Source: Candidatus Cloacimonetes bacterium HGW-Cloacimonetes-3 (GTDB lineage: Bacteria; Cloacimonadota; Cloacimonadia; Cloacimonadales; Cloacimonadaceae). Taken from it: a stretch of DNA of 64,000 nucleotides. Shown here piece by piece: positions 1-64,000 of the stretch (position 1 is its first letter; each line of letters opens with the position of its first letter). The stretch is from NCBI GenBank assembly GCA_002840645.1, contig PHBO01000011.1:1-64000 (forward strand). Direction: 5' to 3'. Position numbers and translations under genes: made by a program. Below the pieces are notes generated by a model. That model was not told the origin of the DNA. It worked only from the letters and a program-made list of their open reading frames with translations, and made no database searches.

Positions 1-29
1 TGCCTCTTGACTACTTCTTTTGTTTGCAT
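1..29 (-). CDS. 5' end of a gene running off the left edge
   Basis: On the minus strand an ATG at 29-27 opens a frame (Met-Gln-Thr-Lys-Glu-Val-Val-Lys-Arg) that leaves the window. A good ribosome-binding site, AGGAG followed by ATATAGAA, lies just upstream. Only nine codons are visible, so no function can be given. The call rests on the start signal alone. Confidence 0.45.
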
Positions 30-93
30 TTCTATATCTCCTATCAGTGTTGAGGTGTCAACTTATTTAGGATCCCACAAATATCTTTAGTAT

Positions 94-181
94 TGCCCTA
101 ATAATTCCCTAACAATTCCCTAACGGCGTTAGGGAATTGTTAGGGAATTGTTACAGGAGCATTAGAGATATCAGCAGGGGC
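94..181. repeat. 11-nt phased palindromic element, copy A1
   Basis: Read in 11-nt steps from base 94, three units carry CCCTAA at unit positions 3-8 (94-104, 105-115, 116-126). The next two carry the complement TTAGGG at unit positions 4-9 (127-137, 138-148), followed by TGTTACAGGAG. Bases 99-125 and 127-153 form a 27-bp inverted repeat with one mismatch and a 1-nt centre. The right end (TCAGCAGGGG, 171-180) resembles the GCAAG-type ends of the other copies. Its closest relative is copy A2 near 25651. Confidence 0.8.
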
Positions 182-216
182 GAATGTAAAGAGAGATAAT
201 CTGTTGGTAGCCACCA

Positions 217-408
217 GGCTTCAGCCCCTGAAGCCCGGCTGGATGCTATCCTCAAAAGACCATTGCACATAAACCGGAACGCTGGCTTCAGCCGGCTGGA
301 CCGCCGGATTTATCCGGTTATTTACACTTATAACATCAATTATTGGGTGCAAAACATCAGTACTCACCAGATAAATCTGGCTGTACAACCGGTTAAAGCC
401 AGCGTTCC
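217..408. repeat. Long imperfect inverted repeat
   Basis: Arms of 42 bp at 276-317 and 367-408 are imperfect reverse complements: GGAACGCTGGCTT opens the left arm and AAGCCAGCGTTCC closes the right. A separate small hairpin, GGCTTCAG/CTGAAGCC, sits at 217-235. The 49-bp spacer has no convincing gene. A short open frame through 263-445 is an accident of the repeat. It could be a MITE remnant or a structured RNA; nothing here decides between them. Confidence 0.7.
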
Positions 409-535
409 AAATTGTTCAACGATCTCCTCAAGGGAACTTGTATGATAACGCTCCTATCAATCTGAAAGTGAACTAAAGGTTCCAATTTATTAAATTGAAC
501 AAGGGCTGAGATAATTGTGAAAGAAGTGGATTTTG

Positions 536-573
536 CCAAAAACGAAAGCCACCGCCTTAACAGCGGTGGCTTT
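536..573 (-). terminator. Rho-independent terminator of the zinc-ribbon gene
   Basis: AAAGCCACCGC (545-555) and GCGGTGGCTTT (563-573) form a perfect 11-bp stem with a 7-nt loop. Read on the minus strand the stem is followed by TTTCGTTTTT. It lies about 23 bp past the stop codon of the 596-763 gene. Confidence 0.85.
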
Positions 574-595
574 AACAGACTTTGCTATTTATATC

Positions 596-763
596 TTAGC
601 GTTGAAATCTGTTGCGATTGAACTCGGCTTTCTTTTGCTTGCGACAGTCCGGGCAGCGTTGCGGCTCGTTCTGAAGACCCTTTTCTTTGTAGAATTCTTG
701 TTCGCCATCGGTGAATACGAATTCTTTGGAGCAATCCTTGCAAATGAGTGTTTTGTCGGCCAT
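596..763 (-). CDS. Small zinc-ribbon protein (zf-trcl type)
   Basis: This 55-aa gene begins MADKTLICKDCSKEF and has two CxxC pairs, CKDC at residues 8-11 and CPDC at residues 37-40. The basic tail ends in NRNRFQR. The layout fits the 'probable zinc-ribbon domain' family (PF13451 type), thought to bind zinc and perhaps nucleic acid; no reaction is known. The start is set by AAGGAGACACTAAC upstream of the ATG. It is a single-gene unit with a promoter at 861-890 and a terminator at 545-573. The plus-strand frame over the same bases lacks a ribosome-binding site and family features. Confidence 0.85.
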   Translation of the reverse strand: MADKTLICKDCSKEFVFTDGEQEFYKEKGLQNEPQRCPDCRKQKKAEFNRNRFQR

Positions 764-860
764 GTTAGTGTCTCCTTTTTTTCGGGATCGAACATTCTGG
801 TTTGAGGTTCTCCCGGAAAAAAAGGATTAGCTCTTGGGAATGTTTAATCGCATATGTGGT

Positions 861-890
861 CATATATCTGTGGCTCTCACATTCTGTCAA
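861..890 (-). promoter_or_regulatory. Candidate promoter of the zinc-ribbon gene
   Basis: On the minus strand TTGACA (890-885) is followed after 17 nt by ATATAT (867-862), or after 18 nt by TATATG. It sits just past the tldE stop codon and about 100 nt before the zinc-ribbon ATG. Confidence 0.5.
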
Positions 891-898
891 TACATATT

Positions 899-2173
899 TT
901 AGAAAGTTGTTTTATCCACGAAGTTAAAGCCATCAATCAGCATGGTGGGAAGCAATGCATGCGATGAAGCAAGTTCATTAGCACCAAGGGCTAAGATGCG
1001 TCTTGTGGCAGCGTGAGGTATCTCGTTAAAACGTAGATTATTTATCGCATTTTTAACTTTTCCATCTTCAAAATAAAGTACTCCGTCACGAGTCATGCCT
1101 GTTAATTCGCCCTTTTTTGCATCCACAGTGCGGATATACCAGAAGCGGTTGATGATTAAACCACGCGGCACTAACTGCATCATTTCTTCTTCCGTAGCGG
1201 TTCCGCCGGGAATATACATGTTATAGGTGCTGGAAGGGGTAGAGCCCACTTTCTGTGCCCAATAGCGGTTGGTAGGCATGGTTTTAAGCACACCATTTTC
1301 CACCCAGGGTATCTCTACGGAAGCATAACCTTCGAAGCTATAGGGTGTTGAAGACAATTCCGGGCGCAGAAGCGTGGAATACCAGCTGAATTTATCACCA
1401 AAGAAGGGCTTACCAAGCTGATCTGTGAAGGGGGTGAAGCCTTCGTCGCTCTGGCGGCGGTTCATCATCCAGCCCATAAACCACATCAGTTCCTGCAGGG
1501 CACCGGGACGCAGGATAACGGCTATCTTTTCCGGCTCGAAGCTCTGCATGCCTTCAAGCGCGGTTGCCTGAGCAGCCAGACGGGCGAAATCCTTATCCAG
1601 ATTGAAAGGGGCAAAGCGCTTGGCATTGTAATCCACTTTAGTCTCCACAGTCCCTTTTTTAAGGGTCATGGAGTGTCCGAATTCCGTGCGACGATTGTTT
1701 CCTACAAAGCCGTTCTTGGTTAACAAATAGCTTTCGCCATAATGCTTCTCGGTCATGCCGGAAACGGTGGCGTCCATAGCTTTGGCTTTGTCTATTGCTT
1801 TCTGAACAATCTCCACCATTTGTTTGGGGCTAAGGCTCCGCGTTTCTGCATCGCAGTTATCCACCTCAGGTAGCGCAACAGCAGTGGCAGAAGGCATAAA
1901 CTCAGGATCTTCAGGAGCAATCTTGGCGATATCCTCTGCTGTCTTGAGTAGAAAAGCAAGCGTTGTATCATCGTCCTGATTAACCGTGCAGCTGCCGGAT
2001 TTGCTACCGTATGAAACATGTAGGGTGATATCCAGTTTCGGACCTGCTATATGTTGGGTTATACTATTTTGGGCAAAGCGGGTTTCATGGCTATCCCAAT
2101 TGCTTACACTAAGAGTATAATCATCCGCGGTTACATGCTGTTTGATATATTGTGCTATTCTTTCGATGTTCAT
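899..2173 (-). CDS. tldE: TldE/PmbA-type subunit of the TldD-TldE protease
   Basis: A 424-aa protein of the TldD/PmbA family. TldE pairs with TldD to form a cytosolic metalloprotease that cleaves unfolded peptides; TldE itself lacks the zinc site, and no HExxxH motif is seen here. Typical family sequence runs throughout, for example SYGSKSGSCTVN near residue 55 and LILRPGAL-like IAVILRPGAL near residue 215. Its ATG overlaps the tldD stop region (2170-2173, ATGA style), so the pair is translationally coupled. It is the last gene of the long minus-strand unit that starts at 9086. Length is normal for the family. Confidence 0.9.
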   Translation of the reverse strand: MNIERIAQYIKQHVTADDYTLSVSNWDSHETRFAQNSITQHIAGPKLDITLHVSYGSKSGSCTVNQDDDTTLAFLLKTAEDIAKIAPEDPEFMPSATAVALPEVDNCDAETRSLSPKQMVEIVQKAIDKAKAMDATVSGMTEKHYGESYLLTKNGFVGNNRRTEFGHSMTLKKGTVETKVDYNAKRFAPFNLDKDFARLAAQATALEGMQSFEPEKIAVILRPGALQELMWFMGWMMNRRQSDEGFTPFTDQLGKPFFGDKFSWYSTLLRPELSSTPYSFEGYASVEIPWVENGVLKTMPTNRYWAQKVGSTPSSTYNMYIPGGTATEEEMMQLVPRGLIINRFWYIRTVDAKKGELTGMTRDGVLYFEDGKVKNAINNLRFNEIPHAATRRILALGANELASSHALLPTMLIDGFNFVDKTTF

Positions 2174-3612
2174 TGTGAACCTCCTACGCGGATATTGCGG
2201 AATCTTGCAGGCGCAGAGCCGTGGGTCATACGCGCACTCTGGCTGGGCTGCCCCTTGCCGCAGTTCACCACGCCGAAGGGACGCCAGAAGCGTTCATCGG
2301 CAATGGCATCGCAACTGTTCCAGAATTCCGGATTGCAGGACTTATATATCACCTTTTTAAGCGGTCGGAACAGCTTGCCGTTCTTTATCTCCCAGAAGAA
2401 GTCACCCCCGAACTGGAAGTTTACCCGGTGCTGATCGATAGAGAAGCTGCCTCTGCCCTGAATGTAAACCCCATCTTCCGTATCGGCGATTAACTCGCCG
2501 GGGGTAAGGGGTTTCGTGCCGGGCATCAGGTATAGGTTCGGGATGCGGTTAATAGGCTGGTCAAAGTAGTATGTAGCACGGTTACAGCCGCGGGAGTAGT
2601 CCAAACCTATTTCCATAGCGGTGTCGCGGGTGCTGCCGTATTCGTTCAGGATTCCATCTTTTATTATGTGCCATTTCTGTCCGGGAACGCCGTCGTCATC
2701 AAAGCCGTGCGTGGCAAGGCCTTCGCACAGGGTGTTATCGCCCATAAAGTTCACTATTTCGCTGCCATAGCGGTAGTTCTTCAGCTTTTCGGGGGTGGCG
2801 AAGGAAATGCCGGCATAGTCTGCTTCCCAGCCTAACACGCGGTCCAGCTCGGTGGGATGCCCCACACTTTCGTGCATGGTAAGCCCCAGATGGTTGGGGT
2901 CGAGGATCAGGCTGCGTCTTGATTCGGGGCCCAGGACATCGGCTTTCACTTTTATCAGGGCTTCTTCGGCTATCTGCTTGGCTTTTTCTATCAGATCCAG
3001 GCTTAGTATCCATTCCCAGCCTACGGCTTTGCCGCCTTCGTCGAAAGTGCGGCTTTGGCTGTCGCCTTCATAGTTGGCAGTGGCAATTATCATGGGATCG
3101 ATAAACTGCGTATTGATATCAAGACGGGTGCCAAGCGTGGAGGCGAAGAGCTTTTCGTCCTTATGAATAACCAGATAGAACACCGCTTGCTTGATGCCTT
3201 CATAAGCCATCATGGTGCGATTCACTTCCATCATCAGCTCCACCTTTTCCTGTAGGGGGACTTCGATAGAGTCTATCTCCACAGGTGTTTTATAAGTAGC
3301 GATATAGCTGCGTTCGGGAGCCAGGCGAAGCTTTTTATGCTTGTTTACGGAAGCGGATAGGGCAGCGATATCCACGGCTTTTTGCACCGTGGCAAGCAGG
3401 GCTTCATCACTGAAAACATTGGAATGGGCAAAGCCCCAAGCACCGTCCTTGAATACCCGGATGCCATATCCGTGCACTACTTCGGTATTGGTGTGTTTAA
3501 GGGAGAGGTTTTGCAGATAAATCACCTGATCGGTGGTTTTTTGAATGCGGATGTCGGCGTATTCTGCGCCGAGACTGCTTGCCGCATTCATGGCAAGATC
3601 GAGGTATTTCAT
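2170..3612 (-). CDS. tldD: TldD-type metalloprotease catalytic subunit
   Basis: A 480-aa TldD protein. The zinc motif HESVGH (HExxxH) lies at about residues 246-251 and is followed by PTELDR, as expected for the catalytic subunit. The N-terminal half has the usual family segments (GIRVFKDGAWGFA near residue 50). TldD/TldE degrade small unstructured peptides and mature some ribosomal peptides. It is preceded by AAAAGGAGA and coupled to tldE by a 4-nt overlap. The 98-aa membrane protein ends 17 nt upstream, so it belongs to the same transcription unit. Confidence 0.93.
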   Translation of the reverse strand: MKYLDLAMNAASSLGAEYADIRIQKTTDQVIYLQNLSLKHTNTEVVHGYGIRVFKDGAWGFAHSNVFSDEALLATVQKAVDIAALSASVNKHKKLRLAPERSYIATYKTPVEIDSIEVPLQEKVELMMEVNRTMMAYEGIKQAVFYLVIHKDEKLFASTLGTRLDINTQFIDPMIIATANYEGDSQSRTFDEGGKAVGWEWILSLDLIEKAKQIAEEALIKVKADVLGPESRRSLILDPNHLGLTMHESVGHPTELDRVLGWEADYAGISFATPEKLKNYRYGSEIVNFMGDNTLCEGLATHGFDDDGVPGQKWHIIKDGILNEYGSTRDTAMEIGLDYSRGCNRATYYFDQPINRIPNLYLMPGTKPLTPGELIADTEDGVYIQGRGSFSIDQHRVNFQFGGDFFWEIKNGKLFRPLKKVIYKSCNPEFWNSCDAIADERFWRPFGVVNCGKGQPSQSARMTHGSAPARFRNIRVGGSQ

Positions 3613-3628
3613 TTAATCTCCTTTTAGT

Positions 3629-3925
3629 TTAACCAAAGGTATTCAGGGTTCTTACTATCATTCCCGTGAATTGCCCGATAAAGATAGCTGAGAACAATAT
3701 CCAAATTCCCATCAGGATTAAAAACGCTTTGGCGAAATTACGCCGGTTGGGGTTGTCTGTGTTGCCAAACGCCCAAACGAACATTACGATAATATTCGCG
3801 ATCGGGACCATGGCAATAATCAATACTACCAGCCAATCCAGCATGCGTATTACGGGTGCGATAGAATTGTCGATCATATTGGGGGCTGAAGCCCCGCTGT
3901 CATTTGTTCTAATATATTCGTCCAT
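3629..3925 (-). CDS. Small two-helix membrane protein
   Basis: A 98-aa hypothetical starting MDEYIRTNDSG. Two hydrophobic helices are visible, about residues 27-52 (LDWLVVLIIAMVPIANIIVM) and 66-85 (AFLILMGIWILFSAIFIG), separated by a charged loop with NTDNPNRRNF. The ATG at 3925 is preferred over the upstream one at 3961 because AAAGGAG lies 5 nt before it. It sits between pyrF and tldD in one operon. I do not recognise a characterised family, and the location next to tldD is the only hint of function. Confidence 0.75.
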   Translation of the reverse strand: MDEYIRTNDSGASAPNMIDNSIAPVIRMLDWLVVLIIAMVPIANIIVMFVWAFGNTDNPNRRNFAKAFLILMGIWILFSAIFIGQFTGMIVRTLNTFG

Positions 3926-3970
3926 ACGTGCTCCTTTTCCTATGCTTTCCCCCGAAAACAAGCCTGATTA

Positions 3971-4822
3971 TTATTGCTGAAGCGCATTTCGGCAGTGATC
4001 TGCCAGCTTCTTAGCTTCATTAGCTGCAGATGTGGCAAAGCTTTTGTCTCCTCCTGCGAAGATAATTCCGCGGGAGCTGTTGATGAGGATATTTGGCTGT
4101 TCAGGGGTATCGATGGCATCCTTTAGCACGGCATCCAAATCTCCGCCCTGAGCACCCACTCCCGGGATAAGTAATATTCTTCCGGGTAAAAGTGATCTCA
4201 TGTTCTTCAGCTCACTGCCCTGTGTAGCCCCAAGCACTGCACCAAGCTTCTCATTTGGGTATGCCTGCATCCATGAGGCAATCTTTGCTGCTAAACTGGA
4301 GGGGTAAGCGTCCCGCCTATCACCGCTAACCAGCGGATTTAAAAAGTCCCTGGCGGAAGGATTTGATGTTAAGCACAGTGCAAAAGCAAAAGCATTAGCC
4401 TGCTTCATCATCGGCTGCATCACATCTGCACCCATCAGGGGGTTTAATGTGATGGCGTCCACTGCCATATTGGAAAAAAAGGCATGCACATAAGCCTGCA
4501 TTGTGTTGCCAATATCTCCCACCTTGCAATCCAGAATTACAGGTATTTCTTCCGGAATGTGCTCCATAGTAAGATACAATGCATCCAAGCCACGCATGCC
4601 ATCAGCCAGATAAAAAGCCAAATTTGGCTTGTAAGCAAGAGCATATTCCTGGGTGGAATCTATTATTTGACGGTTGAACTCCCAGATGGGATTAACACTA
4701 TTCCGCACACATTCCGGCAGGAGACTAAACTCAGGATCAAGCCCAACACACAAGAGAGATTTAGAGGAAGCATAACGCTCCTGATACTTAGACCAGAACG
4801 ATTTTAACACTATCTTCTCCAT
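3971..4822 (-). CDS. pyrF: Orotidine 5'-phosphate decarboxylase (long type 2 form)
   Basis: A 283-aa enzyme that decarboxylates OMP to UMP, the last step of de novo pyrimidine synthesis. The catalytic Lys-Asp segment is visible as [10 protein letters not shown] near residue 98. VGLDPE near residue 27, LNPLMGAD and IPGVGAQGG (phosphate loop) match the roughly 270-aa subtype. The start at 4822 ([10 protein letters not shown]) has GAGG 7 nt upstream and overlaps the end of pyrR by 35 nt. An ATG further upstream would overlap pyrR by 86 nt and has no better site. Confidence 0.93.
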
Positions 4823-5324
4823 CAGTTTCCTCAAGGGATACTTTGATAATTTCCTCCTTGGACGTAGGAACATTCTTGCCTACATAATCCGCTTTAATGG
4901 GGAGTTCACGGTGTCCGCGGTCGATAAGCACAGCCAGCTGTATATGCTTAGGGCGTCCAAAATCCATTAATGCATCTATGGCAGCACGCACGGTGCGTCC
5001 TGTGTACAGTACATCGTCCACCAATACCACGATGGCATCCTCCAGATCAAACCCGAGGGAGGAGCCTTTGATCACCGGTTGATGCGAGATGGTGGATAGA
5101 TCATCACGATAAAGCGTGATGTCCAATATTCCCACAGGAATTTCCTGATTCGAGATCAGCTTCAGGTAGTCCGAAAGCCTCTCTGCGATAGGTACCCCGC
5201 GTGAACGTATGCCTACCAGCCTTATCTTCTCCAGTCCGCGGTTCTGCTCAATAATCTCATGCGCCATCCTCTGCAGGCTGCGCTCCATCTGGGCTTTGTC
5301 CATAATCTGGCTTTTGGTTTGCAT
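4788..5324 (-). CDS. pyrR: PyrR pyrimidine regulator / uracil phosphoribosyltransferase
   Basis: A 178-aa type I phosphoribosyltransferase. The PRPP loop [13 protein letters not shown] is at about residues 94-106. [10 protein letters not shown] near residue 38 and DRGHRELPI near residue 136 are PyrR signatures. In Firmicutes PyrR binds pyr mRNA and attenuates transcription; here it sits directly before pyrF, which supports a pyrimidine role, but no pyr attenuator RNA was identified. It begins 12 nt after the end of the biotin-carrier fusion gene, so it is co-transcribed with the carboxyltransferase genes. Confidence 0.92.
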
Positions 5325-5336
5325 GGCAAAACTCCT

Positions 5337-7322
5337 TTAATCTGGTTTAATAACAGCTAATACATCACCCTTGGCAACATTAGCTCCTGCGGCAAACGGT
5401 GCTGCCACAAGGGTGCCATCCACAGGGGAGGGGATGTTGTTATACATCTTCATTGCTTCCAACACCAGCACACTTTCGCCACGTTTCACCTTGTCGCCAA
5501 TCTGCTTCTCGTATTTAACAAACATACCCGGCATGGGGCTGGCGATGGGGCTTCCGCCTTCAACTGAGACCACGGGAGCAGCCTGAGCTACAGGTGTGGG
5601 CTGCGGAGTAGGTGTTGGAGCTGCTTTTTGTGCCGCGGGAGCAGACACTACCGGCTGAGGTGCGGGACGGCTGCTGATCACACGGGGTGCAGCACCTTTT
5701 TCAGATACTTCCACCAAATAATAGGTGCCATCTACATAAACATCGAACTGGCGTAGGTCTTCCGCTTTTAAGGGGGCTTCGGGTTTGTCTATCATTTTAC
5801 CTGCTTTGGCTTTGGAACAAAGCTCTTCCTCTTTTTTTACTTCTTCTAATGTTTTAGGCTTCATATCTTCGGGCATCGGCTCTTTACCGTACTTGATCTT
5901 CAAGAATTTCTTGCCCGTAAGGTTGTACAATGCTACTATCAGTTCATCGTCTATTGTCTTAGCAAGTCCTTCGCATTGAGCGTGAACATCTGCCATAGCA
6001 GGTTCGATCACATCACCGGGACGGCAGGTGATGGGCTTCTCGCCGCGGGGATATCCAACCAGGGCTTTCTGCTGCACGTCGGCATCAATCGGCAGGGTGG
6101 TTTTACCATAAAGACCGTAACAAAGGTCTTTCACCTGCTCAGTAACACGGGCGTATTCACCGGGTTTAGTATCAAACAGGGCATTATTTACCGCCTGAAT
6201 ACCCACGATCTGACTGGTAGGGGTAACCAGGGGTATCATTCCCAGATCTTTACGCACCTTGGGTATTTCCTTGAACACATCATCCAGCTTATCCAGCTCG
6301 TCCATCTGCCTAAGCTGATTAACGAGGTTGGAAAGCATCCCCCCCGGGGTTTGATGGATAATCACGTCCGTATCGATGATAGAATACTTGGTGTTATCGG
6401 CAAATTGCAGGTATTTGGGGATATCCTTCTCCATTTCTTTGCCAATCTTGTTCAGCAGCTTGATATCAAATCCGGTATCGCGGTTCGTGCCGAGCAGGCT
6501 ATTCACCAAAGGCTCCACCGCTGGGTGCGATGTGCGGTAAGCGTAGGGTGCCATACAAGTATCAATGATATCCACACCTGCTTCGATGGCTTTAAACAAA
6601 GCCAGATCACCCATACCGGAGGTGAAGTGCGTATGCAGGTGGATAGGGCACTTAACGGTTTCCTTAAGCGCTTTCACCAGATTGTAAGCATCATAAGGTG
6701 CTACAAGTCCTGCCATGTCTTTGATACAGATGGAATCAGCACCCATATCCTGAAGCTGTTTGGCTTTATTAACGTAATAATCAATATTGTATATGTCCCC
6801 GCCCATACGTTGCTCCGTGAGGGAGTAACAAATGGTGCCCTGGAAGTGCTTGTTATTCTTTTTCACTATCTTAACGGCAGTAATAAAGTTACGGAAGTCA
6901 TTCAGGGCGTCAAATATGCGGAAGATATCTATGCCATTATCGCAGGCACGCTGCACGAAAGATTCCACCACATCATCGGCATAATTCTGATATCCCACCA
7001 GATTCTGCCCGCGCAGCAGCATGGAAAAAGGAGTACGTTTGATATGCTCTTTCAGGATTAAAATGCGTTCCCACGGGTCTTCGCCTAAGTAGCGGTGCAT
7101 GCAATCGAAGGTTGCTCCCCCCCATACTTCCATGGAGTAAAAGCCCACTTCATCCATCTGCTTGGCTACATGAAGCAGGTCTTCGGTGCGTCCGCGGGTG
7201 GCGAACAGGGATTGGTGCCCATCGCGGAAAGTGAGGTCTTGTATCTTTATCGGGTTAGCCGCTTTGGGGCGGTCTGCTTCATAGCGCATGGTCGTCATTT
7301 CCAGGATGCCATGTTTATCCAT
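5337..7322 (-). CDS. Pyruvate/oxaloacetate carboxyltransferase fused to biotin carrier (5S-1.3S type)
   Basis: A 661-aa two-part enzyme. Residues about 25-300 form the carboxyltransferase TIM barrel: LTFRDGHQSL, the metal ligands HLHTHF near residue 230 and the catalytic lysine in ICIKDMAG. A conserved PYC/OADA region follows to about residue 500, then a Pro/Ala-rich linker (540-580) and a biotinyl domain with EAMKM, biotin lysine at residue 625. The family moves CO2 between biotin and pyruvate. Known members are OadA of Na+-pumping oxaloacetate decarboxylase, PycB, and the 5S subunit of transcarboxylase. AAAAGGAGA marks the start. No membrane beta subunit is nearby and a 12S-like gene is two genes upstream, which favours a transcarboxylase-like role. 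Confidence 0.9.
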   Translation of the reverse strand: MDKHGILEMTTMRYEADRPKAANPIKIQDLTFRDGHQSLFATRGRTEDLLHVAKQMDEVGFYSMEVWGGATFDCMHRYLGEDPWERILILKEHIKRTPFSMLLRGQNLVGYQNYADDVVESFVQRACDNGIDIFRIFDALNDFRNFITAVKIVKKNNKHFQGTICYSLTEQRMGGDIYNIDYYVNKAKQLQDMGADSICIKDMAGLVAPYDAYNLVKALKETVKCPIHLHTHFTSGMGDLALFKAIEAGVDIIDTCMAPYAYRTSHPAVEPLVNSLLGTNRDTGFDIKLLNKIGKEMEKDIPKYLQFADNTKYSIIDTDVIIHQTPGGMLSNLVNQLRQMDELDKLDDVFKEIPKVRKDLGMIPLVTPTSQIVGIQAVNNALFDTKPGEYARVTEQVKDLCYGLYGKTTLPIDADVQQKALVGYPRGEKPITCRPGDVIEPAMADVHAQCEGLAKTIDDELIVALYNLTGKKFLKIKYGKEPMPEDMKPKTLEEVKKEEELCSKAKAGKMIDKPEAPLKAEDLRQFDVYVDGTYYLVEVSEKGAAPRVISSRPAPQPVVSAPAAQKAAPTPTPQPTPVAQAAPVVSVEGGSPIASPMPGMFVKYEKQIGDKVKRGESVLVLEAMKMYNNIPSPVDGTLVAAPFAAGANVAKGDVLAVIKPD

Positions 7323-7334
7323 TGGGGTCTCCTT

Positions 7335-7523
7335 TTATCTGCTTCTTTTAATTATTCTGCGTTGGGTGATGTCCCGAAACTGCATAGTAAGTTGCCTTCC
7401 ATAGGCTGCATAGGGATGGGAAGGCATACCTTGTAAAGGTGCCTTATACTCCGGGGCAGTGCTTTCTGCGGTTATCAGTGCCATTACAGCGCTTATTGCT
7501 GCGAGTTCTTGTTTGCTTTTCAT
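7335..7523 (-). CDS. Small accessory subunit of the carboxyltransferase complex
   Basis: A 62-aa protein beginning MKSKQELAAISAVMALI. The Ala-rich amphipathic helix at residues 5-20 resembles the short AAIAAAI-type helix of decarboxylase gamma/epsilon subunits (OadG, MmdE), which help hold carboxyltransferase subunits together. The rest (PSHPYAAYGRQL) is not recognised. The ATG at 7523 has AGGTGAG upstream; a GTG at 7532 abuts the mmdA stop and lacks room for a site. Lying between the 12S-like and 5S-like genes is the best evidence of its role. Confidence 0.7.
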   Translation of the reverse strand: MKSKQELAAISAVMALITAESTAPEYKAPLQGMPSHPYAAYGRQLTMQFRDITQRRIIKRSR

Positions 7524-7532
7524 ATAGCTCAC

Positions 7533-9086
7533 CTATGCGGGGATGTTGCCATGCTTCTTGGGCGGCAGGCTTTCGCTTTTGGTGGAGAGTATCTCCAGAG
7601 CGTCAATAAGGCGTTTTCGCGTGTCGGAAGGCATTATAACCGCATCCACATAGCCGCGTGAAGCCGCTACGTATGGATTGTTAAACTGTTCTTCATAAAT
7701 CTGGATCATCTCGGCACGCTTGGCGTTCTGATCTTCTGCGGAGGTAATCTCTTTGCGGAAGATTACGTTAGCAGCGCCTTGTGCGCCCATCACGGCAATT
7801 TCGCTGGAGGGCCATGCAAACACCATATCGGCACCCAGATGCCTGCTGCTCATGGCTATATAGCTGCCGCCGTAATCCTTGCGGGTAACCACCGTAAGCT
7901 TGGGCACGGTAGCTTCGGAATAGCACCACAACAGCTTTGCGCCGTGGCGAATAATGCCGTTCCATTCCTGATGCGTACCTGGCAGGTAACCGGGCACATC
8001 TACAAAAGTAATCAAGGGAATATTGAAAGCATCGCAGAAGCGGATAAAGCGGGTAGCTTTATCGGAGGCATCGATATCCAGACAACCTGCCAAAACTAAA
8101 GGTTGATTGGCAACGATGCCCACGGTGCGTCCATTCATCCTGCTGAAACCAACAATCAGGTTCTGAGCATAGTAATAATGCGGCTCAAAGAAGATACCGT
8201 CATCCACCACGCTGTGAATCACATCGCGCATGTCATAGCCCATCTTGGGGCTGTCCGGGATAATGGTATCCAGTTCCGGGCAAAGCCTCCAGGGATTATC
8301 GGTGTTTTCAGGGCGCGGTGCATCTTCCATATTATTGGCGGGTAAGTAAGAAAGCAGGGTCTTTATCTGTTCAATGGCATCGGCATCGTCCTCACACGCA
8401 AAGTGCGCATTACCGCTTTTGCTGTTGTGAGACATCGCTCCGCCCAATTCTTCCTGCGTGGTCTCTTCGCCCGTTACCGCACGGATAACGTCCGGTCCGG
8501 TAATGAACATAAAGCTGGTGTTTTTCACCATGAACACAAAGTCTGTCATGGCAGGCGAGTACACTGCCCCGCCGGCGCAAGGTCCCATTATGGCGGTGAT
8601 CTGAGGGATAACACCGCTGGCGCGGGAATTGCGGAAGAAGATATCTCCATAGCCTTTTAGGGCATCCACGCCTTCCTGAATGCGCGCACCACCGGAATCG
8701 TTGATTCCCACGATGGGAACGCCACTTCTTAGTGCCATATCCATCACTTTACATATCTTAGCAGCGTGCATTTCACCCAGGCTACCACCACGGGCAGTGA
8801 AATCCTGCGAAAAGGCAAACACATGACGTCCGTTCACCAGTCCATGCCCGGTGATTACGCCATCGGAGGGAATTTCAATCTTTTCCATGCCAAAATTATC
8901 GCAGTGGTGTTGCACGAACATATCCAGTTCGCGGAATGTACCTTCGTCGAACAGCATATCCAGCCGTTCGCGGGCAGTAAGTTTTCCGCCTTGTTTCTGT
9001 TTCTCAATAGCTTTAGCACCGCCCATTTGCAGGGTCTTGGCTTCTTTATCCAGCAGTTTCTGGATGGCATCTTTGGTAGATAGCAT
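7533..9086 (-). CDS. mmdA: Acyl-CoA carboxyltransferase (methylmalonyl-CoA decarboxylase alpha / transcarboxylase 12S type)
   Basis: A 517-aa carboxyltransferase of the PccB/MmdA family with two crotonase-like halves. GGARIQEG near residue 130, the first oxyanion region GPCAGGAVYSPA near residue 165, and AVMGAQGAANVIF near residue 430 are typical. The enzyme would move the carboxyl of (S)-methylmalonyl-CoA to biotin, giving propionyl-CoA. It is the first gene of the minus-strand unit, with AGAGGAAAGCTG before the ATG. Substrate choice between methylmalonyl-CoA and propionyl-CoA direction is inferred from context: an epimerase gene lies at 22863. Confidence 0.9.
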   Translation of the reverse strand: MLSTKDAIQKLLDKEAKTLQMGGAKAIEKQKQGGKLTARERLDMLFDEGTFRELDMFVQHHCDNFGMEKIEIPSDGVITGHGLVNGRHVFAFSQDFTARGGSLGEMHAAKICKVMDMALRSGVPIVGINDSGGARIQEGVDALKGYGDIFFRNSRASGVIPQITAIMGPCAGGAVYSPAMTDFVFMVKNTSFMFITGPDVIRAVTGEETTQEELGGAMSHNSKSGNAHFACEDDADAIEQIKTLLSYLPANNMEDAPRPENTDNPWRLCPELDTIIPDSPKMGYDMRDVIHSVVDDGIFFEPHYYYAQNLIVGFSRMNGRTVGIVANQPLVLAGCLDIDASDKATRFIRFCDAFNIPLITFVDVPGYLPGTHQEWNGIIRHGAKLLWCYSEATVPKLTVVTRKDYGGSYIAMSSRHLGADMVFAWPSSEIAVMGAQGAANVIFRKEITSAEDQNAKRAEMIQIYEEQFNNPYVAASRGYVDAVIMPSDTRKRLIDALEILSTKSESLPPKKHGNIPA

Positions 9087-9158
9087 CAGCTTTCCTCTTT
9101 ATGTTTAATATTTGTTAGCTCGTAATGCAGGAACACCGGAAATCCTGTGTTCCATGTG

Positions 9159-9752
9159 CTATTTTATGATAATTCTAATATTCTTATCGCGGACCACATA
9201 ACCGCCACCAACCATCACAAAGCCATGTAACAGCTCTGAGGTGTCAGTTATGCGGCTGATGATCCAATCTCCGGAGCGAGCTTCCCGGTTAGATACCGGA
9301 GCACGGTAAACATCACTGTCTTCATCTGCATCAAAGAAGATGATTTCCGTGCCAATTATTAGATCGGAATGCTTGGCAATGCTTGTTCCTGCCCACCAAT
9401 TTGCCCATTCGGAGATCCCGCTGGAAACGCACAGAAACTGTGCCTGGTTCCCGGTATCGAGGGAGGGTGGGGTCGTCATCTTGCCAAGGTAAACGGATTC
9501 CCATTCTGTGTTTCCGAAAGGCTCGTCCATGTAGAAGAAATCTGTGGGCTGGATAAAATGCAAGTCTGAATCCTCACCGGGAACAGATATGGGATTAGTA
9601 TTTTGGGGGGAAGCTTGCCGGTTTTCAGATACAGGAAGAACTATATCCTTTGCAGCAGGTTTCAGAGCGCACCCTAAAAATAGGAAAGCAGCTATTCCTA
9701 AAACCAGTGTTTTTATGGCTGTTACTGATATGAATCCTGACTTCACTTTCAT
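9159..9752 (-). CDS. Hypothetical lipoprotein
   Basis: A 197-aa protein with a signal peptide (about residues 10-27) ending in the lipobox LFLGC, so it is probably acylated and exported. The mature part has a Pro/Ser/Asn-rich linker and then a domain with many Trp/Asp (EWANWWAG, FFDADEDSDVYRAP). I recognise no family. The start at 9752 is chosen because GAGG stands before it and it places the signal peptide at the N terminus. A weak 7-bp hairpin lies at 9131-9154, between it and mmdA. Confidence 0.75.
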   Translation of the reverse strand: MKVKSGFISVTAIKTLVLGIAAFLFLGCALKPAAKDIVLPVSENRQASPQNTNPISVPGEDSDLHFIQPTDFFYMDEPFGNTEWESVYLGKMTTPPSLDTGNQAQFLCVSSGISEWANWWAGTSIAKHSDLIIGTEIIFFDADEDSDVYRAPVSNREARSGDWIISRITDTSELLHGFVMVGGGYVVRDKNIRIIIK

Positions 9753-9877
9753 TTTTTCCTCGTTAAGTCTATGCAATTCAACACGCATATTTCCTAACAA
9801 TCCCACGCTGTGAGCCTCGTTTTTTTTGTCAAATCATATTTGGAGAGCGGGTAATTTTGTTTAGACGCTCCTACAAG

Positions 9878-9954
9878 CATTGCCCTATCATTGCCCACCC
9901 ATTGCCCTCTTTGTGGGCAATGAGTGGGCAATGGTACCGTATATCAGGCAAGAA
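9878..9954. repeat. 11-nt phased palindromic element, copy B
   Basis: In 11-nt steps from 9878: CATTGCCCTAT, CATTGCCCACC, CATTGCCCTCT, then TTGTGGGCAAT, GAGTGGGCAAT, then GGTACCGTATA and TCAGGCAAGAA. The core ATTGCCC occurs three times in the left arm and its complement GGGCAAT twice in the right, giving a stem of about 20 bp with few mismatches. It lies between the alpha-2-macroglobulin and lipoprotein genes. The core sequence is unlike copies A, C or D, but the unit length is the same. Confidence 0.75.
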
Positions 9955-9980
9955 AGATAGCTTCAGTTATGAAAGCAGAA

Positions 9981-12900
9981 TTATTTCACCAGGACGCGGA
10001 TACCTTCGGAATGCGCACTAAATTCCGGGGCATACATGCACTGGATGGAGGTGATACCATTGGAGAAATCTCCCTTATTGGTTACCCACAACGGGTATTC
10101 GAACACGTAAGTCCCTTTGCGAAGATACTCTATAAAGAAGTTTGTGGCTGCATCTCCGGTGGCTTCATAATACACCAGCCCATCCTGCCATTTGGTGCGG
10201 GAGAGCACGTTGACAGGCTCAAACCCGGCACTGCGCATGTCTTTCATGTGCACATATTCCATGTCTCTATCGCTGCGCAGCTCTATGCGCACTATCACCT
10301 TATCGCCTATTTTCAGCACGGATTTGTCGCTAACCGGATCCAGGACTTTGCCGGTATCGGTAATCCTCTCTATGAACAGCTTTTTGTTCAGTCTCAAAGG
10401 CGTTTCTGCGGGGGTTATCTTATCAAGGTCTTCAAAATACTGCCAGTACAATGCACCCCAGCTGGATACCCGGTTGGGATTGGTGACGGTGACGTTAGCC
10501 ATTTCGGGAGTGATGTCGCTGCCAGACCAGGAAGTCTTGAAATAGCCTGTTCCTGCTTCCACTTTTACGCCATCTAACTTATTGGGGTCAAGCGTATTGC
10601 CGCCGATGCTTATTGCTGCCAATAGCTCTGTATTCAGCCATTCCGTGCCGGAGATAAGTAAAGCATAACAGGCTTCTGCCGTGGCTTTGGTAGTTTTCCA
10701 GTTGGTTGTTTGCTTCTGCTTCAGCAGCCAGGTACGCATTTCGTCCACGGAAGGGGTATCAGCAGCAACTTCATTGAACGTTTCTATCATCAGGGATTGT
10801 GTTTCAATCGGTGCCTGGTACCAGAACCAGCCATAGTCGTTTTTCCACCACATGCCCATTTCCTCATTGTGCAGGGCACGCTCTTTCAGAGAAGCAATTA
10901 TCTTTGCCGGCGTTATCTTGTTGCCGTCCCGATACAGGGCAAGGGCTATCAAACCCTGACCAAAATTGTCCTTTTTCTGCCAGTATTTATCTGCCTGAGC
11001 TTTGAAATACTGCACCGCTACCGTTACATCTTCCGGTATGGCAATGTCTTTAAAGAAGCTACGGGCATACAGATAGTGCATTTCCATATAGCCCAGATGA
11101 TCTAAATCCAGGTTGCCGTATTTCTTGATATCCTCGTAATCAATCAGAATCTGGCGGTCTATGAACCCCACTGCAGGCTGCACCATTGCCCATACCTTGG
11201 GGTCTTTGCGGATGGCGGTAACCCCCAGTTTATCCAGATGCCCAAAGCCTTCTACAATGTACTGCGTTACCCACCAGGAATCCTGCATGCCAGACCACCA
11301 GGGCCACGCACCGCTGGCATTCTGGTTCTTTTGTAACTTGGCAAGGGCAGAGCTGTATTGATTTGCCATGTTGTTAAGGTCAAAAAGCATGCCTATTCTC
11401 TGCTTGCTTTGGGATTCATTCTTGGCATCCATTACCCAGGGGGTCTCCTGTAACAGCACCGCTTTAAGCTCCTGGTTCTTTTCCAGATTGGAGAGCAAAG
11501 CTGTGGAATTGGGAGTGTCTCTCCAGGATTCGAACACCTTTTTAACGCGGGGATTGGAATTGGCGATGTGGGAAGCCAGGCTATTTGCATAGAAGCGGCT
11601 GAATATCTGTTCGTTGCATTCGTAAGGATACTCCATCATATAGGGCAAAGCCTGAACGGCGTACCAGGCAGGGTTGGAAGTGTATTCCAAGGTAAGCTTA
11701 TGGTTTCTGATGGTGGTGGAACTGCCACTGTCCTTAAGTTTCTTGAAAACAAAGGACTTGGTGGAGTTACCGCTAACCGGCAGGGGCAGGCTTTCGGTTA
11801 CCAGCATGCGGTTGCTGAGGATAGGCAAGGTGCTTTCCTCGCCATCGGAGAAGTCTCCGGCTTTGGCGACCACTCGGTAGGTAACTGCACTAATATCATA
11901 AGGAATGGTTAAGTCCCAGCTAAGGACAGTGCTTTCGCCTTTTTTAACCGAGAAAGGCTGCTGTGCCTGGCTTAAGCCAAAGCTCTTATCCACCGGTTCC
12001 ATAGTGAGCGCGTCAAACAGGAATAGCTGGCAGTTGCCGGACTGATCAGCATCGTCCAAACAGCTGATCTTGGAGCTAAAGGTTATCTTATCGCCTTCCC
12101 TAAAGAACCGCGGGGCATTAGGAATCACCATTAAAGGCTTCTGCGTTACGGTAGTATTCTCGGTGGTACCGATCTGGAAATCCTTGCTTAGTGCAAGAGC
12201 GCGGAACTTCCAGCGGGTTAAGGCTTCCGGTACTGTAAACACAAAGCTTACTTCACCGTTTTCATCTGTCCTCAGCTCAGGATAGAAGAAAGCTGTTTCG
12301 GCGAAGTTGCTGCGTGCCTGAACACTTGAAAGGTCTTCAATTAGAGGCTCAGACACGGACATTCCGTCAATAGTATAAGTCACTTCGTCCGCTCGTCCCC
12401 CTCTGATATGCAGTTCACCTCCGATGTTTGTAACACCGGCTTGCATGGCTGCCAGGCTGAATGAGTCGTTGACAGACTTATCCGACATACTGCTCATTTC
12501 GATCTGACGTGAACTACCAACACGATCTTTTTCAATTCTATTATAAGTATCAGACGGAAAGGAGCAAAAACGGTCATCGCTAATGCCGTAGTATGGAGTT
12601 CTATAGCCAAACCAGTTGAAAGAAATGTAACTTCTCGACCTTACAGGACTATGGTACCTTAGTCCTTGGAACAATATCAAGCTCACGGGGTTACCTAACC
12701 CTGAACCATACCATCCGCATGATCTCGATACTTTGCCAAAAGGAGAGACTGACCACTGGTTGTTGCGGAAGGCATCCAGTGAGGCGTCATACATAGATGC
12801 AAGAACTTCAGCGGTTACTTTCCCACCGGTGTGATCCTTCAGCTTTATTCGCCACTCCTCTTCCTGTCCGGGAAGCAGCTTGTTGCGGAAGCTCATGTAT

Positions 12901-15900
12901 TCGAATGATATCTGCTTATTAGTCCAGGGCACGGTTATTTCCTGAGTGTGAGTGTATAGCCTGCCGTCTATAACATAGGTGAAATGAACGTAAAAACTAC
13001 CCCTGTCCTTTTCTTCCACGGGGATGGTTATCAACTGTTGATTACCGCTTAGGCTAATGCGTTTGCTCTCCACCACCGTATGATCTTTTTCCACTTCATA
13101 AAGCACCGATACGTTAGGATATCCGCTGCCAATAAGTATCTTAGCATCTTCGCCCGGCTCGCAAACTGTCTTTAGCGGTACAAACCAATCCGCCATAGGA
13201 TAAGGCAGTTTAAGGGAAGATGTGTCATAAACCGTGAAGTACTTGCTTACCTTTATCTCCTGCTGCTTATAAGTGGTGGTAGCTTCCAAGAGGTAAGCAC
13301 CCGGTTTCCAGGATGCTATATCTTTTATAACAAGCGGGCTCTTGCTCTGGGTGTCAAATCCGCCGAAATAGACGGTTCCCGAAGCCTTCCAGGTGCTGAT
13401 GTCATCCTCATTACCGTAAACATCATGGGGAAACAGCCGCATATATTCAGAACGTTCAAGGTAACTGCGGTCGGGGGCAGCCCACAAGCGTTTCCTCTGC
13501 ATAGTATCAGGTGTTTTAAGCTGCTTTATTCTAATAGTTCCTGTTACAGCTATGGGTTCATTGCTAAGATTAGTGGATTGGATAGGTATAGTTAGCTGTT
13601 TATCTTGCTTGTCAATATTGTCCGCCAATTCTGGCTTTAGGATAAGCTCTTTCTCGCCTATATTTATGACTATCAAGCCACTGCGCGTTTCTCCATTGAT
13701 GTCGGTAACATCCACGCTTATGCTATAAGTGAAGTAGGGGCTATACTTAAACAGCGCATTTTCATCCGCAGTCGCCAGGAAGGTAAGGCTGAATTCTCCC
13801 TTGGCATCTGTTAACGCCTTTCCGTTGCTTATCTCCTTACTTGGCGCATCGGGGCTAGCTCCCCACCACCAATACCAATATGGGTATTTGGGTTGACGGC
13901 TTATTCTGTAGCTAATAGCTGCATTATCAACGGGAACTCCCGCATAGGAAAGTGCCTTCCCCTGCACAGTTACATACTGGTTCAGTCTATAGCTTTCTTT
14001 GGGTTTCTCCAGAGTAACCTCAAACTTGGGACGCTTGTATTCTTCCACACTAAAACTAACCGAACCATTTCCGGTGTAGATTGTCATATTGCCTGTCAGA
14101 ACACTTTGGGGTGCAGTGAAAGTACAATTGAAAGTTGCGTACTCATTAGTTTTCAGTTGTTGCCTCGCTACTTCCTGTCCATTGACGTCGCGCAAAGTTA
14201 CATAAATATCAACATTCGGCAATAGCTTATAATGTTTTTCCCCATTTGTTTCGTAAACAATCCCCTTCACATGAATAATTTGCCCAGGGCGATAAATAGA
14301 GCGGTCTGTAAACATTAGGGAGTGGCTCGATATTGAGTGGTTATAATATTGACTTCCGTTAAAATCATTGACTATCAGGGTGTCTGCATTGCTGACAAAT
14401 AGTATTCTTCTATTAATGCTATTACTTTGTGATGGTATGTTGATAATACCCTGCGAATCACTGCTACCTGACCATACAAGGTTATATGAGTTGTCAACAG
14501 GATCGTTGCGAGAATATTTATTTTGTGCAAAAACACTTACTTGAACTCCAGATACTGGCAGACCAGACCTACTGTTGGCAATGAGAATGGTACCACTTTG
14601 CTTAACGGGGAAAAGGCATGATAGCTCCTTACAGCTAAACAAACTGAAGCCAATCATAGGCTTTGCATCTATATATCCACCTTTTTCTTCATTAATTGCG
14701 ATTAAGATATAGTTTCCAAAAGGGAGGTTTGTAAGTGGTAGTTCATACGTATGAGCACGAAAATCACTTTCATTCTCAACTTTGAATGCTTTGCTCCAAA
14801 GCGGATTTTTCTGCATAAGCACTCTCACTTTTTGATAATCGTCTTTCCACCAGGAGTAATCATATCTTTGCTCATCTTTTATATTAGGATAGGGAATGCG
14901 GTATATACGCAGTGTGACACTGGACAGGTTTTTTAAAGTTAACAAAGCCTTAATAGGACTGTTGGGCATTACAAACTGTTCTGTTTGCAGGTCTAGTTCA
15001 GGTATTTTAATGTTATGGGACAAATTACGACATGATTGCCCACCAAAGCTCTCGGGGTAAGTATCCAACGTTGTCTTGCATATATCTTCAGCATTCTTAT
15101 AATTCCATCTATACTCTTCAGAAATCTCGGGATTGTACAGGTAGCCCTGTTTGTATATGAGGGCTGCCAGCTTATAACTGGCATATGCCGAGGCAGGATA
15201 AGCCGAAAACCTTGATTGTTCAAGTCGCAAGGCATTTTCGTAATAATGTTCTGGAGTGTCCAGGATACAATTATTATACACATACTCCAGCCTTTCTAAC
15301 TCTACTTCTACCAACGCGGAAGGATCTTTGTCGTTTAAATGAAAGCGGATCAAATCCTGGAATAGCAGGGCAGCCTGATACTTCAGCGATAGAGTATCGG
15401 GTGAGGAAATGACCATGTTTACAAACCCGGCAGCAGGCTGGAAGTATTTGCTGTCGGTAATGCTAAATTCCTCAGGGGGCATAGTTAAGCCGGATTCGTC
15501 ACTTTTGTAGAAATCCAGCGCACGATGGGCAAGGAAGTCATATAAAGTGGGGCGCAGTAGCCTTTGCTCATTGCCACTGTTGTTAACAATTACCGGATAA
15601 TCTGCAATGTTATGTTTCTGCAACTCCAGGGAGTGCTCTAATGACAGTCTATTACGCTTAATTGTTTCTTTTACGATGGTATCCAGATCCCAAGTTGCAA
15701 TATCATCTTGGACAAAATTGATGGTGCTGCTACGTTGGCTGTAACGCCAGCGGTTGTTTTGGTAATAGCCCCAGTAAAGCTGTGCTAACATGCTGTGCAG
15801 AATCGCCGCAGCAGGTATAGACGCTTTATCTAAATTAGCTTGCACGGTTGTAATCGCCTTCTGCGCAGAGAACTCCTCTATTTGTTGCAGGATTTGCAGT

Positions 15901-16121
15901 TTGTAGATTAGTGCCTTTACCTGCTGATCTATCTTGTTCTCTTTTACAGCGGCTGCATAAAGGGAATCCACCTTAGTTGCCATCGATTGGGGCAATCTGT
16001 CTCTGGAGAGCTTATCGATTTCCTTCCAGGCAGAATCGTAGTTAAACGCTTTGTTTGGTACGGCACAAAGACATGCAGCCAAGCCGCATGCCAGAATAAA
16101 CATCACCAGTTTAGAATACAT
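9981..16121 (-). CDS. Alpha-2-macroglobulin-like envelope protein with a TonB-plug-like insert
   Basis: A 2046-aa exported protein. The signal peptide contains LAAC (Cys17), a possible lipobox. Macroglobulin domains are recognised by FTDRSIYRPGQIIHVKG near residue 600, and the thiol-ester motif appears as CNEQ near residue 1500, inside PYECNEQIFSRFYA; the C-terminal toroid and receptor-like parts follow. Bacterial alpha-2-macroglobulins trap invading proteases in the periplasm or at the surface. Residues about 1225-1265 carry IRGGRADEVTYTIDG, the hallmark of a TonB receptor plug, just before the ALTRWKFRALA region. This insert is known in Bacteroidota relatives; its role is unclear. No pbpC partner is adjacent. 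Length is longer than the usual 1500-1900 aa. Confidence 0.88.
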   Translation of the reverse strand: MYSKLVMFILACGLAACLCAVPNKAFNYDSAWKEIDKLSRDRLPQSMATKVDSLYAAAVKENKIDQQVKALIYKLQILQQIEEFSAQKAITTVQANLDKASIPAAAILHSMLAQLYWGYYQNNRWRYSQRSSTINFVQDDIATWDLDTIVKETIKRNRLSLEHSLELQKHNIADYPVIVNNSGNEQRLLRPTLYDFLAHRALDFYKSDESGLTMPPEEFSITDSKYFQPAAGFVNMVISSPDTLSLKYQAALLFQDLIRFHLNDKDPSALVEVELERLEYVYNNCILDTPEHYYENALRLEQSRFSAYPASAYASYKLAALIYKQGYLYNPEISEEYRWNYKNAEDICKTTLDTYPESFGGQSCRNLSHNIKIPELDLQTEQFVMPNSPIKALLTLKNLSSVTLRIYRIPYPNIKDEQRYDYSWWKDDYQKVRVLMQKNPLWSKAFKVENESDFRAHTYELPLTNLPFGNYILIAINEEKGGYIDAKPMIGFSLFSCKELSCLFPVKQSGTILIANSRSGLPVSGVQVSVFAQNKYSRNDPVDNSYNLVWSGSSDSQGIINIPSQSNSINRRILFVSNADTLIVNDFNGSQYYNHSISSHSLMFTDRSIYRPGQIIHVKGIVYETNGEKHYKLLPNVDIYVTLRDVNGQEVARQQLKTNEYATFNCTFTAPQSVLTGNMTIYTGNGSVSFSVEEYKRPKFEVTLEKPKESYRLNQYVTVQGKALSYAGVPVDNAAISYRISRQPKYPYWYWWWGASPDAPSKEISNGKALTDAKGEFSLTFLATADENALFKYSPYFTYSISVDVTDINGETRSGLIVINIGEKELILKPELADNIDKQDKQLTIPIQSTNLSNEPIAVTGTIRIKQLKTPDTMQRKRLWAAPDRSYLERSEYMRLFPHDVYGNEDDISTWKASGTVYFGGFDTQSKSPLVIKDIASWKPGAYLLEATTTYKQQEIKVSKYFTVYDTSSLKLPYPMADWFVPLKTVCEPGEDAKILIGSGYPNVSVLYEVEKDHTVVESKRISLSGNQQLITIPVEEKDRGSFYVHFTYVIDGRLYTHTQEITVPWTNKQISFEYMSFRNKLLPGQEEEWRIKLKDHTGGKVTAEVLASMYDASLDAFRNNQWSVSPFGKVSRSCGWYGSGLGNPVSLILFQGLRYHSPVRSRSYISFNWFGYRTPYYGISDDRFCSFPSDTYNRIEKDRVGSSRQIEMSSMSDKSVNDSFSLAAMQAGVTNIGGELHIRGGRADEVTYTIDGMSVSEPLIEDLSSVQARSNFAETAFFYPELRTDENGEVSFVFTVPEALTRWKFRALALSKDFQIGTTENTTVTQKPLMVIPNAPRFFREGDKITFSSKISCLDDADQSGNCQLFLFDALTMEPVDKSFGLSQAQQPFSVKKGESTVLSWDLTIPYDISAVTYRVVAKAGDFSDGEESTLPILSNRMLVTESLPLPVSGNSTKSFVFKKLKDSGSSTTIRNHKLTLEYTSNPAWYAVQALPYMMEYPYECNEQIFSRFYANSLASHIANSNPRVKKVFESWRDTPNSTALLSNLEKNQELKAVLLQETPWVMDAKNESQSKQRIGMLFDLNNMANQYSSALAKLQKNQNASGAWPWWSGMQDSWWVTQYIVEGFGHLDKLGVTAIRKDPKVWAMVQPAVGFIDRQILIDYEDIKKYGNLDLDHLGYMEMHYLYARSFFKDIAIPEDVTVAVQYFKAQADKYWQKKDNFGQGLIALALYRDGNKITPAKIIASLKERALHNEEMGMWWKNDYGWFWYQAPIETQSLMIETFNEVAADTPSVDEMRTWLLKQKQTTNWKTTKATAEACYALLISGTEWLNTELLAAISIGGNTLDPNKLDGVKVEAGTGYFKTSWSGSDITPEMANVTVTNPNRVSSWGALYWQYFEDLDKITPAETPLRLNKKLFIERITDTGKVLDPVSDKSVLKIGDKVIVRIELRSDRDMEYVHMKDMRSAGFEPVNVLSRTKWQDGLVYYEATGDAATNFFIEYLRKGTYVFEYPLWVTNKGDFSNGITSIQCMYAPEFSAHSEGIRVLVK

Positions 16122-16455
16122 GTTAACTCCCTTTAGGTAATAATTGCCTATGGTTATTCACTAACGGTTTACACACGAAAAAACACATGTGCCTTTATTA
16201 ATTATCTCTTGCTTTATCGTCAAGTATTTTCTTTTGCCTCTTTCTTATCATGGGAAATGAGATACTTCTTGACACTCGCTCTGCAACTTAAAAAGCTAAC
16301 TTGAGTAGAAAGTAATACGACTGCTGGAGGTTAAGGTAATGATGAGTATGATAATTGTGCTTATGCCGATCTCTCTATGCCCGCTGAGAACGTCCTGCAG
16401 GAGCTATTCTTTCAGAATCCTTTCGCTTTCCTGAGACATATATTTTGGAGTATAA
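16122..16455. other. Divergent intergenic region
   Basis: This 334-bp spacer separates divergent genes at 16121 and 16456. It contains a weak interrupted inverted repeat, GTCAAGTAT (16219-16227) with ATACTTCTTGAC (16262-16273). I see no convincing -35/-10 pair, no small gene and no 11-nt phased array. Confidence 0.5.
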
Positions 16456-17874
16456 ATGAGAACAGCACTGCTTATCACCCTATGTGTCATATCTGTGGGG
16501 CTTTTTGGAGTAACCCCGCCCAATTTCCCTGAGATCACATTTTCGGTTAATAGCAATCCAACCCCGGGAAGCATTTATCTATCTAATCTTACGATCAATC
16601 AGACCATCCCAAATACCCCTTTCCTGATGATTTTGGACAATCTGGGAGACCCCATCTTTGCACGGGAAATGTCTGCCAGGATGTATCTGGATTTCAAGCT
16701 TCAGCCGAATGGAATGCGGACATATTACGACAATTTCAAAAAGAAGCACTACGCTCTTAACCAATCCTACGAAATCGTGGACAGCTTCTCTTGTGACGGG
16801 TATATAACCGACGAGCATGAGTTATTCATGCTACCCAACGGGCATAGCTTTTTGCTGGGGACATCACTGCGGGTGATGGATCTTTCCGGTATAGTGGACG
16901 GGGGAAGTCCGGAGGCATCGATTCAGGATATGCTTATTCAGGAACAGGATGAAAATCATAATGTAGTCTTTCAATGGAACACCTCAGAGCATTTTGAAGT
17001 GACGGATTGCTCCAGCAATGCAACGCTCTTGAAACCGGTTGTGGACTATGCTCACTGCAACTCCATCGATGTAGATGCGGAGGGGAATCTGCTGCTGTCA
17101 TCACGGCATATGGACGAGATCACCAAGATCAATTATGCAACCGGTGAGATCATTTGGCGCATGGGCGGAAGCAGATCCAGAAACAATATGTTCACTTTTA
17201 CCAATGACACGGTCGGCTCTTTCACAGGATTCTCTCAACAGCATTATGTGCGATGGCTTCCTAACGGTCATCTGCTGATGTTTGACAACGGCAACCTAAA
17301 AAACCCACCCTACTCACGGGTTGTGGAGTATGAAGTAGATGAAGTAAATTATATTGTGACCAAGGTTTGGGAATATGTACCTAACCCGGTAATCTATACC
17401 TCTGCCATGGGAAGCGCACAAAGACTACTGAACGGGAACACCTTCATCGGATGGGGCATAAATAACCAAGGTTTTGCCGCCACGGAAGTAACTCCCGCAG
17501 GACAGGTAGTGCAGGAGTTTTCCTTTCCCCAAGGTGTGCACAGCTATCGGGCATTCAAGGTTACAGATGCTGTTTCTGTAGATGAAGCAATTGCCATGCC
17601 CAATATAGGTTTACAGGCGTTTCCCAATCCCTTTGCCGGAGCTACACAAATCTGCATAAAATCAGATACTACCGCACCCGTGCTAATGCAAATCTTCAAT
17701 TGTCGCGGGCAGCTATTGCAGACATTTCATGAAGCAAAACCTGCAACAGGCGATTTACAGATAACCTGGAACGGAAGGGATAATATGGGAAAGAACGTAG
17801 CCTCCGGTATCTATTTTGCCAGGATCAGGCAGGGGAATCGTAAGCAGGCAATCAAAATCCTTAAATTGAATTGA
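16456..17874 (+). CDS. Secreted arylsulfotransferase-like propeller protein with C-terminal sorting domain
   Basis: A 472-aa protein with a signal peptide (residues 1-20). The body resembles arylsulfotransferase (ASST) beta-propeller proteins: HCNSIDVDAEGNLLLSSRH near residue 200, ATGEIIWRMGG and WLPNGHLLMFDNG near residue 270. No catalytic histidine was verified. The last 80 residues have the sorting-domain pattern FPNPFAGATQI ... NVASGIYFARI ... KILKLN, used by type IX secretion in Bacteroidota and relatives, so the product is probably surface-bound or released. The family name does not prove sulfotransfer; many members are unassigned. Confidence 0.8.
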   Translation: MRTALLITLCVISVGLFGVTPPNFPEITFSVNSNPTPGSIYLSNLTINQTIPNTPFLMILDNLGDPIFAREMSARMYLDFKLQPNGMRTYYDNFKKKHYALNQSYEIVDSFSCDGYITDEHELFMLPNGHSFLLGTSLRVMDLSGIVDGGSPEASIQDMLIQEQDENHNVVFQWNTSEHFEVTDCSSNATLLKPVVDYAHCNSIDVDAEGNLLLSSRHMDEITKINYATGEIIWRMGGSRSRNNMFTFTNDTVGSFTGFSQQHYVRWLPNGHLLMFDNGNLKNPPYSRVVEYEVDEVNYIVTKVWEYVPNPVIYTSAMGSAQRLLNGNTFIGWGINNQGFAATEVTPAGQVVQEFSFPQGVHSYRAFKVTDAVSVDEAIAMPNIGLQAFPNPFAGATQICIKSDTTAPVLMQIFNCRGQLLQTFHEAKPATGDLQITWNGRDNMGKNVASGIYFARIRQGNRKQAIKILKLN

Positions 17875-17999
17875 AGGATGAGATAAGAACAAATCTTTAC
17901 TGTTGCCTTTGCTGCACATACAAAACATCCTCTGAAACTGCAAATTGTGCCAGCGAATCTGCCAAGCATTGGGCTTACATCATATCTGTTACCAACTAC

Positions 18000-18088
18000 T
18001 TCCTTGCTGTAATTACAGTAGAAATACGGATGAAATACGCATCTCATCCGTATTTCATGCGTAATGCATAAGTAATTCAAGCAAGGAA
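18000..18088. repeat. 11-nt phased palindromic element, copy C1
   Basis: Bounded by TTCCTTGCT (18000-18008) and AGCAAGGAA (18080-18088). Between them lie seven 11-nt units from 18009: GTAATTACAGT, AGAAATACGGA, TGAAATACGCA, TCTCATCCGTA, TTTCATGCGTA, ATGCATAAGTA, ATTCAAGCAAG. Unit 3 is identical in copies C1, C2 and C3. The two inner units pair well, but unit 6 does not pair with this copy's own left arm. Confidence 0.85.
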
Positions 18089-18124
18089 GAATAAACCTGA
18101 TCTCTCTTTTCCTCTTTGGCTCTT

Positions 18125-18316
18125 TTACTCTTTGTTAAATAAGTCTTTAGAACTGATGTAATTGCTCAGCCGGTAGCTTTCCACCTGTAGCAGATATTCC
18201 CGGGAGCCTATGCCGATGTTATGGTAGTCCGTTACAGTCACATGGATGAGGATGCCGGCTTCCAGTGCCCTTAGCTGCACCAGCTTCGCGGTTTGACAGC
18301 AAATCCAAAAAAACAC
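18125..18316 (-). pseudogene. Possible 3' remnant of an unidentified gene
   Basis: A 63-codon open frame whose last 45 residues read like real protein (RALEAGILIHVTVTDYH, then REYLLQVESYRLSNYI), but with no ribosome-binding site and an abrupt N terminus at the edge of the next gene's leader. It may be the decayed tail of a gene lost here, or chance. I do not recognise the family. Confidence 0.3.
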
Positions 18317-18372
18317 TTGACCAATATAAGCCTATCTATTATCGGGAGGAATATGATAAATATGGAGCCAAA

Positions 18373-18684
18373 ATGAACATACATTTTCGTGATGTCCAAA
18401 CCGGCAGCGTGGAAGCCAGAGCAATTCTGGAGATAGCTGAAGGGGTGTTTTTGAATGAAGTAACCATCCTGAACATAGATGGTGAAACCGTGGTGGAATT
18501 CCCCCGTAAAAGCTTTGTAGGAAAAACCAAACGTACCTTCTACATCGACATTATCACCTTTGAAGATAACGACAAACGCATCGTGTGGGAACTGGAAGTG
18601 AAAAAAGCCTACCGAGAATGGCGTAAGACGAACAAGAAAGTCCTTGTTTATGAAGAAAATAAGATAGATGGAGGATCACAATGA
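18373..18684 (+). CDS. SpoVG-like protein (tentative)
   Basis: A 103-aa protein. Residues about 10-75 resemble SpoVG: an ARAILEI strand, VFLNEVTILNIDG, then VVEFPRKSF, a basic hairpin and an AYREW helix, in the order seen in SpoVG (small RNA/DNA-binding regulators). The identity is by pattern only. The start is set at 18373, with GGAG 5 nt upstream; it overlaps the aminotransferase start by ATGA, so the two are coupled. A seven-codon frame with its own GGAGG (ATG at 18353) ends on the start codon of this gene and could couple translation. Confidence 0.6.
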   Translation: MNIHFRDVQTGSVEARAILEIAEGVFLNEVTILNIDGETVVEFPRKSFVGKTKRTFYIDIITFEDNDKRIVWELEVKKAYREWRKTNKKVLVYEENKIDGGSQ

Positions 18685-19895
18685 TCACCGATTTGAACAA
18701 TATCCTATCGGATAACATCAAGGGTATGAAGCGTTCTGCAATTCGTGAACTGTTGAAGCTTCTCGGAGTTCCCGGCTTGATTTCCTTTTCTGGAGGCTTT
18801 CCCAGTCCGGCAACCTTCCCGATCGCAGATCTGAAAGAGATTATCGACCAGGTTATGGATACGGAAGCGGCATTTGCTCTGCAATATGGCGCTACAGAGG
18901 GTGACATCCTGCTGCGTACCCTGTTAGTGGAACGTTACAAAGCCAACGGTATTGATATGAGTATCGACAATATGATCATCACCACCGCCTCGCAACAGGC
19001 ATTGGATTTGATTGGCAAGATGTTCATTAACCGTGGCGATTACGTTCTCGTAGGCTTGCCTTCTTATTTGGGCGGACTTTCTGCCTTCAATTCCTATGGC
19101 GCAAACATGGTCGGCATCCCCATGGATGAAGAGGGCGAAGACCCTAACATCATGGAAGCCAAGCTGAAAGAGCTGATTGCCATGGGCAAGAAACCGAAGT
19201 TTATCTATCTGATCCCGGATTTCCAGAACCCCGCGGGTGTGACCATGACCGAACGCCGCAGAAGGGAAATCCTTGATCTGGCACACAAATATGACGTGCT
19301 GATTATCGAAGACAGCCCTTATCGCGAACTGCGCTACGAAGGCACACCACAAAAGACAATATACGAAATGGACGGCACCGGACACGTGATTCTGCTGGGT
19401 ACATTCAGCAAGATATTCTGCCCGGGATTCAGGATTGGCTGGGTGGTTGGTCATCCCGATATTCTGGATAAGATAGTGGTTGGCAAACAGGCTGCAGACC
19501 TCTGCACACCGCCTTTCACGCAGCGCATCGCAGCCCGATACATAGAAAAGGGCTTGCTTGATCCCAAGATTTCAGAGATTATCAGCATGTATTCCGTGAA
19601 GCAAAAGAGTATGCTGGATTCTCTGGAGAAATATATGCCCGAAGAAGTTAGCTGGACACACCCCGAAGGGGGCTTGTTCCTGATGGCAAAATGTCCCGAA
19701 AACATTGATACTCAAGCCATTCTGATGGATTGCGTAAAAGAAGCTAAAGTAGCCTATGTTGCCGGTACCAGCTTTTACTGCGACGGCAGCGGAAATAATA
19801 CCATGCGCTTGAACTTTAGCTACGAAACCATAGAGAAAAGCATAGAAGGCTGCCAAAGACTGGGCACTTTCCTGAAAAAAGTAATCAAGAAATAA
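18681..19895 (+). CDS. PLP-dependent aminotransferase (class I/II, LysN/MocR-like)
   Basis: A 404-aa fold-type I aminotransferase. SFSGGFPSPATFP near residue 35 and YGATEGDILLR near residue 75 are the class hallmarks of 2-aminoadipate/aromatic-type enzymes. PDFQNPAGVTM and IEDSPYRELRYEG bind the cofactor ring, and the Schiff-base lysine is in GTFSKIFCPGFRIGW near residue 240. It converts an amino acid to its 2-oxo acid. As the gene directly before korDABC it probably feeds the oxidoreductase. GGAGG precedes the ATG. The exact amino acid cannot be read from sequence. Confidence 0.9.
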   Translation: MITDLNNILSDNIKGMKRSAIRELLKLLGVPGLISFSGGFPSPATFPIADLKEIIDQVMDTEAAFALQYGATEGDILLRTLLVERYKANGIDMSIDNMIITTASQQALDLIGKMFINRGDYVLVGLPSYLGGLSAFNSYGANMVGIPMDEEGEDPNIMEAKLKELIAMGKKPKFIYLIPDFQNPAGVTMTERRRREILDLAHKYDVLIIEDSPYRELRYEGTPQKTIYEMDGTGHVILLGTFSKIFCPGFRIGWVVGHPDILDKIVVGKQAADLCTPPFTQRIAARYIEKGLLDPKISEIISMYSVKQKSMLDSLEKYMPEEVSWTHPEGGLFLMAKCPENIDTQAILMDCVKEAKVAYVAGTSFYCDGSGNNTMRLNFSYETIEKSIEGCQRLGTFLKKVIKK

Positions 19896-19916
19896 ATAAT
19901 CAAGACTGGAGGAACA

Positions 19917-20216
19917 ATGTCCGAGAAAGTCGAAAAAGACCGTATGGGCATGATCATTCGCGCTGAGGATGCTCCCGAAAAAATGGAAGTGGAAGTTACC
20001 GAGGTTAAAGAACCCGGAAATGATGACTCGCCCGTATTGATCTATTACAATTGGTGCAAGAAGTGCGGTATTTGCGTGGCTTTTTGTCCCACCGGCTGTC
20101 TGGGCAGAAAGAGCGATGGCTCGCCTTTCGTGCAAGCACCCGAAAAATGTATTCACTGCGAAACCTGTGATCGGCTTTGCCCGGATTTTGCCATAACCGG
20201 CGCAAAGGATCGCTAA
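19917..20216 (+). CDS. korD: 2-oxoacid:ferredoxin oxidoreductase, ferredoxin-like delta subunit
   Basis: A 99-aa protein with an acidic leader and two [4Fe-4S] motifs: CKKCGICVAFC near residue 46 and CIHCETCDRLCP near residue 79. It passes electrons from the TPP subunit to ferredoxin. It stands first of the four kor genes, with GGAGG before the ATG and only 10 nt before korA. Confidence 0.9.
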   Translation: MSEKVEKDRMGMIIRAEDAPEKMEVEVTEVKEPGNDDSPVLIYYNWCKKCGICVAFCPTGCLGRKSDGSPFVQAPEKCIHCETCDRLCPDFAITGAKDR

Positions 20217-20225
20217 GGAGAAGAA

Positions 20226-21470
20226 ATGCCGAAAAAAGAAATAAATAGCAAAGCAGCTCCCAAACCCAAGAAAGACCAGACCACTTTAGCTGTGAAACCT
20301 GAAAGCAAATTGGAAGAGATTCAAAGCAGCCGTGAACGTAAAAACGTGCTGATGCAAGGCAATGAAGCCGTTGCATATGGTGCGCTTGATGCCGGAGTGA
20401 ACTTCTTTGCCGGATACCCGATTACTCCCTCCACCGAAGTAGCCGAAATATTGGCTAACGAACTGCCCAAACGTGGCGGAGTGTTTATTCAGATGGAAGA
20501 CGAAATTGCTTCTATCTGTGCCATTACCGGTGCTTCTCTTGCGGGAGCAAAAGCTCTTACCGCCACCAGCGGCCCGGGCTTCTCCCTGATGCAGGAAGGT
20601 ATTGGCTTTGCCAAGATTACCGAGACACCCTGTGTAGTGGTGAATGTGCAGCGTATGGGTCCCAGCACCGGCATGCCTACCAGTCCGGCGCAAGGAGACA
20701 TCATGCAAGCCAAGTGGGGTTCGCATGGCGATTCCCCGGCGATAGTTTTATACCCGGCTTCCGTGAAGGAAAGCTACGAGCTTACCATCCGTGCGGTAAA
20801 TTTATCCGAGAAGTATCGCACCTGCGTTATTCTGCTGCTGGATGAAGTTATCGGGCACATGCGTGAAGCAGTGCGCTTGCCGGACATGGCAAACGTGCGT
20901 GTTATTAACCGCATCAAGCCAACTGTTCCGCCAAACTGGTATAAGCATTATGACGAAAACCAGAAATACCTTTCCCCGCTTGCCAGTTACGGTGAGGGAT
21001 ACCGCTTCCATGTAACAGGCTTAACCCACGATTCTCACGGCTTCCCCACCAATAAGTCCGGTGAAGCAGGAGACATGATGGAACGCCTGCGCAAGAAGAT
21101 ATCCTATAACATGCGCGATCTTGTGCAGATAGAAAGCTATCAAATGGAAGATGCCAAGATAGCAATCTTTACCGCCGGGATTACTGCCCGTGCTGCCAAG
21201 GCTGCAATTGCCATGGCAAGGCATGAAGGCATAAAGGTTGGCTTGTTAAGACCCTTGACCATATGGCCATTCCCCGATGATGCAGTACGCAAAATGCTGC
21301 GTAACGTAGAGACAGTTATTGTCCCCGAACTTAATCAGGGACAGCTGATCCACGAAATACAACGCCTAACCAAGGACAAAAGCGAAAGCAACCTTATCCC
21401 CTTGCAGAGGGTTAACGGACAACTAATTACACCAAACGACATCCTACGTAAAATCAAGGAGGTAAGCTGA
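20226..21470 (+). CDS. korA: 2-oxoacid:ferredoxin oxidoreductase, alpha subunit
   Basis: A 414-aa subunit with a Lys-rich N-terminal extension of about 35 residues before the core GNEAVAYGALDAG. The pyrimidine-binding half shows FAGYPITPSTEVAE, and TSGPGFSLMQEGIG near residue 118 contacts CoA/TPP. The C-terminal transketolase-like domain ends with LLRPLTIWPFP and VPELNQGQL. This shape is that of KorA/VorB two-domain alpha subunits. 2-Oxoglutarate is the likely substrate by neighbourhood, but branched-chain 2-oxo acids cannot be excluded. Confidence 0.92.
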   Translation: MPKKEINSKAAPKPKKDQTTLAVKPESKLEEIQSSRERKNVLMQGNEAVAYGALDAGVNFFAGYPITPSTEVAEILANELPKRGGVFIQMEDEIASICAITGASLAGAKALTATSGPGFSLMQEGIGFAKITETPCVVVNVQRMGPSTGMPTSPAQGDIMQAKWGSHGDSPAIVLYPASVKESYELTIRAVNLSEKYRTCVILLLDEVIGHMREAVRLPDMANVRVINRIKPTVPPNWYKHYDENQKYLSPLASYGEGYRFHVTGLTHDSHGFPTNKSGEAGDMMERLRKKISYNMRDLVQIESYQMEDAKIAIFTAGITARAAKAAIAMARHEGIKVGLLRPLTIWPFPDDAVRKMLRNVETVIVPELNQGQLIHEIQRLTKDKSESNLIPLQRVNGQLITPNDILRKIKEVS

Positions 21471-21471
21471 C

Positions 21472-22311
21472 ATGGCTAATATTCCGCAACGCATTATTCA
21501 CGAATACTTAAGGCACGATAAGAAGTTCCCGCATGTATGGTGTGCAGGTTGCAGTAACGGTATTGTGCTTGGTGCCATCATCCGTGCAATAGCTTCCCTC
21601 AATCTTGATAGAGACGATATTGTTATGGTTTCCGGTATTGGCTGTTCATCACGTATGCCCGTGTATGTGGATTTTAACACCCTACATTCACTGCATGGAC
21701 GCAGCATAGCCTATGCTACCGGGGTTAAAATGCACAAGCCCAATCTGAAGGTTATTGTGGTTACCGGCGACGGCGATTGCACCGCCATAGGTGGCAACCA
21801 CCTTATCCACGCTGCCAGACGCAATATAGACCTGAAAGTAATCCTTATAAACAACAATATCTACGGCATGACAGGCGGTCAGTGCAGCCCCACAACCCCG
21901 CACGATGCAATCGCCACCACCGCTCCCTATGGCAATATAGAGCCGGACTTCAACGTCTGCAATCTTGCTATGGGTGCCGGTGCATCCTTTGTAGCCCGCA
22001 CTACTGCATTCCATGTGCTGGAAATGCAAAGCATTATCAAGGATGCTTTGGAGCACCCCGGTTTTTCCATTACAGAAGTTATTAGTGCATGTCCGGTTAT
22101 CTATGGACGCCTGAACAAGAAAGGTGGCGCACCTCAGATGATGAAGGACTTCCGCGATAACTCCATTCCTTTGGCTGCGGTGGACAAGCTTCCCCCAGAG
22201 AAGGTGGAAGGCAAGATCGTCCGTGGTATCCTCCGCCGTGAAATCCGCCCCGAGTACAGTTCCGAATACACTTCACTTGTAAAACGCGTACAAGCCTCGG
22301 GAGGTGAATAA
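21472..22311 (+). CDS. korB: 2-oxoacid:ferredoxin oxidoreductase, beta (TPP) subunit
   Basis: A 279-aa subunit. WCAGCSNGIVLGA near residue 24 and GIGCSSRMPVYVD hold cluster/TPP ligands; the TPP-Mg motif runs VVTGDGDCTAIGGNH to NNNIYGMTGGQ (about residues 101-138). It decarboxylates the 2-oxo acid and makes acyl-CoA with ferredoxin reduction. It starts 1 nt after korA and overlaps korC by ATGG/TAATGG spacing, showing tight coupling. Confidence 0.93.
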   Translation: MANIPQRIIHEYLRHDKKFPHVWCAGCSNGIVLGAIIRAIASLNLDRDDIVMVSGIGCSSRMPVYVDFNTLHSLHGRSIAYATGVKMHKPNLKVIVVTGDGDCTAIGGNHLIHAARRNIDLKVILINNNIYGMTGGQCSPTTPHDAIATTAPYGNIEPDFNVCNLAMGAGASFVARTTAFHVLEMQSIIKDALEHPGFSITEVISACPVIYGRLNKKGGAPQMMKDFRDNSIPLAAVDKLPPEKVEGKIVRGILRREIRPEYSSEYTSLVKRVQASGGE

Positions 22312-22856
22312 TGGCTAAGAATTATGAGATTCGCCTTTCCGGTAGTGGTGGACAAGGTTTGATCCTTGCCGGCATCATTCTTGCCCGTGCGGCAGTGATA
22401 GAGAAACGCAGAGTAACCCAGACCCAAAGCTACGGACCAGAATCCCGCGGGGGTTACTCCCGTGCCGATGTGATTATCAGTGACGAAGAGATATACTTCC
22501 CGGAAGCTACTAACTTTGACTGCTTGCTTGCTTTAACGCAGGAAGCTTGTGATGTGTACCTATATGATCTGCGTGAAAGCGGTATCCTGATTATAGACAC
22601 AACCTTTGTGAAGAACCTTGCCCTGGCAGCAGAAAACACCTACGAACTGCCCTTCACAGATATAGCTCAGGAAAAGCTTGGCAGCCCCATAACCACGAAC
22701 ATTATGTCTCTGGCTTTTTTGGTGCAGCTTACCGGTATAGTTAAACCGGGATCGCTGAAGCAATCTATCGCAGAGAGTGTGAAGCCCGCCTTTATAGACG
22801 TGAATTACAAGGCAATGGAACTGGGCTTCGAGCTTGCCAAGAAGTATAAGAAGTAG
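22311..22856 (+). CDS. korC: 2-oxoacid:ferredoxin oxidoreductase, gamma subunit
   Basis: A 181-aa gamma subunit with the family signature GSGGQGLILAGIILA at residues 11-25 and QTQSYGPESRGG near residue 40. It completes the four-subunit complex. Its start overlaps the korB stop by one base. The epimerase gene follows after 6 nt. Confidence 0.93.
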   Translation: MAKNYEIRLSGSGGQGLILAGIILARAAVIEKRRVTQTQSYGPESRGGYSRADVIISDEEIYFPEATNFDCLLALTQEACDVYLYDLRESGILIIDTTFVKNLALAAENTYELPFTDIAQEKLGSPITTNIMSLAFLVQLTGIVKPGSLKQSIAESVKPAFIDVNYKAMELGFELAKKYKK

Positions 22857-22862
22857 GTTGTC

Positions 22863-23264
22863 ATGGTAAAGCGCATCAGTCATATCGGCATAGCGGTTAA
22901 GGATTTGGAAGCAGGCATAGCCTTCTACCAAAGCCTTGGTCTGGAGCTTGAAGGCATAGAGGAAGTCCCTTCCCAGAAGGTGCGAGTGGCTTTTCTGCCT
23001 TGCGGTGACACCCGTATTGAGCTGCTTAGCCCTACTTCCGAGGATAGTGCTGTAGCCAAGTTCATCGAGAAGAAAGGTGAAGGTATCCAACACATTGCTT
23101 TTGCAGTGGATGATCTGCCCAAAGCCCTTGCCGACTCCGAAGCTAAAGGCATTACTCTAATTGATAAAGAACCCCGTCCCGGCGCACATCATGCCGATAT
23201 AGCATTCCTGCATCCCAAATCCGCCTTGGGAGTGCTGATCGAATTGTGTAAAGAGAAACACTAA
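22863..23264 (+). CDS. mce: Methylmalonyl-CoA epimerase
   Basis: A 133-aa VOC-fold protein. HIGIAVKDLEAGIAFY at the start, IQHIAFAVDDLPKAL near residue 77 and a C-terminal GVLIELCK place the metal ligands (His, Gln/His, Glu) where methylmalonyl-CoA epimerases have them. It interconverts (R)- and (S)-methylmalonyl-CoA. Being last in the kor operon it links succinyl-CoA formation to propionyl-CoA formation by the carboxyltransferases at 5337-9086. A strong terminator follows. Confidence 0.92.
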   Translation: MVKRISHIGIAVKDLEAGIAFYQSLGLELEGIEEVPSQKVRVAFLPCGDTRIELLSPTSEDSAVAKFIEKKGEGIQHIAFAVDDLPKALADSEAKGITLIDKEPRPGAHHADIAFLHPKSALGVLIELCKEKH

Positions 23265-23281
23265 TAACTTGAACCATAGAG

Positions 23282-23311
23282 AAAAGGTGCGGCTTAAACC
23301 GCACCTTTTTT
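23282..23311 (+). terminator. Rho-independent terminator of the kor-mce operon
   Basis: AAAAGGTGCGG (23282-23292) and CCGCACCTTTT (23299-23309) form an 11-bp stem with a 6-nt loop, running into TTTTTT. It lies 18 nt after the mce stop codon. Confidence 0.92.
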
Positions 23312-23366
23312 GTTATCTCACTTTACAATCTCACCTGCGTAGTTCTCACTACCTCAGGTCTCACCT

Positions 23367-25451
23367 TCAAATCAATCCATCACGCTTCAACAGTGCATCC
23401 GGATCAGGCTTGCGTCCGCGGAAGGCAACAAACAATTCCATAGGATGGAAGGCATTACCACGTGCAAGGATATAATTTTTAAATGCCTCAGCTACTTCCT
23501 GATTGAATATTCCCTTTTCCAGGAACAGACTCCATGCATCGGCTTCCAGGGCTTCTGCCCATTTGTAGGAGTAGTATCCTGCGGAGTATCCTCCCGCAAA
23601 GATGTGCGAGAAAGCGCAGGAGATGTTGGTTCCATCTACTGGGGGTAGCAGCCTGAAACGCTCTGTAACTTCATTCTCAAAGGCATCAACGTCCTTTATC
23701 GCATCGGGATCTGTAGTATGCCAGGCAAAATCCATCAAAGCATAACGAAGCTGAGTGATATTGGTAATGCCGGATTGGAAGTTCTTTGCTGCGATAACCT
23801 TATCCAGCAATTCCTTAGGCAATGCTTCTCCGGTCTGATAGTGTTTGGCAAAGAGGTTCAATGCTTCTTCTTCCATCAGCCAGTTTTCCATAATCTGGGA
23901 GGGAAGCTCCACAAAATCCCACAGCACACTTGTGCCTGAAAGCCCTTTGTAATAGCCATCTGCAAGCAAAGAATGCAGCGCATGCCCAAATTCATGGAAG
24001 ATGGTGCGTGCTTCGTTCAGGGTTAGCAGCGAGGGCTGATCATCAGTAGAGGGTGTTAATGATGCCACAATGCTTACCATCGGTCTGCGCAAGCCATCGC
24101 GGTGCATACCCTGTCCCTGGAAGGATGTCTTCCAAGCTCCGCCGCGCTTGGTATCGCGAGGGAACAAATCCATATACATCAAGCCAAGGTAATTATCGTG
24201 TTTATCCCACACTTCCCAGGTAGTAACGTCGGGATGGTAAACGGGCACATCGAACACTTGCTTCACTTTGATGCCATATATCTTACCCGTTACCACAAAC
24301 AAACCTTCCACCACGTCTTCCACTTTGAACCAAGGTCTAAGCTCTTCGGGATCATAAGCATAGCGCTGTTCTTTAAGCTTGTTGGAATAATAGCTCATGT
24401 CCCAGGGCATCAGTTCTTCAATTCCATCCGTTTCCTTGGCGAATTGGCGAATTTCTTCCACCTCTTTCATAGCAGCGGGATATGCCACCGTATAGATTTT
24501 CTCCAGAAATTCCTTTGCAGTGGCAAAAGATTCTGCCATGCGATCGGACAACACATAGTCCGCATGCGTTTTGTATCCTAACAGTGCAGCTCTTTCTTTA
24601 CGAAGCTTAAGTGTTTGGATAATAAGCTCCTGGTTATCAAATTCGTCCTTAAATGCACGGGAGGAGTATGCCTTCTGGGCTTGCCTGCGTATATCCCTGT
24701 TTTTGCAATAGGTTAATACCGGTGTGATGCTGGAAGGCTGCAAGCTGAAAAGCCAGCCTTCTTCCTTACCTTTTTTCTTTGCCGTGAAGGCAGCAGCTTT
24801 CAACGAGTTCTCCGGGATACCTTCTACATCCTTGGAATTTGTAAGATGAAGTTCCCATTTGTTGGTGGCATTCAGCACATTATCGCTGAATTTGGGGCTA
24901 AGCTGGGAGCTTTCCATAGAAATTTCCGTAAGGCGTTTTTTATCGGAATCATTCAGCATGGCACCACCACGGATAAAGCTGGTATAGGTACGTTCAATCA
25001 GGCGGTAGCGTTCAGCTTTTTTAATTGCTTCCTTGTCGTTCAGATCTGCAGGTATAATAGGTTTGGCTTTACCGGCTACTTCTGCATCGTAAACTGCTTT
25101 CACACGGGCAAAAATCAACGGATCAGTGGCAACCATGCTGCCAAATTCGGCTAACTTGGGAGATATTAGCTGTGCCAAAGCCTTGAACTCGGCATCTGAT
25201 TCTGCACTTAAGAGATTGAAATAAATTGTGGCTACATAGTCCAACAGCTCACCATTCATGTCCAGCTCCAAAATCGTGTTTTCGAAGGTAGGAGCTGCGG
25301 GGTTGTTCTTCATAGTTTCTATTTCCGCTTTTGCTTCCAACAAAGAAGCATCGATAGCGGGCATAAATTGCTCCAGACTAAAATCCGGGAAGGGAATCGC
25401 TTGTAAGCGATGCGTGTTCTTGGGGTTCAGTAAAGGGTTGCTGTGTTTCAT
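23367..25451 (-). CDS. dcp: M3-family zinc oligopeptidase (Dcp/OpdA type)
   Basis: A 694-aa cytosolic metallopeptidase. The zinc site FHEFGHALHSLL (HExxH) lies near residue 487, followed about 25 residues on by VELPSQIMENW, which supplies the third ligand. FSHIFAGGYSAGYYSYKWAE near residue 630 is the substrate-binding signature of Dcp/OpdA. It trims peptides released during protein breakdown, fitting an amino-acid fermenter. The start at 25451 (MKHSNPLLNP) has AAAGGAAG upstream; an ATG 93 nt earlier lacks a site. Confidence 0.93.
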   Translation of the reverse strand: MKHSNPLLNPKNTHRLQAIPFPDFSLEQFMPAIDASLLEAKAEIETMKNNPAAPTFENTILELDMNGELLDYVATIYFNLLSAESDAEFKALAQLISPKLAEFGSMVATDPLIFARVKAVYDAEVAGKAKPIIPADLNDKEAIKKAERYRLIERTYTSFIRGGAMLNDSDKKRLTEISMESSQLSPKFSDNVLNATNKWELHLTNSKDVEGIPENSLKAAAFTAKKKGKEEGWLFSLQPSSITPVLTYCKNRDIRRQAQKAYSSRAFKDEFDNQELIIQTLKLRKERAALLGYKTHADYVLSDRMAESFATAKEFLEKIYTVAYPAAMKEVEEIRQFAKETDGIEELMPWDMSYYSNKLKEQRYAYDPEELRPWFKVEDVVEGLFVVTGKIYGIKVKQVFDVPVYHPDVTTWEVWDKHDNYLGLMYMDLFPRDTKRGGAWKTSFQGQGMHRDGLRRPMVSIVASLTPSTDDQPSLLTLNEARTIFHEFGHALHSLLADGYYKGLSGTSVLWDFVELPSQIMENWLMEEEALNLFAKHYQTGEALPKELLDKVIAAKNFQSGITNITQLRYALMDFAWHTTDPDAIKDVDAFENEVTERFRLLPPVDGTNISCAFSHIFAGGYSAGYYSYKWAEALEADAWSLFLEKGIFNQEVAEAFKNYILARGNAFHPMELFVAFRGRKPDPDALLKRDGLI

Positions 25452-25642
25452 GTTACTTCCTTTGTTGTTTATTATTTCACATTTCGCCATTAATGTAGAG
25501 TAGTACATTTCAGTCAACCACTTTCCACTATTTTCAAATCCCATACCGCTGCTTACTGCGCTTAGGCGATAACGTGAGTAATTGCACCTGCACTCTTGGT
25601 GGCAAGAAGTGTATCCTTAGCCTTGCTTATATCTTGTCATTC

Positions 25643-25748
25643 CCTGCTTGTTTCCCTAATGTTTCCATAACAATTCCCTAACGATTCCTTAACGCCGTTA
25701 GGGAATCGTTAGGGAATTGTTATGGCTACACTACAGATAGCAGCAAGG
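25643..25748. repeat. 11-nt phased palindromic element, copy A2
   Basis: Bounded by CCTGCTTG (25643-25650) and GCAAGG (25743-25748). From 25651 the 11-nt units are TTTCCCTAATG, TTTCCATAACA, ATTCCCTAACG, ATTCCTTAACG, CCGTTAGGGAA, TCGTTAGGGAA, TTGTTATGGCT, ACACTACAGAT. Bases 25665-25694 and 25696-25725 are 30-bp arms with one mismatch and a 1-nt centre. The variant units pair with each other: CCATAA faces TTATGG. Confidence 0.85.
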
Positions 25749-25919
25749 ATAATGATAGCCGTCATGTGATAGAAACAAGCTATCCAAGGGGAGATTTCCG
25801 GTGGAGATGGGAGGTGATAATATAGGTTTCAGGTGGCACACAGGCAGTTGTACAGCGTATGTGGCGCAGTTATTTCAACAAGTTAAAAGAGCAATACTAA
25901 GAGGAGATAAAGATTTTCC

Positions 25920-25947
25920 TTGACTGCTAAAGCCATGATTATAGGAT
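25920..25947 (+). promoter_or_regulatory. Candidate promoter of fba-gap
   Basis: TTGACT (25920-25925) and TAGGAT (25942-25947) are separated by 16 nt, and the fba ATG follows 39 nt later. The 534-bp spacer upstream (25452-25985) otherwise holds palindrome copy A2 and no gene. Confidence 0.45.
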
Positions 25948-25985
25948 ATGAAAAACTATAGTAATTCCATACAAGGAGGTTCAAG

Positions 25986-26960
25986 ATGTTTTTAACAGGT
26001 GCTCAACTTAGAGAGGTTTTCCTCAAAGCCAAGCGTCAACGCTTTGGTATTATGGCATCCAACGTGGTGTTCGACACCCAGATACGAGCCATCGTGCAAG
26101 GTTATAATGCGGTTGGCTCTGATGGGCTGCTGCAAATGAGCTCCGGAGCGGTTAAGTTTGCCGCGGGTGCCTCTCAGGATATGAATCTGGGGGCGAAGCT
26201 GATTTCCACAATGATAAAGACTTATGCTTCCCAGTTCCCCAAAAGCGGAGTGGGGCTGCATATAGATCATGCCACGCCAAATTACTTCGATTTCATCGTG
26301 TTCTGCGTGGAAAATAATCTGGTTACTTCCGTGATGATAGATGCCTCCAAAGAAAATTTGGAAGATAATATCCGCATCACCAAAGAAGTGGTGGATTTGG
26401 CACATAAGCACGGGATAATTGTGGAAGGCGAAATTGGGCACATAAAAGGTACGGAAGATGAGATTGTGTCCGATACCGAGCTTTATACCAAGCCGGAAGA
26501 AGCACTGGAATTCGTGAAACGCACCAATGTTGATCTCTTTGCTGCCTCGGTGGGTACCAATCATGGTGTTTCGAAAGGCGAAAACATCGTGCTGCGTCTG
26601 GATTTGATCAAAGAAATTGATAGCCTGCTGATAAAGAACGGTGTGGAGCGCGGCTTAGTGCTGCACGGTGCTTCCGGTTTAACCGACCAGCAGCAGATTA
26701 CCGCCATTGCCAACGGCGTGGTGAAGATAAACAAAGACACTTGCTATCAGATGGACATGGCAACCGCCATTCAGGCATTCTGGGAAAAAGAAAAGTATGC
26801 CATCGTCTGCCCGCCGGATATGAACCCTGCTGACTATATCCCCAATAAGAGCAAGTTCGACCCCCGCAAGTGGCTTATCAAAGGCGAAGAAGTGATGCAG
26901 AACACCATCATGGACTTCTGCAGAGTTTCCGGCAGCGAAAATAACAGTATTCTGCTATAA
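25986..26960 (+). CDS. fba: Class II fructose-bisphosphate aldolase
   Basis: A 324-aa class II aldolase, splitting fructose-1,6-bisphosphate to two triose phosphates or working in reverse for gluconeogenesis. Metal-binding HIDHAT lies near residue 90, VEGEIGHIKG near residue 145, AASVGTNHG near residue 188 and LHGASGL near residue 226, all in the expected order. AAGGAGG precedes the ATG. It is 13 nt from gap and co-transcribed with it. Confidence 0.92.
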   Translation: MFLTGAQLREVFLKAKRQRFGIMASNVVFDTQIRAIVQGYNAVGSDGLLQMSSGAVKFAAGASQDMNLGAKLISTMIKTYASQFPKSGVGLHIDHATPNYFDFIVFCVENNLVTSVMIDASKENLEDNIRITKEVVDLAHKHGIIVEGEIGHIKGTEDEIVSDTELYTKPEEALEFVKRTNVDLFAASVGTNHGVSKGENIVLRLDLIKEIDSLLIKNGVERGLVLHGASGLTDQQQITAIANGVVKINKDTCYQMDMATAIQAFWEKEKYAIVCPPDMNPADYIPNKSKFDPRKWLIKGEEVMQNTIMDFCRVSGSENNSILL

Positions 26961-26973
26961 TAAGGAGATAAAT

Positions 26974-27972
26974 ATGACAAACATCGCAATTAACGGATTT
27001 GGGCGCATTGGGCGCTTGGTAATGCGCGTTATCCTGAACAACCACCCCGAACTGAATGTGGTGGCAATAAACGATTTAACCGATCCTAAGACCCTGGCAT
27101 ACCTGTTTAAATACGACAGTGTGCACAAGATATTCCCCGCCGAGATATCCCATACGGAAGATTCCATCGTGATAAACGGCAAAAAGATACGCATCTTCGC
27201 GGAGAAAGATCCCGAAAGCCTGCCCTGGAAAGAACTGGGTGTGGAACTTGTGGTGGAAGCCACGGGCTTCTTTACCTCCAGAGAGAAGGCATCCAAGCAC
27301 ATCAAAGCCGGTGCCAAGAAGGTAGTCCTAACCGCACCCGCCAAAGATGAGATAGACGCTACCATCGTGATGGGCGTGAACCATAAGAGCCTGAAAGCCA
27401 CGGATGTGATAGTCTCCAACGCATCCTGCACCACGAACTGCCTTGCTCCCGTGGCAAAGGTTCTGCACGATAAGTTTGGTATTGTGAACGGGCTTATGAC
27501 CACTATCCATAGCTACACCAACGATCAGCGCATCCTGGATCAGCCACACAGCGATCTTCGCCGTACCAGAGCTGCCGCCATGAGCATGATTCCCACCTCC
27601 ACCGGTGCTGCAAAAGCCATCGGACTGGTGATTCCGGAGCTTAAAGGCAAGCTGGACGGAGTTGCTATCCGTGTTCCTACCCCGGATGGTTCACTGGTAG
27701 ATCTGTGTGTAAACCTGGAAAAAGAAACTACCAAGGAAGAGATCAACGCAGCCATGAAAGAAGCCTCAGAGACTTATCTGAAGGGCTATCTGATGTATTC
27801 CACCGATCCCATCGTGTCCATAGATATCGTGGGTAATCCCTATTCTTCCATCTTCGATTCTCCCACTACCTATGCCAAAGGCAAGCTGGTGAAGATATTC
27901 AGCTGGTATGATAACGAATATGGTTATTCCTGCCGCGTGGTGGACTTGCTGGAGTATATGCGAAGCCTGTAA
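26974..27972 (+). CDS. gap: Glyceraldehyde-3-phosphate dehydrogenase
   Basis: A 332-aa classical NAD-type GAPDH. INGFGRIGRL opens the Rossmann fold, the catalytic cysteine lies in SNASCTTNCLAP near residue 152, and WYDNEYGYSCR closes the catalytic domain near residue 310. It oxidises glyceraldehyde-3-phosphate to 1,3-bisphosphoglycerate. TAAGGAGATAAAT precedes the ATG. The following terminator ends the two-gene fba-gap unit. Confidence 0.95.
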   Translation: MTNIAINGFGRIGRLVMRVILNNHPELNVVAINDLTDPKTLAYLFKYDSVHKIFPAEISHTEDSIVINGKKIRIFAEKDPESLPWKELGVELVVEATGFFTSREKASKHIKAGAKKVVLTAPAKDEIDATIVMGVNHKSLKATDVIVSNASCTTNCLAPVAKVLHDKFGIVNGLMTTIHSYTNDQRILDQPHSDLRRTRAAAMSMIPTSTGAAKAIGLVIPELKGKLDGVAIRVPTPDGSLVDLCVNLEKETTKEEINAAMKEASETYLKGYLMYSTDPIVSIDIVGNPYSSIFDSPTTYAKGKLVKIFSWYDNEYGYSCRVVDLLEYMRSL

Positions 27973-28001
27973 ACATAAGCACATAATTGCAAATAAACTG
28001 T

Positions 28002-28038
28002 GATGATGCCGGGTTAACAGCCCGGCATCATCTTTTTT
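28002..28038 (+). terminator. Rho-independent terminator of fba-gap
   Basis: GATGATGCCGGG (28002-28013) pairs perfectly with CCCGGCATCATC (28021-28032), with a 7-nt loop and TTTTTT after the stem. Confidence 0.92.
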
Positions 28039-28056
28039 CGGGCATGAGCAATTGGA

Positions 28057-28110
28057 GTTCAAGCCGGCTCCGATAATATTGAGCTTCACGATTTATAGGC
28101 CGGCTTGGAC
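28057..28110. repeat. Small inverted repeat between gap and the COX24-like gene
   Basis: GTTCAAGCCGGC (28057-28068) faces GCCGGCTTGGAC (28099-28110), 11 of 12 matching, with a 30-nt spacer. Further along, GAAGTCC with a nearby AAACGG/AGCC motif recurs at about 28155-28220. Nothing else is seen in the 343-bp spacer apart from the flanking terminators. Confidence 0.5.
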
Positions 28111-28262
28111 TTCAATGCGAGCTTGGACTCAGGTGTCTAAAAGCATGTTCACGATGAAGTCCAAACGGCTAAACATGTTATGATATATGAAGTTAAATTC
28201 AGCCATTTGAAGTCCATCCGCGGATCAAGGGAATACAGCTAATAAGTTTGGGCAAAAGAGAA

Positions 28263-28286
28263 CCGCCTCCGAAAGCCGGAGGCGGC
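28263..28286 (-). terminator. Terminator of the HU / 30-aa gene unit
   Basis: On the minus strand CCGCCTCC and GGAGGCGG form an 8-bp GC-rich stem with a short loop, followed by TTCTCTTTT. It lies 30 nt past the stop of the 28316-28408 gene. Confidence 0.75.
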
Positions 28287-28315
28287 TAATGTACATAACA
28301 GACTGCTAAAGCAAC

Positions 28316-28408
28316 CTATTTTTTGTGTTTATGACGGTTCTTCCGCAGACGTTTCTTCCGCTTGTGAGTAGCTATTTTATGACGTTTCTTTTTCTTTCCA
28401 CATGGCAT
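28316..28408 (-). CDS. 30-aa basic COX24/AURKAIP1-domain mini-protein
   Basis: A 30-codon gene, MPCGKKKKRHKIATHKRKKR to RHKHKK, with 19 Lys/Arg residues. It matches the pattern of the short COX24/AURKAIP1-domain proteins known from Bacteroidota, related to mitochondrial ribosomal protein mS38, so a ribosome-associated role is likely but inferred. It lies 11 nt after the HU stop codon and just before a terminator, so it is co-transcribed with HU. The region before its ATG is only the short HU-gene spacer, and no strong ribosome-binding site is seen there. Confidence 0.8.
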   Translation of the reverse strand: MPCGKKKKRHKIATHKRKKRLRKNRHKHKK

Positions 28409-28419
28409 AATATCAGCTC

Positions 28420-28710
28420 TTACTTCTTGGTTTTAACGTCAACTACGTTACCCTTGAACTCACGGGAAAACTTGAAGGTGGGGACGGTTCTTTCAGGAAC
28501 CGGAACTTTCTCGTCAGTTTTGGGATTACGGCCAACGCGGGGTTTGCGGGTTTTGAGCTTGAAGGTGCCAAAGCCACGGACTTCAATGTGATTTCCCTTT
28601 GCCAAGCTGTCCTTAATGGACTGCAGAAGTGCGTCGACGACGACAGCAACGTCCTTGCGGATGATTCCGGTGTTTTCCGAAATGATCTTTACTAAATCGG
28701 CTTTTGTCAT
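28420..28710 (-). CDS. hup: HU-family DNA-binding protein
   Basis: A 96-aa HU/IHF protein. The helical N-terminal part (MTKADLVKIISENTG) is followed by the signature VRGFGTFKLKTRKPRVGRNPKT at about residues 44-65 (beta-arm with the Pro that intercalates DNA) and a basic C terminus. It bends and compacts DNA. AAGGAG precedes the ATG. The nucleoid role is certain as a family trait; the special targets, if any, are unknown. Confidence 0.95.
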   Translation of the reverse strand: MTKADLVKIISENTGIIRKDVAVVVDALLQSIKDSLAKGNHIEVRGFGTFKLKTRKPRVGRNPKTDEKVPVPERTVPTFKFSREFKGNVVDVKTKK

Positions 28711-29094
28711 TTGATACTCCTTAAATTTGCTCTTTGTCTATCTAGCTTTGCTAAACTGCATCAACTAATAAGATACTCAGGAATAAAATCTTATGTTTTG
28801 TGTCAAGCAAAAAATCGTTCCCCTGCTGAAAATTGTGCCGATATCCCTCTATCAGTATGGCTTAAGTGACTTTGCAGCAGATAGGATAAAGCTGTGAATC
28901 TACTGCAATATATTGCCCATTAACATGCTTCATATGAAGTTAGCCCATTCTATATGGTTACAATAACGGGGTGTTTTCTTTCTTGGTAAGTCGGTAGAAT
29001 TTTGGGCAGATTGATAAACTCAGCAAGGCTAACAATATAAAGCACGGCTTAAAATAGTTCTTGACAGAATTAGCACTGCTAACAATTGTGGACG

Positions 29095-29130
29095 CTTGAT
29101 TAGCAGGAATAATGATTCATGCTAATCAAG
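29095..29130. promoter_or_regulatory. Inverted repeat upstream of the 210-aa regulator-like gene
   Basis: CTTGATTAGCA (29095-29105) and TGCTAATCAAG (29120-29130) are perfect 11-bp complements with 14 nt between. A related half-site, TAGCACTGCTAAC, occurs at 29071-29083, next to a TTGACA at 29061-29066. The repeat ends 23 nt before the ATG at 29154, so it could be an operator. The rest of the 443-bp spacer (28711-29153) shows nothing further. Confidence 0.55.
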
Positions 29131-29153
29131 CTTCTATATCAGGTAGGTGAATT

Positions 29154-29786
29154 ATGAGATGCGAAACGAGGGAACAAGCAGCGGGAAAGTGCGGGATTCA
29201 GGTAAAGGGAACGCAGGTGCAGATTAACTTCCGGGGACGCAGCCACACGCTGTTTCATAGCGGGGGGATGGCTTATCTAATGGAACTGATTACAAACGCG
29301 GGAGTGCCGGTTAGTTTCTACAATCTGGATGCAGTACAGGAGAAACCTCAAGCCTGCTATCGGCAATTTGAGCGGGAATCCGAGCAGATTGAGAGTGGAT
29401 TGTGTATTCAGGACAAACCGCTATCCTATGCCATGGCGGATAGGAAGGCTATATACAACATCAAGCGGCGACTTTTGCAGATTATCTCCGAACTGGCAGA
29501 GATGGAGGAGTATAACGACTATGCCCGGGCAGCAGATTTGCAGGATGAGCAAGAAGGACTGATGCAATATCTAAAAGACGTGTACCGTCCCTGTGGAAAG
29601 GTGCGTAGTTTCTCAGACGAAACCTCCAGGCAGAGAAGTAAGGTGTTAAAAGCCTTGCGCAGGGTAATGGCAGATATTGCTGCTGTAGAGCCGGAACTGG
29701 CATCCTATATCCGGGAATGCTTAGAGATAAATGAGTATCTGGTTTTCCGTCCCACAGGTCTGGAAATAGAGGTATTCTCAGTTTAG
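29154..29786 (+). CDS. Hypothetical regulator-like protein
   Basis: A 210-aa protein. The N-terminal 70 residues carry an FHSGGMAYLMELI segment, and the rest is helical: YNIKRRLLQIISELAEME, then YARAADLQDEQEGLMQYL and a C-terminal SRQRSKVLKALRRVMADI ... ASYIRECL. That C-terminal order (ADLQDE, then basic helix, then FRP end) is like the module found at the C termini of some large actinobacterial regulators, probably winged-helix-like. Function is unknown. GGTAGGTG precedes the ATG, and an inverted repeat lies just upstream, suggesting self-regulation. Confidence 0.6.
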   Translation: MRCETREQAAGKCGIQVKGTQVQINFRGRSHTLFHSGGMAYLMELITNAGVPVSFYNLDAVQEKPQACYRQFERESEQIESGLCIQDKPLSYAMADRKAIYNIKRRLLQIISELAEMEEYNDYARAADLQDEQEGLMQYLKDVYRPCGKVRSFSDETSRQRSKVLKALRRVMADIAAVEPELASYIRECLEINEYLVFRPTGLEIEVFSV

Positions 29787-29865
29787 ATTTGTTTGCAGCC
29801 GCAATTGGCTTATCATTACTAACAAGACTCTTTTACTCGATAAAATCAGCACTAAGGAGAATGCC

Positions 29866-31008
29866 ATGGAGGCTTTCACGTTTCACAATCCTACCCGCAT
29901 ACATTTCGGGGTGGGGATGATATCCAAACTGGGCAAAGAAATGCAGGATGCCGGGATAAAAAGCTGCCTAATGGTAGCCGGTGAAGGCTCGATTAAACAG
30001 AATAGCGTTTACACACAAGTGTTAGACACCCTTAATAATCATCATATAACTGTGCATGAAGCATGGGGCGTGCAGGCGAATCCCACTCTTGCGAAAGTAA
30101 GGGAAATGGTTACACTGGCACACACTTTAAAAGCACAGGCTATCCTTGCCGTGGGCGGAGGAAGCGTGATAGACAGCGCCAAAGCCGTTGCGGCAGGCGT
30201 ATTTTTAGATGATCCCTGGGATGCTTTTGGCGGCAATGTGCCAGTTAAGCAAGCTCTGCCTATATACACGGTTCTAACCATTTCTGCCACCGGCAGCGAA
30301 ATGAATGGTAATTCCGTGCTCACAAACACTGACACTAAGCAGAAATGGGCGTTTTACTCGCCCCTGGTGTATCCACAAGTAAGCATTATTGATCCTGCGG
30401 TGCAATGCAGTCTGCCCTTCAAACAGACGGCAAGCGGTGCCATTGATGCCATTTCGCATGTGCTGGAGTATTATTTCGTAAACCAAACTGCACTAAGCAC
30501 ACAGGCTATAGACGATGCCCTGATGAAAACAATTGTGGATATGACAGACAGGCTGATGGAAAACCCGGGTGATCTGGTAGCAAGAGGCAACCTTGCCTGG
30601 TGCGCCACACTTGCCTTAAACGGTATTTCCGGCATGGGGATGAAGGGCGGAGACTGGGCTTGCCACCAGATAGAGCATGCCTTTTCTGCTTTGCACCCTG
30701 ATATTGCGCATGGAGAAGGCTTGGGCGTCGTGTTCCCTGCCTGGATAGAGTACATGAGCGAGAAATATCCCTCCCGTTATGCCCGTTGGGCAAAAAACGT
30801 TTGGGGAGAGGATAGCGTTTCCCGCGGAGTGCAGCGTTTCAGGGATAAAATCGAAGCTTGGGGATTGTCTGGTTCTTTACGTGATCTTGGAATCAGAGAA
30901 AGGGAACTTCCGGAGCTGCTGGAGCTTATCATGATCCGCCCCACGGTTGGCGCAGTAAGCAAACTGAGTGCCGCCGAAGTGGAAGCCCTGCTGATGCTGG
31001 CATACTGA
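29866..31008 (+). CDS. Iron-containing alcohol dehydrogenase (YqhD/butanol dehydrogenase type)
   Basis: A 380-aa group III alcohol dehydrogenase. GGGSVIDSAKAVAAG near residue 98 binds NAD(P), and the metal ligands fall in GAIDAISHVLEYY near residue 193 and HQIEHAFSALHPDIAHGEGL near residue 266. It reduces aldehydes to alcohols as an electron sink. AAGGAG precedes the ATG. The substrate is not readable from sequence. Confidence 0.9.
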   Translation: MEAFTFHNPTRIHFGVGMISKLGKEMQDAGIKSCLMVAGEGSIKQNSVYTQVLDTLNNHHITVHEAWGVQANPTLAKVREMVTLAHTLKAQAILAVGGGSVIDSAKAVAAGVFLDDPWDAFGGNVPVKQALPIYTVLTISATGSEMNGNSVLTNTDTKQKWAFYSPLVYPQVSIIDPAVQCSLPFKQTASGAIDAISHVLEYYFVNQTALSTQAIDDALMKTIVDMTDRLMENPGDLVARGNLAWCATLALNGISGMGMKGGDWACHQIEHAFSALHPDIAHGEGLGVVFPAWIEYMSEKYPSRYARWAKNVWGEDSVSRGVQRFRDKIEAWGLSGSLRDLGIRERELPELLELIMIRPTVGAVSKLSAAEVEALLMLAY

Positions 31009-31104
31009 TCAAGAGCTGCGCAGCCAAATAGAACTTGACATATTATCCTCTTTTTTTGGTATGAAGCAAATTAGACGATTAAACGTAAGGATTATCAGCC
31101 AAAG

Positions 31105-32031
31105 ATGAGAGAAAAAACAACCCTTAAGCACGATAAAAGCAAGATTGCAGCAGCAGATTACGGCGTTACACCCATCCCGCAAGGCAAGAAATTCCGCAAA
31201 CATAAGCCCTTTGTTCAGGATTGGATAGAAGCCATCCTCTTCGCGTTTGTGGTGGCGATGATTATTCGCAACTACACTTTCGAAAACTTCCTTATACCCT
31301 CTTCCTCCATGGAGAAAACCCTCTTAGTGGGAGATTACCTGGTTGCTAACAAGCTGAAGTACTATTTCACCGATCCCAAGCAGGGCGACATCGTTACTTT
31401 CCGCTATCCCAAGCTGGAAGAAGGGACACCTGAGCATGAAAGCACCAAGGCAGATTTCATCAAGATATTCCATCCCATCTATATAAACAAAGCTCACAGC
31501 TTCTCGAAATTCCCTTTAACCGCCTTCCATGTAAGCTACTATGCTCGCAAAAACGTGGTAAAACGTGTCATCGGCATGCCCGGAGATACCGTGGAAGTAA
31601 GGGATAAAATTGTATATGTGAACGGCAAGGAATACACCAAAGGCTTTGAGAATTATGGTCTTGCAGATCCCAGTCCGCCTATGTCTCCCCGCATTATTCA
31701 CGACCACCGTATGCCTGAGGATATGATGGACACCATCTCTATGAACCCATGGTACGAGCCATATAGAGTTATTAACCCTGCAGACAGCACCACCGGGCGC
31801 AGTTTCTTTAACCGCGATTGGTTCGGACCCATAAAAGTTCCTGAAGGGCAGTACTTTGTAATGGGTGATAACCGCGATGTAAGCGAGGATAGCCGTTATT
31901 GGGGATTCCTGGAGCGCAAGTATATCACCGGTACTCCCTGGCTGATTTTCTGGAGCAAGGGCATAGAGTTCAACAAGCTCTTCGACGAGCCTCATATCAG
32001 ATGGGACAGGATATTTCACCACCCCCATTAA
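31105..32031 (+). CDS. lepB: Signal peptidase I
   Basis: A 308-aa type I signal peptidase. A membrane helix (about residues 38-56, ILFAFVVAMIIRNYT) precedes the catalytic serine in IPSSSMEKTLLVGD, and the catalytic lysine lies in VVKRVIGMPGD near residue 153. MGDNRDVSEDSRYWG near residue 254 is box E. An insert of about 80 residues between the last two boxes is longer than in E. coli-like enzymes but common in Bacteroidota-type LepB. It releases exported proteins from the membrane. The ribosome-binding site is weak. Confidence 0.93.
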   Translation: MREKTTLKHDKSKIAAADYGVTPIPQGKKFRKHKPFVQDWIEAILFAFVVAMIIRNYTFENFLIPSSSMEKTLLVGDYLVANKLKYYFTDPKQGDIVTFRYPKLEEGTPEHESTKADFIKIFHPIYINKAHSFSKFPLTAFHVSYYARKNVVKRVIGMPGDTVEVRDKIVYVNGKEYTKGFENYGLADPSPPMSPRIIHDHRMPEDMMDTISMNPWYEPYRVINPADSTTGRSFFNRDWFGPIKVPEGQYFVMGDNRDVSEDSRYWGFLERKYITGTPWLIFWSKGIEFNKLFDEPHIRWDRIFHHPH

Positions 32032-33125
32032 GCCTGTACATTCACATCCCTTTCTGCCTGTCCAAATGCGGTTATTGCAGCTTCTTTTCTCTACCGTTCA
32101 GCAAGCAAAGCCTTGCGCAGTATTGCAGCTATCTGCACAAGGAAAAAGCCCTTTACCGGCAGCAGCTAAGCTCTCCGTTGCACAGTTTGTATTTTGGCGG
32201 AGGTAGCCCGGCATTACTGGCTTCCGAGCAGATAAACGGTATTTGCAGCGGTCTGGTGTTCGAAAATAATGCCGAAATCACCATTGAAATCAATCCCATC
32301 CAGCTAAATGCACAATTCTTAAGTGCACTAAAAACCACTCCCGTAAACAGACTTTCCCTCGGTATGCAAAGCATGAACGCTGCTGAGTTGAAGTGGTTAG
32401 ACAGACGTCATACCGCAGCGCAGATGCAGGATAGAATAAAGCTGTGCCGTGAGTTTGGCTACGATAATATCTCGCTTGATCTTATCTATGGCTTGCCTGG
32501 CAGCAATGTGGATACTCTGCGCTACAATCTGGATGCCTTGCTTGCGCTACAGCCCGAACATGTTTCGTGTTATTTACTTAGTCTGGATGAGGATAGCACA
32601 CGTTATCCCGAAGCTGACACTTTACCGGATGAAGACAATCAGTTTGCCCAATATGAACTGATCCGCAGCACCCTGAAAGCTCATGGCTTTCATCATTATG
32701 AGATATCTAACTTTGCTTTGAAGGATAAAACCTCCCACCACAATTTAGCCTACTGGAATAGCAATAACTATCTGGCACTCGGTGCCTCGGCAGCGGGGTG
32801 GATGGCACCAATACGCTATCAGAATGCTGCTAACCTTGCGGAGTATTACCGTTGTGTGGAAGCGGGTGAACTATACCCAAACCAGAGCATATGCACCAAG
32901 CAGCGCATGATAGAGGACTATCTGATGATGGGCTTACGGCGGATAGACGGCATTGATGTAAAAGACTTCAAACAACGCTTCGGCAGAGATATTGATACTT
33001 TGTACGCGGAAAGAATACGGCATTTAGTCGGGTTAGGAATGTTAAAAAGGGACAAGGACACTCTCTCCCTTACTGAGGCTGCTCTCTTTGTTTCCAACAG
33101 TGTGATTGCGGAACTTATTCTATGA
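32001..33125 (+). CDS. hemW: HemW-like radical SAM protein
   Basis: A radical SAM protein of about 374 aa. IHIPFCLSKCGYCSF near residue 14 holds the CxxxCxxC cluster site, LYFGGGSPALL follows, and RLSLGMQSMNAAEL and DLIYGLPG are HemW/HemN motifs. Length and lack of the extended N terminus point to HemW, a heme chaperone, rather than HemN oxidase. The ATG at 32001 overlaps lepB by 31 nt and has no clear ribosome-binding site, so the start is uncertain; an ATG at 31899 would overlap lepB by 133 nt. Confidence 0.85.
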   Translation: MGQDISPPPLSLYIHIPFCLSKCGYCSFFSLPFSKQSLAQYCSYLHKEKALYRQQLSSPLHSLYFGGGSPALLASEQINGICSGLVFENNAEITIEINPIQLNAQFLSALKTTPVNRLSLGMQSMNAAELKWLDRRHTAAQMQDRIKLCREFGYDNISLDLIYGLPGSNVDTLRYNLDALLALQPEHVSCYLLSLDEDSTRYPEADTLPDEDNQFAQYELIRSTLKAHGFHHYEISNFALKDKTSHHNLAYWNSNNYLALGASAAGWMAPIRYQNAANLAEYYRCVEAGELYPNQSICTKQRMIEDYLMMGLRRIDGIDVKDFKQRFGRDIDTLYAERIRHLVGLGMLKRDKDTLSLTEAALFVSNSVIAELIL

Positions 33126-33871
33126 ACCTGGATGATATTAGGTATCAGCTTGCCGGCTTGATACAGAATACTGCGTTCGACGGTAGAGCTTACTTTGCAG
33201 GCGGCTGTGTGCGGGATTATGTTATGCGGCAAACAAGCGGTTCTACCACGCAGGATAAAAGCATCCAAGATATTGATATCACAGTGGAAATGGAGAATGG
33301 CGGTGTCTTACTGGCAGAATATTTGTTGCCGCACCTACAAGCTACTGACTGCCAAACCTATCCTGAGTTCGGAACGGCTAAGCTGAGTTTTTCGGATGGC
33401 TATATGGAGTTTGTTGCCACACGTAAGGAGCACTACCGCAGGAATAGTAGATATCCCTCAGTTTCAGCAGGCACGTTAGTGGATGATGTATTGAGGCGAG
33501 ATTTTACCATCAATACCCTGCTGATGGATATTAAGACAGGCGAGCTACTCGACCTTACAGGAATGGGCTTTGGTGACCTTAATAGCGGGATTATACGCTG
33601 TGTTGGAGAGCCGGTAAAAAAGTTCAGGGAAGACCCTTTACGCTTGTTAAGAGCATTACGTTTTGCATTGCGCTTTGGTTTTGAGATTGAGGAGGGGACT
33701 TATACAGCCATGCAGTCAGAAGCAAATGCACTAGACCGCCTTTCCCAAACCTGCATCAAGCAAGAACTAAGCAAAATAGCAGTTAACACACCAAGCCGTG
33801 ATTTACTTGCAGCTCTACGCATACTTAACTGGAACAGTCAGAAGCTATACAGTTTGATTAACCCTAACTAA
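33122..33871 (+). CDS. Short CCA-adding/poly(A) polymerase-type nucleotidyltransferase
   Basis: A 249-aa class II nucleotidyltransferase. YFAGGCVRDYV near residue 22 and DIDITVE (catalytic DxD) near residue 49 form the head, RRDFTINTLLMDI near residue 124 follows, and REDPLRLLRALRFALRFGFEI near residue 176 binds nucleotide. It stops just after RLSQTCIKQELSKI, so the body and tail helices of full-length CCA enzymes (about 400 aa) are missing. The start overlaps hemW by ATGA. Possible roles: a minimal tRNA nucleotidyltransferase or a split enzyme. Confidence 0.8.
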   Translation: MNLDDIRYQLAGLIQNTAFDGRAYFAGGCVRDYVMRQTSGSTTQDKSIQDIDITVEMENGGVLLAEYLLPHLQATDCQTYPEFGTAKLSFSDGYMEFVATRKEHYRRNSRYPSVSAGTLVDDVLRRDFTINTLLMDIKTGELLDLTGMGFGDLNSGIIRCVGEPVKKFREDPLRLLRALRFALRFGFEIEEGTYTAMQSEANALDRLSQTCIKQELSKIAVNTPSRDLLAALRILNWNSQKLYSLINPN

Positions 33872-33875
33872 CCTC

Positions 33876-36557
33876 TTACAGCAATATCTTTTCGGCATCC
33901 ACCAGTTCGCTTTGCATATCGGTGTGAATACTGAAACCATGCCTTTTGAATACATTTATCATACGGTGGTTATGCGTGGTGGTCTGGGCTACAACTTTCT
34001 TAAGTTTCCACATGGCGGATATATCCAGGCAGAAGTCTGTTAACTGGCTGCCAAGCTTCTTGTTCTGCCAGGCTTCGGGTACCAGCACGGCATATTCCAC
34101 CATCTCGTGATCGGGATCAGCCAGAATGCGTCCCACGCCGATAAGCTGCTTCCTGCCGTCTTTAACGACCTCTGCAACAATGGCAATCTCACGGCTGTAG
34201 TCTATAAAGCAATACCGTATCGCTACCTCGTGGGAGTTCCAGAAGAAGAAATAGCGAAAGCGTTCGTAGATAGTCTCTTTAGAGCAGCTTCCCAGCATTT
34301 CCAGCCATAGGGTTTCGTCTTCCGGCTTGATGGGTCGCAAGGTAACCCCTGTGCCATCATTCAGAGTTATCTGTTTGATGTATTCCTCCGGGTAAGGACG
34401 CAGTGCCAGATGCGCATAAGGCTCAGTTTCAGGCCTGTCTAAAGTCACCACCACTCTGCCATCCAGAGCTATAACTCCCTGTGGAGTTGCCAGCAGGGGG
34501 TTTATATCCAGCTCGGTAATCTCCGGGTAGTCTGCTGCCAAGTAGGAAAGCCGGATCAGCACTTCCAGCAGCTTGTCTATATCGACAGGCGGCTTGCCTC
34601 GATAACCCTGTAAAAGCGGATATATCTTCAGCTTTTCCAGCATTCTGCGGGCAAGGTTCTCGTTTAGTGGCGGCAGTTCCAGGGTTCTATCCCGGAAAAG
34701 CTCTGCATAGATGCCACCGGTGCCTATCATCAGAACCGCACCGAAAACCGGATCTTGCTTTATGCCCAGGATAAGCTCCACACTGTTTTCCTGATTCACC
34801 ATCGGCTGCACGGTCACACCCTGAATATCCGCATCGGGACGCATCTCCGCAGCTTTGCTAACAATTACATCATAGGCAAGGCGGACAGATTCGGCAGTTT
34901 TAAGATTCAGCACCACTCCGCCCACGTCCGTTTTATGCGTGATCTGGGGAGAGAGGATTTTCAGCACCACGGGATAGCCAATCTGATCAGAAAGGGCTAC
35001 TGCTTCATCAGCCGAACCCGCTTCCTGAGGTAAAGTAGTAGGTATGCCATAGGACTCCAGCAGGTATTTGGAGGTAGCTTCGGATAGCGTGTTATTGCCT
35101 TCTTTTAGGATTTCGTCGAACTTGTGCCGAAACTCGCGCCGGTTAATACTGAATTCCACCGGAATATCCTTGGGGGTTTCGTATAAAGCCTTCAGGTTCT
35201 TGCCATACTCCACCAGAGTCATAAAGGCACCAATCGCCTGCTCCGGCGTGTTATAGGCAGGGATACCTGCTTCGGCAAGGATGCCTTCGCCCTCACGCAT
35301 GCTGCCGCCGCCCAACCATGCTGCCAGAATAGGCTTGCGGGCTTTCTCTGCCAGTTTGCTTATTTCCAGTGCAGTTCCGCTGGGATTAGTCATCGCCTGC
35401 GGGGTAAGAATCACTAGCACGGCATCTACATTTGGATCTTCCAATACAAAGGAAACCGCCTTGGCATAACGCTTGGGACGTGCATCCCCCAACACATCCA
35501 CAGGATTGGCATGAGACCAGAAGGGGGGAAGATTGAAGTTTAGCTGTTCCAGAGTCGGCTCTGTAAGCTTCGCCAGCTCGCCATTAAGGGCGATAAGCGC
35601 ATCTGTAGCCATCACTCCGGGACCGCCGGCATTGGTAACAATCGCCAGGCGCGGACCTTCCGGAACTTTCTTACGTCCGATCAGCTCGGCTACATCAAAT
35701 ATCCTGCCGATGTCATAAATTCTTATGATGCCTGCCCTTTGGAAAGCAGCGTCATACACATTGTCCGCAGCAGCCAGCGCACCGGTATGAGATGCAGCCA
35801 CTTCAGCGGATTCGGGGAAGCGTCCCGCCTTGTAGGCAATAATCGGTTTGGAGCGGGCGAAAGCACGGCTGGCGGTCATAAACTGCCGTGCATCACTGAT
35901 GGATTCTATATACAGGATTATGCATTTGGTATCTTCATCTTCGCCCAGGTAGTCGATCAAATCGCCGAAACCCACGTCCAGCGTGTTGCCGATGGAGACA
36001 AGGTATGAAAAGCCGATCTTCTGCTCTATCGCCCAATCCAGAATTGAGGTGGTAAGTGCGCCGGATTGGGATACAAAAGCGATATTGCCTTTCTTGGGCA
36101 TGCCATTGCCAAAACTGACATTCAGTTTATTTGCCGGGGAGATGTAGCCCAGGCAATTGGGACCCATCATGCGCATGCCGGGGAAGCGTTTCAGGATGGC
36201 TTCCACCTTCTTTTCCAGTTCTTTGCCTGCTTCTCCCGCTTCTTTGAAGCCTGCGGAGACTACGATTATGCCCATGATGCCGGCTTCCCCGCTTTGCTGA
36301 AGCAGGGTTGGCACTTCCAGGGGGTCAGAGCAGATAATGGCAAGATCGGGCATATTTGGCAAAGCCTGAACATTGGGATAGCACTGAATCCCCATCACCG
36401 CTTCCAGAGTGGGATTTACGGGATAAACCACGCCTTTGAACCCACCGGTAACAAGGTTGCTGAGAATCCTGCCGCCCACGCTTTGGGGGTTGGGGCTAAT
36501 GCCAAGTATAGCAATGCGTTTCGGTTTGAAGATGCTGTCCAGATTATGAATATTCAC
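33876..36557 (-). CDS. ADP-forming acyl-CoA synthetase fused to a GNAT domain (Pat/AcdA-B-like)
   Basis: An 893-aa fusion. Residues 1-460 are the CoA-binding and ligase alpha part (ISPNPQSVGGRI, GPNCLGYISP, FVSQSGALTTSILDW); the phospho-histidine candidate lies in ASHTGALAAAD near residue 260. An ATP-grasp beta part (about 480-690, THKTDVGGVVLNL) follows, then a GNAT domain (about 720-890, VPEAWQNKKLGSQL). The same order is found in Pat-type protein lysine acetyltransferases, whose ligase part senses CoA metabolites. True energy-saving acyl-CoA hydrolysis to acid plus ATP remains possible, since the histidine is present. Confidence 0.85.
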   Translation of the reverse strand: MNIHNLDSIFKPKRIAILGISPNPQSVGGRILSNLVTGGFKGVVYPVNPTLEAVMGIQCYPNVQALPNMPDLAIICSDPLEVPTLLQQSGEAGIMGIIVVSAGFKEAGEAGKELEKKVEAILKRFPGMRMMGPNCLGYISPANKLNVSFGNGMPKKGNIAFVSQSGALTTSILDWAIEQKIGFSYLVSIGNTLDVGFGDLIDYLGEDEDTKCIILYIESISDARQFMTASRAFARSKPIIAYKAGRFPESAEVAASHTGALAAADNVYDAAFQRAGIIRIYDIGRIFDVAELIGRKKVPEGPRLAIVTNAGGPGVMATDALIALNGELAKLTEPTLEQLNFNLPPFWSHANPVDVLGDARPKRYAKAVSFVLEDPNVDAVLVILTPQAMTNPSGTALEISKLAEKARKPILAAWLGGGSMREGEGILAEAGIPAYNTPEQAIGAFMTLVEYGKNLKALYETPKDIPVEFSINRREFRHKFDEILKEGNNTLSEATSKYLLESYGIPTTLPQEAGSADEAVALSDQIGYPVVLKILSPQITHKTDVGGVVLNLKTAESVRLAYDVIVSKAAEMRPDADIQGVTVQPMVNQENSVELILGIKQDPVFGAVLMIGTGGIYAELFRDRTLELPPLNENLARRMLEKLKIYPLLQGYRGKPPVDIDKLLEVLIRLSYLAADYPEITELDINPLLATPQGVIALDGRVVVTLDRPETEPYAHLALRPYPEEYIKQITLNDGTGVTLRPIKPEDETLWLEMLGSCSKETIYERFRYFFFWNSHEVAIRYCFIDYSREIAIVAEVVKDGRKQLIGVGRILADPDHEMVEYAVLVPEAWQNKKLGSQLTDFCLDISAMWKLKKVVAQTTTHNHRMINVFKRHGFSIHTDMQSELVDAEKILL

Positions 36558-36975
36558 GCTTCACCTCAGAGTAATTTCCCCAAGGATTTGTGTCTTCTGC
36601 TCTGCGTCAAGGAATTTCTATGCTTTACATCAGCATTTACCTCCCTCTCAAATGCGAATTATCATGGCTAACGTAATTACTGCCAACTGTATAAAACAAG
36701 TTATTTTCAGAGAAGTGAATTTGTCTCTTGCCAAGATATGCCATGCTGTGTCTTTTGCACTCGAATTGTAAGTTATCCCTCAGAATTGTTCTAATTTCAT
36801 GTGGGACAGGATGTTATTGTTTTGGAAACTATACCCCGGCAGGTATCCAACAGGCTACCGGATTGATAATAAAAACGTCGTTCTGTGTCCCGGCAAAATG
36901 CCATTGACCGGAATAATTTAAAGACACATAATTAGTATCTAAATGAGTTGTATCATTTCCTTTAGGAGGAATGTT
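36558..36975. other. Intergenic region, no gene found
   Basis: A 418-bp AT-rich spacer upstream of both flanking genes. I see no open frame with a ribosome-binding site, no phased palindrome and no strong hairpin. AGGAGGAATGTT at its right end is the ribosome-binding site of the 36976 gene. Confidence 0.5.
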
Positions 36976-37245
36976 ATGAAGAGACTTATTTTACCGCTCG
37001 TGTTGCTTATTGCCATTGGCATGCTCGCAGCAGCGGAACCCGATCCATCCGCAGTAGTTGGATATGCAAAATACCAGTGTGGGGCTGCTAACAATATGAG
37101 TGCCCTGCCTGTGGTGGGAGTTTGTGCCCTTTGCAGTGAAGTCTGCGATGCTAAAGATACACCGCTTGGGATTAGCACTGACAATGCAGGAAGCTTGCCT
37201 TATGCTGTACAAATTAATCAAAATATCAAAACGAAGTCCAAATAA
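36976..37245 (+). CDS. Small secreted Cys-containing protein
   Basis: An 89-aa protein with a clean signal peptide (MKRLILPLVLLIAIGMLAAA). The mature part has four cysteines, one in AKYQCGAAN and three in VCALCSEVC, then a Gly/Asn-rich tail. I know no family. AGGAGG fixes the start at 36976. It lies 12 nt before the large sorted protein at 37258, so the two are likely co-expressed and may work together on the surface. Confidence 0.75.
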   Translation: MKRLILPLVLLIAIGMLAAAEPDPSAVVGYAKYQCGAANNMSALPVVGVCALCSEVCDAKDTPLGISTDNAGSLPYAVQINQNIKTKSK

Positions 37246-37257
37246 AAGGAGCATAAA

Positions 37258-40089
37258 ATGAAGAAATTACTACTACTAACCATTATTCTTGCCATCGCAT
37301 CCCTATCCTTTGCCTTTAATCCAAAAACGTTCAATCAACAAATCAAGGTAACAGGCTCCGACATAATGTCTTATGTGGACGTAGCGTCTCCGGCGACTGA
37401 TACAGATTGGTTCGCGTCTGCTACTGATATTACCGCAGTCGAAACGATTACAACTCTTACCAAACCTGCCTCGCTGATCAGAGTTTGTACAATGAGTGGT
37501 CCCGTGGGTATTGTTGCATGGGTTATTTTTGATGCCCAGGCATTTGCAACCCTTGGAGCAGTTCCGGTAGGCAGACAATTTTCCGTAACAATAACATATT
37601 TGGGAAACCCTAATCCCACTACGAACTCCGCTACCAGAATAATCACAACCGGAACAGGTGGAGCACAATGGTTTTACACCCCAGTTACAGGTACCGACAA
37701 TTCTTGGTATCTTCCAGCCAGCATGTTCAACCAAGCAGACGTCTATCAACTTACAATTGGTTCAATCCCTGTTGGTGTGTATCCAATCCTCAAGAATGCG
37801 GAAGTAACAGGTAACAGTACCCCATGGAGTTCAGCAGCACTTGCTAGCCCAGATTCATTAGTAGGTACCTACAGTTTAGCAACCGAAGTGGGTTATCATT
37901 GGGAACCTGCGTCTATAGAAGTAACTGCCGGAGACTTTATCACTCGTACTGCATATCAAAAAAATATATACTTCACCAAAGTGCTGGATCAAGGTACTTA
38001 TGAGCTTACGATTACTTCTACCCCTCCAGGAGCTGCTATTTTCAAAGACGGTGTGAATACCAATTTTGTAACACCGTGGATATCCAGCCCGGGCGCAGCA
38101 GGTACATATTCTGTCCAGATGGCGGGTTACACTTGGAATCCCACTGAAATAGTGGTACCAACTCTTACACAAAACACCTCAATCAGTTTCACCGGCACCC
38201 AAAACCAGATATCCATAACCGCCAATTATGCTGCAAGGATATATAAAAATGGAATAGCGATCAACCCTGCTATCTACACGACCGGTACAAATGTTCCTGT
38301 GATGCTCACTGGTGCAGGAACTTACTCAGTTGTAAGAGCTAATACCGTATGGACACCTGCTTCATATGTGTTTGACGGAATTTCCAGTCAATCCATACGT
38401 TTTATAGGTGTTATGACCCCTGTGGCAGTAACCAACCCTGTTCCAACTGATAATTATGTATATCAAATACCCTTTTCTGCTCCCACAACAGCGGTTTACC
38501 CTCTTTCATGGGGTGCCGTGACCGGTGTAACCGGTTACAAAGTCTATTTTGGTGCAGATCCCGCAACACCTGAATTACTTGCTACCGTTACCACCGGCAC
38601 AACAGTAAACACACCGGCAATTGGTGAAGGTGCTTACACTTGGAGAGTAGTACCCTATATCACAGATCCCGCTAAAGGTGGCACTCGCAGTCTTGCGCCA
38701 GTGAAAGCAGCCATCTCCGTTAGTGGTACCCGAGGCGATGGTCCCGCAGTGGATTGGCATTTCACTATCGTACGTCTTCCCGAACCGGACACATACACAT
38801 ATAATCTGCAAGTGAACGGACCTGCCGGCTATGCAGTAACCGGTCCCGTAAACGGAACCACACCCTATCTTGCTACAGATAATGATGGAACCCAAGCTAA
38901 CTCCTTGCTCGGTTCCTACACCATCGCTGCTGCACCGGCTAATTTCCATTGGGAAGTTAATCCTATCGTAGTGATTGCGAGTAACTTTGTCCCAGCAAGA
39001 ACCAACTACATTTACAATGCTACCATCACCTTTGTTCTGGTAGAGAATCCCACTATTGCCACTCCGACCATCAGCCCCGCAGCCGGGACATACACCACAG
39101 CCCAGAATGTGACGCTTGCATGCACCACTCCCGGAGCACAGATACGTTATACCACAAATGGAACCGAGCCTACCGCTACTTCCACTTTGTATAGTGTAGC
39201 CATAAACGTTGCCACCACTACTACCATCAAAGCCAAGGGGTTTCTTACTAACTGGATACCCAGCGCAACCGCAACTGCTGCATACGTGATCACCGGCACA
39301 GTCGCTACACCAACCTTCACACCTGCAGCCGGAACCTATACCACAGCACAGAATGTGACCCTTGCCTGCACAACAGCTGGAGCACAGATTCGCTATACTA
39401 CTGATGGAACAGATCCCACTGCCACTTCCACATTATATAGTGCTGCGATACCTGTTGCTGCCACTTTAACAATTAAGGCTAAGGGATTCCTTACAGACTG
39501 GACTCCCAGCGCAGTTGCAACTGCTGCATACGTGATCACCGGCACCGTCGCTACACCAACTTTCACCCCCGAACCGGGAAACTACCAGAACCAGTTGGAC
39601 GTAACTCTTGCCTGTGCCACAGCCGGTGCTTCTATCCGTTATACCCTGGATGGGACCGAGCCAGTAGCAACTTCTCCGCTGTATTCACTGCCTATTCATC
39701 TAACCCAAACTACAACCATCAAGGCAAAAGGATTTAAAACCGACTGGACAACCAGTGCCACCGCATCAGGTCTTTACGATATCGCTGTGGCAAATCCTGA
39801 AGAACCTAATGTGCCGGTTGTAACGGGAATCAGTGACATTTACCCCAATCCCTTCAACTCCTCAACTACCATTAAACTGGGCGTAAAGGAAGCTAACCAG
39901 GGATACCAACTAAATATCTATAACATCAAAGGCGAATGCGTTTACCGCAATGCCGGTAACGCAAAGGGCAGCTTCGATCTGAAGTGGAACGGACATAGCA
40001 GTTCCGGGGAAAAACTTCCCTCTGGAATCTACCTTATTTCCTTCACTTCCGGCAGCACTACCCAGACCAGAAAAGCCGTAATCAAGTAA
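37258..40089 (+). CDS. Large surface protein with PEGA-like, chitobiase-C-like and sorting domains
   Basis: A 943-aa exported protein (signal peptide to about residue 19). Residues about 180-400 hold repeated PEGA-like modules (YELTITSTPPGAAIFKDG). A fibronectin-like stretch near 420 is followed by three copies of an about 82-residue CHB_HEX_C-type module (TPAAGTYTTAQNVTLAC, IRYTTDGTDPTATSTLYS), about 600-840. The last 80 residues are a sorting domain (ISDIYPNPFNSSTTIKLG, then LPSGIYLISF). Such proteins bind or display on the cell surface; no enzyme domain is seen. AAAAGGAG precedes the ATG, and a terminator follows. Confidence 0.85.
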   Translation: MKKLLLLTIILAIASLSFAFNPKTFNQQIKVTGSDIMSYVDVASPATDTDWFASATDITAVETITTLTKPASLIRVCTMSGPVGIVAWVIFDAQAFATLGAVPVGRQFSVTITYLGNPNPTTNSATRIITTGTGGAQWFYTPVTGTDNSWYLPASMFNQADVYQLTIGSIPVGVYPILKNAEVTGNSTPWSSAALASPDSLVGTYSLATEVGYHWEPASIEVTAGDFITRTAYQKNIYFTKVLDQGTYELTITSTPPGAAIFKDGVNTNFVTPWISSPGAAGTYSVQMAGYTWNPTEIVVPTLTQNTSISFTGTQNQISITANYAARIYKNGIAINPAIYTTGTNVPVMLTGAGTYSVVRANTVWTPASYVFDGISSQSIRFIGVMTPVAVTNPVPTDNYVYQIPFSAPTTAVYPLSWGAVTGVTGYKVYFGADPATPELLATVTTGTTVNTPAIGEGAYTWRVVPYITDPAKGGTRSLAPVKAAISVSGTRGDGPAVDWHFTIVRLPEPDTYTYNLQVNGPAGYAVTGPVNGTTPYLATDNDGTQANSLLGSYTIAAAPANFHWEVNPIVVIASNFVPARTNYIYNATITFVLVENPTIATPTISPAAGTYTTAQNVTLACTTPGAQIRYTTNGTEPTATSTLYSVAINVATTTTIKAKGFLTNWIPSATATAAYVITGTVATPTFTPAAGTYTTAQNVTLACTTAGAQIRYTTDGTDPTATSTLYSAAIPVAATLTIKAKGFLTDWTPSAVATAAYVITGTVATPTFTPEPGNYQNQLDVTLACATAGASIRYTLDGTEPVATSPLYSLPIHLTQTTTIKAKGFKTDWTTSATASGLYDIAVANPEEPNVPVVTGISDIYPNPFNSSTTIKLGVKEANQGYQLNIYNIKGECVYRNAGNAKGSFDLKWNGHSSSGEKLPSGIYLISFTSGSTTQTRKAVIK
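39055..39780 (+). repeat. Three tandem about 246-bp coding repeats
   Basis: Inside the 37258 gene, blocks of about 246 bp (82 codons) recur three times. For example, GCAACTGCTGCATACGTGAT is identical at 39271 and 39517. The third copy is more diverged. High DNA identity suggests recent duplication or gene conversion of the chitobiase-C-like module. Confidence 0.85.
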
Positions 40090-40105
40090 TAACTCATTTA
40101 TTCAT

Positions 40106-40148
40106 AGCCCTGCCGGAAACATTAGTCTCTGGCAGGGCTTTTTGTTTT
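40106..40148 (+). terminator. Rho-independent terminator of the 37258 gene
   Basis: AGCCCTGCC (40106-40114) pairs with GGCAGGGCT (40131-40139) across a 16-nt loop, followed by TTTTGTTTTT. Confidence 0.85.
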
Positions 40149-40156
40149 TCCATGCT

Positions 40157-40233
40157 GCAATTACTTATGCATTACGGATGAAATACGCATGCGATGCGTA
40201 ATTCATGCGTATTTCTTAGGTAGTTCAAGCAAG
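40157..40233. repeat. 11-nt phased palindromic element, copy C2
   Basis: Seven 11-nt units from 40157: GCAATTACTTA, TGCATTACGGA, TGAAATACGCA, TGCGATGCGTA, ATTCATGCGTA, TTTCTTAGGTA, GTTCAAGCAAG. Same layout and phase as C1 and C3. Its left arm (AATTACTTATGCATTACG) pairs poorly with its own right arm but almost perfectly with the right arm of C1. It lies between the terminator at 40148 and the 40378 gene. Confidence 0.85.
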
Positions 40234-40377
40234 AGCTATCCCTGTAAAAGCCTTGTTTATTGCTTACTAAATACCAGTGAGCAACGTTGTGTGCAGTTAA
40301 AAGGCGACTATCATGTACTAATATACAGAAGAATTGTCTTGACAACGTGAGACAGGACAAAGGAATATGACACGAAA

Positions 40378-41718
40378 ATGCAGTTTTTAAAGCCTGACAA
40401 AGAACTTATGGGAGGAAAAAGCTTGTTTTATACCGTTTATCTGTATGCGCTAAACACGAAGTTACTGCGTGTAATTATCCTCATAAGCCTTTGTGTGGGG
40501 TGTTATTTTGCTCCTCTAAGCGCAGAATTACTTATCCCCATGGATATCACCCAAAGCAATCATTTAAAAGCCTATGGCATTGCTTTTCAGGGTTTAAAAG
40601 ACCAATTGGTGGGTAAATGGCTGCTGAACTACCGGGGGGGCAGCTTTCTCTTCCCGGATTCGAATGCGCTGGCAGCTTTATGCAACATACGCGGGGTACG
40701 CTTCGAGACCATTTCCTCCTCTCAGGTGGCAAGCATCCTCAGCGAAATACAAGAAGCTAATATGGAAAGCGTAACCCTGGAAAAAGAGCCGAAGATAGCC
40801 GTTTATATCCCGCCCAATGCGCTGCCCTGGGATGATGCGGTGACGCTGGCATTGGAATATGCCGAGATAGAATACGAGAAACTTTGGGATGACGAGGTGC
40901 TGGAAGGCAAGCTGAATGATTACGATTGGCTGCATCTGCATCACGAGGATTTCTCCGGACAATACGGCAAGTTTTATGGTGCATACCGCAACACAAGCTG
41001 GTATCAGAACGATATAACAGTGAACGAAGCCATGGCTGCCAAACACGGCTATAACAAAGTGTGGCAATTGAAGCATGCTGTGGCGGAAAAAGTGCGGGAG
41101 TTTGTGCTAAGCGGGGGATTCATGTTTGCCATGTGTGCCGCCACAGATACTTTTGATATCGCTTTGGCTGCGAATAATATGGACATTGTGGACAGCGTCA
41201 TCGATGGAGATGGCATAGACCCCCAGTTTAACAAGAAGCTGGATTTCAGTCGTACTTTTGCCTTCGAAAACTTTGCCGTGCGCCCCAACCCCTTTGAATA
41301 CGAGTTTTCCGATATAGACGCCAGTGACTACTCTATGCTGCGTGGAGCTGAGGCAGATTATTTCCAGCTCTTCGATTTCTCTGCCAAATACGACCCCGTG
41401 CCTACGATGCTTACCCAATGCCATACTAACATCATTGACGGCTTTTTGGGGCAGACCACCTCCTTTTTTAAAGACAAGGTGAAGAAGAGCGTGATTATCC
41501 TTGCCGAAGTGCCGGGGCAAAATGAAGTTAAGTACATTCACGGCAACATTGGCAAAGGCACTTTTACCTTCTATGGCGGGCATGATCCTGAAGATTACCA
41601 ACATAAGGTAGGCGATCCGGAAACCATTCTGGAGCTTTACAAGAACTCCCCCGGCTATCGCCTGATCCTGAATAATGTGCTGTTCCCTGCTGCGGAAAAG
41701 AAGCAACTGAAAACCTGA
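40378..41718 (+). CDS. Secreted 'AsnB-like' protein, likely misnamed family
   Basis: A 446-aa protein with an exported N terminus (hydrophobic residues about 30-50, then AELLIPMD). The body (LLNYRGGSFLFPD, KIAVYIPPNALPWDDAV, YDWLHLHHEDFSG, FVLSGGFMFAMCAATDTFD) matches a Bacteroidota family often labelled asparagine synthetase B; no AsnB N-terminal Cys amidotransferase or ATP site is seen. The alternating folds look like a class I glutamine-amidotransferase-like domain. It starts the block leading to the MCE and Omp85 genes. The start is uncertain: ATG at 40378, ATG at 40408, or a TTG at 40423 preceded by GGGAGGAAAAAGC. Confidence 0.7.
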   Translation: MQFLKPDKELMGGKSLFYTVYLYALNTKLLRVIILISLCVGCYFAPLSAELLIPMDITQSNHLKAYGIAFQGLKDQLVGKWLLNYRGGSFLFPDSNALAALCNIRGVRFETISSSQVASILSEIQEANMESVTLEKEPKIAVYIPPNALPWDDAVTLALEYAEIEYEKLWDDEVLEGKLNDYDWLHLHHEDFSGQYGKFYGAYRNTSWYQNDITVNEAMAAKHGYNKVWQLKHAVAEKVREFVLSGGFMFAMCAATDTFDIALAANNMDIVDSVIDGDGIDPQFNKKLDFSRTFAFENFAVRPNPFEYEFSDIDASDYSMLRGAEADYFQLFDFSAKYDPVPTMLTQCHTNIIDGFLGQTTSFFKDKVKKSVIILAEVPGQNEVKYIHGNIGKGTFTFYGGHDPEDYQHKVGDPETILELYKNSPGYRLILNNVLFPAAEKKQLKT

Positions 41719-41725
41719 GGTATAT

Positions 41726-42628
41726 GTGAAAAAGTTCTATCCCAAGCTCCGAAGTGTTCAGATAAAAACCGGAATATGGACTGTGGTGATTGCCCTGATC
41801 CTGCTGTTTAGCTACCTGTGGCTTACTAACCGGCTGGCAATGGGCTCCAGCTACCAGATTGGCGTCACTTTCAGTGATGTGAATGGCTTGGAAGTTGGTG
41901 ATAAAGTGGTTTTCAGAGGCATGGAAGTGGGACGGGTGAAAAGCATAAAAGCCAGGGGTGATGCCATTATCGTTCTGGCAGGCGTAAATACTGAAATATC
42001 CTTACAGGAAGGCAGCAGTTTTCAGGTTACGGATAGCGGATTAATGGGTGGAAAGATGCTGATGATCAGCCCCGGAAAAGGCACGGCTAAGATAGATATT
42101 ACCAAAATGCAACAGGGCACCTCGCCGGAAGGCATTATGAACATGATCGGCAAAGCCTCTGATACTTTGGCAGAATTGCAGAATGCAATGGTGGCTTTAC
42201 AGGCTCCGGATGGGTTGCTGCAAGGTTCTTCCCGCCTGATAGGAAGCGCGGAAGATGCAGTGCAATCCGCCGATCTTGCAGCCCGGGAGCTAAAAAAAGA
42301 GCTTAGCGCTGTGATTATGCGGGTGGACAGGCTTACCGCCGGACTGAATGAAGTAGTGCAGGAAAACCGCAGTCCGCTGAAAAACAGCATTGCTGAAGCT
42401 CCCGCTACCATAGCAAAGATAAATAGTACTCTGGATAGCCTGCAAACGCTGTCCGGCAACCTGAACAAAACCGCGGAAGCATTGCATAATGGCGATGGCA
42501 CCGCGGCTAAACTATTAAATAATGATGAGCTGTACACCAGGCTAAACACCTCGCTGGAAAACCTTGATACCTTGATTAAGGACATTAAGGCGCACCCCAA
42601 GAAATACGTTAAATTCAGTTTATTTTAG
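41726..42628 (+). CDS. MlaD/MCE-family protein
   Basis: A 300-aa MCE protein starting with GTG (GAGG 5 nt before). One N-terminal membrane helix (about residues 16-34), then the MCE domain at about 38-120 with VNGLEVGDKVVFRGMEVG and the central loop GLMGGKMLMISPG, then a helical tail (SADLAARELKKELSAV). MCE proteins form ring channels that carry lipids between inner and outer membranes. No MlaE/MlaF genes are next to it; the operon partners here are an AsnB-like protein and an Omp85 fusion, which suits envelope lipid handling. Confidence 0.88.
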   Translation: MKKFYPKLRSVQIKTGIWTVVIALILLFSYLWLTNRLAMGSSYQIGVTFSDVNGLEVGDKVVFRGMEVGRVKSIKARGDAIIVLAGVNTEISLQEGSSFQVTDSGLMGGKMLMISPGKGTAKIDITKMQQGTSPEGIMNMIGKASDTLAELQNAMVALQAPDGLLQGSSRLIGSAEDAVQSADLAARELKKELSAVIMRVDRLTAGLNEVVQENRSPLKNSIAEAPATIAKINSTLDSLQTLSGNLNKTAEALHNGDGTAAKLLNNDELYTRLNTSLENLDTLIKDIKAHPKKYVKFSLF

Positions 42629-42635
42629 GAAACAA

Positions 42636-45600
42636 ATGAAAAAGTTTATATATGCCCTCCTCTTACTGCTGCTCTTGTTTGGCAGTAGTGCCCATGCCCT
42701 TTCCTTCGGACAAAACAAGGTGAATGCCAAAGATCAGAACTGGTCTCGTATCCAAACCATGCATTTCGACATCTATTTCCCCAAGGGAGAGGATGAATTC
42801 GGTAAAACAGCCTCACTGATGGCGGAAGATATCTATTACTACATAAAGGCTGAGTTCAAAATACCCATCCTAAGCCGCATACCGATTATCTTCTATGCTT
42901 CCAAGACAGAGTTTCAAACCACGAATATCATCTATCAGCTGCTATCCGAAGGCGTGGGCGGATTCACCGAAAGCCTGCGTAACCGTGTGGTAGTGCCCTT
43001 CGACGGCAGCTATGCCGCTCTGGAAGAATTGCTTGCGCATGAGCTTACTCATGCCTATGTAAATGCGATGGATACACGCTTTGTGAGTGCTTTTTCGCCT
43101 CTGCGTCCTATTGCCTTCCCCTTCTGGTTCTCGGAAGGTTTGCCGGAATACCTGTCTATCGGCGGGGAAGATGAGTATAACAACATGTTCCTGATGGATA
43201 TGGTGATAAACGACCGCATCGGCAAGCTGCAGGAAACAGACGGCTATCTGGCATACAGGCTGGGAGAGAGCTTCCTGTCCTATATTGCCGATACCTGGGG
43301 ACGCCAGAAGGTGCCGGAGTACTTCTTTGCCGTTCGCAGCATGAACAACCTTAATGATGCCACCAAGAAAGTCTTCGGCATGGATTTTGAGGAATTGGAA
43401 TCCCGCTGGAACTACCAGCTGAAAAGGGATTACTTCCCCCGCATCAACAGCCATGGCATCCCCATGGAAAGCTTTGAGCAGCGCACTTTTCACCGCAAGG
43501 ATGGCTCTTACTTCAATTTCTCTCCCCGCTTCTCGCCCGACGGCACACGCTTTGTGTATTACTCCAATGCCGGTGCCCGTTACAGTTTGTGGATGGCGGG
43601 AACCCAGGGCCTGGATAAAGGAAAAATGATCCTGAGGGGTGAAAGCAGTGCCAAACTGGAGGAGTTCTATTATTTCCGCTCCAGCCTGAGCTGGTTTCCT
43701 GATAACCGCAGGATAGCCTTTGCCGCCAAGACTTCGGATGGGGACAAGATACACATCTTCGACGTGGACAAAACCAAGATACTGGAAACACTAAGCTTTA
43801 AAGAACTTAATGCCATATACGAGGTGGATGTATCTCCGGATGGAAAGCATCTGGTGTTTTCGGGGCAGAGCGGCATGCAAGCCGATTTGTTCTTGTATGA
43901 TATTGAAGCCAAAGTGCTTACCCGCCTTACTAATGATGCTTTTAACGATGCACGTCCCCGTTTCTCGCCGGATGGCTTGCAGATTGCCTACGATTCTGAA
44001 CACAGACAGCCAAGCAGTGAAATCCGTTACGGCTTGTTTTCGGATATCGTGCGGGATGTATTCACTCTGGATATCGCCACCAGAGAAGTGGTTCAGGTTA
44101 CTGCCGAAGCATACGATTGCTCTGCGCCCATGTGGGTGGATAGTGGCAATAAGCTGGTATATATCTCAACCAGAAGCAAGATAAGCAATTTCGAAGTAAC
44201 AGACCTAAACAGCGGAGCCCGTGCGGAACTTGCCACCACCATGGCAGGGGTATTTGCCGGAGACCTCTCTTCCGGGGACGAATACCTGATTATGGCAAAT
44301 TACTTCAATGGTGCATGGGACATATATTTCGATGACAACCCCCTGCAAAAACTAAACTATGAAGATCACCAGGTTCCCACAAGTTTCCAGCGTGATAATG
44401 ACCTGTTGGACACGATAGACTTTTCGCGGTTGGATTACTATGGTAAACGCAGCAAGGCAGAGCAGAAGCGCAGTAATCCGGGGCGAATCGCTAATCCCCG
44501 CCGACCGATGTTTGTGAAGCACGAGTTCAGCCGTGAGGATTCACTACGCCTTTTCCCGGATTTCAGCTGGGACGACAAGCCGGATAGCCTCATAGTTCCC
44601 GTGGAGATAAAGCCCTACCGCACCAGATTTGCCCTGGAACACCTTTGGGGAGGGATGGCATATTCTTCTTCGCAGGGTGCAATCGGAAACATTGAACTGG
44701 GCTTGGGGGATCTGATGGGAAACCATGGCATCGGCATAAGCCTGGGCATCAGTGACAAGCTGGAGGAATCCAACCTGCTACTCTCTTACGTATACTTGAA
44801 ACACAGAGCAGATTACGGCATCGGGCTTTACAATTTCTACGATGATTACCTGTATAGATTTGCCCTTCCCGGGCAGGATGAATACCTTAGATTACGCAGC
44901 CGTGAAACTGGGATAAACTTAATTTTCCGCTATCCTTTCAGCCGTTTTACCAGAATTGAGATGGATAACCGCTTGTATCAGGTGGAGCAGAACTGGGATT
45001 GGCTACCCGCCGCCAACGTGGCTGAAGAACTATGGGTGGAGAACATAGACAAGGAAACTGATACCGTGTTTGCCCCGGGTTTAAGCCTCGTGCATGACAA
45101 TTCTATCTCCGGCTCTACCGGTCCTCTGGTGGGCTGGCGGGCTATCTACCACATCCGCAAAAGCTTTGCTGCAAAAGAGCAGGAGTACCTAACAAACTAT
45201 TTGGACATCCGCAGTTACACCCTTTTCAGCAAACGTTACAGCTTTGCTGCAAGGCTTAATGGCGGGATCAGCACAGGCAAGAACCCTGATCGTTTTAATC
45301 TGAACGGCTATTATGGTGTCCGTGCTCTGGATACCACCTTAAGCGGCAATAAGAAAGCCCTTGCCACCATGGAACTGCGTTTCCCCTTCCTGGATTACCT
45401 TGCTATAGCCTTCCCCATTCCGCTGGCTATGGGGAACATCCGGGGCAGCATATTTGCCGATGCAGGCAGCGTTTGGGACGACACCGACAAGTTCCGCGGG
45501 GTTATTGATAACAAGCTGGAAGATATCAAGCTTGGTTATGGCTTTGGACCTCGGCTAAATCTGGGATATTTTGTCCTGAAGTTTGATGTTGCCTGGCAGA

Positions 45601-45659
45601 CAGACCTCTCGAACATATCCAAACCCCTTTATTACTTAAGCCTTACCGACGACTTTTAG
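42636..45659 (+). CDS. Zinc metallopeptidase / TolB-like propeller / Omp85-type barrel fusion
   Basis: A 1007-aa exported protein (signal peptide to about residue 21). Residues about 30-250 are a gluzincin domain with LLAHELTHAYV (HExxH near residue 134) and the glutamate in WFSEGLPEYLS near residue 168, of the peptidase-MA type. Residues about 280-560 have PD40/WD40-like blades (RFSPDGTRFVYYSN, VDVSPDGKHLVFSG, RFSPDGLQIAYDS). Residues about 640-1007 look like a BamA/TamA-type outer-membrane barrel (SLVHDNSISGSTGPLVGW, GYYGVRALDTTLSGNKKALATMELRFP kept short here, GFGPRLNLGYFVLKFDVAW). It would anchor a protease at the outer membrane. Confidence 0.85.
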   Translation: MKKFIYALLLLLLLFGSSAHALSFGQNKVNAKDQNWSRIQTMHFDIYFPKGEDEFGKTASLMAEDIYYYIKAEFKIPILSRIPIIFYASKTEFQTTNIIYQLLSEGVGGFTESLRNRVVVPFDGSYAALEELLAHELTHAYVNAMDTRFVSAFSPLRPIAFPFWFSEGLPEYLSIGGEDEYNNMFLMDMVINDRIGKLQETDGYLAYRLGESFLSYIADTWGRQKVPEYFFAVRSMNNLNDATKKVFGMDFEELESRWNYQLKRDYFPRINSHGIPMESFEQRTFHRKDGSYFNFSPRFSPDGTRFVYYSNAGARYSLWMAGTQGLDKGKMILRGESSAKLEEFYYFRSSLSWFPDNRRIAFAAKTSDGDKIHIFDVDKTKILETLSFKELNAIYEVDVSPDGKHLVFSGQSGMQADLFLYDIEAKVLTRLTNDAFNDARPRFSPDGLQIAYDSEHRQPSSEIRYGLFSDIVRDVFTLDIATREVVQVTAEAYDCSAPMWVDSGNKLVYISTRSKISNFEVTDLNSGARAELATTMAGVFAGDLSSGDEYLIMANYFNGAWDIYFDDNPLQKLNYEDHQVPTSFQRDNDLLDTIDFSRLDYYGKRSKAEQKRSNPGRIANPRRPMFVKHEFSREDSLRLFPDFSWDDKPDSLIVPVEIKPYRTRFALEHLWGGMAYSSSQGAIGNIELGLGDLMGNHGIGISLGISDKLEESNLLLSYVYLKHRADYGIGLYNFYDDYLYRFALPGQDEYLRLRSRETGINLIFRYPFSRFTRIEMDNRLYQVEQNWDWLPAANVAEELWVENIDKETDTVFAPGLSLVHDNSISGSTGPLVGWRAIYHIRKSFAAKEQEYLTNYLDIRSYTLFSKRYSFAARLNGGISTGKNPDRFNLNGYYGVRALDTTLSGNKKALATMELRFPFLDYLAIAFPIPLAMGNIRGSIFADAGSVWDDTDKFRGVIDNKLEDIKLGYGFGPRLNLGYFVLKFDVAWQTDLSNISKPLYYLSLTDDF

Positions 45660-45685
45660 CAATTACATAAATATAAGGAGAACCC

Positions 45686-47167
45686 ATGAAGATTGACGTT
45701 ATTCGCAAGCTTCCTGAGCATCTGGACACGCTGATACTGATGCAGGAGGAGAGCGGTACTATTCAAAGTGTAGAATATGTACCAGCCGAACTTCTTAGCC
45801 CGATTGAGACATTTATGAAGAGTGAGGAGTTTAGCTTCAGCTATGCTAACCTTAAGAGCTTCAGCATGATTGTAGCCAAACGCCGTCTCAACATCATTTT
45901 ACTTGGAGTGGGAGACAAAGAAGCTTTAACCCCAAACAAGCTTCGTAATCTGTTTGCCTCCGCCATACGCACGGCAGCTAAGATGAATGCGCGCCAGATT
46001 TATCTATTTCCCGGCTTTACCAGCACGGTGAACGATGTAGCTTTTGGCCACGTGCTTGCTGAATCCGCCTTATTAGTAGCCTACCGGTTTGACAAATACC
46101 TCAATTCGGACAAGAATAAGCTATTCCCCGAATCCCTGCATTATGTGCTGAACACCAAGAACACCCGCCACTTGAACCGCGGCATTCTGGAAGGCAGAAT
46201 CTATGCAGACGCAACCAATCTTGCCCGTGACATGGTGAATGAACCTGCTAACGTGATGACTCCGGATGCCCTTGCAGAGGCTGCCAAACGTGCTGCCCTG
46301 CAATATGGCTTCACGATTGAGACCCATTCCCAGGACAAGCTGCGCCGTATAAAAATGGATGCTTTCCTGGCAGTGGGACGTGGCTCTGTGCGCGAACCAA
46401 AGCTGATCATTATGCGCTTCAACGGCAATCCGGACAAGCGTCAGGAGTGTATTGCCTTAGTTGGTAAGGGGCTTACCTACGACAGTGGTGGCTATTGCAT
46501 CAAAACCCCGCAAGGCATGGTGAACATGAAGAACGATATGGGCGGTGCTGCTGCCGTTATCGGCGCTATGTGTGCCATAAGCTCAATGAAGCTGAAAGTG
46601 AACGTGGTAGCTATCGTTGCTGCTTGTGAGAACATGATTTCCGGCGATGCTTACCGCACGGGTGACATTATCACCTCTATGGCAGGTAAAACCATCGAAG
46701 TGATAAACACCGATGCGGAAGGTCGCCTGACCCTTTGCGATGCCATCCACTATGCTATAGAAAAAGAGCATGCTGATAGGATTGTGGATATTGCCACCCT
46801 AACCGGAGCCGCTGTTGCTGCTTTAGGTAACCAGTTTTCTGCCGTTGTAACCAATAACGATGCCTGGTTGGAACAGCTTAAAACTGCTGCTTCCTTCACC
46901 GGTGAGAACATCTGGCAGCTTCCCGCCCATGATGAATACAAAGAACTGCTGAAATCAGACATTGCCGATCTAAAAAACGTGGGTGGACCAATGGGTGGAG
47001 CCATAACCGCAGGATTGTTCCTGCGTGAGTTTGTGCAGGATAAACCCTGGCTGCATATAGATATTGCCGGTACAGCTTTGAAAGATAAAGAAAGCGGCAT
47101 CAATCCCTATGGCGCCACCGGTGTGGGAGTTCGCATGCTTACTTCCCTGTTAAAAGGCATGGAATAG
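45686..47167 (+). CDS. pepA: Leucyl aminopeptidase (M17)
   Basis: A 493-aa M17 aminopeptidase. ANVMTPDALAEAA near residue 188, VGKGLTYDSGGYCIKTP (metal Lys/Asp) near residue 264, KNDMGGAAAV near residue 281 and NTDAEGRLTLCDA near residue 342 are the two-metal active site. It removes N-terminal residues from peptides, matching amino-acid fermentation. AAGGAG precedes the ATG, 26 nt after the Omp85 fusion. Confidence 0.95.
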   Translation: MKIDVIRKLPEHLDTLILMQEESGTIQSVEYVPAELLSPIETFMKSEEFSFSYANLKSFSMIVAKRRLNIILLGVGDKEALTPNKLRNLFASAIRTAAKMNARQIYLFPGFTSTVNDVAFGHVLAESALLVAYRFDKYLNSDKNKLFPESLHYVLNTKNTRHLNRGILEGRIYADATNLARDMVNEPANVMTPDALAEAAKRAALQYGFTIETHSQDKLRRIKMDAFLAVGRGSVREPKLIIMRFNGNPDKRQECIALVGKGLTYDSGGYCIKTPQGMVNMKNDMGGAAAVIGAMCAISSMKLKVNVVAIVAACENMISGDAYRTGDIITSMAGKTIEVINTDAEGRLTLCDAIHYAIEKEHADRIVDIATLTGAAVAALGNQFSAVVTNNDAWLEQLKTAASFTGENIWQLPAHDEYKELLKSDIADLKNVGGPMGGAITAGLFLREFVQDKPWLHIDIAGTALKDKESGINPYGATGVGVRMLTSLLKGME

Positions 47168-47197
47168 CCAAGCTAAGATAAATATCCATGCATCTTG

Positions 47198-47240
47198 CCT
47201 GCTTGCATTACGGTATCAATGATACTGTGATGCAAGCGGA
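47198..47240. promoter_or_regulatory. Inverted repeat in front of znuA
   Basis: CTTGCATTACGGTATC (47202-47217) faces GATACTGTGATGCAAG (47221-47236), a 16-bp stem with two G-T type mismatches and a 3-nt loop. It sits 31 nt before the znuA ATG. It could be a zinc-regulator (Zur-type) operator. It also begins CCTGCTTG and ends GCAAG like the 11-nt phased elements, so it may be a minimal member of that family. Confidence 0.5.
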
Positions 47241-47267
47241 GATGTTATAGAGAATAAGGAGGTCCAA

Positions 47268-48167
47268 ATGAGGTACATAAAGCTATGCCTGTTACTGAGT
47301 TTGCTTTTAACCGTTTCTTGCCAACAGCACAAAGAAAGAAAAAGACCGCTGTTATTAGCGTCTATCCATCCCTACGAGTTACTTTTAAAGCAGCTTGCCG
47401 GTAGTGATTTTGATGTACAATGCATCATTCCTGCCAATGCTTCACCCCATACCTGGTCTCCTAATCCTTCAGATCTGAAAGCAATAATGGAAGCTTCCTT
47501 CATTCTGTCCAATGGGCTGGGTTTGGAAGCCCATCTGGAAAACAGCTTCGCCACCCGTGCATTTGTCCGTGTGCAAGCAGCAAAGCTAATAAAGGATGCT
47601 ATTCCTCACCCTGTGGATGAGCAACATGAAGCTGATGGCGACCACCAGCACTTAGGACAGGATCCCCACCTTTGGACTTCTCCACGGCTTATGATTCGCT
47701 TGGTAACGGCAGTGGCAAATGAGCTCAGCAGACGCTTTCCCAATTCTGCTCTTGTATTCCGCCAAAATGCCGAGACTATGCGCAGGGAACTGGATGAAGC
47801 AGCAGAATTGATCAAGACTGAGCGAGAAGCTTATCTCGAGCCGGGATTGATTACTTACCACAATACTTTCTATTATTTCACCAAAGAATTTGACATTAAG
47901 TACCTTGGCTGGGTGCAATTCTCTCCGGGGAAAGAGCCCCGCCCCAAAGACCTTGCCGGTTTGGGGGAAACAATACAAGCTCATAAAGTGAAAGCCGTAT
48001 TCATAGAGCCACAAATGGATAGAAAAGCCGGAGAAGTATTGGCTAAAGAGTTCGGCTTAAAGCTGCTACTGCTGGATTCTCTTGGAAGTGATGCTAAGGC
48101 AAAAACCATAGCAGAACTTATTCTCACCAACTGGGATAGCATGAAGGAGGCATTCACAGAGAAATGA
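47268..48167 (+). CDS. znuA: Zinc ABC transporter, substrate-binding lipoprotein
   Basis: A 299-aa lipoprotein: the signal peptide ends at TVSC (Cys18). The metal histidines lie in ASIHPYELLLKQL, NASPHTWSPNPSDL, QDPHLWTSPRL and ITYHNTFYYF. A His/Asp-rich loop (HPVDEQHEADGDHQH) marks zinc rather than manganese binding. It delivers Zn2+ to ZnuBC. AGGAGG precedes the ATG, and its stop overlaps the znuC start. An inverted repeat upstream may hold the regulator site. Confidence 0.93.
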   Translation: MRYIKLCLLLSLLLTVSCQQHKERKRPLLLASIHPYELLLKQLAGSDFDVQCIIPANASPHTWSPNPSDLKAIMEASFILSNGLGLEAHLENSFATRAFVRVQAAKLIKDAIPHPVDEQHEADGDHQHLGQDPHLWTSPRLMIRLVTAVANELSRRFPNSALVFRQNAETMRRELDEAAELIKTEREAYLEPGLITYHNTFYYFTKEFDIKYLGWVQFSPGKEPRPKDLAGLGETIQAHKVKAVFIEPQMDRKAGEVLAKEFGLKLLLLDSLGSDAKAKTIAELILTNWDSMKEAFTEK

Positions 48168-48892
48168 TAGGGATCAGTAACCTTCAGTACAAGCTTGGCG
48201 GAAAGAGCATTCTTGAGGATATCAATCTTGAAATCCCCGATGGGGAGTTTGTGGCAATTATTGGTCCCAATGGTGCCGGCAAATCCACCCTGATTAAGCT
48301 TATCCTGGGGCTTTATGATCTTCAGGAGGGTGAGATTATCATCGATGGGATTACACAGACAGCCTGGCTGAAAGCAAATAGCTTTGGTTATCTGCCCCAG
48401 CATGAGGAGTTTGACCGCAGCTTTCCCGCTACTGCCCTGGATATTGCCCTGATGGGACTTGCCGGCAGAATTCCTCTTGCCGCCAGGCTAAAAGCAAGCC
48501 ACAGAACGGAAGCTATGGCTGCGTTGGAGCAAACGGGTGTGGCACATCATGCCAAAGACCTGATTGGCAAGCTATCCGGTGGAGAGTTTCAGCGCGTACT
48601 GCTTGCCCGTGCCATCGTGGGCGGAAGCACGTACCTCATCCTTGATGAACCCGAAGCAAGCCTGGACAGACCTTCCGTGGAGAGCTTCTTTGCCTTGCTT
48701 AAAAACTTGAATGAAGCCGGGCATACCATTATCACCATCTCCCACGACCTGAATATCCTGTCTGAATATTGCAGCTTTCTGGTGTGCCTGAACCGCCGTC
48801 TGCACTGCCATAATCATACAGAATTGGTTACCTCAGAAATCATCCACAAGACCTTTGGCGACAGCGTCCGAATCATCGAGAAGGACTACTAA
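48164..48892 (+). CDS. znuC: Zinc ABC transporter, ATPase
   Basis: A 242-aa ABC ATPase: Walker A GPNGAGKST near residue 35, Q-loop LPQHEEF, signature LSGGEFQRV near residue 133, Walker B YLILDEPEASLD and switch histidine in ITISHDL. It powers ZnuB. It overlaps znuA by 4 nt (ATGA) and the permease follows after 4 nt. Confidence 0.94.
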   Translation: MIGISNLQYKLGGKSILEDINLEIPDGEFVAIIGPNGAGKSTLIKLILGLYDLQEGEIIIDGITQTAWLKANSFGYLPQHEEFDRSFPATALDIALMGLAGRIPLAARLKASHRTEAMAALEQTGVAHHAKDLIGKLSGGEFQRVLLARAIVGGSTYLILDEPEASLDRPSVESFFALLKNLNEAGHTIITISHDLNILSEYCSFLVCLNRRLHCHNHTELVTSEIIHKTFGDSVRIIEKDY

Positions 48893-48896
48893 GGCG

Positions 48897-49694
48897 ATGT
48901 TTAAGTATCATTTCATGCTGAACGCTCTGTTTGGTTCTTTGCTTTCCGGGCTAAGCCTTGCTATTTTTGCACCTTATGTAACTCTGCGCCGTATCTCCTA
49001 TATGGGCGAAGCGCTTTCCCACATTGCCTTTGCGGGCATAGCCATCGCTATCCTGTTTGGGCTTAATCTCACTTTCAGTACGCTGATATTTGTTATTCTA
49101 ATTAGCCTTGCCATAGGTGCAATATCCCGCCGGCACAAGCTTCAGGAAGCAAACACAATCAGCATCTTTCTCTCGGTTAGCATGGCGCTGGGCATTATCC
49201 TTATCAGTGTTTCCAAGAACTATAGCTTCGATCTTGCCAGTTACCTGTTCGGCAATGTTTTGCTGATCACCGGTTCGGAGTTGTATAGCCTGATAATCCT
49301 TAATATCCTTAATCTAACATTTGTTTTAGTGTTTTATAAGGAACTGTTCTATCTTACCTACAATGCGGAAATGGCAAAGGTATTCCGTATCCGTACGGGC
49401 TTGGTAAACCAAATATTCCTTATTCTGTTGGCTGCAAATATCGTAATCAATCTTAAGAGTGCCGGGATAATTCTGGTAACGGCACAGCTTATTCTACCGG
49501 CTGTAATAGCTTTTAATTTCGTCCATACATTGCATCGGGCAATTATTGTATCCGCGATAGTTGCTTTTCTATCTGCTTTTATCGGATTTTATCTCAGCTT
49601 CAACCTGAACCTGCCTACCGGTGCAACTATTGTGCTTTTCGAAGCACTTATCTATTTTCTAAGCTTGTCTTTCAGAGGGAAAAACAATGCATAA
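48897..49694 (+). CDS. znuB: Zinc ABC transporter, permease
   Basis: A 265-aa ABC-3 family permease with about eight membrane helices. LRRISYMGEALSHIAFAGIA near residue 28 is the family signature that contacts the ATPase. The start at 48897 (MFKYHFMLNAL) follows the znuC stop by 4 nt; a start 42 nt earlier would lie inside znuC. It overlaps the next gene by 8 nt. Confidence 0.92.
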   Translation: MFKYHFMLNALFGSLLSGLSLAIFAPYVTLRRISYMGEALSHIAFAGIAIAILFGLNLTFSTLIFVILISLAIGAISRRHKLQEANTISIFLSVSMALGIILISVSKNYSFDLASYLFGNVLLITGSELYSLIILNILNLTFVLVFYKELFYLTYNAEMAKVFRIRTGLVNQIFLILLAANIVINLKSAGIILVTAQLILPAVIAFNFVHTLHRAIIVSAIVAFLSAFIGFYLSFNLNLPTGATIVLFEALIYFLSLSFRGKNNA

Positions 49695-50634
49695 AAGTAT
49701 GTCTATATGGCTAAGTCTAATCATCGGGTTTCTATTCATCTCCTTCATCTGGCAATTTGCCGAGCCGGAGATTGTAGATTTTGTTGGCAAAGCGTGCTAT
49801 ACCATTACCAGGCACAGCTTTATGGAGGTTATCACTCATGATGCAGCGGGTATTCCCATGCGCTATTATCCGCGGGTGGGCACGGTTTACGACCCGGAGC
49901 TGGTGGCGGTAGAGGCAACCCGGAACTATAAAACCAGAATAGATCCAATCCGGGAACAGCGGTTCCTGCAGCTTAGCGAGTGGTTGGTACAACAGGTGGA
50001 TTCTTCCGGATTAATCCCCCAAGCCTACAATTTCCCTGCTGCTTCACTTAAGCAGCCGTGGTATAGTGCCTCCACCCAAAGTGCTGCCATGCTGGCAATT
50101 GCCCAAAGGGCTGGCTTTTTGCGCAACAAGGATTTGTTGAATATATCAAGGGGTATGCTGCAGCAGCTTGTCCCCGGGAACGGAACCCTTAGCCGGGCTG
50201 AATCGGATAGCACGATATGGTTCAAAAGCTATCCCGACTATGCTTTACGGGGGATGCTGAACACACTGCTAAACCTGCATGATTACTACAAATTGGTTGG
50301 CGAACCTCAGGCAGAGGTTTTGTTTAAACAGGGGATGCGGATGCTGGATTACAAGCTGGATAATCTGGAGGAAAGAGGCTATCTGGATGACAGTTATACG
50401 CGCATGGGCAAAAGGCAGGAGCACAGGCAGCTTACTACCCTATTGGAAGAGCTGAATAAAGTTGCCTTAAGCACTTCCTTAAAATTAGATATAGCCCGCT
50501 ACAAACGGGTGGACAAGAAACCGGTGGCTTTCCAGATGATAGAGCAAATTGCATGGGGCAGGATGTTTGGGGCGATATTGGCATGGATGCTTTGTGCTGT
50601 TATTATTCATGCGTTTTTAAGGGTGCCAAAGTAG
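49687..50634 (+). CDS. Membrane protein with D-glucuronyl C5-epimerase-like domain
   Basis: A 315-aa protein with membrane helices at both ends (about residues 5-24 and 291-310). The middle is helical. PWYSASTQSAAMLAIAQRAG near residue 118 and WFKSYPDYALRGMLNTLLNLHDYY near residue 178 follow the pattern of the C-terminal domain of heparan D-glucuronyl C5-epimerases (alpha/alpha toroid). It may act on an extracellular polysaccharide, but the catalytic residues were not checked. It overlaps znuB by 8 nt, so it is translated with the zinc genes; a functional link to zinc is not evident. Confidence 0.65.
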   Translation: MHKSMSIWLSLIIGFLFISFIWQFAEPEIVDFVGKACYTITRHSFMEVITHDAAGIPMRYYPRVGTVYDPELVAVEATRNYKTRIDPIREQRFLQLSEWLVQQVDSSGLIPQAYNFPAASLKQPWYSASTQSAAMLAIAQRAGFLRNKDLLNISRGMLQQLVPGNGTLSRAESDSTIWFKSYPDYALRGMLNTLLNLHDYYKLVGEPQAEVLFKQGMRMLDYKLDNLEERGYLDDSYTRMGKRQEHRQLTTLLEELNKVALSTSLKLDIARYKRVDKKPVAFQMIEQIAWGRMFGAILAWMLCAVIIHAFLRVPK

Positions 50635-51491
50635 AATTTAACCATATATTCCGGCTCGTAGGATAACTTTGCCTGTCTGAGGCCTTCCAGCCCCAGGTCT
50701 TGTTCGCGGTTAATATACTTATAGCGACCTTGCAGGTAACGCGCAGTTTCCCAGTTAATTAGCTGTGCAGATCCTTTCTTGTCCGGGTCGTGCTTCTCGA
50801 AGTGTTCGGATACCATGTTAGCTGTCTGTGGGGAAAATATAGAAAAAGCCGCTATGCGGTTGTGCAGACAGATAATTATCCCCTCGGTGGGCAGGTCGTC
50901 CCACATATTAAGTGTGTTTTCTATCGCCTTGATCTCCGTCATCAGATAGATGCCATCCGCACTGCGCTCTCTCCGCCATTTGTGCGTGAACTCCAGCAGT
51001 ACGCCGCCTTTATCGCTGGTGATGGGCAGCACTTTGTAGTCCGGGTGATTGCGGATAAATTGGGACACCAGGTTTTTCTTCTTTGCCAGCCTTTTGCCGG
51101 AGAGCTTTGCCAGCTTATCCACTTCATACACATAATCTGCCCAGGAGCGGTCTTCCGTATAGCTGAAGTATTCTTCCAGTTTGGGGTGATCCCGGATGTA
51201 GTCTTCCGGGATAAGGATTAGCTCTGCCTTCGAAAAGTATACCCTAAACCTGCGCACCAAATCCGCTAAGTCCTCTTCGCTGAAATTATTCCCCAAGGGA
51301 AAGAGAATGTATTGGTATTTAGGATTGTAGATAATCAGGTTATCCTGCCATATCAGCAGGTGGTTCCGGTATATCTGCCCCCAGGAGATGATATTCGTCA
51401 CGCTATAATCACAGCTCTCACGCGGGTAACGGGTAAGGAAATCCGTCAGGAGCGGGATATGCGCAGTGGTGATCAGTTCTAAATTATGCAT
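50607..51491 (-). CDS. Phosphatidylglycerol lysyltransferase-like protein (DUF2156)
   Basis: A 294-aa protein of the LPG-synthase C-terminal/DUF2156 type, two tandem GNAT-like folds. SGKRLAKKKNLVSQFIRNHP near residue 130, EGIIICLHNRIAAFSIF near residue 205 and INREQDLGLEGLRQAKLSYEP near residue 260 are family features. Soluble members move an aminoacyl group; this one lacks the membrane part of MprF. It overlaps the 49687 gene tail to tail by 28 nt and follows the GNAT gene by 8 nt. Confidence 0.82.
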   Translation of the reverse strand: MHNLELITTAHIPLLTDFLTRYPRESCDYSVTNIISWGQIYRNHLLIWQDNLIIYNPKYQYILFPLGNNFSEEDLADLVRRFRVYFSKAELILIPEDYIRDHPKLEEYFSYTEDRSWADYVYEVDKLAKLSGKRLAKKKNLVSQFIRNHPDYKVLPITSDKGGVLLEFTHKWRRERSADGIYLMTEIKAIENTLNMWDDLPTEGIIICLHNRIAAFSIFSPQTANMVSEHFEKHDPDKKGSAQLINWETARYLQGRYKYINREQDLGLEGLRQAKLSYEPEYMVKFYFGTLKNA

Positions 51492-51499
51492 AAAACCAA

Positions 51500-51919
51500 T
51501 TATTCTTCGCCCAGGAGGAAGGGAGTGTAGTTTGGCATCACGTTAAAGCCCAGCCCACCGTAGAATCTTTCATAACCCGGTTCGCTGATCAGCCCTATCC
51601 ATTGCAGCTTATTTTCCCTCAGGAAGTCCAGCAGAGTGCGGATTATTCCCTTGCCGATGCCCTTGCCCCGCAGGTCAGCCCGCACGGTTACGTCCTGTAT
51701 GTAGGCATCGCTAACCCCATCGCTGATGGCGCGTCCCATGCCGATAATTTCTTCGCCGACTTTGGCAATTACGAAGCAAAAAGAATTGCTGAGTATCTTA
51801 CGGACGGTTTCCAGATACTCCGGATTCTCGTCCATCTGCCACCAACCTGCCTGACGGTATAATGCCAGAATGCTTGCTGCATCGGCTTCTTTCACGATGT
51901 GATAAGTGATGTTTGTCAT
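51500..51919 (-). CDS. GNAT N-acetyltransferase
   Basis: A 139-aa GNAT protein. The acetyl-CoA loop is VRADLRGKGIGKGIIRTL near residue 80, and YERFYGGLGF near residue 120 is the typical last strand. Substrate unknown. It is the first gene of a two-gene unit with the DUF2156 protein, AGGAT before the ATG, and palindrome copy C3 lies upstream. Confidence 0.87.
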   Translation of the reverse strand: MTNITYHIVKEADAASILALYRQAGWWQMDENPEYLETVRKILSNSFCFVIAKVGEEIIGMGRAISDGVSDAYIQDVTVRADLRGKGIGKGIIRTLLDFLRENKLQWIGLISEPGYERFYGGLGFNVMPNYTPFLLGEE

Positions 51920-52010
51920 ATCCTATTTACTAAACCCCGTTGATTATTTGCGATTGTGCAATAACATAACACTGCCAAAATTTGTCAAGAACGGCTTTTC
52001 CTTCTTTGCC

Positions 52011-52087
52011 TAAATTACGGTAGCATTACGCATGAAATACGCATCCCATCCGTAATTCATGCGTAATGCTACCGTAATTCAAGCAAG
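52011..52087. repeat. 11-nt phased palindromic element, copy C3
   Basis: Seven 11-nt units from 52011: TAAATTACGGT, AGCATTACGCA, TGAAATACGCA, TCCCATCCGTA, ATTCATGCGTA, ATGCTACCGTA, ATTCAAGCAAG. Arms of about 27 bp pair with one mismatch, so this is the most perfect palindrome of the C group. It lies between divergent genes (51919 minus, 52147 plus). Confidence 0.87.
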
Positions 52088-52146
52088 AGAGTTGCAATGC
52101 CAGATAATCCTTGACGGTTATGCAGTGCTTCAGCGTTTAGAAATCC

Positions 52147-53343
52147 ATGAATGCCAAGATTAAAAGAGTAATCCAGTTCTTCGGTCTGCAGCGCAGCATG
52201 GTGGGGATGCTTACCATGGTGGTGCTTGTGGGCTTGGGTGAGAAGATGGCGGAGAGGTTTCTCCCGCTGTATCTTATCGCCCTGGGGGGAACACCGATAA
52301 TAATCGGAGTGCTGAACGGCATGGACAACTTGCTAAGTGCGCTCTATTCCTATCCCGGCGGGTGGCTGGCAGACCGCTTTGGCTACCGGCGTGCGCTAAC
52401 TATTTTTAACGTTATGGCGATGGTCGGCTATCTGATTGTGGTGATCTTTCCCAGCTGGCAGGCGGTGCTGATCGGGGCGATATTCTTCATCTCGTGGACA
52501 GCGATTTCCCTGCCTGCCACCATGAGCCTGGTATCGTCTGTAGTGCCGGTAAATAAACGCTCTATGGGCATCTCGATGAATTCCATCGTTAAGCGTATTC
52601 CCATGGCTATAGGTCCCATCATGGGCGGTTTCTTCATCGCCCGCTTCGGACGCATTCAGGGGATAAGGTATGCTTTTATTGTGGCACTGGTGTTTGCCTT
52701 CATTGCCCTCATTGTGCAACAGCGTTTCATTGTGGAAAAGCATGTGCATGTTAAAAAGGAAAAGAAAGCCAAGCGTAAGCTCTTCTCTCCCAGTCTATAC
52801 CATCTGCTGGTTTCCGATATCCTGGTGCGCTTTTGCGAGCAAATACCCTATGCCTTTGTGGTGATTTGGGTGGTGGAAAACAATCATATCTCGGAGCTCA
52901 GGTTTGGAGTGTTGACCGCCATCGAGATGGTAACCGCCATGCTGATTTACATTCCGGTGGCTTATCTGGCGGATAAAAGCACCCGCAAGCCCTATGTAGC
53001 CATAACCTTTATGAATTTTACCCTGTTCCCGCTTGTGCTTTTGTTCAGCAAAACCTTTGCCGTGCTGGTGATTGCCTTCATCATCCGCGGGCTGAAAGAG
53101 TTTGGAGAGCCTACCCGTAAGGCAATGATAATGGACATGGCACCGGAGGGTGCAAAAGCCTCCACCTTTGGCACGTATTACCTTATCCGGGATGTAATCG
53201 TTTCTATTGCTGCCTTCGGGGGTGCATGGCTGTGGTTAAAAAGCCCGCAGCTAAACTTCTCCATTGCCGCGGGATTCGGCGTACTGGGAACGCTTTATTT
53301 CATCCTGATGGTGAAGCCCAAACCTGTTATTCAGCCTTCCTGA
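52147..53343 (+). CDS. Major facilitator superfamily transporter
   Basis: A 398-aa MFS protein with about 12 membrane helices. YPGGWLADRFGYRRAL near residue 70 is the loop 2-3 signature, and a basic cytoplasmic loop (KHVHVKKEKKAKRK) lies mid-protein. The second half has VAYLADKSTRKPYVA in the matching position. Substrate not readable. It overlaps the RNB gene tail to tail by 17 nt. Confidence 0.88.
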   Translation: MNAKIKRVIQFFGLQRSMVGMLTMVVLVGLGEKMAERFLPLYLIALGGTPIIIGVLNGMDNLLSALYSYPGGWLADRFGYRRALTIFNVMAMVGYLIVVIFPSWQAVLIGAIFFISWTAISLPATMSLVSSVVPVNKRSMGISMNSIVKRIPMAIGPIMGGFFIARFGRIQGIRYAFIVALVFAFIALIVQQRFIVEKHVHVKKEKKAKRKLFSPSLYHLLVSDILVRFCEQIPYAFVVIWVVENNHISELRFGVLTAIEMVTAMLIYIPVAYLADKSTRKPYVAITFMNFTLFPLVLLFSKTFAVLVIAFIIRGLKEFGEPTRKAMIMDMAPEGAKASTFGTYYLIRDVIVSIAAFGGAWLWLKSPQLNFSIAAGFGVLGTLYFILMVKPKPVIQPS

Positions 53344-54802
53344 GGTCGATAAAGCCACGCTCCACATCCGTGCTTACCAACTGCACACGAAGCTTGTGAC
53401 CCACGTCCATGCCTTCATGCCCGCTTATCAATCGCCCTTCCACAGGCAGATGCAGCAGGCGTACCCAGGTTCCCTTGCCCGCCGCACCGGTAACAATACC
53501 GTCGAACACATCTCCAATACGGGATTGCAACAGCAGTGCCGCAGCAGATTTATCCACCTGACGCTCAACCTTCTTTACCGTATTCTCTGTTAACGTGCAG
53601 TGCCTGGCAAGTTCCTCCAGCTCGGCATTGTTATAGGGAACGGGTTGCCCGCTTAAGGCAGCTTTAACCAAGCGGTGCGTAATCAGATCAGGATAGCGTC
53701 GGTTGGGAGCAGTGGAGTGTGTGTAGTCCTTCACAGCAAGCCCAAAATGACCCTCAGCATTATCTCCGGGGAGTTCTATAGTATAATCTCCTCCGCCCAA
53801 TAGCTTTATCACGCTGAGGGATACATCCGGAAACCGGAGGGGATCGGCGGTCTTGGCTGCCATAAGGAATTGGTTCAATGCTTTTGCATTTGGCTCGGCA
53901 GGCAGGGTGGTGCCATGTTCTTCTGCAAGCTCCACAATTCTGTCCCAGCGTTGGGGCGTACGCACCACGCGCCGTAGAGAAGGATACTTTTGTGAATTCA
54001 GGTAGCGGGCAACTGCACCATTGGCAGCAATCATGAAGTCCGCTACAATGTCCTTGGCGCGGTTCGATCTGTCCTGCACCAAGTCCTTTAGTATTTCATT
54101 CTCAAACACCGGACTGGCGTGAATGGTCTCAAACTCCAGCGCACCGTGTTCATGACGCAGTTCTTTCATCTTTTGCGCCACTTTATCCTGCAAGCGCAGG
54201 TTTGCTTCCAGACCCTTTACCTGGCTTACGGAATTGGGTACTGATGCCCTTCCCTCCAGCCATTCCGCAAGCTTGTGATAGCTTAGTTTCGCCTTGTTTT
54301 TCACCATCGCACGGTAAAGCAGAGAGCTTTTTATGGAGCCATCCGGGGCAATAAGCATTTCTACTATCACCGCCATCCTCTCTGCATGAAAGCCCAGCGA
54401 AGTAAGATCGGCGGACAGCTTCTCCGGCAGCATGGGAAACAGTGCAGCGGCAGTATAAACCGTGCAGGTGTTGTGATGAGCATGCTTGTCCAATTCGGAC
54501 TTCGCTTCTACGACAGCATCCACATCCGCAATAGCCACATATATCTTCACATCACCATTGCCAATAGCTTCCGCATAGGTAAGCTGATCCAAATCCCGCG
54601 AATCGCTATTATCAATGGAGCACCAGATAAGCTCACGCTGGTCTCTGGCAGCACTGTTGTTCATTATCGCAGGGAAGGAAATGGTATCCAGTTCCGCCAG
54701 TTCTGTGGCGGTAAAATCTGTTAGTAACCCACGTTCCAGCATCACCCGATGGGCTATTTGGCGCAACCGGGCACGATGCCCTTTGTTGTGTATATCAATC
54801 AT
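53327..54802 (-). CDS. RNB-domain ribonuclease (RNase II/R-like), altered metal site
   Basis: A 491-aa protein, mostly RNB domain. The active-site stretch is IDNSDSRDLDQLTYAE near residue 66, then VAIADVDAVV, ALFPMLPEKLSADL and, near the end, THSTAPNRRYPDLITHRLV. RNase II family members cut RNA 3' to 5'. The usual IDxxxxxDxDD motif here reads IDNSDSRDLDQ, so the fourth metal aspartate is Gln. There are no N-terminal cold-shock domains, and the tail (RLLHLPVEGRLISGHEGMD) may be an S1-like domain. ATTACTCC-type leader; no clear partner gene. Confidence 0.85.
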   Translation of the reverse strand: MIDIHNKGHRARLRQIAHRVMLERGLLTDFTATELAELDTISFPAIMNNSAARDQRELIWCSIDNSDSRDLDQLTYAEAIGNGDVKIYVAIADVDAVVEAKSELDKHAHHNTCTVYTAAALFPMLPEKLSADLTSLGFHAERMAVIVEMLIAPDGSIKSSLLYRAMVKNKAKLSYHKLAEWLEGRASVPNSVSQVKGLEANLRLQDKVAQKMKELRHEHGALEFETIHASPVFENEILKDLVQDRSNRAKDIVADFMIAANGAVARYLNSQKYPSLRRVVRTPQRWDRIVELAEEHGTTLPAEPNAKALNQFLMAAKTADPLRFPDVSLSVIKLLGGGDYTIELPGDNAEGHFGLAVKDYTHSTAPNRRYPDLITHRLVKAALSGQPVPYNNAELEELARHCTLTENTVKKVERQVDKSAAALLLQSRIGDVFDGIVTGAAGKGTWVRLLHLPVEGRLISGHEGMDVGHKLRVQLVSTDVERGFIDLRKAE

Positions 54803-54918
54803 AATTACTCCTAACTTACAAGATAAGTAAACTGCCTAAGAAGGCAATTCTGTTATAATTTGAGCTTGACAAATTATGTGTAAACATTGCCAATGAGATA
54901 GGAACATGGGAGTAGCTA

Positions 54919-55761
54919 ATGGACTTGGTATATTTATCGGACAGATCAGCGGAAAGCATTGAGCTTATAGTAAAAGAACTGCACCCTCTGCCGGAGCATG
55001 GGGAGAGAATAGCAACTATCCTTGGCAAGGCAAAGAACCTATATCTGCTGAGACATAAGGGGCAACTGTGCGGCTTTATCAACATCAAGCCCCACCCCGC
55101 GAAGAGTGTGGTTTATTGTCCGCTATATTACATGGGGGATAGCAGCCACTTTATGCCTGGGGAGGTTGTAGGACAAATCAAGCAGCTATTCCCGGAAAGC
55201 AAGGCAATATTCTGTGTGTTTATAACCTTCCTGAATGTAAATATCGACAGCATATGGGCAGCACATAAACCCTGGGATACAAGCATCGGAATGAGGCTGG
55301 AAGCTAAAGATATGCATTGTGTTGTTTACCGGCCCGAACAGGTAGTCTGCGAAATTGAGGAGATAGCCTATGATGAGCTGCTTGCCCTGCACCAACAAGC
55401 CTATGCTTCCGAGCCCGAATATGTTATGGGAGAGTGGGATGAACTGCTGGAGCAATTTTACACCAGCCCAAACCACACCATCGTATCTTGCAGGCTACAA
55501 GGCGGCTTAATCGGCGCATGCCTGGGTTATCAACAGGAAACTGAGCATTACATATACTCCGTGTGTCTGTTGCCGCAGCATACCGGCAAAGGAATGGGGC
55601 GTTATATGTTGGAAAGATACCTTTTTCTAATCCAGTCCCCGGTTTACAGCCTTAGCGTGATGACAAACAACCTCGCCGCAAAACAGCTCTACGAGAAGCT
55701 GGGATTTACTAGGACATCCGAGAACTTTGCCGTGTATAGGTTTGATGGATCAGATGAATAA
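54919..55761 (+). CDS. Two-domain GNAT acetyltransferase
   Basis: A 280-aa protein. The C-terminal half is a GNAT domain (VCLLPQHTGKGMGRYMLERY near residue 219, NNLAAKQLYEKLGF near residue 253). The N-terminal half is probably a second, degenerate GNAT fold. Substrate unknown. GGAG lies 6 nt before the ATG. It overlaps the following DUF2442 gene by 17 nt. Confidence 0.82.
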   Translation: MDLVYLSDRSAESIELIVKELHPLPEHGERIATILGKAKNLYLLRHKGQLCGFINIKPHPAKSVVYCPLYYMGDSSHFMPGEVVGQIKQLFPESKAIFCVFITFLNVNIDSIWAAHKPWDTSIGMRLEAKDMHCVVYRPEQVVCEIEEIAYDELLALHQQAYASEPEYVMGEWDELLEQFYTSPNHTIVSCRLQGGLIGACLGYQQETEHYIYSVCLLPQHTGKGMGRYMLERYLFLIQSPVYSLSVMTNNLAAKQLYEKLGFTRTSENFAVYRFDGSDE

Positions 55762-55966
55762 GTTTATTAAAGTAGTGCCGAAAGATGACTTCATGCTTGA
55801 ACTAACGTTGTCTGATTTGAGTAAAAAGACGTTTGACGTAAAGCCATTTATGAACTTAGGAAAGTTTCAGGAACTGAAGGATTTGGATTTGTTCAAGAAA
55901 GTGCGTATCTCATTCGACTCTGTGGAATGGCCTAATGGCGTTGATATTGATCCGGAGCTGCTGTAA
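55745..55966 (+). CDS. DUF2442 protein
   Basis: A 73-aa protein of the DUF2442 type: VVPKDDFMLELTLSDLSKK, then FDVKPFM and VEWPNGVDIDPELL, in the family's order. These often accompany DUF4160 proteins in toxin-antitoxin-like pairs, but no such partner is seen here. The start at 55745 (MDQMNKF) lies inside the end of the GNAT gene; 55754 is also possible. Confidence 0.8.
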   Translation: MDQMNKFIKVVPKDDFMLELTLSDLSKKTFDVKPFMNLGKFQELKDLDLFKKVRISFDSVEWPNGVDIDPELL

Positions 55967-56023
55967 CAATTTGATGAGATTTCTTTCAACACAGAGAAAA
56001 GCAGAGTCCAATGGTAAGACTTT

Positions 56024-56298
56024 TTCACCCCATTACTCCATTACTCCATTACCCCATCACCCCATAATTTCTTCACCTTCCATCACCTCATCACCTCATC
56101 ACTCCATTACCCCATCACCTCATTACCCCATCACCCCATCACCCCATAATTTCTTCACCTTCCATCACCCCATTACCTCATCACCCCATTACCTCATCAC
56201 CTCATCACCTCATCACCCCATCACCCCATAACCTCATCACCTCATCACACCATAACTTCTTCACCCCATAACTTCTTCACCCCATAACTTCTTCACCT
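56024..56298. repeat. G-free octamer tandem array
   Basis: About 34 copies of an 8-nt unit, mostly ATCACCCC/ATCACCTC, with variants ATTACCCC, ATAATTTC and TTCACCTT. The plus strand contains no G from 56019 to 56300 (282 nt). A longer block, ATAATTTCTTCACCTTCC, recurs 82 nt apart (near 56064 and 56146), and ATAACTTCTTCACCCC recurs at the right end. It lies just past the DUF2442 gene. The 98-codon frame through it is only the repeat read in one frame. Confidence 0.9.
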
Positions 56299-56319
56299 AA
56301 GTTGATTTTCATGCTTCTC

Positions 56320-56426
56320 CCTTGCTTCAGATAATTTATCACGCATTAGACCACCCTTAATCAAGCGTTAACTGTTAAGGCTTGATTAACGACAGATAAA
56401 GAATAGATTGACAGCCTGAAGCAAGG
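56320..56426. repeat. 11-nt phased palindromic element, copy D
   Basis: Perfect terminal inverted repeats CCTTGCTTCAG (56320-56330) and CTGAAGCAAGG (56416-56426). In the middle, TTAA recurs at 56357, 56368, 56375 and 56386: 11 nt apart within each arm. The inner palindrome TTAATCAAGCGTTAA / TTAAGGCTTGATTAA (56357-56371 / 56375-56389) has one mismatch and a 3-nt loop. Confidence 0.8.
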
Positions 56427-56499
56427 AAGAAATATGAGAAAATCAAAGGAAAATGGTGCGACGCTATACAACGATAGGGATACATTATCTGATTTACGT

Positions 56500-56598
56500 T
56501 TCTTACGTTAAAAGCCATTTAGTGCGACAGACTATAGCCTGGGGTGTGAACCCCAGGGAAAGGAATCCAAACGTATCAGCCCTTTATGGGCGACACAA
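56500..56598. repeat. Spacer with hairpin and a 19-mer shared with 62571
   Basis: CCTGGGG/CCCCAGG (56538-56544/56551-56557) forms a hairpin. AGCCCTTTATGGGCGACAC (56578-56596) occurs as an exact reverse complement at 62571-62589, inside the nested repeat there. GTGCGACA at 56522 also has a match (TGTCGCAC) near 62648. The spacer seems to be a relic of the same element. Confidence 0.65.
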
Positions 56599-59148
56599 TC
56601 AGATCATATTAAGCAGTTCTGCCATATTGTCCGGATGCAAATCCTCATAATCCCTTTGCATTACCTTGATATACTTCCAATTCACCTTGCATAGCGCAGA
56701 CGCTTTCTCACACCACAATCTTGCATAGTTATCCTTTTGAAGCACATCCAGATCGTCTCTACCCTTGGTTTCAATCAAATAATGGTTGCCTTCAACATCT
56801 ACAGCCACAAAGTCAGGATAATAATTCCGCAGATTTGCCAGAGTATCGGTATAAGGAATGCAGAACCCAAATTGCTCTGTTAGCTTGGCAAATGACCTGA
56901 TATCTTCTGAGGTGTCCAGAAACTTTGCAAAAGCACGTTCATACTCGTTATCGCAGGGAATAAAGTTATATACTGATTTCTTAGCTTCGTAGAGGAGTTT
57001 GGAAGTTGGGAAAGGTTGTGTGTAGGACAACCGTAACTCAGTGGGTAGCAGAGTTGGTTCCTTCTCCTCAAGCACTAATTCCCGTAATAACTTTACAAAC
57101 TCCCTCAGCACAATATAGTGTGCCAGTTTACTGCTGATTGCTTTAATAGCGCTCTTTTCGGACAGGTCTATTTCACGCCCAAAGGCTTTATACCGGAAGA
57201 ATTCTCTGATCTTGGGTGCCAACACTGCAAAATGGGATGGAAGCTTGATCTCAGAAGCTATTTTGCGTGCATAGTAACCTATCACTTCTTCAGCGGTCTG
57301 TGCCTCAGGGATAGAGTATTCTCTTTGCAGAAGCAATTCATCGGTAAGGATGTCCCTGCCTTCATACATGAAGGATTTTATCTCTTTTATCTCGCTATCT
57401 TTGTAAGGAATGGAATTGCACTGGAAGCTCATTACATTTATGGCAGATATCTCATCTGCCAGTGTTTTCTTTCTACTGAGAATTGAAGTGATTTCCGGTA
57501 TAGCTATGTCAAAATCCAGTTTATCGTTCATTACACAGATTACCTGAATAGTCAGCTTATCTTTACCAACATCGAAAGAATCCAGCTTCATGTTTTCGAG
57601 TTTCTCCAGATCTTCCACGAAATCCATGAAGGCATTATTGCCGATTATATCAACTCTTTCTATGTAACCGGAGCCTGAACCATGGAACATAAGACGCAAA
57701 CCTCTGCCGATTGTCTGCTCTGGCAATATGTTTGCTTTGGAAGTGTAAGGGCGCAAGCCAACAACTACGGTCACATTCTGGACGTCCCAACCTTCCCGCA
57801 ACATAAGAACCGAAACTATGGCATTTACCGGATTGCCGTCATGATCCACTTCTCTGGCAGTTTTTCTGGCTTTATCCAAATCTTTCCTGCTAACTTCACC
57901 GGAGCTATCGGTATGGATTATCAGAGTCTTATCTCCTCCAAACTCAGCGGGGTATTTTGTCTGGAGCCAATCACCCACATCATCCGCCTCTTTGGTATCG
58001 TTCATCATGATGAACAGGATAGGTTTCTTATCCAGGGGGTTCAGAAGCTTGGAGTATTCCCTCCAGCGTTCCACACCTGCCACCAGATAGCCCTCATATT
58101 TAGTGCTGGCAATATCGGACTTGGCTTCCACAATCCTGGAGATCCCTTTAATAGGTCTTTTAACTATTTGATCCATAATAGCTTGTTTCAGGGGATAATC
58201 GGATATCGTCTAGGCAAATAGCGAACCTTTACTGTATCTGGGAGTAGCCGAGAAGTCCAGTTGCATATTTACTGTTTTGTCCTTATGTAATCTGCGGATG
58301 AATTTGTTCCATTCACTGTCTTCTTCATGTGTATGGTGTGCTTCGTCATTTAGCACCATCAGCAAGCCCTCACGCTTGGCAATACGCTCATCAAAATCAC
58401 TAATATCAGTTTTATTAGTAGGTGGTTTATCACCTAACATCTCAGTCATAATATCAGTTTCATCGTCTCTGGCTTTGCTTGGCCTCTCGTAAAACTGTTG
58501 TATATTTGTAAGGTAGAGCGCTCCCGAACTGGAACTGCGTTCCGGATCGCCCCGCATATAGTAATCCATTTCCCAAAGCCACTTTAGGTGCTTGGGGATA
58601 AGCGGGTCTATCTGATACATCTTGCCACTTTCGAAATCAGTCTTGAGCCGTTCAAACACAATCACGTTCGGAGCCAGGATCAGAAAGTTCTGCGCATAGT
58701 TCTCCGGATCGTGCATGGCATTGGCAAATTGCCACACTATCGCCATTGCCATCACCTTAGTTTTTCCGCTTCCGGTTGCCATCTTTATGGCATATCTGGC
58801 AAACTCATCATAGGAGGGAATGCGTAAACTGCTTGTTTGATAGGCATACTTTTCATAAAGCTCTGTCCGACTTCTGATCTTTTCCACTTCGTAGATATAG
58901 ATCAGCGTTTCCATAGCTTCCTGCTGTGCCTTGTGATACTGGAACCTCTTACCTCCCGTCAGCTTGTGGTCTGTATAAAACCAATAATTAAGCAGAGTTC
59001 TGGTCGTCTCAGTTATGCCGGGGTATGAGTTATTCTTCCAAACCCGGATAGATTCACGGATTGCCGGAACGCAGATCGCTGTCCCAAGACGGTCTGTAAT
59101 GTCAAACGCATCTGTTTGGTCTTTATCGTTAAGCTTCTTGCGTCCCAT
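56599..59148 (-). pseudogene. res: Type III restriction Res subunit interrupted by an in-frame TAG
   Basis: Together the two parts encode about 849 residues. The upstream part (59148-58210, 312 aa) has Walker A MATGSGKTKV, NDEAHHTHEED and FSATPRYS. Then TAG stands at 58212-58210 within SLFA-stop-TISDYPLKQAI, after which the same frame continues through ALREGWDV-like LMLREGWDVQNV, TIGRGLRLMF and a PD-(D/E)xK nuclease (YPDFVAVDVEGNHYLIETKG). Relatives have Trp at this spot, so TGG to TAG is the simplest change. Both parts keep coding quality. It lies 3 nt after mod. An internal ATG at 58176 lacks a good ribosome-binding site. Confidence 0.85.
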
Positions 59149-59151
59149 ATC

Positions 59152-61059
59152 CTAAACCTCAATCTGGACTGATTTGGTTGTGTCGTTCCCTAAAAGGTCT
59201 ATTACCTTAATCACAACTGTATAGGTTCCGCTTTCCTCATATTCATTTTCGGCAGAAAGCAACAGCTTGGGGCTTTGCTTGGTGCGATAACTCTGCCATT
59301 GGTTATGGAAAGTATCATCCTGATAATCCCAATCTATTGCCCAGTAATCTATCCACTGGCTCCAGTGTGTGATGTTGCCCTGCACTTCCTCCGGAATATC
59401 ATCTGTGGGAACAATGAAATTCGTCAGGTCAAGGGTTATCTTCTTACTTTTGGCTTTCTGATGCTTAACTTCCAGATAAGCCAGCTCGTAAAACTTTATA
59501 TCCCCCTGCTCCACAGCTTTCTTTTCCAGAACTTCTCTGGGTATCTTTTTAAACCTGATATCCACCTTGTTGCTAAGGGCATATTCCTTTGCAGTTTGGT
59601 TTACATCAAAGGCAAATTCCCAACCCAGGAAGTCTATCCCCTTATCTGCCTTGTTCTCGGCTTTATTCACCATTTGCCAGTATTCTTTTATACAGGACTT
59701 TATATCTTCAACAGTTATGGGTGCTTCCACCGTTCCCACATGGATCATTCTGCCTGCCTTGATCCCATGTATCCAAGCATAGCCATTTATGGCTTCGCCA
59801 TGGTAAAGCTCAATTATGAACCTACGGTAGGTCTTTTCCACTTCTATCCGGCTATCAGGATTGTCAAATTCACTCGCCATCCATTGCTGCCGTTCATACT
59901 TACCCAGATTCTGCACGATAAAAGGCTTAACACTTTCTATGCCCAGAAGCCTTTTACGGGTGGTATGAATGGCAAACCTGCCCAGATCACAAGTTATCCA
60001 TTTGCGTTTGAGCTTTTCAGCAACTGCTGCGGTGGTGCCACTACCACAAAAGCAATCAAGGACAATGTCACCTTCTTTACTGCTGGCTTTGATTATTCTG
60101 TCTAATAATGCTTCAGGCTTTTGTGTCGCATAGCCTGTTCGTAGATTAGACTGTGAGTTTTCGTGAAATATGTCAGTCCAAACATCGTCCATGTAATAGC
60201 CATCTGCCTCATCACGAAAGTGCTTTATCCTTAATGTGCCATTAGATGTTACATAAATACGTTTTTGTTTCTTCAGCTTCTCAATTGTTGTATCAGGTGT
60301 TGCTGTTCCTATCTTTTCGTCTTTAAAGAACCGTCCATCTTCATCAACTTTGTTAAAACGCTCTCTGAGATACTCGGGTGTATATGGAATTTTTTGGGGA
60401 TAGTATGTGAATCTAGATGTGTCTCTTGTGTAATAGAAAATGTCGTCTTTGCTCTTGCCTAAACTTGTTTTTCCTTTAAAACCACTTGGGGTCATACTTC
60501 TCCATGTGATTTGACCCTGAAAGCAATCTCTACCAAATAACTCGTCCATTATGAGACGAATATAGCTGTTAACTCTCCAATCACAATGCACATAAATACT
60601 GCCATTATCTGCAAGTAGTTCCCTAAGCAATACTGCGGTTTCGTAAAACCATTGAGCATAGCTGTCATTTCCCTTTCCCCAGGTATCGCGATAGGCTTTC
60701 TGTTCAATCAGGCTTGGCTGTTTAACGAATTGTGTACTTTCGTCTGTTTCAGTTTCGGGATTATCAGGAATGCTTGCCGTAAAGCTGAAGTTTGCACCTG
60801 TATCAAAGGGAGGATCTATGTAAATAAGGTTTATCTTACCTGCAAACTCCGGCAGTAAACTGGGTAACACATATTTCTTATCACCCCAGATAAGGCGGTT
60901 ATACCATTTTTCTTCAGTACCAATTTGCGCAAAGATGGTTCTATCATCATGCTGCACGCTTTCATTAACCGTCTCGATCGTCTGAAAAGGCAAGGCAATT
61001 TTTACCGGTGCTGTCTTCTTTCCGTCCTTGTATTTTCCGTCCCAAATTAGTTCTGCCAT
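59152..61059 (-). CDS. mod: Type III restriction-modification DNA methyltransferase
   Basis: A 635-aa adenine methyltransferase. LIYIDPPFDTGANFSF (motif IV, DPPF) is near residue 80, YRDTWGKGNDSYAQWF follows, and VLDCFCGSGTTAAVAEKL (motif I, SAM binding) is near residue 335: the order of beta-class Mod proteins. The region between may be the target-recognition part. A C-terminal IDLLGNDTTKSVQIEV-like end closes it. AAGGAG precedes the ATG. It stands 3 nt before res, the usual mod-res order, and should still methylate even if Res is broken. Confidence 0.93.
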   Translation of the reverse strand: MAELIWDGKYKDGKKTAPVKIALPFQTIETVNESVQHDDRTIFAQIGTEEKWYNRLIWGDKKYVLPSLLPEFAGKINLIYIDPPFDTGANFSFTASIPDNPETETDESTQFVKQPSLIEQKAYRDTWGKGNDSYAQWFYETAVLLRELLADNGSIYVHCDWRVNSYIRLIMDELFGRDCFQGQITWRSMTPSGFKGKTSLGKSKDDIFYYTRDTSRFTYYPQKIPYTPEYLRERFNKVDEDGRFFKDEKIGTATPDTTIEKLKKQKRIYVTSNGTLRIKHFRDEADGYYMDDVWTDIFHENSQSNLRTGYATQKPEALLDRIIKASSKEGDIVLDCFCGSGTTAAVAEKLKRKWITCDLGRFAIHTTRKRLLGIESVKPFIVQNLGKYERQQWMASEFDNPDSRIEVEKTYRRFIIELYHGEAINGYAWIHGIKAGRMIHVGTVEAPITVEDIKSCIKEYWQMVNKAENKADKGIDFLGWEFAFDVNQTAKEYALSNKVDIRFKKIPREVLEKKAVEQGDIKFYELAYLEVKHQKAKSKKITLDLTNFIVPTDDIPEEVQGNITHWSQWIDYWAIDWDYQDDTFHNQWQSYRTKQSPKLLLSAENEYEESGTYTVVIKVIDLLGNDTTKSVQIEV

Positions 61060-61201
61060 CGGTTTACTCCTTAGTATCGCTCACATCGTATTATCTCTAA
61101 CTGGCTAAATTATTCTTGGTATATTAGATTAAGCCTTTTATAGTGTTACAGCTATCCAGTTTGTCTTATCAAGTATGTAATTCAGCATTGCTACTGCCTC
61201 T

Positions 61202-62188
61202 TCATGTTTTTGTGAATATGACAGAACCGGGTTCATAATTCTCAACCAAATCATCAATTCTTCTTTCTATCCTATTCCGATTATTATCATCGAGTTTACG
61301 GGAGATAATTTGCTTGTGGTAATTTGCGGGTCTATTACCATTGATGTCGCTTAATAAAAACCAATAATATGCTTTTTGATAATCGATAGTAACTCCCGAA
61401 CCATTTGTATAACATTTTCCCAATTCAAATTGTGAATCTGCATGGCCTTGGTTTGCAGCATAACGCAACCATTTGACTGCTTTTTTATAGTCTTTATCCT
61501 TAGTGTCTTCACTATAGAACATTCCTAATACGTATTGTGCTTCTACTATACCCTGCATTGCAGCCTTTTGAAAATAAAACAAAGCTTTCTTTGTATCTTG
61601 CTGTACACCTCGACCTTCTGCATATAATCCTGCCAAGCCCAGTTGAGCTTCTCCAATCCCTTGTTTGGCAGCCAGGGTGTACCATTTTACTGCCTCAGAG
61701 TTATCAACTTTAACACCTTCGCCAATGTCATAACAAACACCTAATAAATACTGAGCAGTTTCATGTCCTTGTTCCGCTGCCATTCTGTACCACTTTGTTG
61801 CTTCTACCACATCCTGAGTTACACCCTCTCCGCTATAATAGCAATCTCCCAACATATATTGAGATTCTTTTTCTCCTTGCTCTGCCGCCAGGGAATACCA
61901 CTTAGCTGCTTGTTCCATGTCTTTTTTATAACCAATACCATATGCATAACAATCGCCTAAACTCTCTTGTGCTTTAGCATGGCCTTGGTTTGCAGACAAT
62001 TGATACCACTTAGCAGCTTCGATATAGTTTATCTCGGTACCTTCTCCCCTTTCAAAGCATAATCCCAAATCAAACTGTGCTTCAGCATATCCACTCTGTG
62101 CTGCCTTAACAAGTGGTTCTGAATAAATGACTTCTTTAGAAACTACTACCAATATCGATGCTATGACGAGAACCCATAATATGACCAT
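61202..62188 (-). CDS. Sel1-repeat protein
   Basis: A 328-aa protein with an N-terminal hydrophobic helix (residues 2-17) that anchors or exports it. About seven Sel1/TPR-like repeats follow (AQFDLGLCFERGEG, SQYMLGDCYYSGEG, AQYLLGVCYDIGEG and so on, each about 36 residues with AAKWY). Sel1 proteins serve as protein-protein scaffolds. The C-terminal tail (about 290-328) is basic and not repeated. It is the only gene between mod and the right-hand repeats. Confidence 0.88.
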   Translation of the reverse strand: MVILWVLVIASILVVVSKEVIYSEPLVKAAQSGYAEAQFDLGLCFERGEGTEINYIEAAKWYQLSANQGHAKAQESLGDCYAYGIGYKKDMEQAAKWYSLAAEQGEKESQYMLGDCYYSGEGVTQDVVEATKWYRMAAEQGHETAQYLLGVCYDIGEGVKVDNSEAVKWYTLAAKQGIGEAQLGLAGLYAEGRGVQQDTKKALFYFQKAAMQGIVEAQYVLGMFYSEDTKDKDYKKAVKWLRYAANQGHADSQFELGKCYTNGSGVTIDYQKAYYWFLLSDINGNRPANYHKQIISRKLDDNNRNRIERRIDDLVENYEPGSVIFTKT

Positions 62189-62327
62189 TTAGTACATCCT
62201 GTGACTGTAAGAGTTCTTCATTAATAATGCCTACCTTGCTTTATTGTTTCAAATATGCAGGATTTCACTTAGTGTTTTACTGTCAATAAAAATAACGATT
62301 GATTAGTTTGTTGTAGGGACTGGATTC

Positions 62328-62360
62328 CATTCTGCAATGGAATGACGAGGGGGGGGGGGG
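62328..62360. repeat. Hairpin followed by a G12 homopolymer
   Basis: ATTCCATT/AATGGAAT forms a small hairpin at about 62327-62346. Twelve G's in a row follow at 62349-62360. No gene spans it. A G-run is a possible slippage site or a sequencing artefact. Confidence 0.7.
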
Positions 62361-62463
62361 CCGCAGGTTAGACGAGGGATGGTTTGGTAAGAGTGTGGGT
62401 AGAATCTGTTGCATAAAAAAGCCGGAATTCAGTCAGTTTGCAGAGCCCGGAGGGCGAAATATA

Positions 62464-62645
62464 ATAGCGAGGGTGTGCAGCGATAGCGGAACCCCTTGAA
62501 GATTGTCGTGATCTTTGTTAAGCCCCTTACGGGCGACATAACATGTAGGGAAACAAACAGCAAGCCCATAGTGTCGCCCATAAAGGGCTTTTTTCTTTTA
62601 CCGTTATGTAACGAGGGGTTCCGCTTCGCTGCACACCCTCGCTAT
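62464..62645. repeat. Nested inverted repeat, MITE-like
   Basis: Outer arms 62464-62497 and 62613-62645 are reverse complements (about 33 bp, one indel). Inside, AAGCCCCTTACGGGCGACA (62520-62538) faces TGTCGCCCATAAAGGGCTT (62572-62590). The 182-bp unit has no gene. The inner arm recurs at 56578. The spacer 62189-63072 shows no coding sequence otherwise. Confidence 0.8.
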
Positions 62646-63072
62646 GTTATGTCGCACTTTCAGTGCTTAAATGATGGCTTGGGAACTTACAGGATTGCAG
62701 CAGCTTGCAAAGCTATGCTACGGTCTCCTCTGCCTTTCTCGGCTTTTCTCTGTTTTTACTCTGTGTTGAAAAAGAAATCCATACCTTTTTTCTCCAGTTT
62801 TGAAAATAAACCGCAAATCTGTCCCAATATTCCAATTCTGTCCCCCACACCATTATGAAGGCACATTTATTTAAAGCCTTTTTTATTGACATAAACTCCC
62901 CCTTTGTTGGGATGAACTAAACTAACCGGAAGCAATAAACATCGAGGTGTTATGCGCAAGAAATGGAAAATAATCATAGGGATCCTGTACTGCTTGTGGT
63001 AATAAGCTAGTGGTGAAAAGCTTGCGGCAAAGAAATAACCGGCAAAGCCGTAATGATAAAGTAAGAAACCCA

Positions 63073-64000
63073 ATGCGCTGGATATTCGTAATAATACTAT
63101 CAGTTATTAGCACATTAGGTGTGGGCAACAATATCGTAAATGGTGCTTACCCAGGCGAGTTCTATACTAATAGCTTTGAATGGGTAACGGGTATTGAAAC
63201 CATGATGTATGGAATGGCGTATTCTCCGGATGGTGGCAGAACTTTGGATATTACCGTTACCAGCGATTTACGCTTATTATATGGTGATCTGTTGCCGCTA
63301 GCAGCTCCAGGCTTGTGTTATTTGCACCATTATAATCAGAATGGTAATGAATTGCTCATTATGCAGAACTGGGGGCGTTACTTTTCCACCATTGCTTTGT
63401 CTTTCGGCTTCTTTGAGATCGTACAATCCGGATTTGTCCAGAATCAGATTTTTATAATTGATTACGATCAGGATACTCAATCAAGTACCTTGTATAGAAG
63501 TGATCAGGCAGGTAATGAGGCATACGTAATCTGCGATTTTGACAGTACAAAGGTTACCGCAATCAATATGGGTGTGAATACAGGAGAGATATTCCTGACT
63601 GCCTATGATTATCGTGACAATCTCGTGCACATTCTCTATAGTTCAAATATGGGTAGCAGTTTTACGGATTATCCTTTTCCTGAAGAAATCATGATTCCAT
63701 TTCCGGTAGACATCGGAGCGTATAAGATATATCCACAAAGCAATGGGAGGCTATACATTAGTAGATATACAAATACATCTCCAAGAGTATTTAAGCTATA
63801 CAGATGTGAAAATATCAATCAGGAATTCTCTCTTGTGTGGGAACGAAATTTACTCACTAATGAATGGATATATTTGGTTCCTGTATTCGACAATGATATT
63901 GATTTTATAGTACAAAAGCGATATCACTGGATGAGTTATAATGAACTGGCGTTCTTCACCTCAAACGATGAAGGAATAACTTTAGTTCCGACCGGATCGT
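63073..64000 (+). CDS. Secreted protein, 5' part, running off the right edge
   Basis: An open frame of 309 codons with no stop before the window ends. MRWIFVIILSVISTLGVG looks like a signal peptide; the mature part (MAYSPDGGRTLDITVTSD near residue 55, SSNMGSSFTDYPFPEE, FFTSNDEGITLVP) has the Asp-box style of sialidase-like beta-propellers. A sorting domain would be expected beyond the edge. The ribosome-binding site at ATG 63073 is weak; a TTG at 63022 (after GGTGAAAAGC) in the same frame is an alternative start. Confidence 0.75.
   Translation, partial: MRWIFVIILSVISTLGVGNNIVNGAYPGEFYTNSFEWVTGIETMMYGMAYSPDGGRTLDITVTSDLRLLYGDLLPLAAPGLCYLHHYNQNGNELLIMQNWGRYFSTIALSFGFFEIVQSGFVQNQIFIIDYDQDTQSSTLYRSDQAGNEAYVICDFDSTKVTAINMGVNTGEIFLTAYDYRDNLVHILYSSNMGSSFTDYPFPEEIMIPFPVDIGAYKIYPQSNGRLYISRYTNTSPRVFKLYRCENINQEFSLVWERNLLTNEWIYLVPVFDNDIDFIVQKRYHWMSYNELAFFTSNDEGITLVPTGS

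Follow-up and report, generated by a model that had tools for sequence, protein, structure and literature searches.

Proteins that place a propeller before an Omp85 barrel are grouped as WD40-Omp85, and likened to a fusion of BamA with BamB, in the main text of Heinz and Lithgow (2014; PMC4104836), where the 'Metallo' class rests on PF00149. The enzyme domain of the Omp85 protein PlpD is periplasmic, and loss of PlpD alters membrane lipids (PMC11116518); an Omp85 protein can thus hold a periplasmic enzyme and affect membrane lipids. On the side of lipid transport, the Mla system ends at the outer membrane in MlaA-OmpC in E. coli and in the barrel of a long MlaD in Veillonella (PMC10665443). 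In a 2023 survey, the MlaD barrel was reported to be completely absent from FCB sequences (PMC10665443). How MCE systems without MlaA reach the outer membrane is a question for the FCB group that the protein family described here may help to answer.

The focal gene lies in a 64,000-nucleotide stretch of DNA (the window) from Candidatus Cloacimonetes bacterium HGW-Cloacimonetes-3 and encodes a chain that runs from a signal peptide through a Peptidase_MA-type HExxH domain, a propeller and a linker to an Omp85 barrel (Table 1). The combination of a protease, a TolB-like propeller and an Omp85-type barrel in one chain, proposed when the DNA was first read, is borne out by Pfam, an AlphaFold2 model and fold search. 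Pfam places Peptidase_MA_2 (PF13485) at residues 81-262 (E 6e-8; 33.1 bits against a curated cut-off of 32.4) and Omp85 (PF01103) at residues 746-988 (E 1.8e-12; 47.8 bits, cut-off 24), and PD40 is matched over its curated cut-off (E 1e-17). PF00149, the basis of the 'Metallo' class, we take to be a phosphoesterase family. In the model, built from 51 sequences (pLDDT 78, pTM 0.78), the propeller spans residues 294-567 and 16 barrel strands are predicted at residues 665-1004, in line with the C-terminal barrel on which the original prediction had staked its case. A fold search of the PDB with the model led from the propeller to TolB and from the barrel to BamA, and the model of a Calditrichota homologue is alike, with 16 strands (pLDDT 84.6, pTM 0.83). 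Full-length homologues keep the frame and the architecture down to about 30-37% identity, which argues that neither arose by chance.

Table 1. Features of the focal gene and its neighbours (positions in the window; residues of the focal protein)
Feature	Position	Strand	Details
'AsnB-like' secreted protein, first gene of run	40378..41718	+	7-bp gap
MCE (MlaD-type) gene, 7 bp upstream of focal gene	41726..42628	+	PF02470, E 2e-16
Conserved MCE C-terminal tail (DTLIKDIKAHPKKYVKFSLF)	42566..42625	+	every focal-linked MCE protein read from Cloacimonadota has it
Focal gene: metallopeptidase / TolB-like propeller / Omp85-barrel protein	42636..45659	+	single open frame, 1007 aa
Predicted signal peptide, residues about 1-20	42636..42695	+	by eye: MKKF, hydrophobic run, AHA
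Metallopeptidase domain, residues 36-279	42741..43472	+	Peptidase_MA_2; mixed helix/strand in model; highest conservation
HELTH zinc motif: H135, E136, H139	43038..43052	+	H, E, H identical in 137/137 distinct homologues
EGLPEY: candidate third zinc ligand E167	43134..43151	+	E167, G168, E171 identical in 137/137
TolB-like beta-propeller, residues 286-567	43491..44336	+	PD40; TolB in PDB sequence and fold searches
Disordered linker, residues about 576-654	44361..44597	+	pLDDT <50 across most; lowest conservation
Omp85-type 16-strand barrel, residues 658-1007	44607..45656	+	PF01103; model strands; BamA in fold search
VRAL: counterpart of Omp85 VRGF/Y motif	45318..45329	+	R896 identical in 137/137
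M17 leucyl aminopeptidase, 26 bp downstream of focal gene	45686..47167	+	PF00883, E 1e-123

The protein departs from the best-known relatives of its parts. Its propeller has the fold of TolB, but its score of 97.9 bits against the NCBIfam TolB equivalog is far below the cut-off of 343.15 set for the TolB of Tol-Pal; no MlaA domain (PF04333) is matched in it by Pfam. Unlike BamA and TamA, which are POTRA-bearing Omp85 proteins, it has no POTRA domain in either the Pfam scan or the AlphaFold2 model. An Omp85 barrel joined to a TolB/BamB-type propeller would suit an assembly factor that resembles BamA plus BamB, its barrel inserting other barrels and its propeller recruiting partners, as Heinz and Lithgow suggested, and this agrees with the general function of Omp85 proteins (PMC4104836). 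We nevertheless judge this role improbable: the model has no POTRA, the window's genome carries a separate, stronger Omp85 match in a BamA-like frame (contig C6, E 3e-51), and both the invariant peptidase site and the Mla linkage described below would be left unexplained.

Conservation across 137 distinct homologues is higher in the peptidase (mean 0.574) than in the propeller (0.507) or the barrel (0.504). H135, E136, H139, E167, G168, E171, Y207 and G210 are invariant in 137/137, which rules out a dead peptidase and supports a zinc peptidase, in line with the HExxH peptidase of the original prediction; the conserved HExxH...E site fits an active enzyme of the gluzincin type, and the protein would be expected to bind zinc and cleave protein substrates. 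In the barrel, the Arg of the VRGF/Y motif is a feature of the Omp85/TpsB superfamily; the residue after R896 is G in 108 and A in 29 of the same 137 homologues.

The original prediction allowed this peptidase to face either the cell surface or the periplasm. An N-terminal enzyme joined to a C-terminal Omp85 barrel recalls the arrangement for which export was first proposed in PlpD, and a surface protease would arise if the barrel exported the peptidase and the propeller. However, the enzyme domain of PlpD was shown to stay periplasmic (PMC11116518), export would require the passage of about 570 folded residues through the barrel, and the near-universal presence and lipid-transport linkage set out below suit a housekeeping role in the periplasm. 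A surface-facing orientation is therefore unlikely, and export of the whole N-terminal portion through the barrel appears highly improbable.

Homologues are found in 119 of 125 Cloacimonadota genomes, including 71/71 of those of high quality, usually as one full-length copy; in 39 of 40 Calditrichota genomes, most of which encode additional family members; and in 186 of 199 Marinimicrobia genomes. A scan of a genome collection yielded at least 516 relatives, and the 80 kept from it include proteins of Ignavibacteria, Kryptonia, KSB1 and Bacteroidota-labelled contigs. The family tree mostly tracks phyla, with the Cloacimonadota proteins forming one clade. A 32%-identical copy in a Cloacimonadota genome (G097:C56, L073/L093) is doubtful as a true paralogue: it is 89% identical to the homologue on a Marinimicrobia contig and nests within Marinimicrobia in the tree, so the contig that carries it is probably mis-binned. 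Among the additional Calditrichota members, some of about 940-1000 aa form a group of their own. Some Cloacimonadota encode separate proteins of 949-1008 aa (L069:5365-8391, L070:4456-7305, L072:4472-7411) that are weakly similar to the focal peptidase domain; the two of this type that were scanned gave no Omp85 or PD40 match.

In the window, genes for the AsnB-like protein, the MCE protein, the focal protein and PepA follow one another on a single strand, 7, 7 and 26 bp apart, and the MCE gene that had been placed beside the focal gene is confirmed by its MlaD match (E 2e-16). Conservation of this neighbourhood across Cloacimonadota, proposed as a check, holds for the MCE gene and fails for the AsnB-like gene. 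An MCE gene is directly upstream of the focal gene in 96 of the 103 Cloacimonadota genomes whose contig reaches far enough, as judged from the domain table, flank scans and loci read directly; the seven exceptions are G092, G103, G104, G106, G107, G117 and G119. In 20 genomes, from deep lineages, an MlaF-type ATPase precedes the MCE gene. The gene on the other side of the focal gene varies by lineage, so general synteny alone does not account for the MCE link. The M17 leucyl aminopeptidase is such a lineage-specific neighbour, its place beside the focal gene being confined to the window's family (f1). The AsnB-like protein, which has no Pfam or NCBIfam match, is encoded next to these genes, among the loci read, only in f1 and at one f3 locus; it is thus ruled out as a core partner and falls outside the module to which the original prediction had assigned it.

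The C-terminal tail of the MCE protein (Table 1) is also found in MCE proteins of other phyla and is a possible point of contact at the outer-membrane end. Downstream of the focal gene, positions 45686-49694 hold, in the arrangement of the window's family, the M17 aminopeptidase followed by genes for a zinc-type ABC transporter, ZnuA, ZnuC and ZnuB, a run that adjoins two predicted metallopeptidases. The 943-aa product of positions 37258-40089 is a secreted protein whose C-terminal repeats are chitobiase-like and which also carries a type IX secretion sorting domain.

A search for MlaA (PF04333) found it in 0/125 Cloacimonadota genomes, with the E. coli and Caulobacter controls positive. With no MlaA found here and the MlaD barrel reported absent from FCB sequences, the outer-membrane partner of these systems is missing, and a linked barrel protein is the obvious candidate. 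MlaE and MlaD are each encoded three times in the window's genome, which carries two complete MCE operons on other contigs (C23 and C28). Outside both operons lie the third MlaE (C26) and an MlaF (C24), which outscore the genome's other two copies against the focal-linked families; these two stand-alone genes are plausible partners of the window's MCE gene. In the MlaE tree, the C26 protein shares a broad group with the linked MlaE but sits on a long branch, not beside them, and its placement as their closest sister has no support. The C23 operon (L063:5410-10649) encodes a 722-aa lipoprotein in which a PqiC-like domain (PF03886) is joined to DUF481, then MlaE and MlaF, and is possibly a second MCE system with a built-in outer-membrane partner. 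On C28 (L064:6204-9062), MlaE is followed by a short ABC-ATPase-like protein with no recognisable Walker A motif; a comparable degenerate ATPase-like protein adjoins MlaE in another Cloacimonadota family (L050:15021-16459).

Linkage to MlaD, MlaE or MlaF is conserved across three phyla. The order homologue-MlaE-MlaF is seen at 11 of 30 Calditrichota loci, with the identities of MlaE and MlaF confirmed by Pfam and NCBIfam in one example, and MlaE is directly downstream of the homologue in 24 Marinimicrobia genomes, 13 of which were searched for MlaD and have exactly one MlaE and one MlaD each. Among loci from the collection scan, MlaE is directly downstream in 17/74, often overlapping the homologue or a few bases from it. 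The linked MlaE of Calditrichota and Marinimicrobia form one clade (support 100/96), which fits an old linkage. Other transport genes take the neighbouring place elsewhere: LptF-LptG is directly upstream of the homologue at one Ignavibacteriales locus, and a permease of the LptF/G cluster directly downstream at three Marinimicrobia loci. In some Ignavibacteria, the homologue is preceded on its own strand, at a distance of a few genes, by the gene for a protein of 1385-1515 aa; five such proteins were scanned, and three match AsmA/DUF748, one matches DUF748 weakly and one matches nothing, with one AsmA match and no DUF748 match over the curated cut-off. With MlaD, MlaE, MlaF, LptF/G or AsmA-type genes beside the homologues of several phyla, the lipid half of the proposed lipid or barrel quality-control module is well supported; barrel quality control stays a rival. 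At two Marinimicrobia loci (L122:7059-7799, L143:7067-7819), an LpxH-like gene (lipid A synthesis), scoring below the equivalog cut-off, lies beside the homologue on the opposite strand.

The family is not confined to genomes with Mla, as Marinimicrobia and Kryptonium genomes without MlaE carry it. MlaE is present in 57/199 Marinimicrobia genomes, against 186/199 for the focal homologue, and the MlaE-less genomes that were checked for MlaD, Kryptonium included, all lack it too, except G137. The many Marinimicrobia that keep the homologue with no detectable MlaE indicate that it has a role without Mla and does not serve in every lineage as a subunit dedicated to Mla. Because the focal gene must act without Mla in some genomes, a quality-control peptidase becomes a serious rival: a BepA-like enzyme fused to its own outer-membrane anchor would degrade outer-membrane proteins that are wrongly assembled (barrels, LPS or lipid-transport parts), and the lipid-transport neighbours would be merely co-regulated envelope genes. 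Persistence of the gene where Mla is lost agrees with this role, as do the variation of neighbours among Mla, LptF/G and AsmA-type genes and an invariant active site in the best-conserved domain; BepA itself, a periplasmic metallopeptidase that acts on LptD at BAM, is a precedent (PMC8423444). Yet no bam gene was recognised beside homologues in the loci read, and the recurring partners are specifically genes of inter-membrane lipid transport, with MlaE overlapping or nearly abutting at many loci. Taken together, we consider such a quality-control enzyme possible, though on the unlikely side.

The reading that we prefer, and to which we give about an even chance, is a periplasm-facing outer-membrane metallopeptidase that works with Mla-type lipid transport, probably as a dock or regulator. 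The 16-strand Omp85 barrel would anchor the protein, with the peptidase and the propeller in the periplasm. The protein would work with lipid transport of the MlaEFD (MCE) type between the inner and outer membranes, its likeliest role in the MlaEFD system being that of a dock or regulator at the outer membrane; helices of the MCE protein may reach from the inner membrane toward the propeller or the barrel, and the peptidase could process or clear a protein at the docking site, e.g., a stalled component of lipid transport. A direct role in moving lipid is conceivable as well, but a role as lipid conduit leaves the peptidase, the best-conserved domain, without explanation, and gene linkage can mean shared regulation rather than contact. 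Extended to the FCB group, the idea would make the Omp85-metallopeptidase a general outer-membrane terminus, mainly for MlaEFD and also for Lpt- and AsmA-type bridges, coupled to proteolysis; this broader version is doubtful and is offered tentatively. Near-universal presence in three phyla, linkage to transporters, a barrel and a predicted enzyme together make the protein a concrete, testable candidate. If the peptidase acts at the docking site, lipid traffic would be coupled to proteolysis, unlike anything known from E. coli.

As a dock, the focal protein would hold the place of MlaA-OmpC in E. coli and of the MlaD barrel in Veillonella, but it is built from unrelated domains, is encoded by a separate gene and includes a peptidase. 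PqiC (PF03886) is likewise an outer-membrane-side partner of an MCE protein, although PqiC is a lipoprotein. BepA, the M48 peptidase of E. coli, is also a periplasmic HExxH zinc peptidase at the outer membrane; it belongs to a different peptidase family and has no propeller or barrel. With the patatin-Omp85 proteins of the PlpD type, which are tied to membrane lipid homeostasis, the focal protein has in common an N-terminal enzyme and a 16-strand Omp85 barrel (PMC11116518), whereas a peptidase and a propeller replace the patatin and POTRA domains and the gene is linked to an ABC lipid transporter. The WD40-Omp85 subfamily shares a TolB-like propeller before an Omp85 barrel and the lack of POTRA domains (PMC4104836); the focal protein is placed with it by the description of the subfamily in that paper. 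The main text of the paper does not appear to name an HExxH peptidase or a linkage to Mla/MCE, and the focal protein has both. A search of mostly open-access literature, excluding bioRxiv preprints, found no report of an Omp85-propeller-peptidase or of a link between Omp85 and Mla. Thus, proteins that join a propeller to an Omp85 barrel were known, and what appears new is the HExxH peptidase within them and their neighbourhood of Mla genes.
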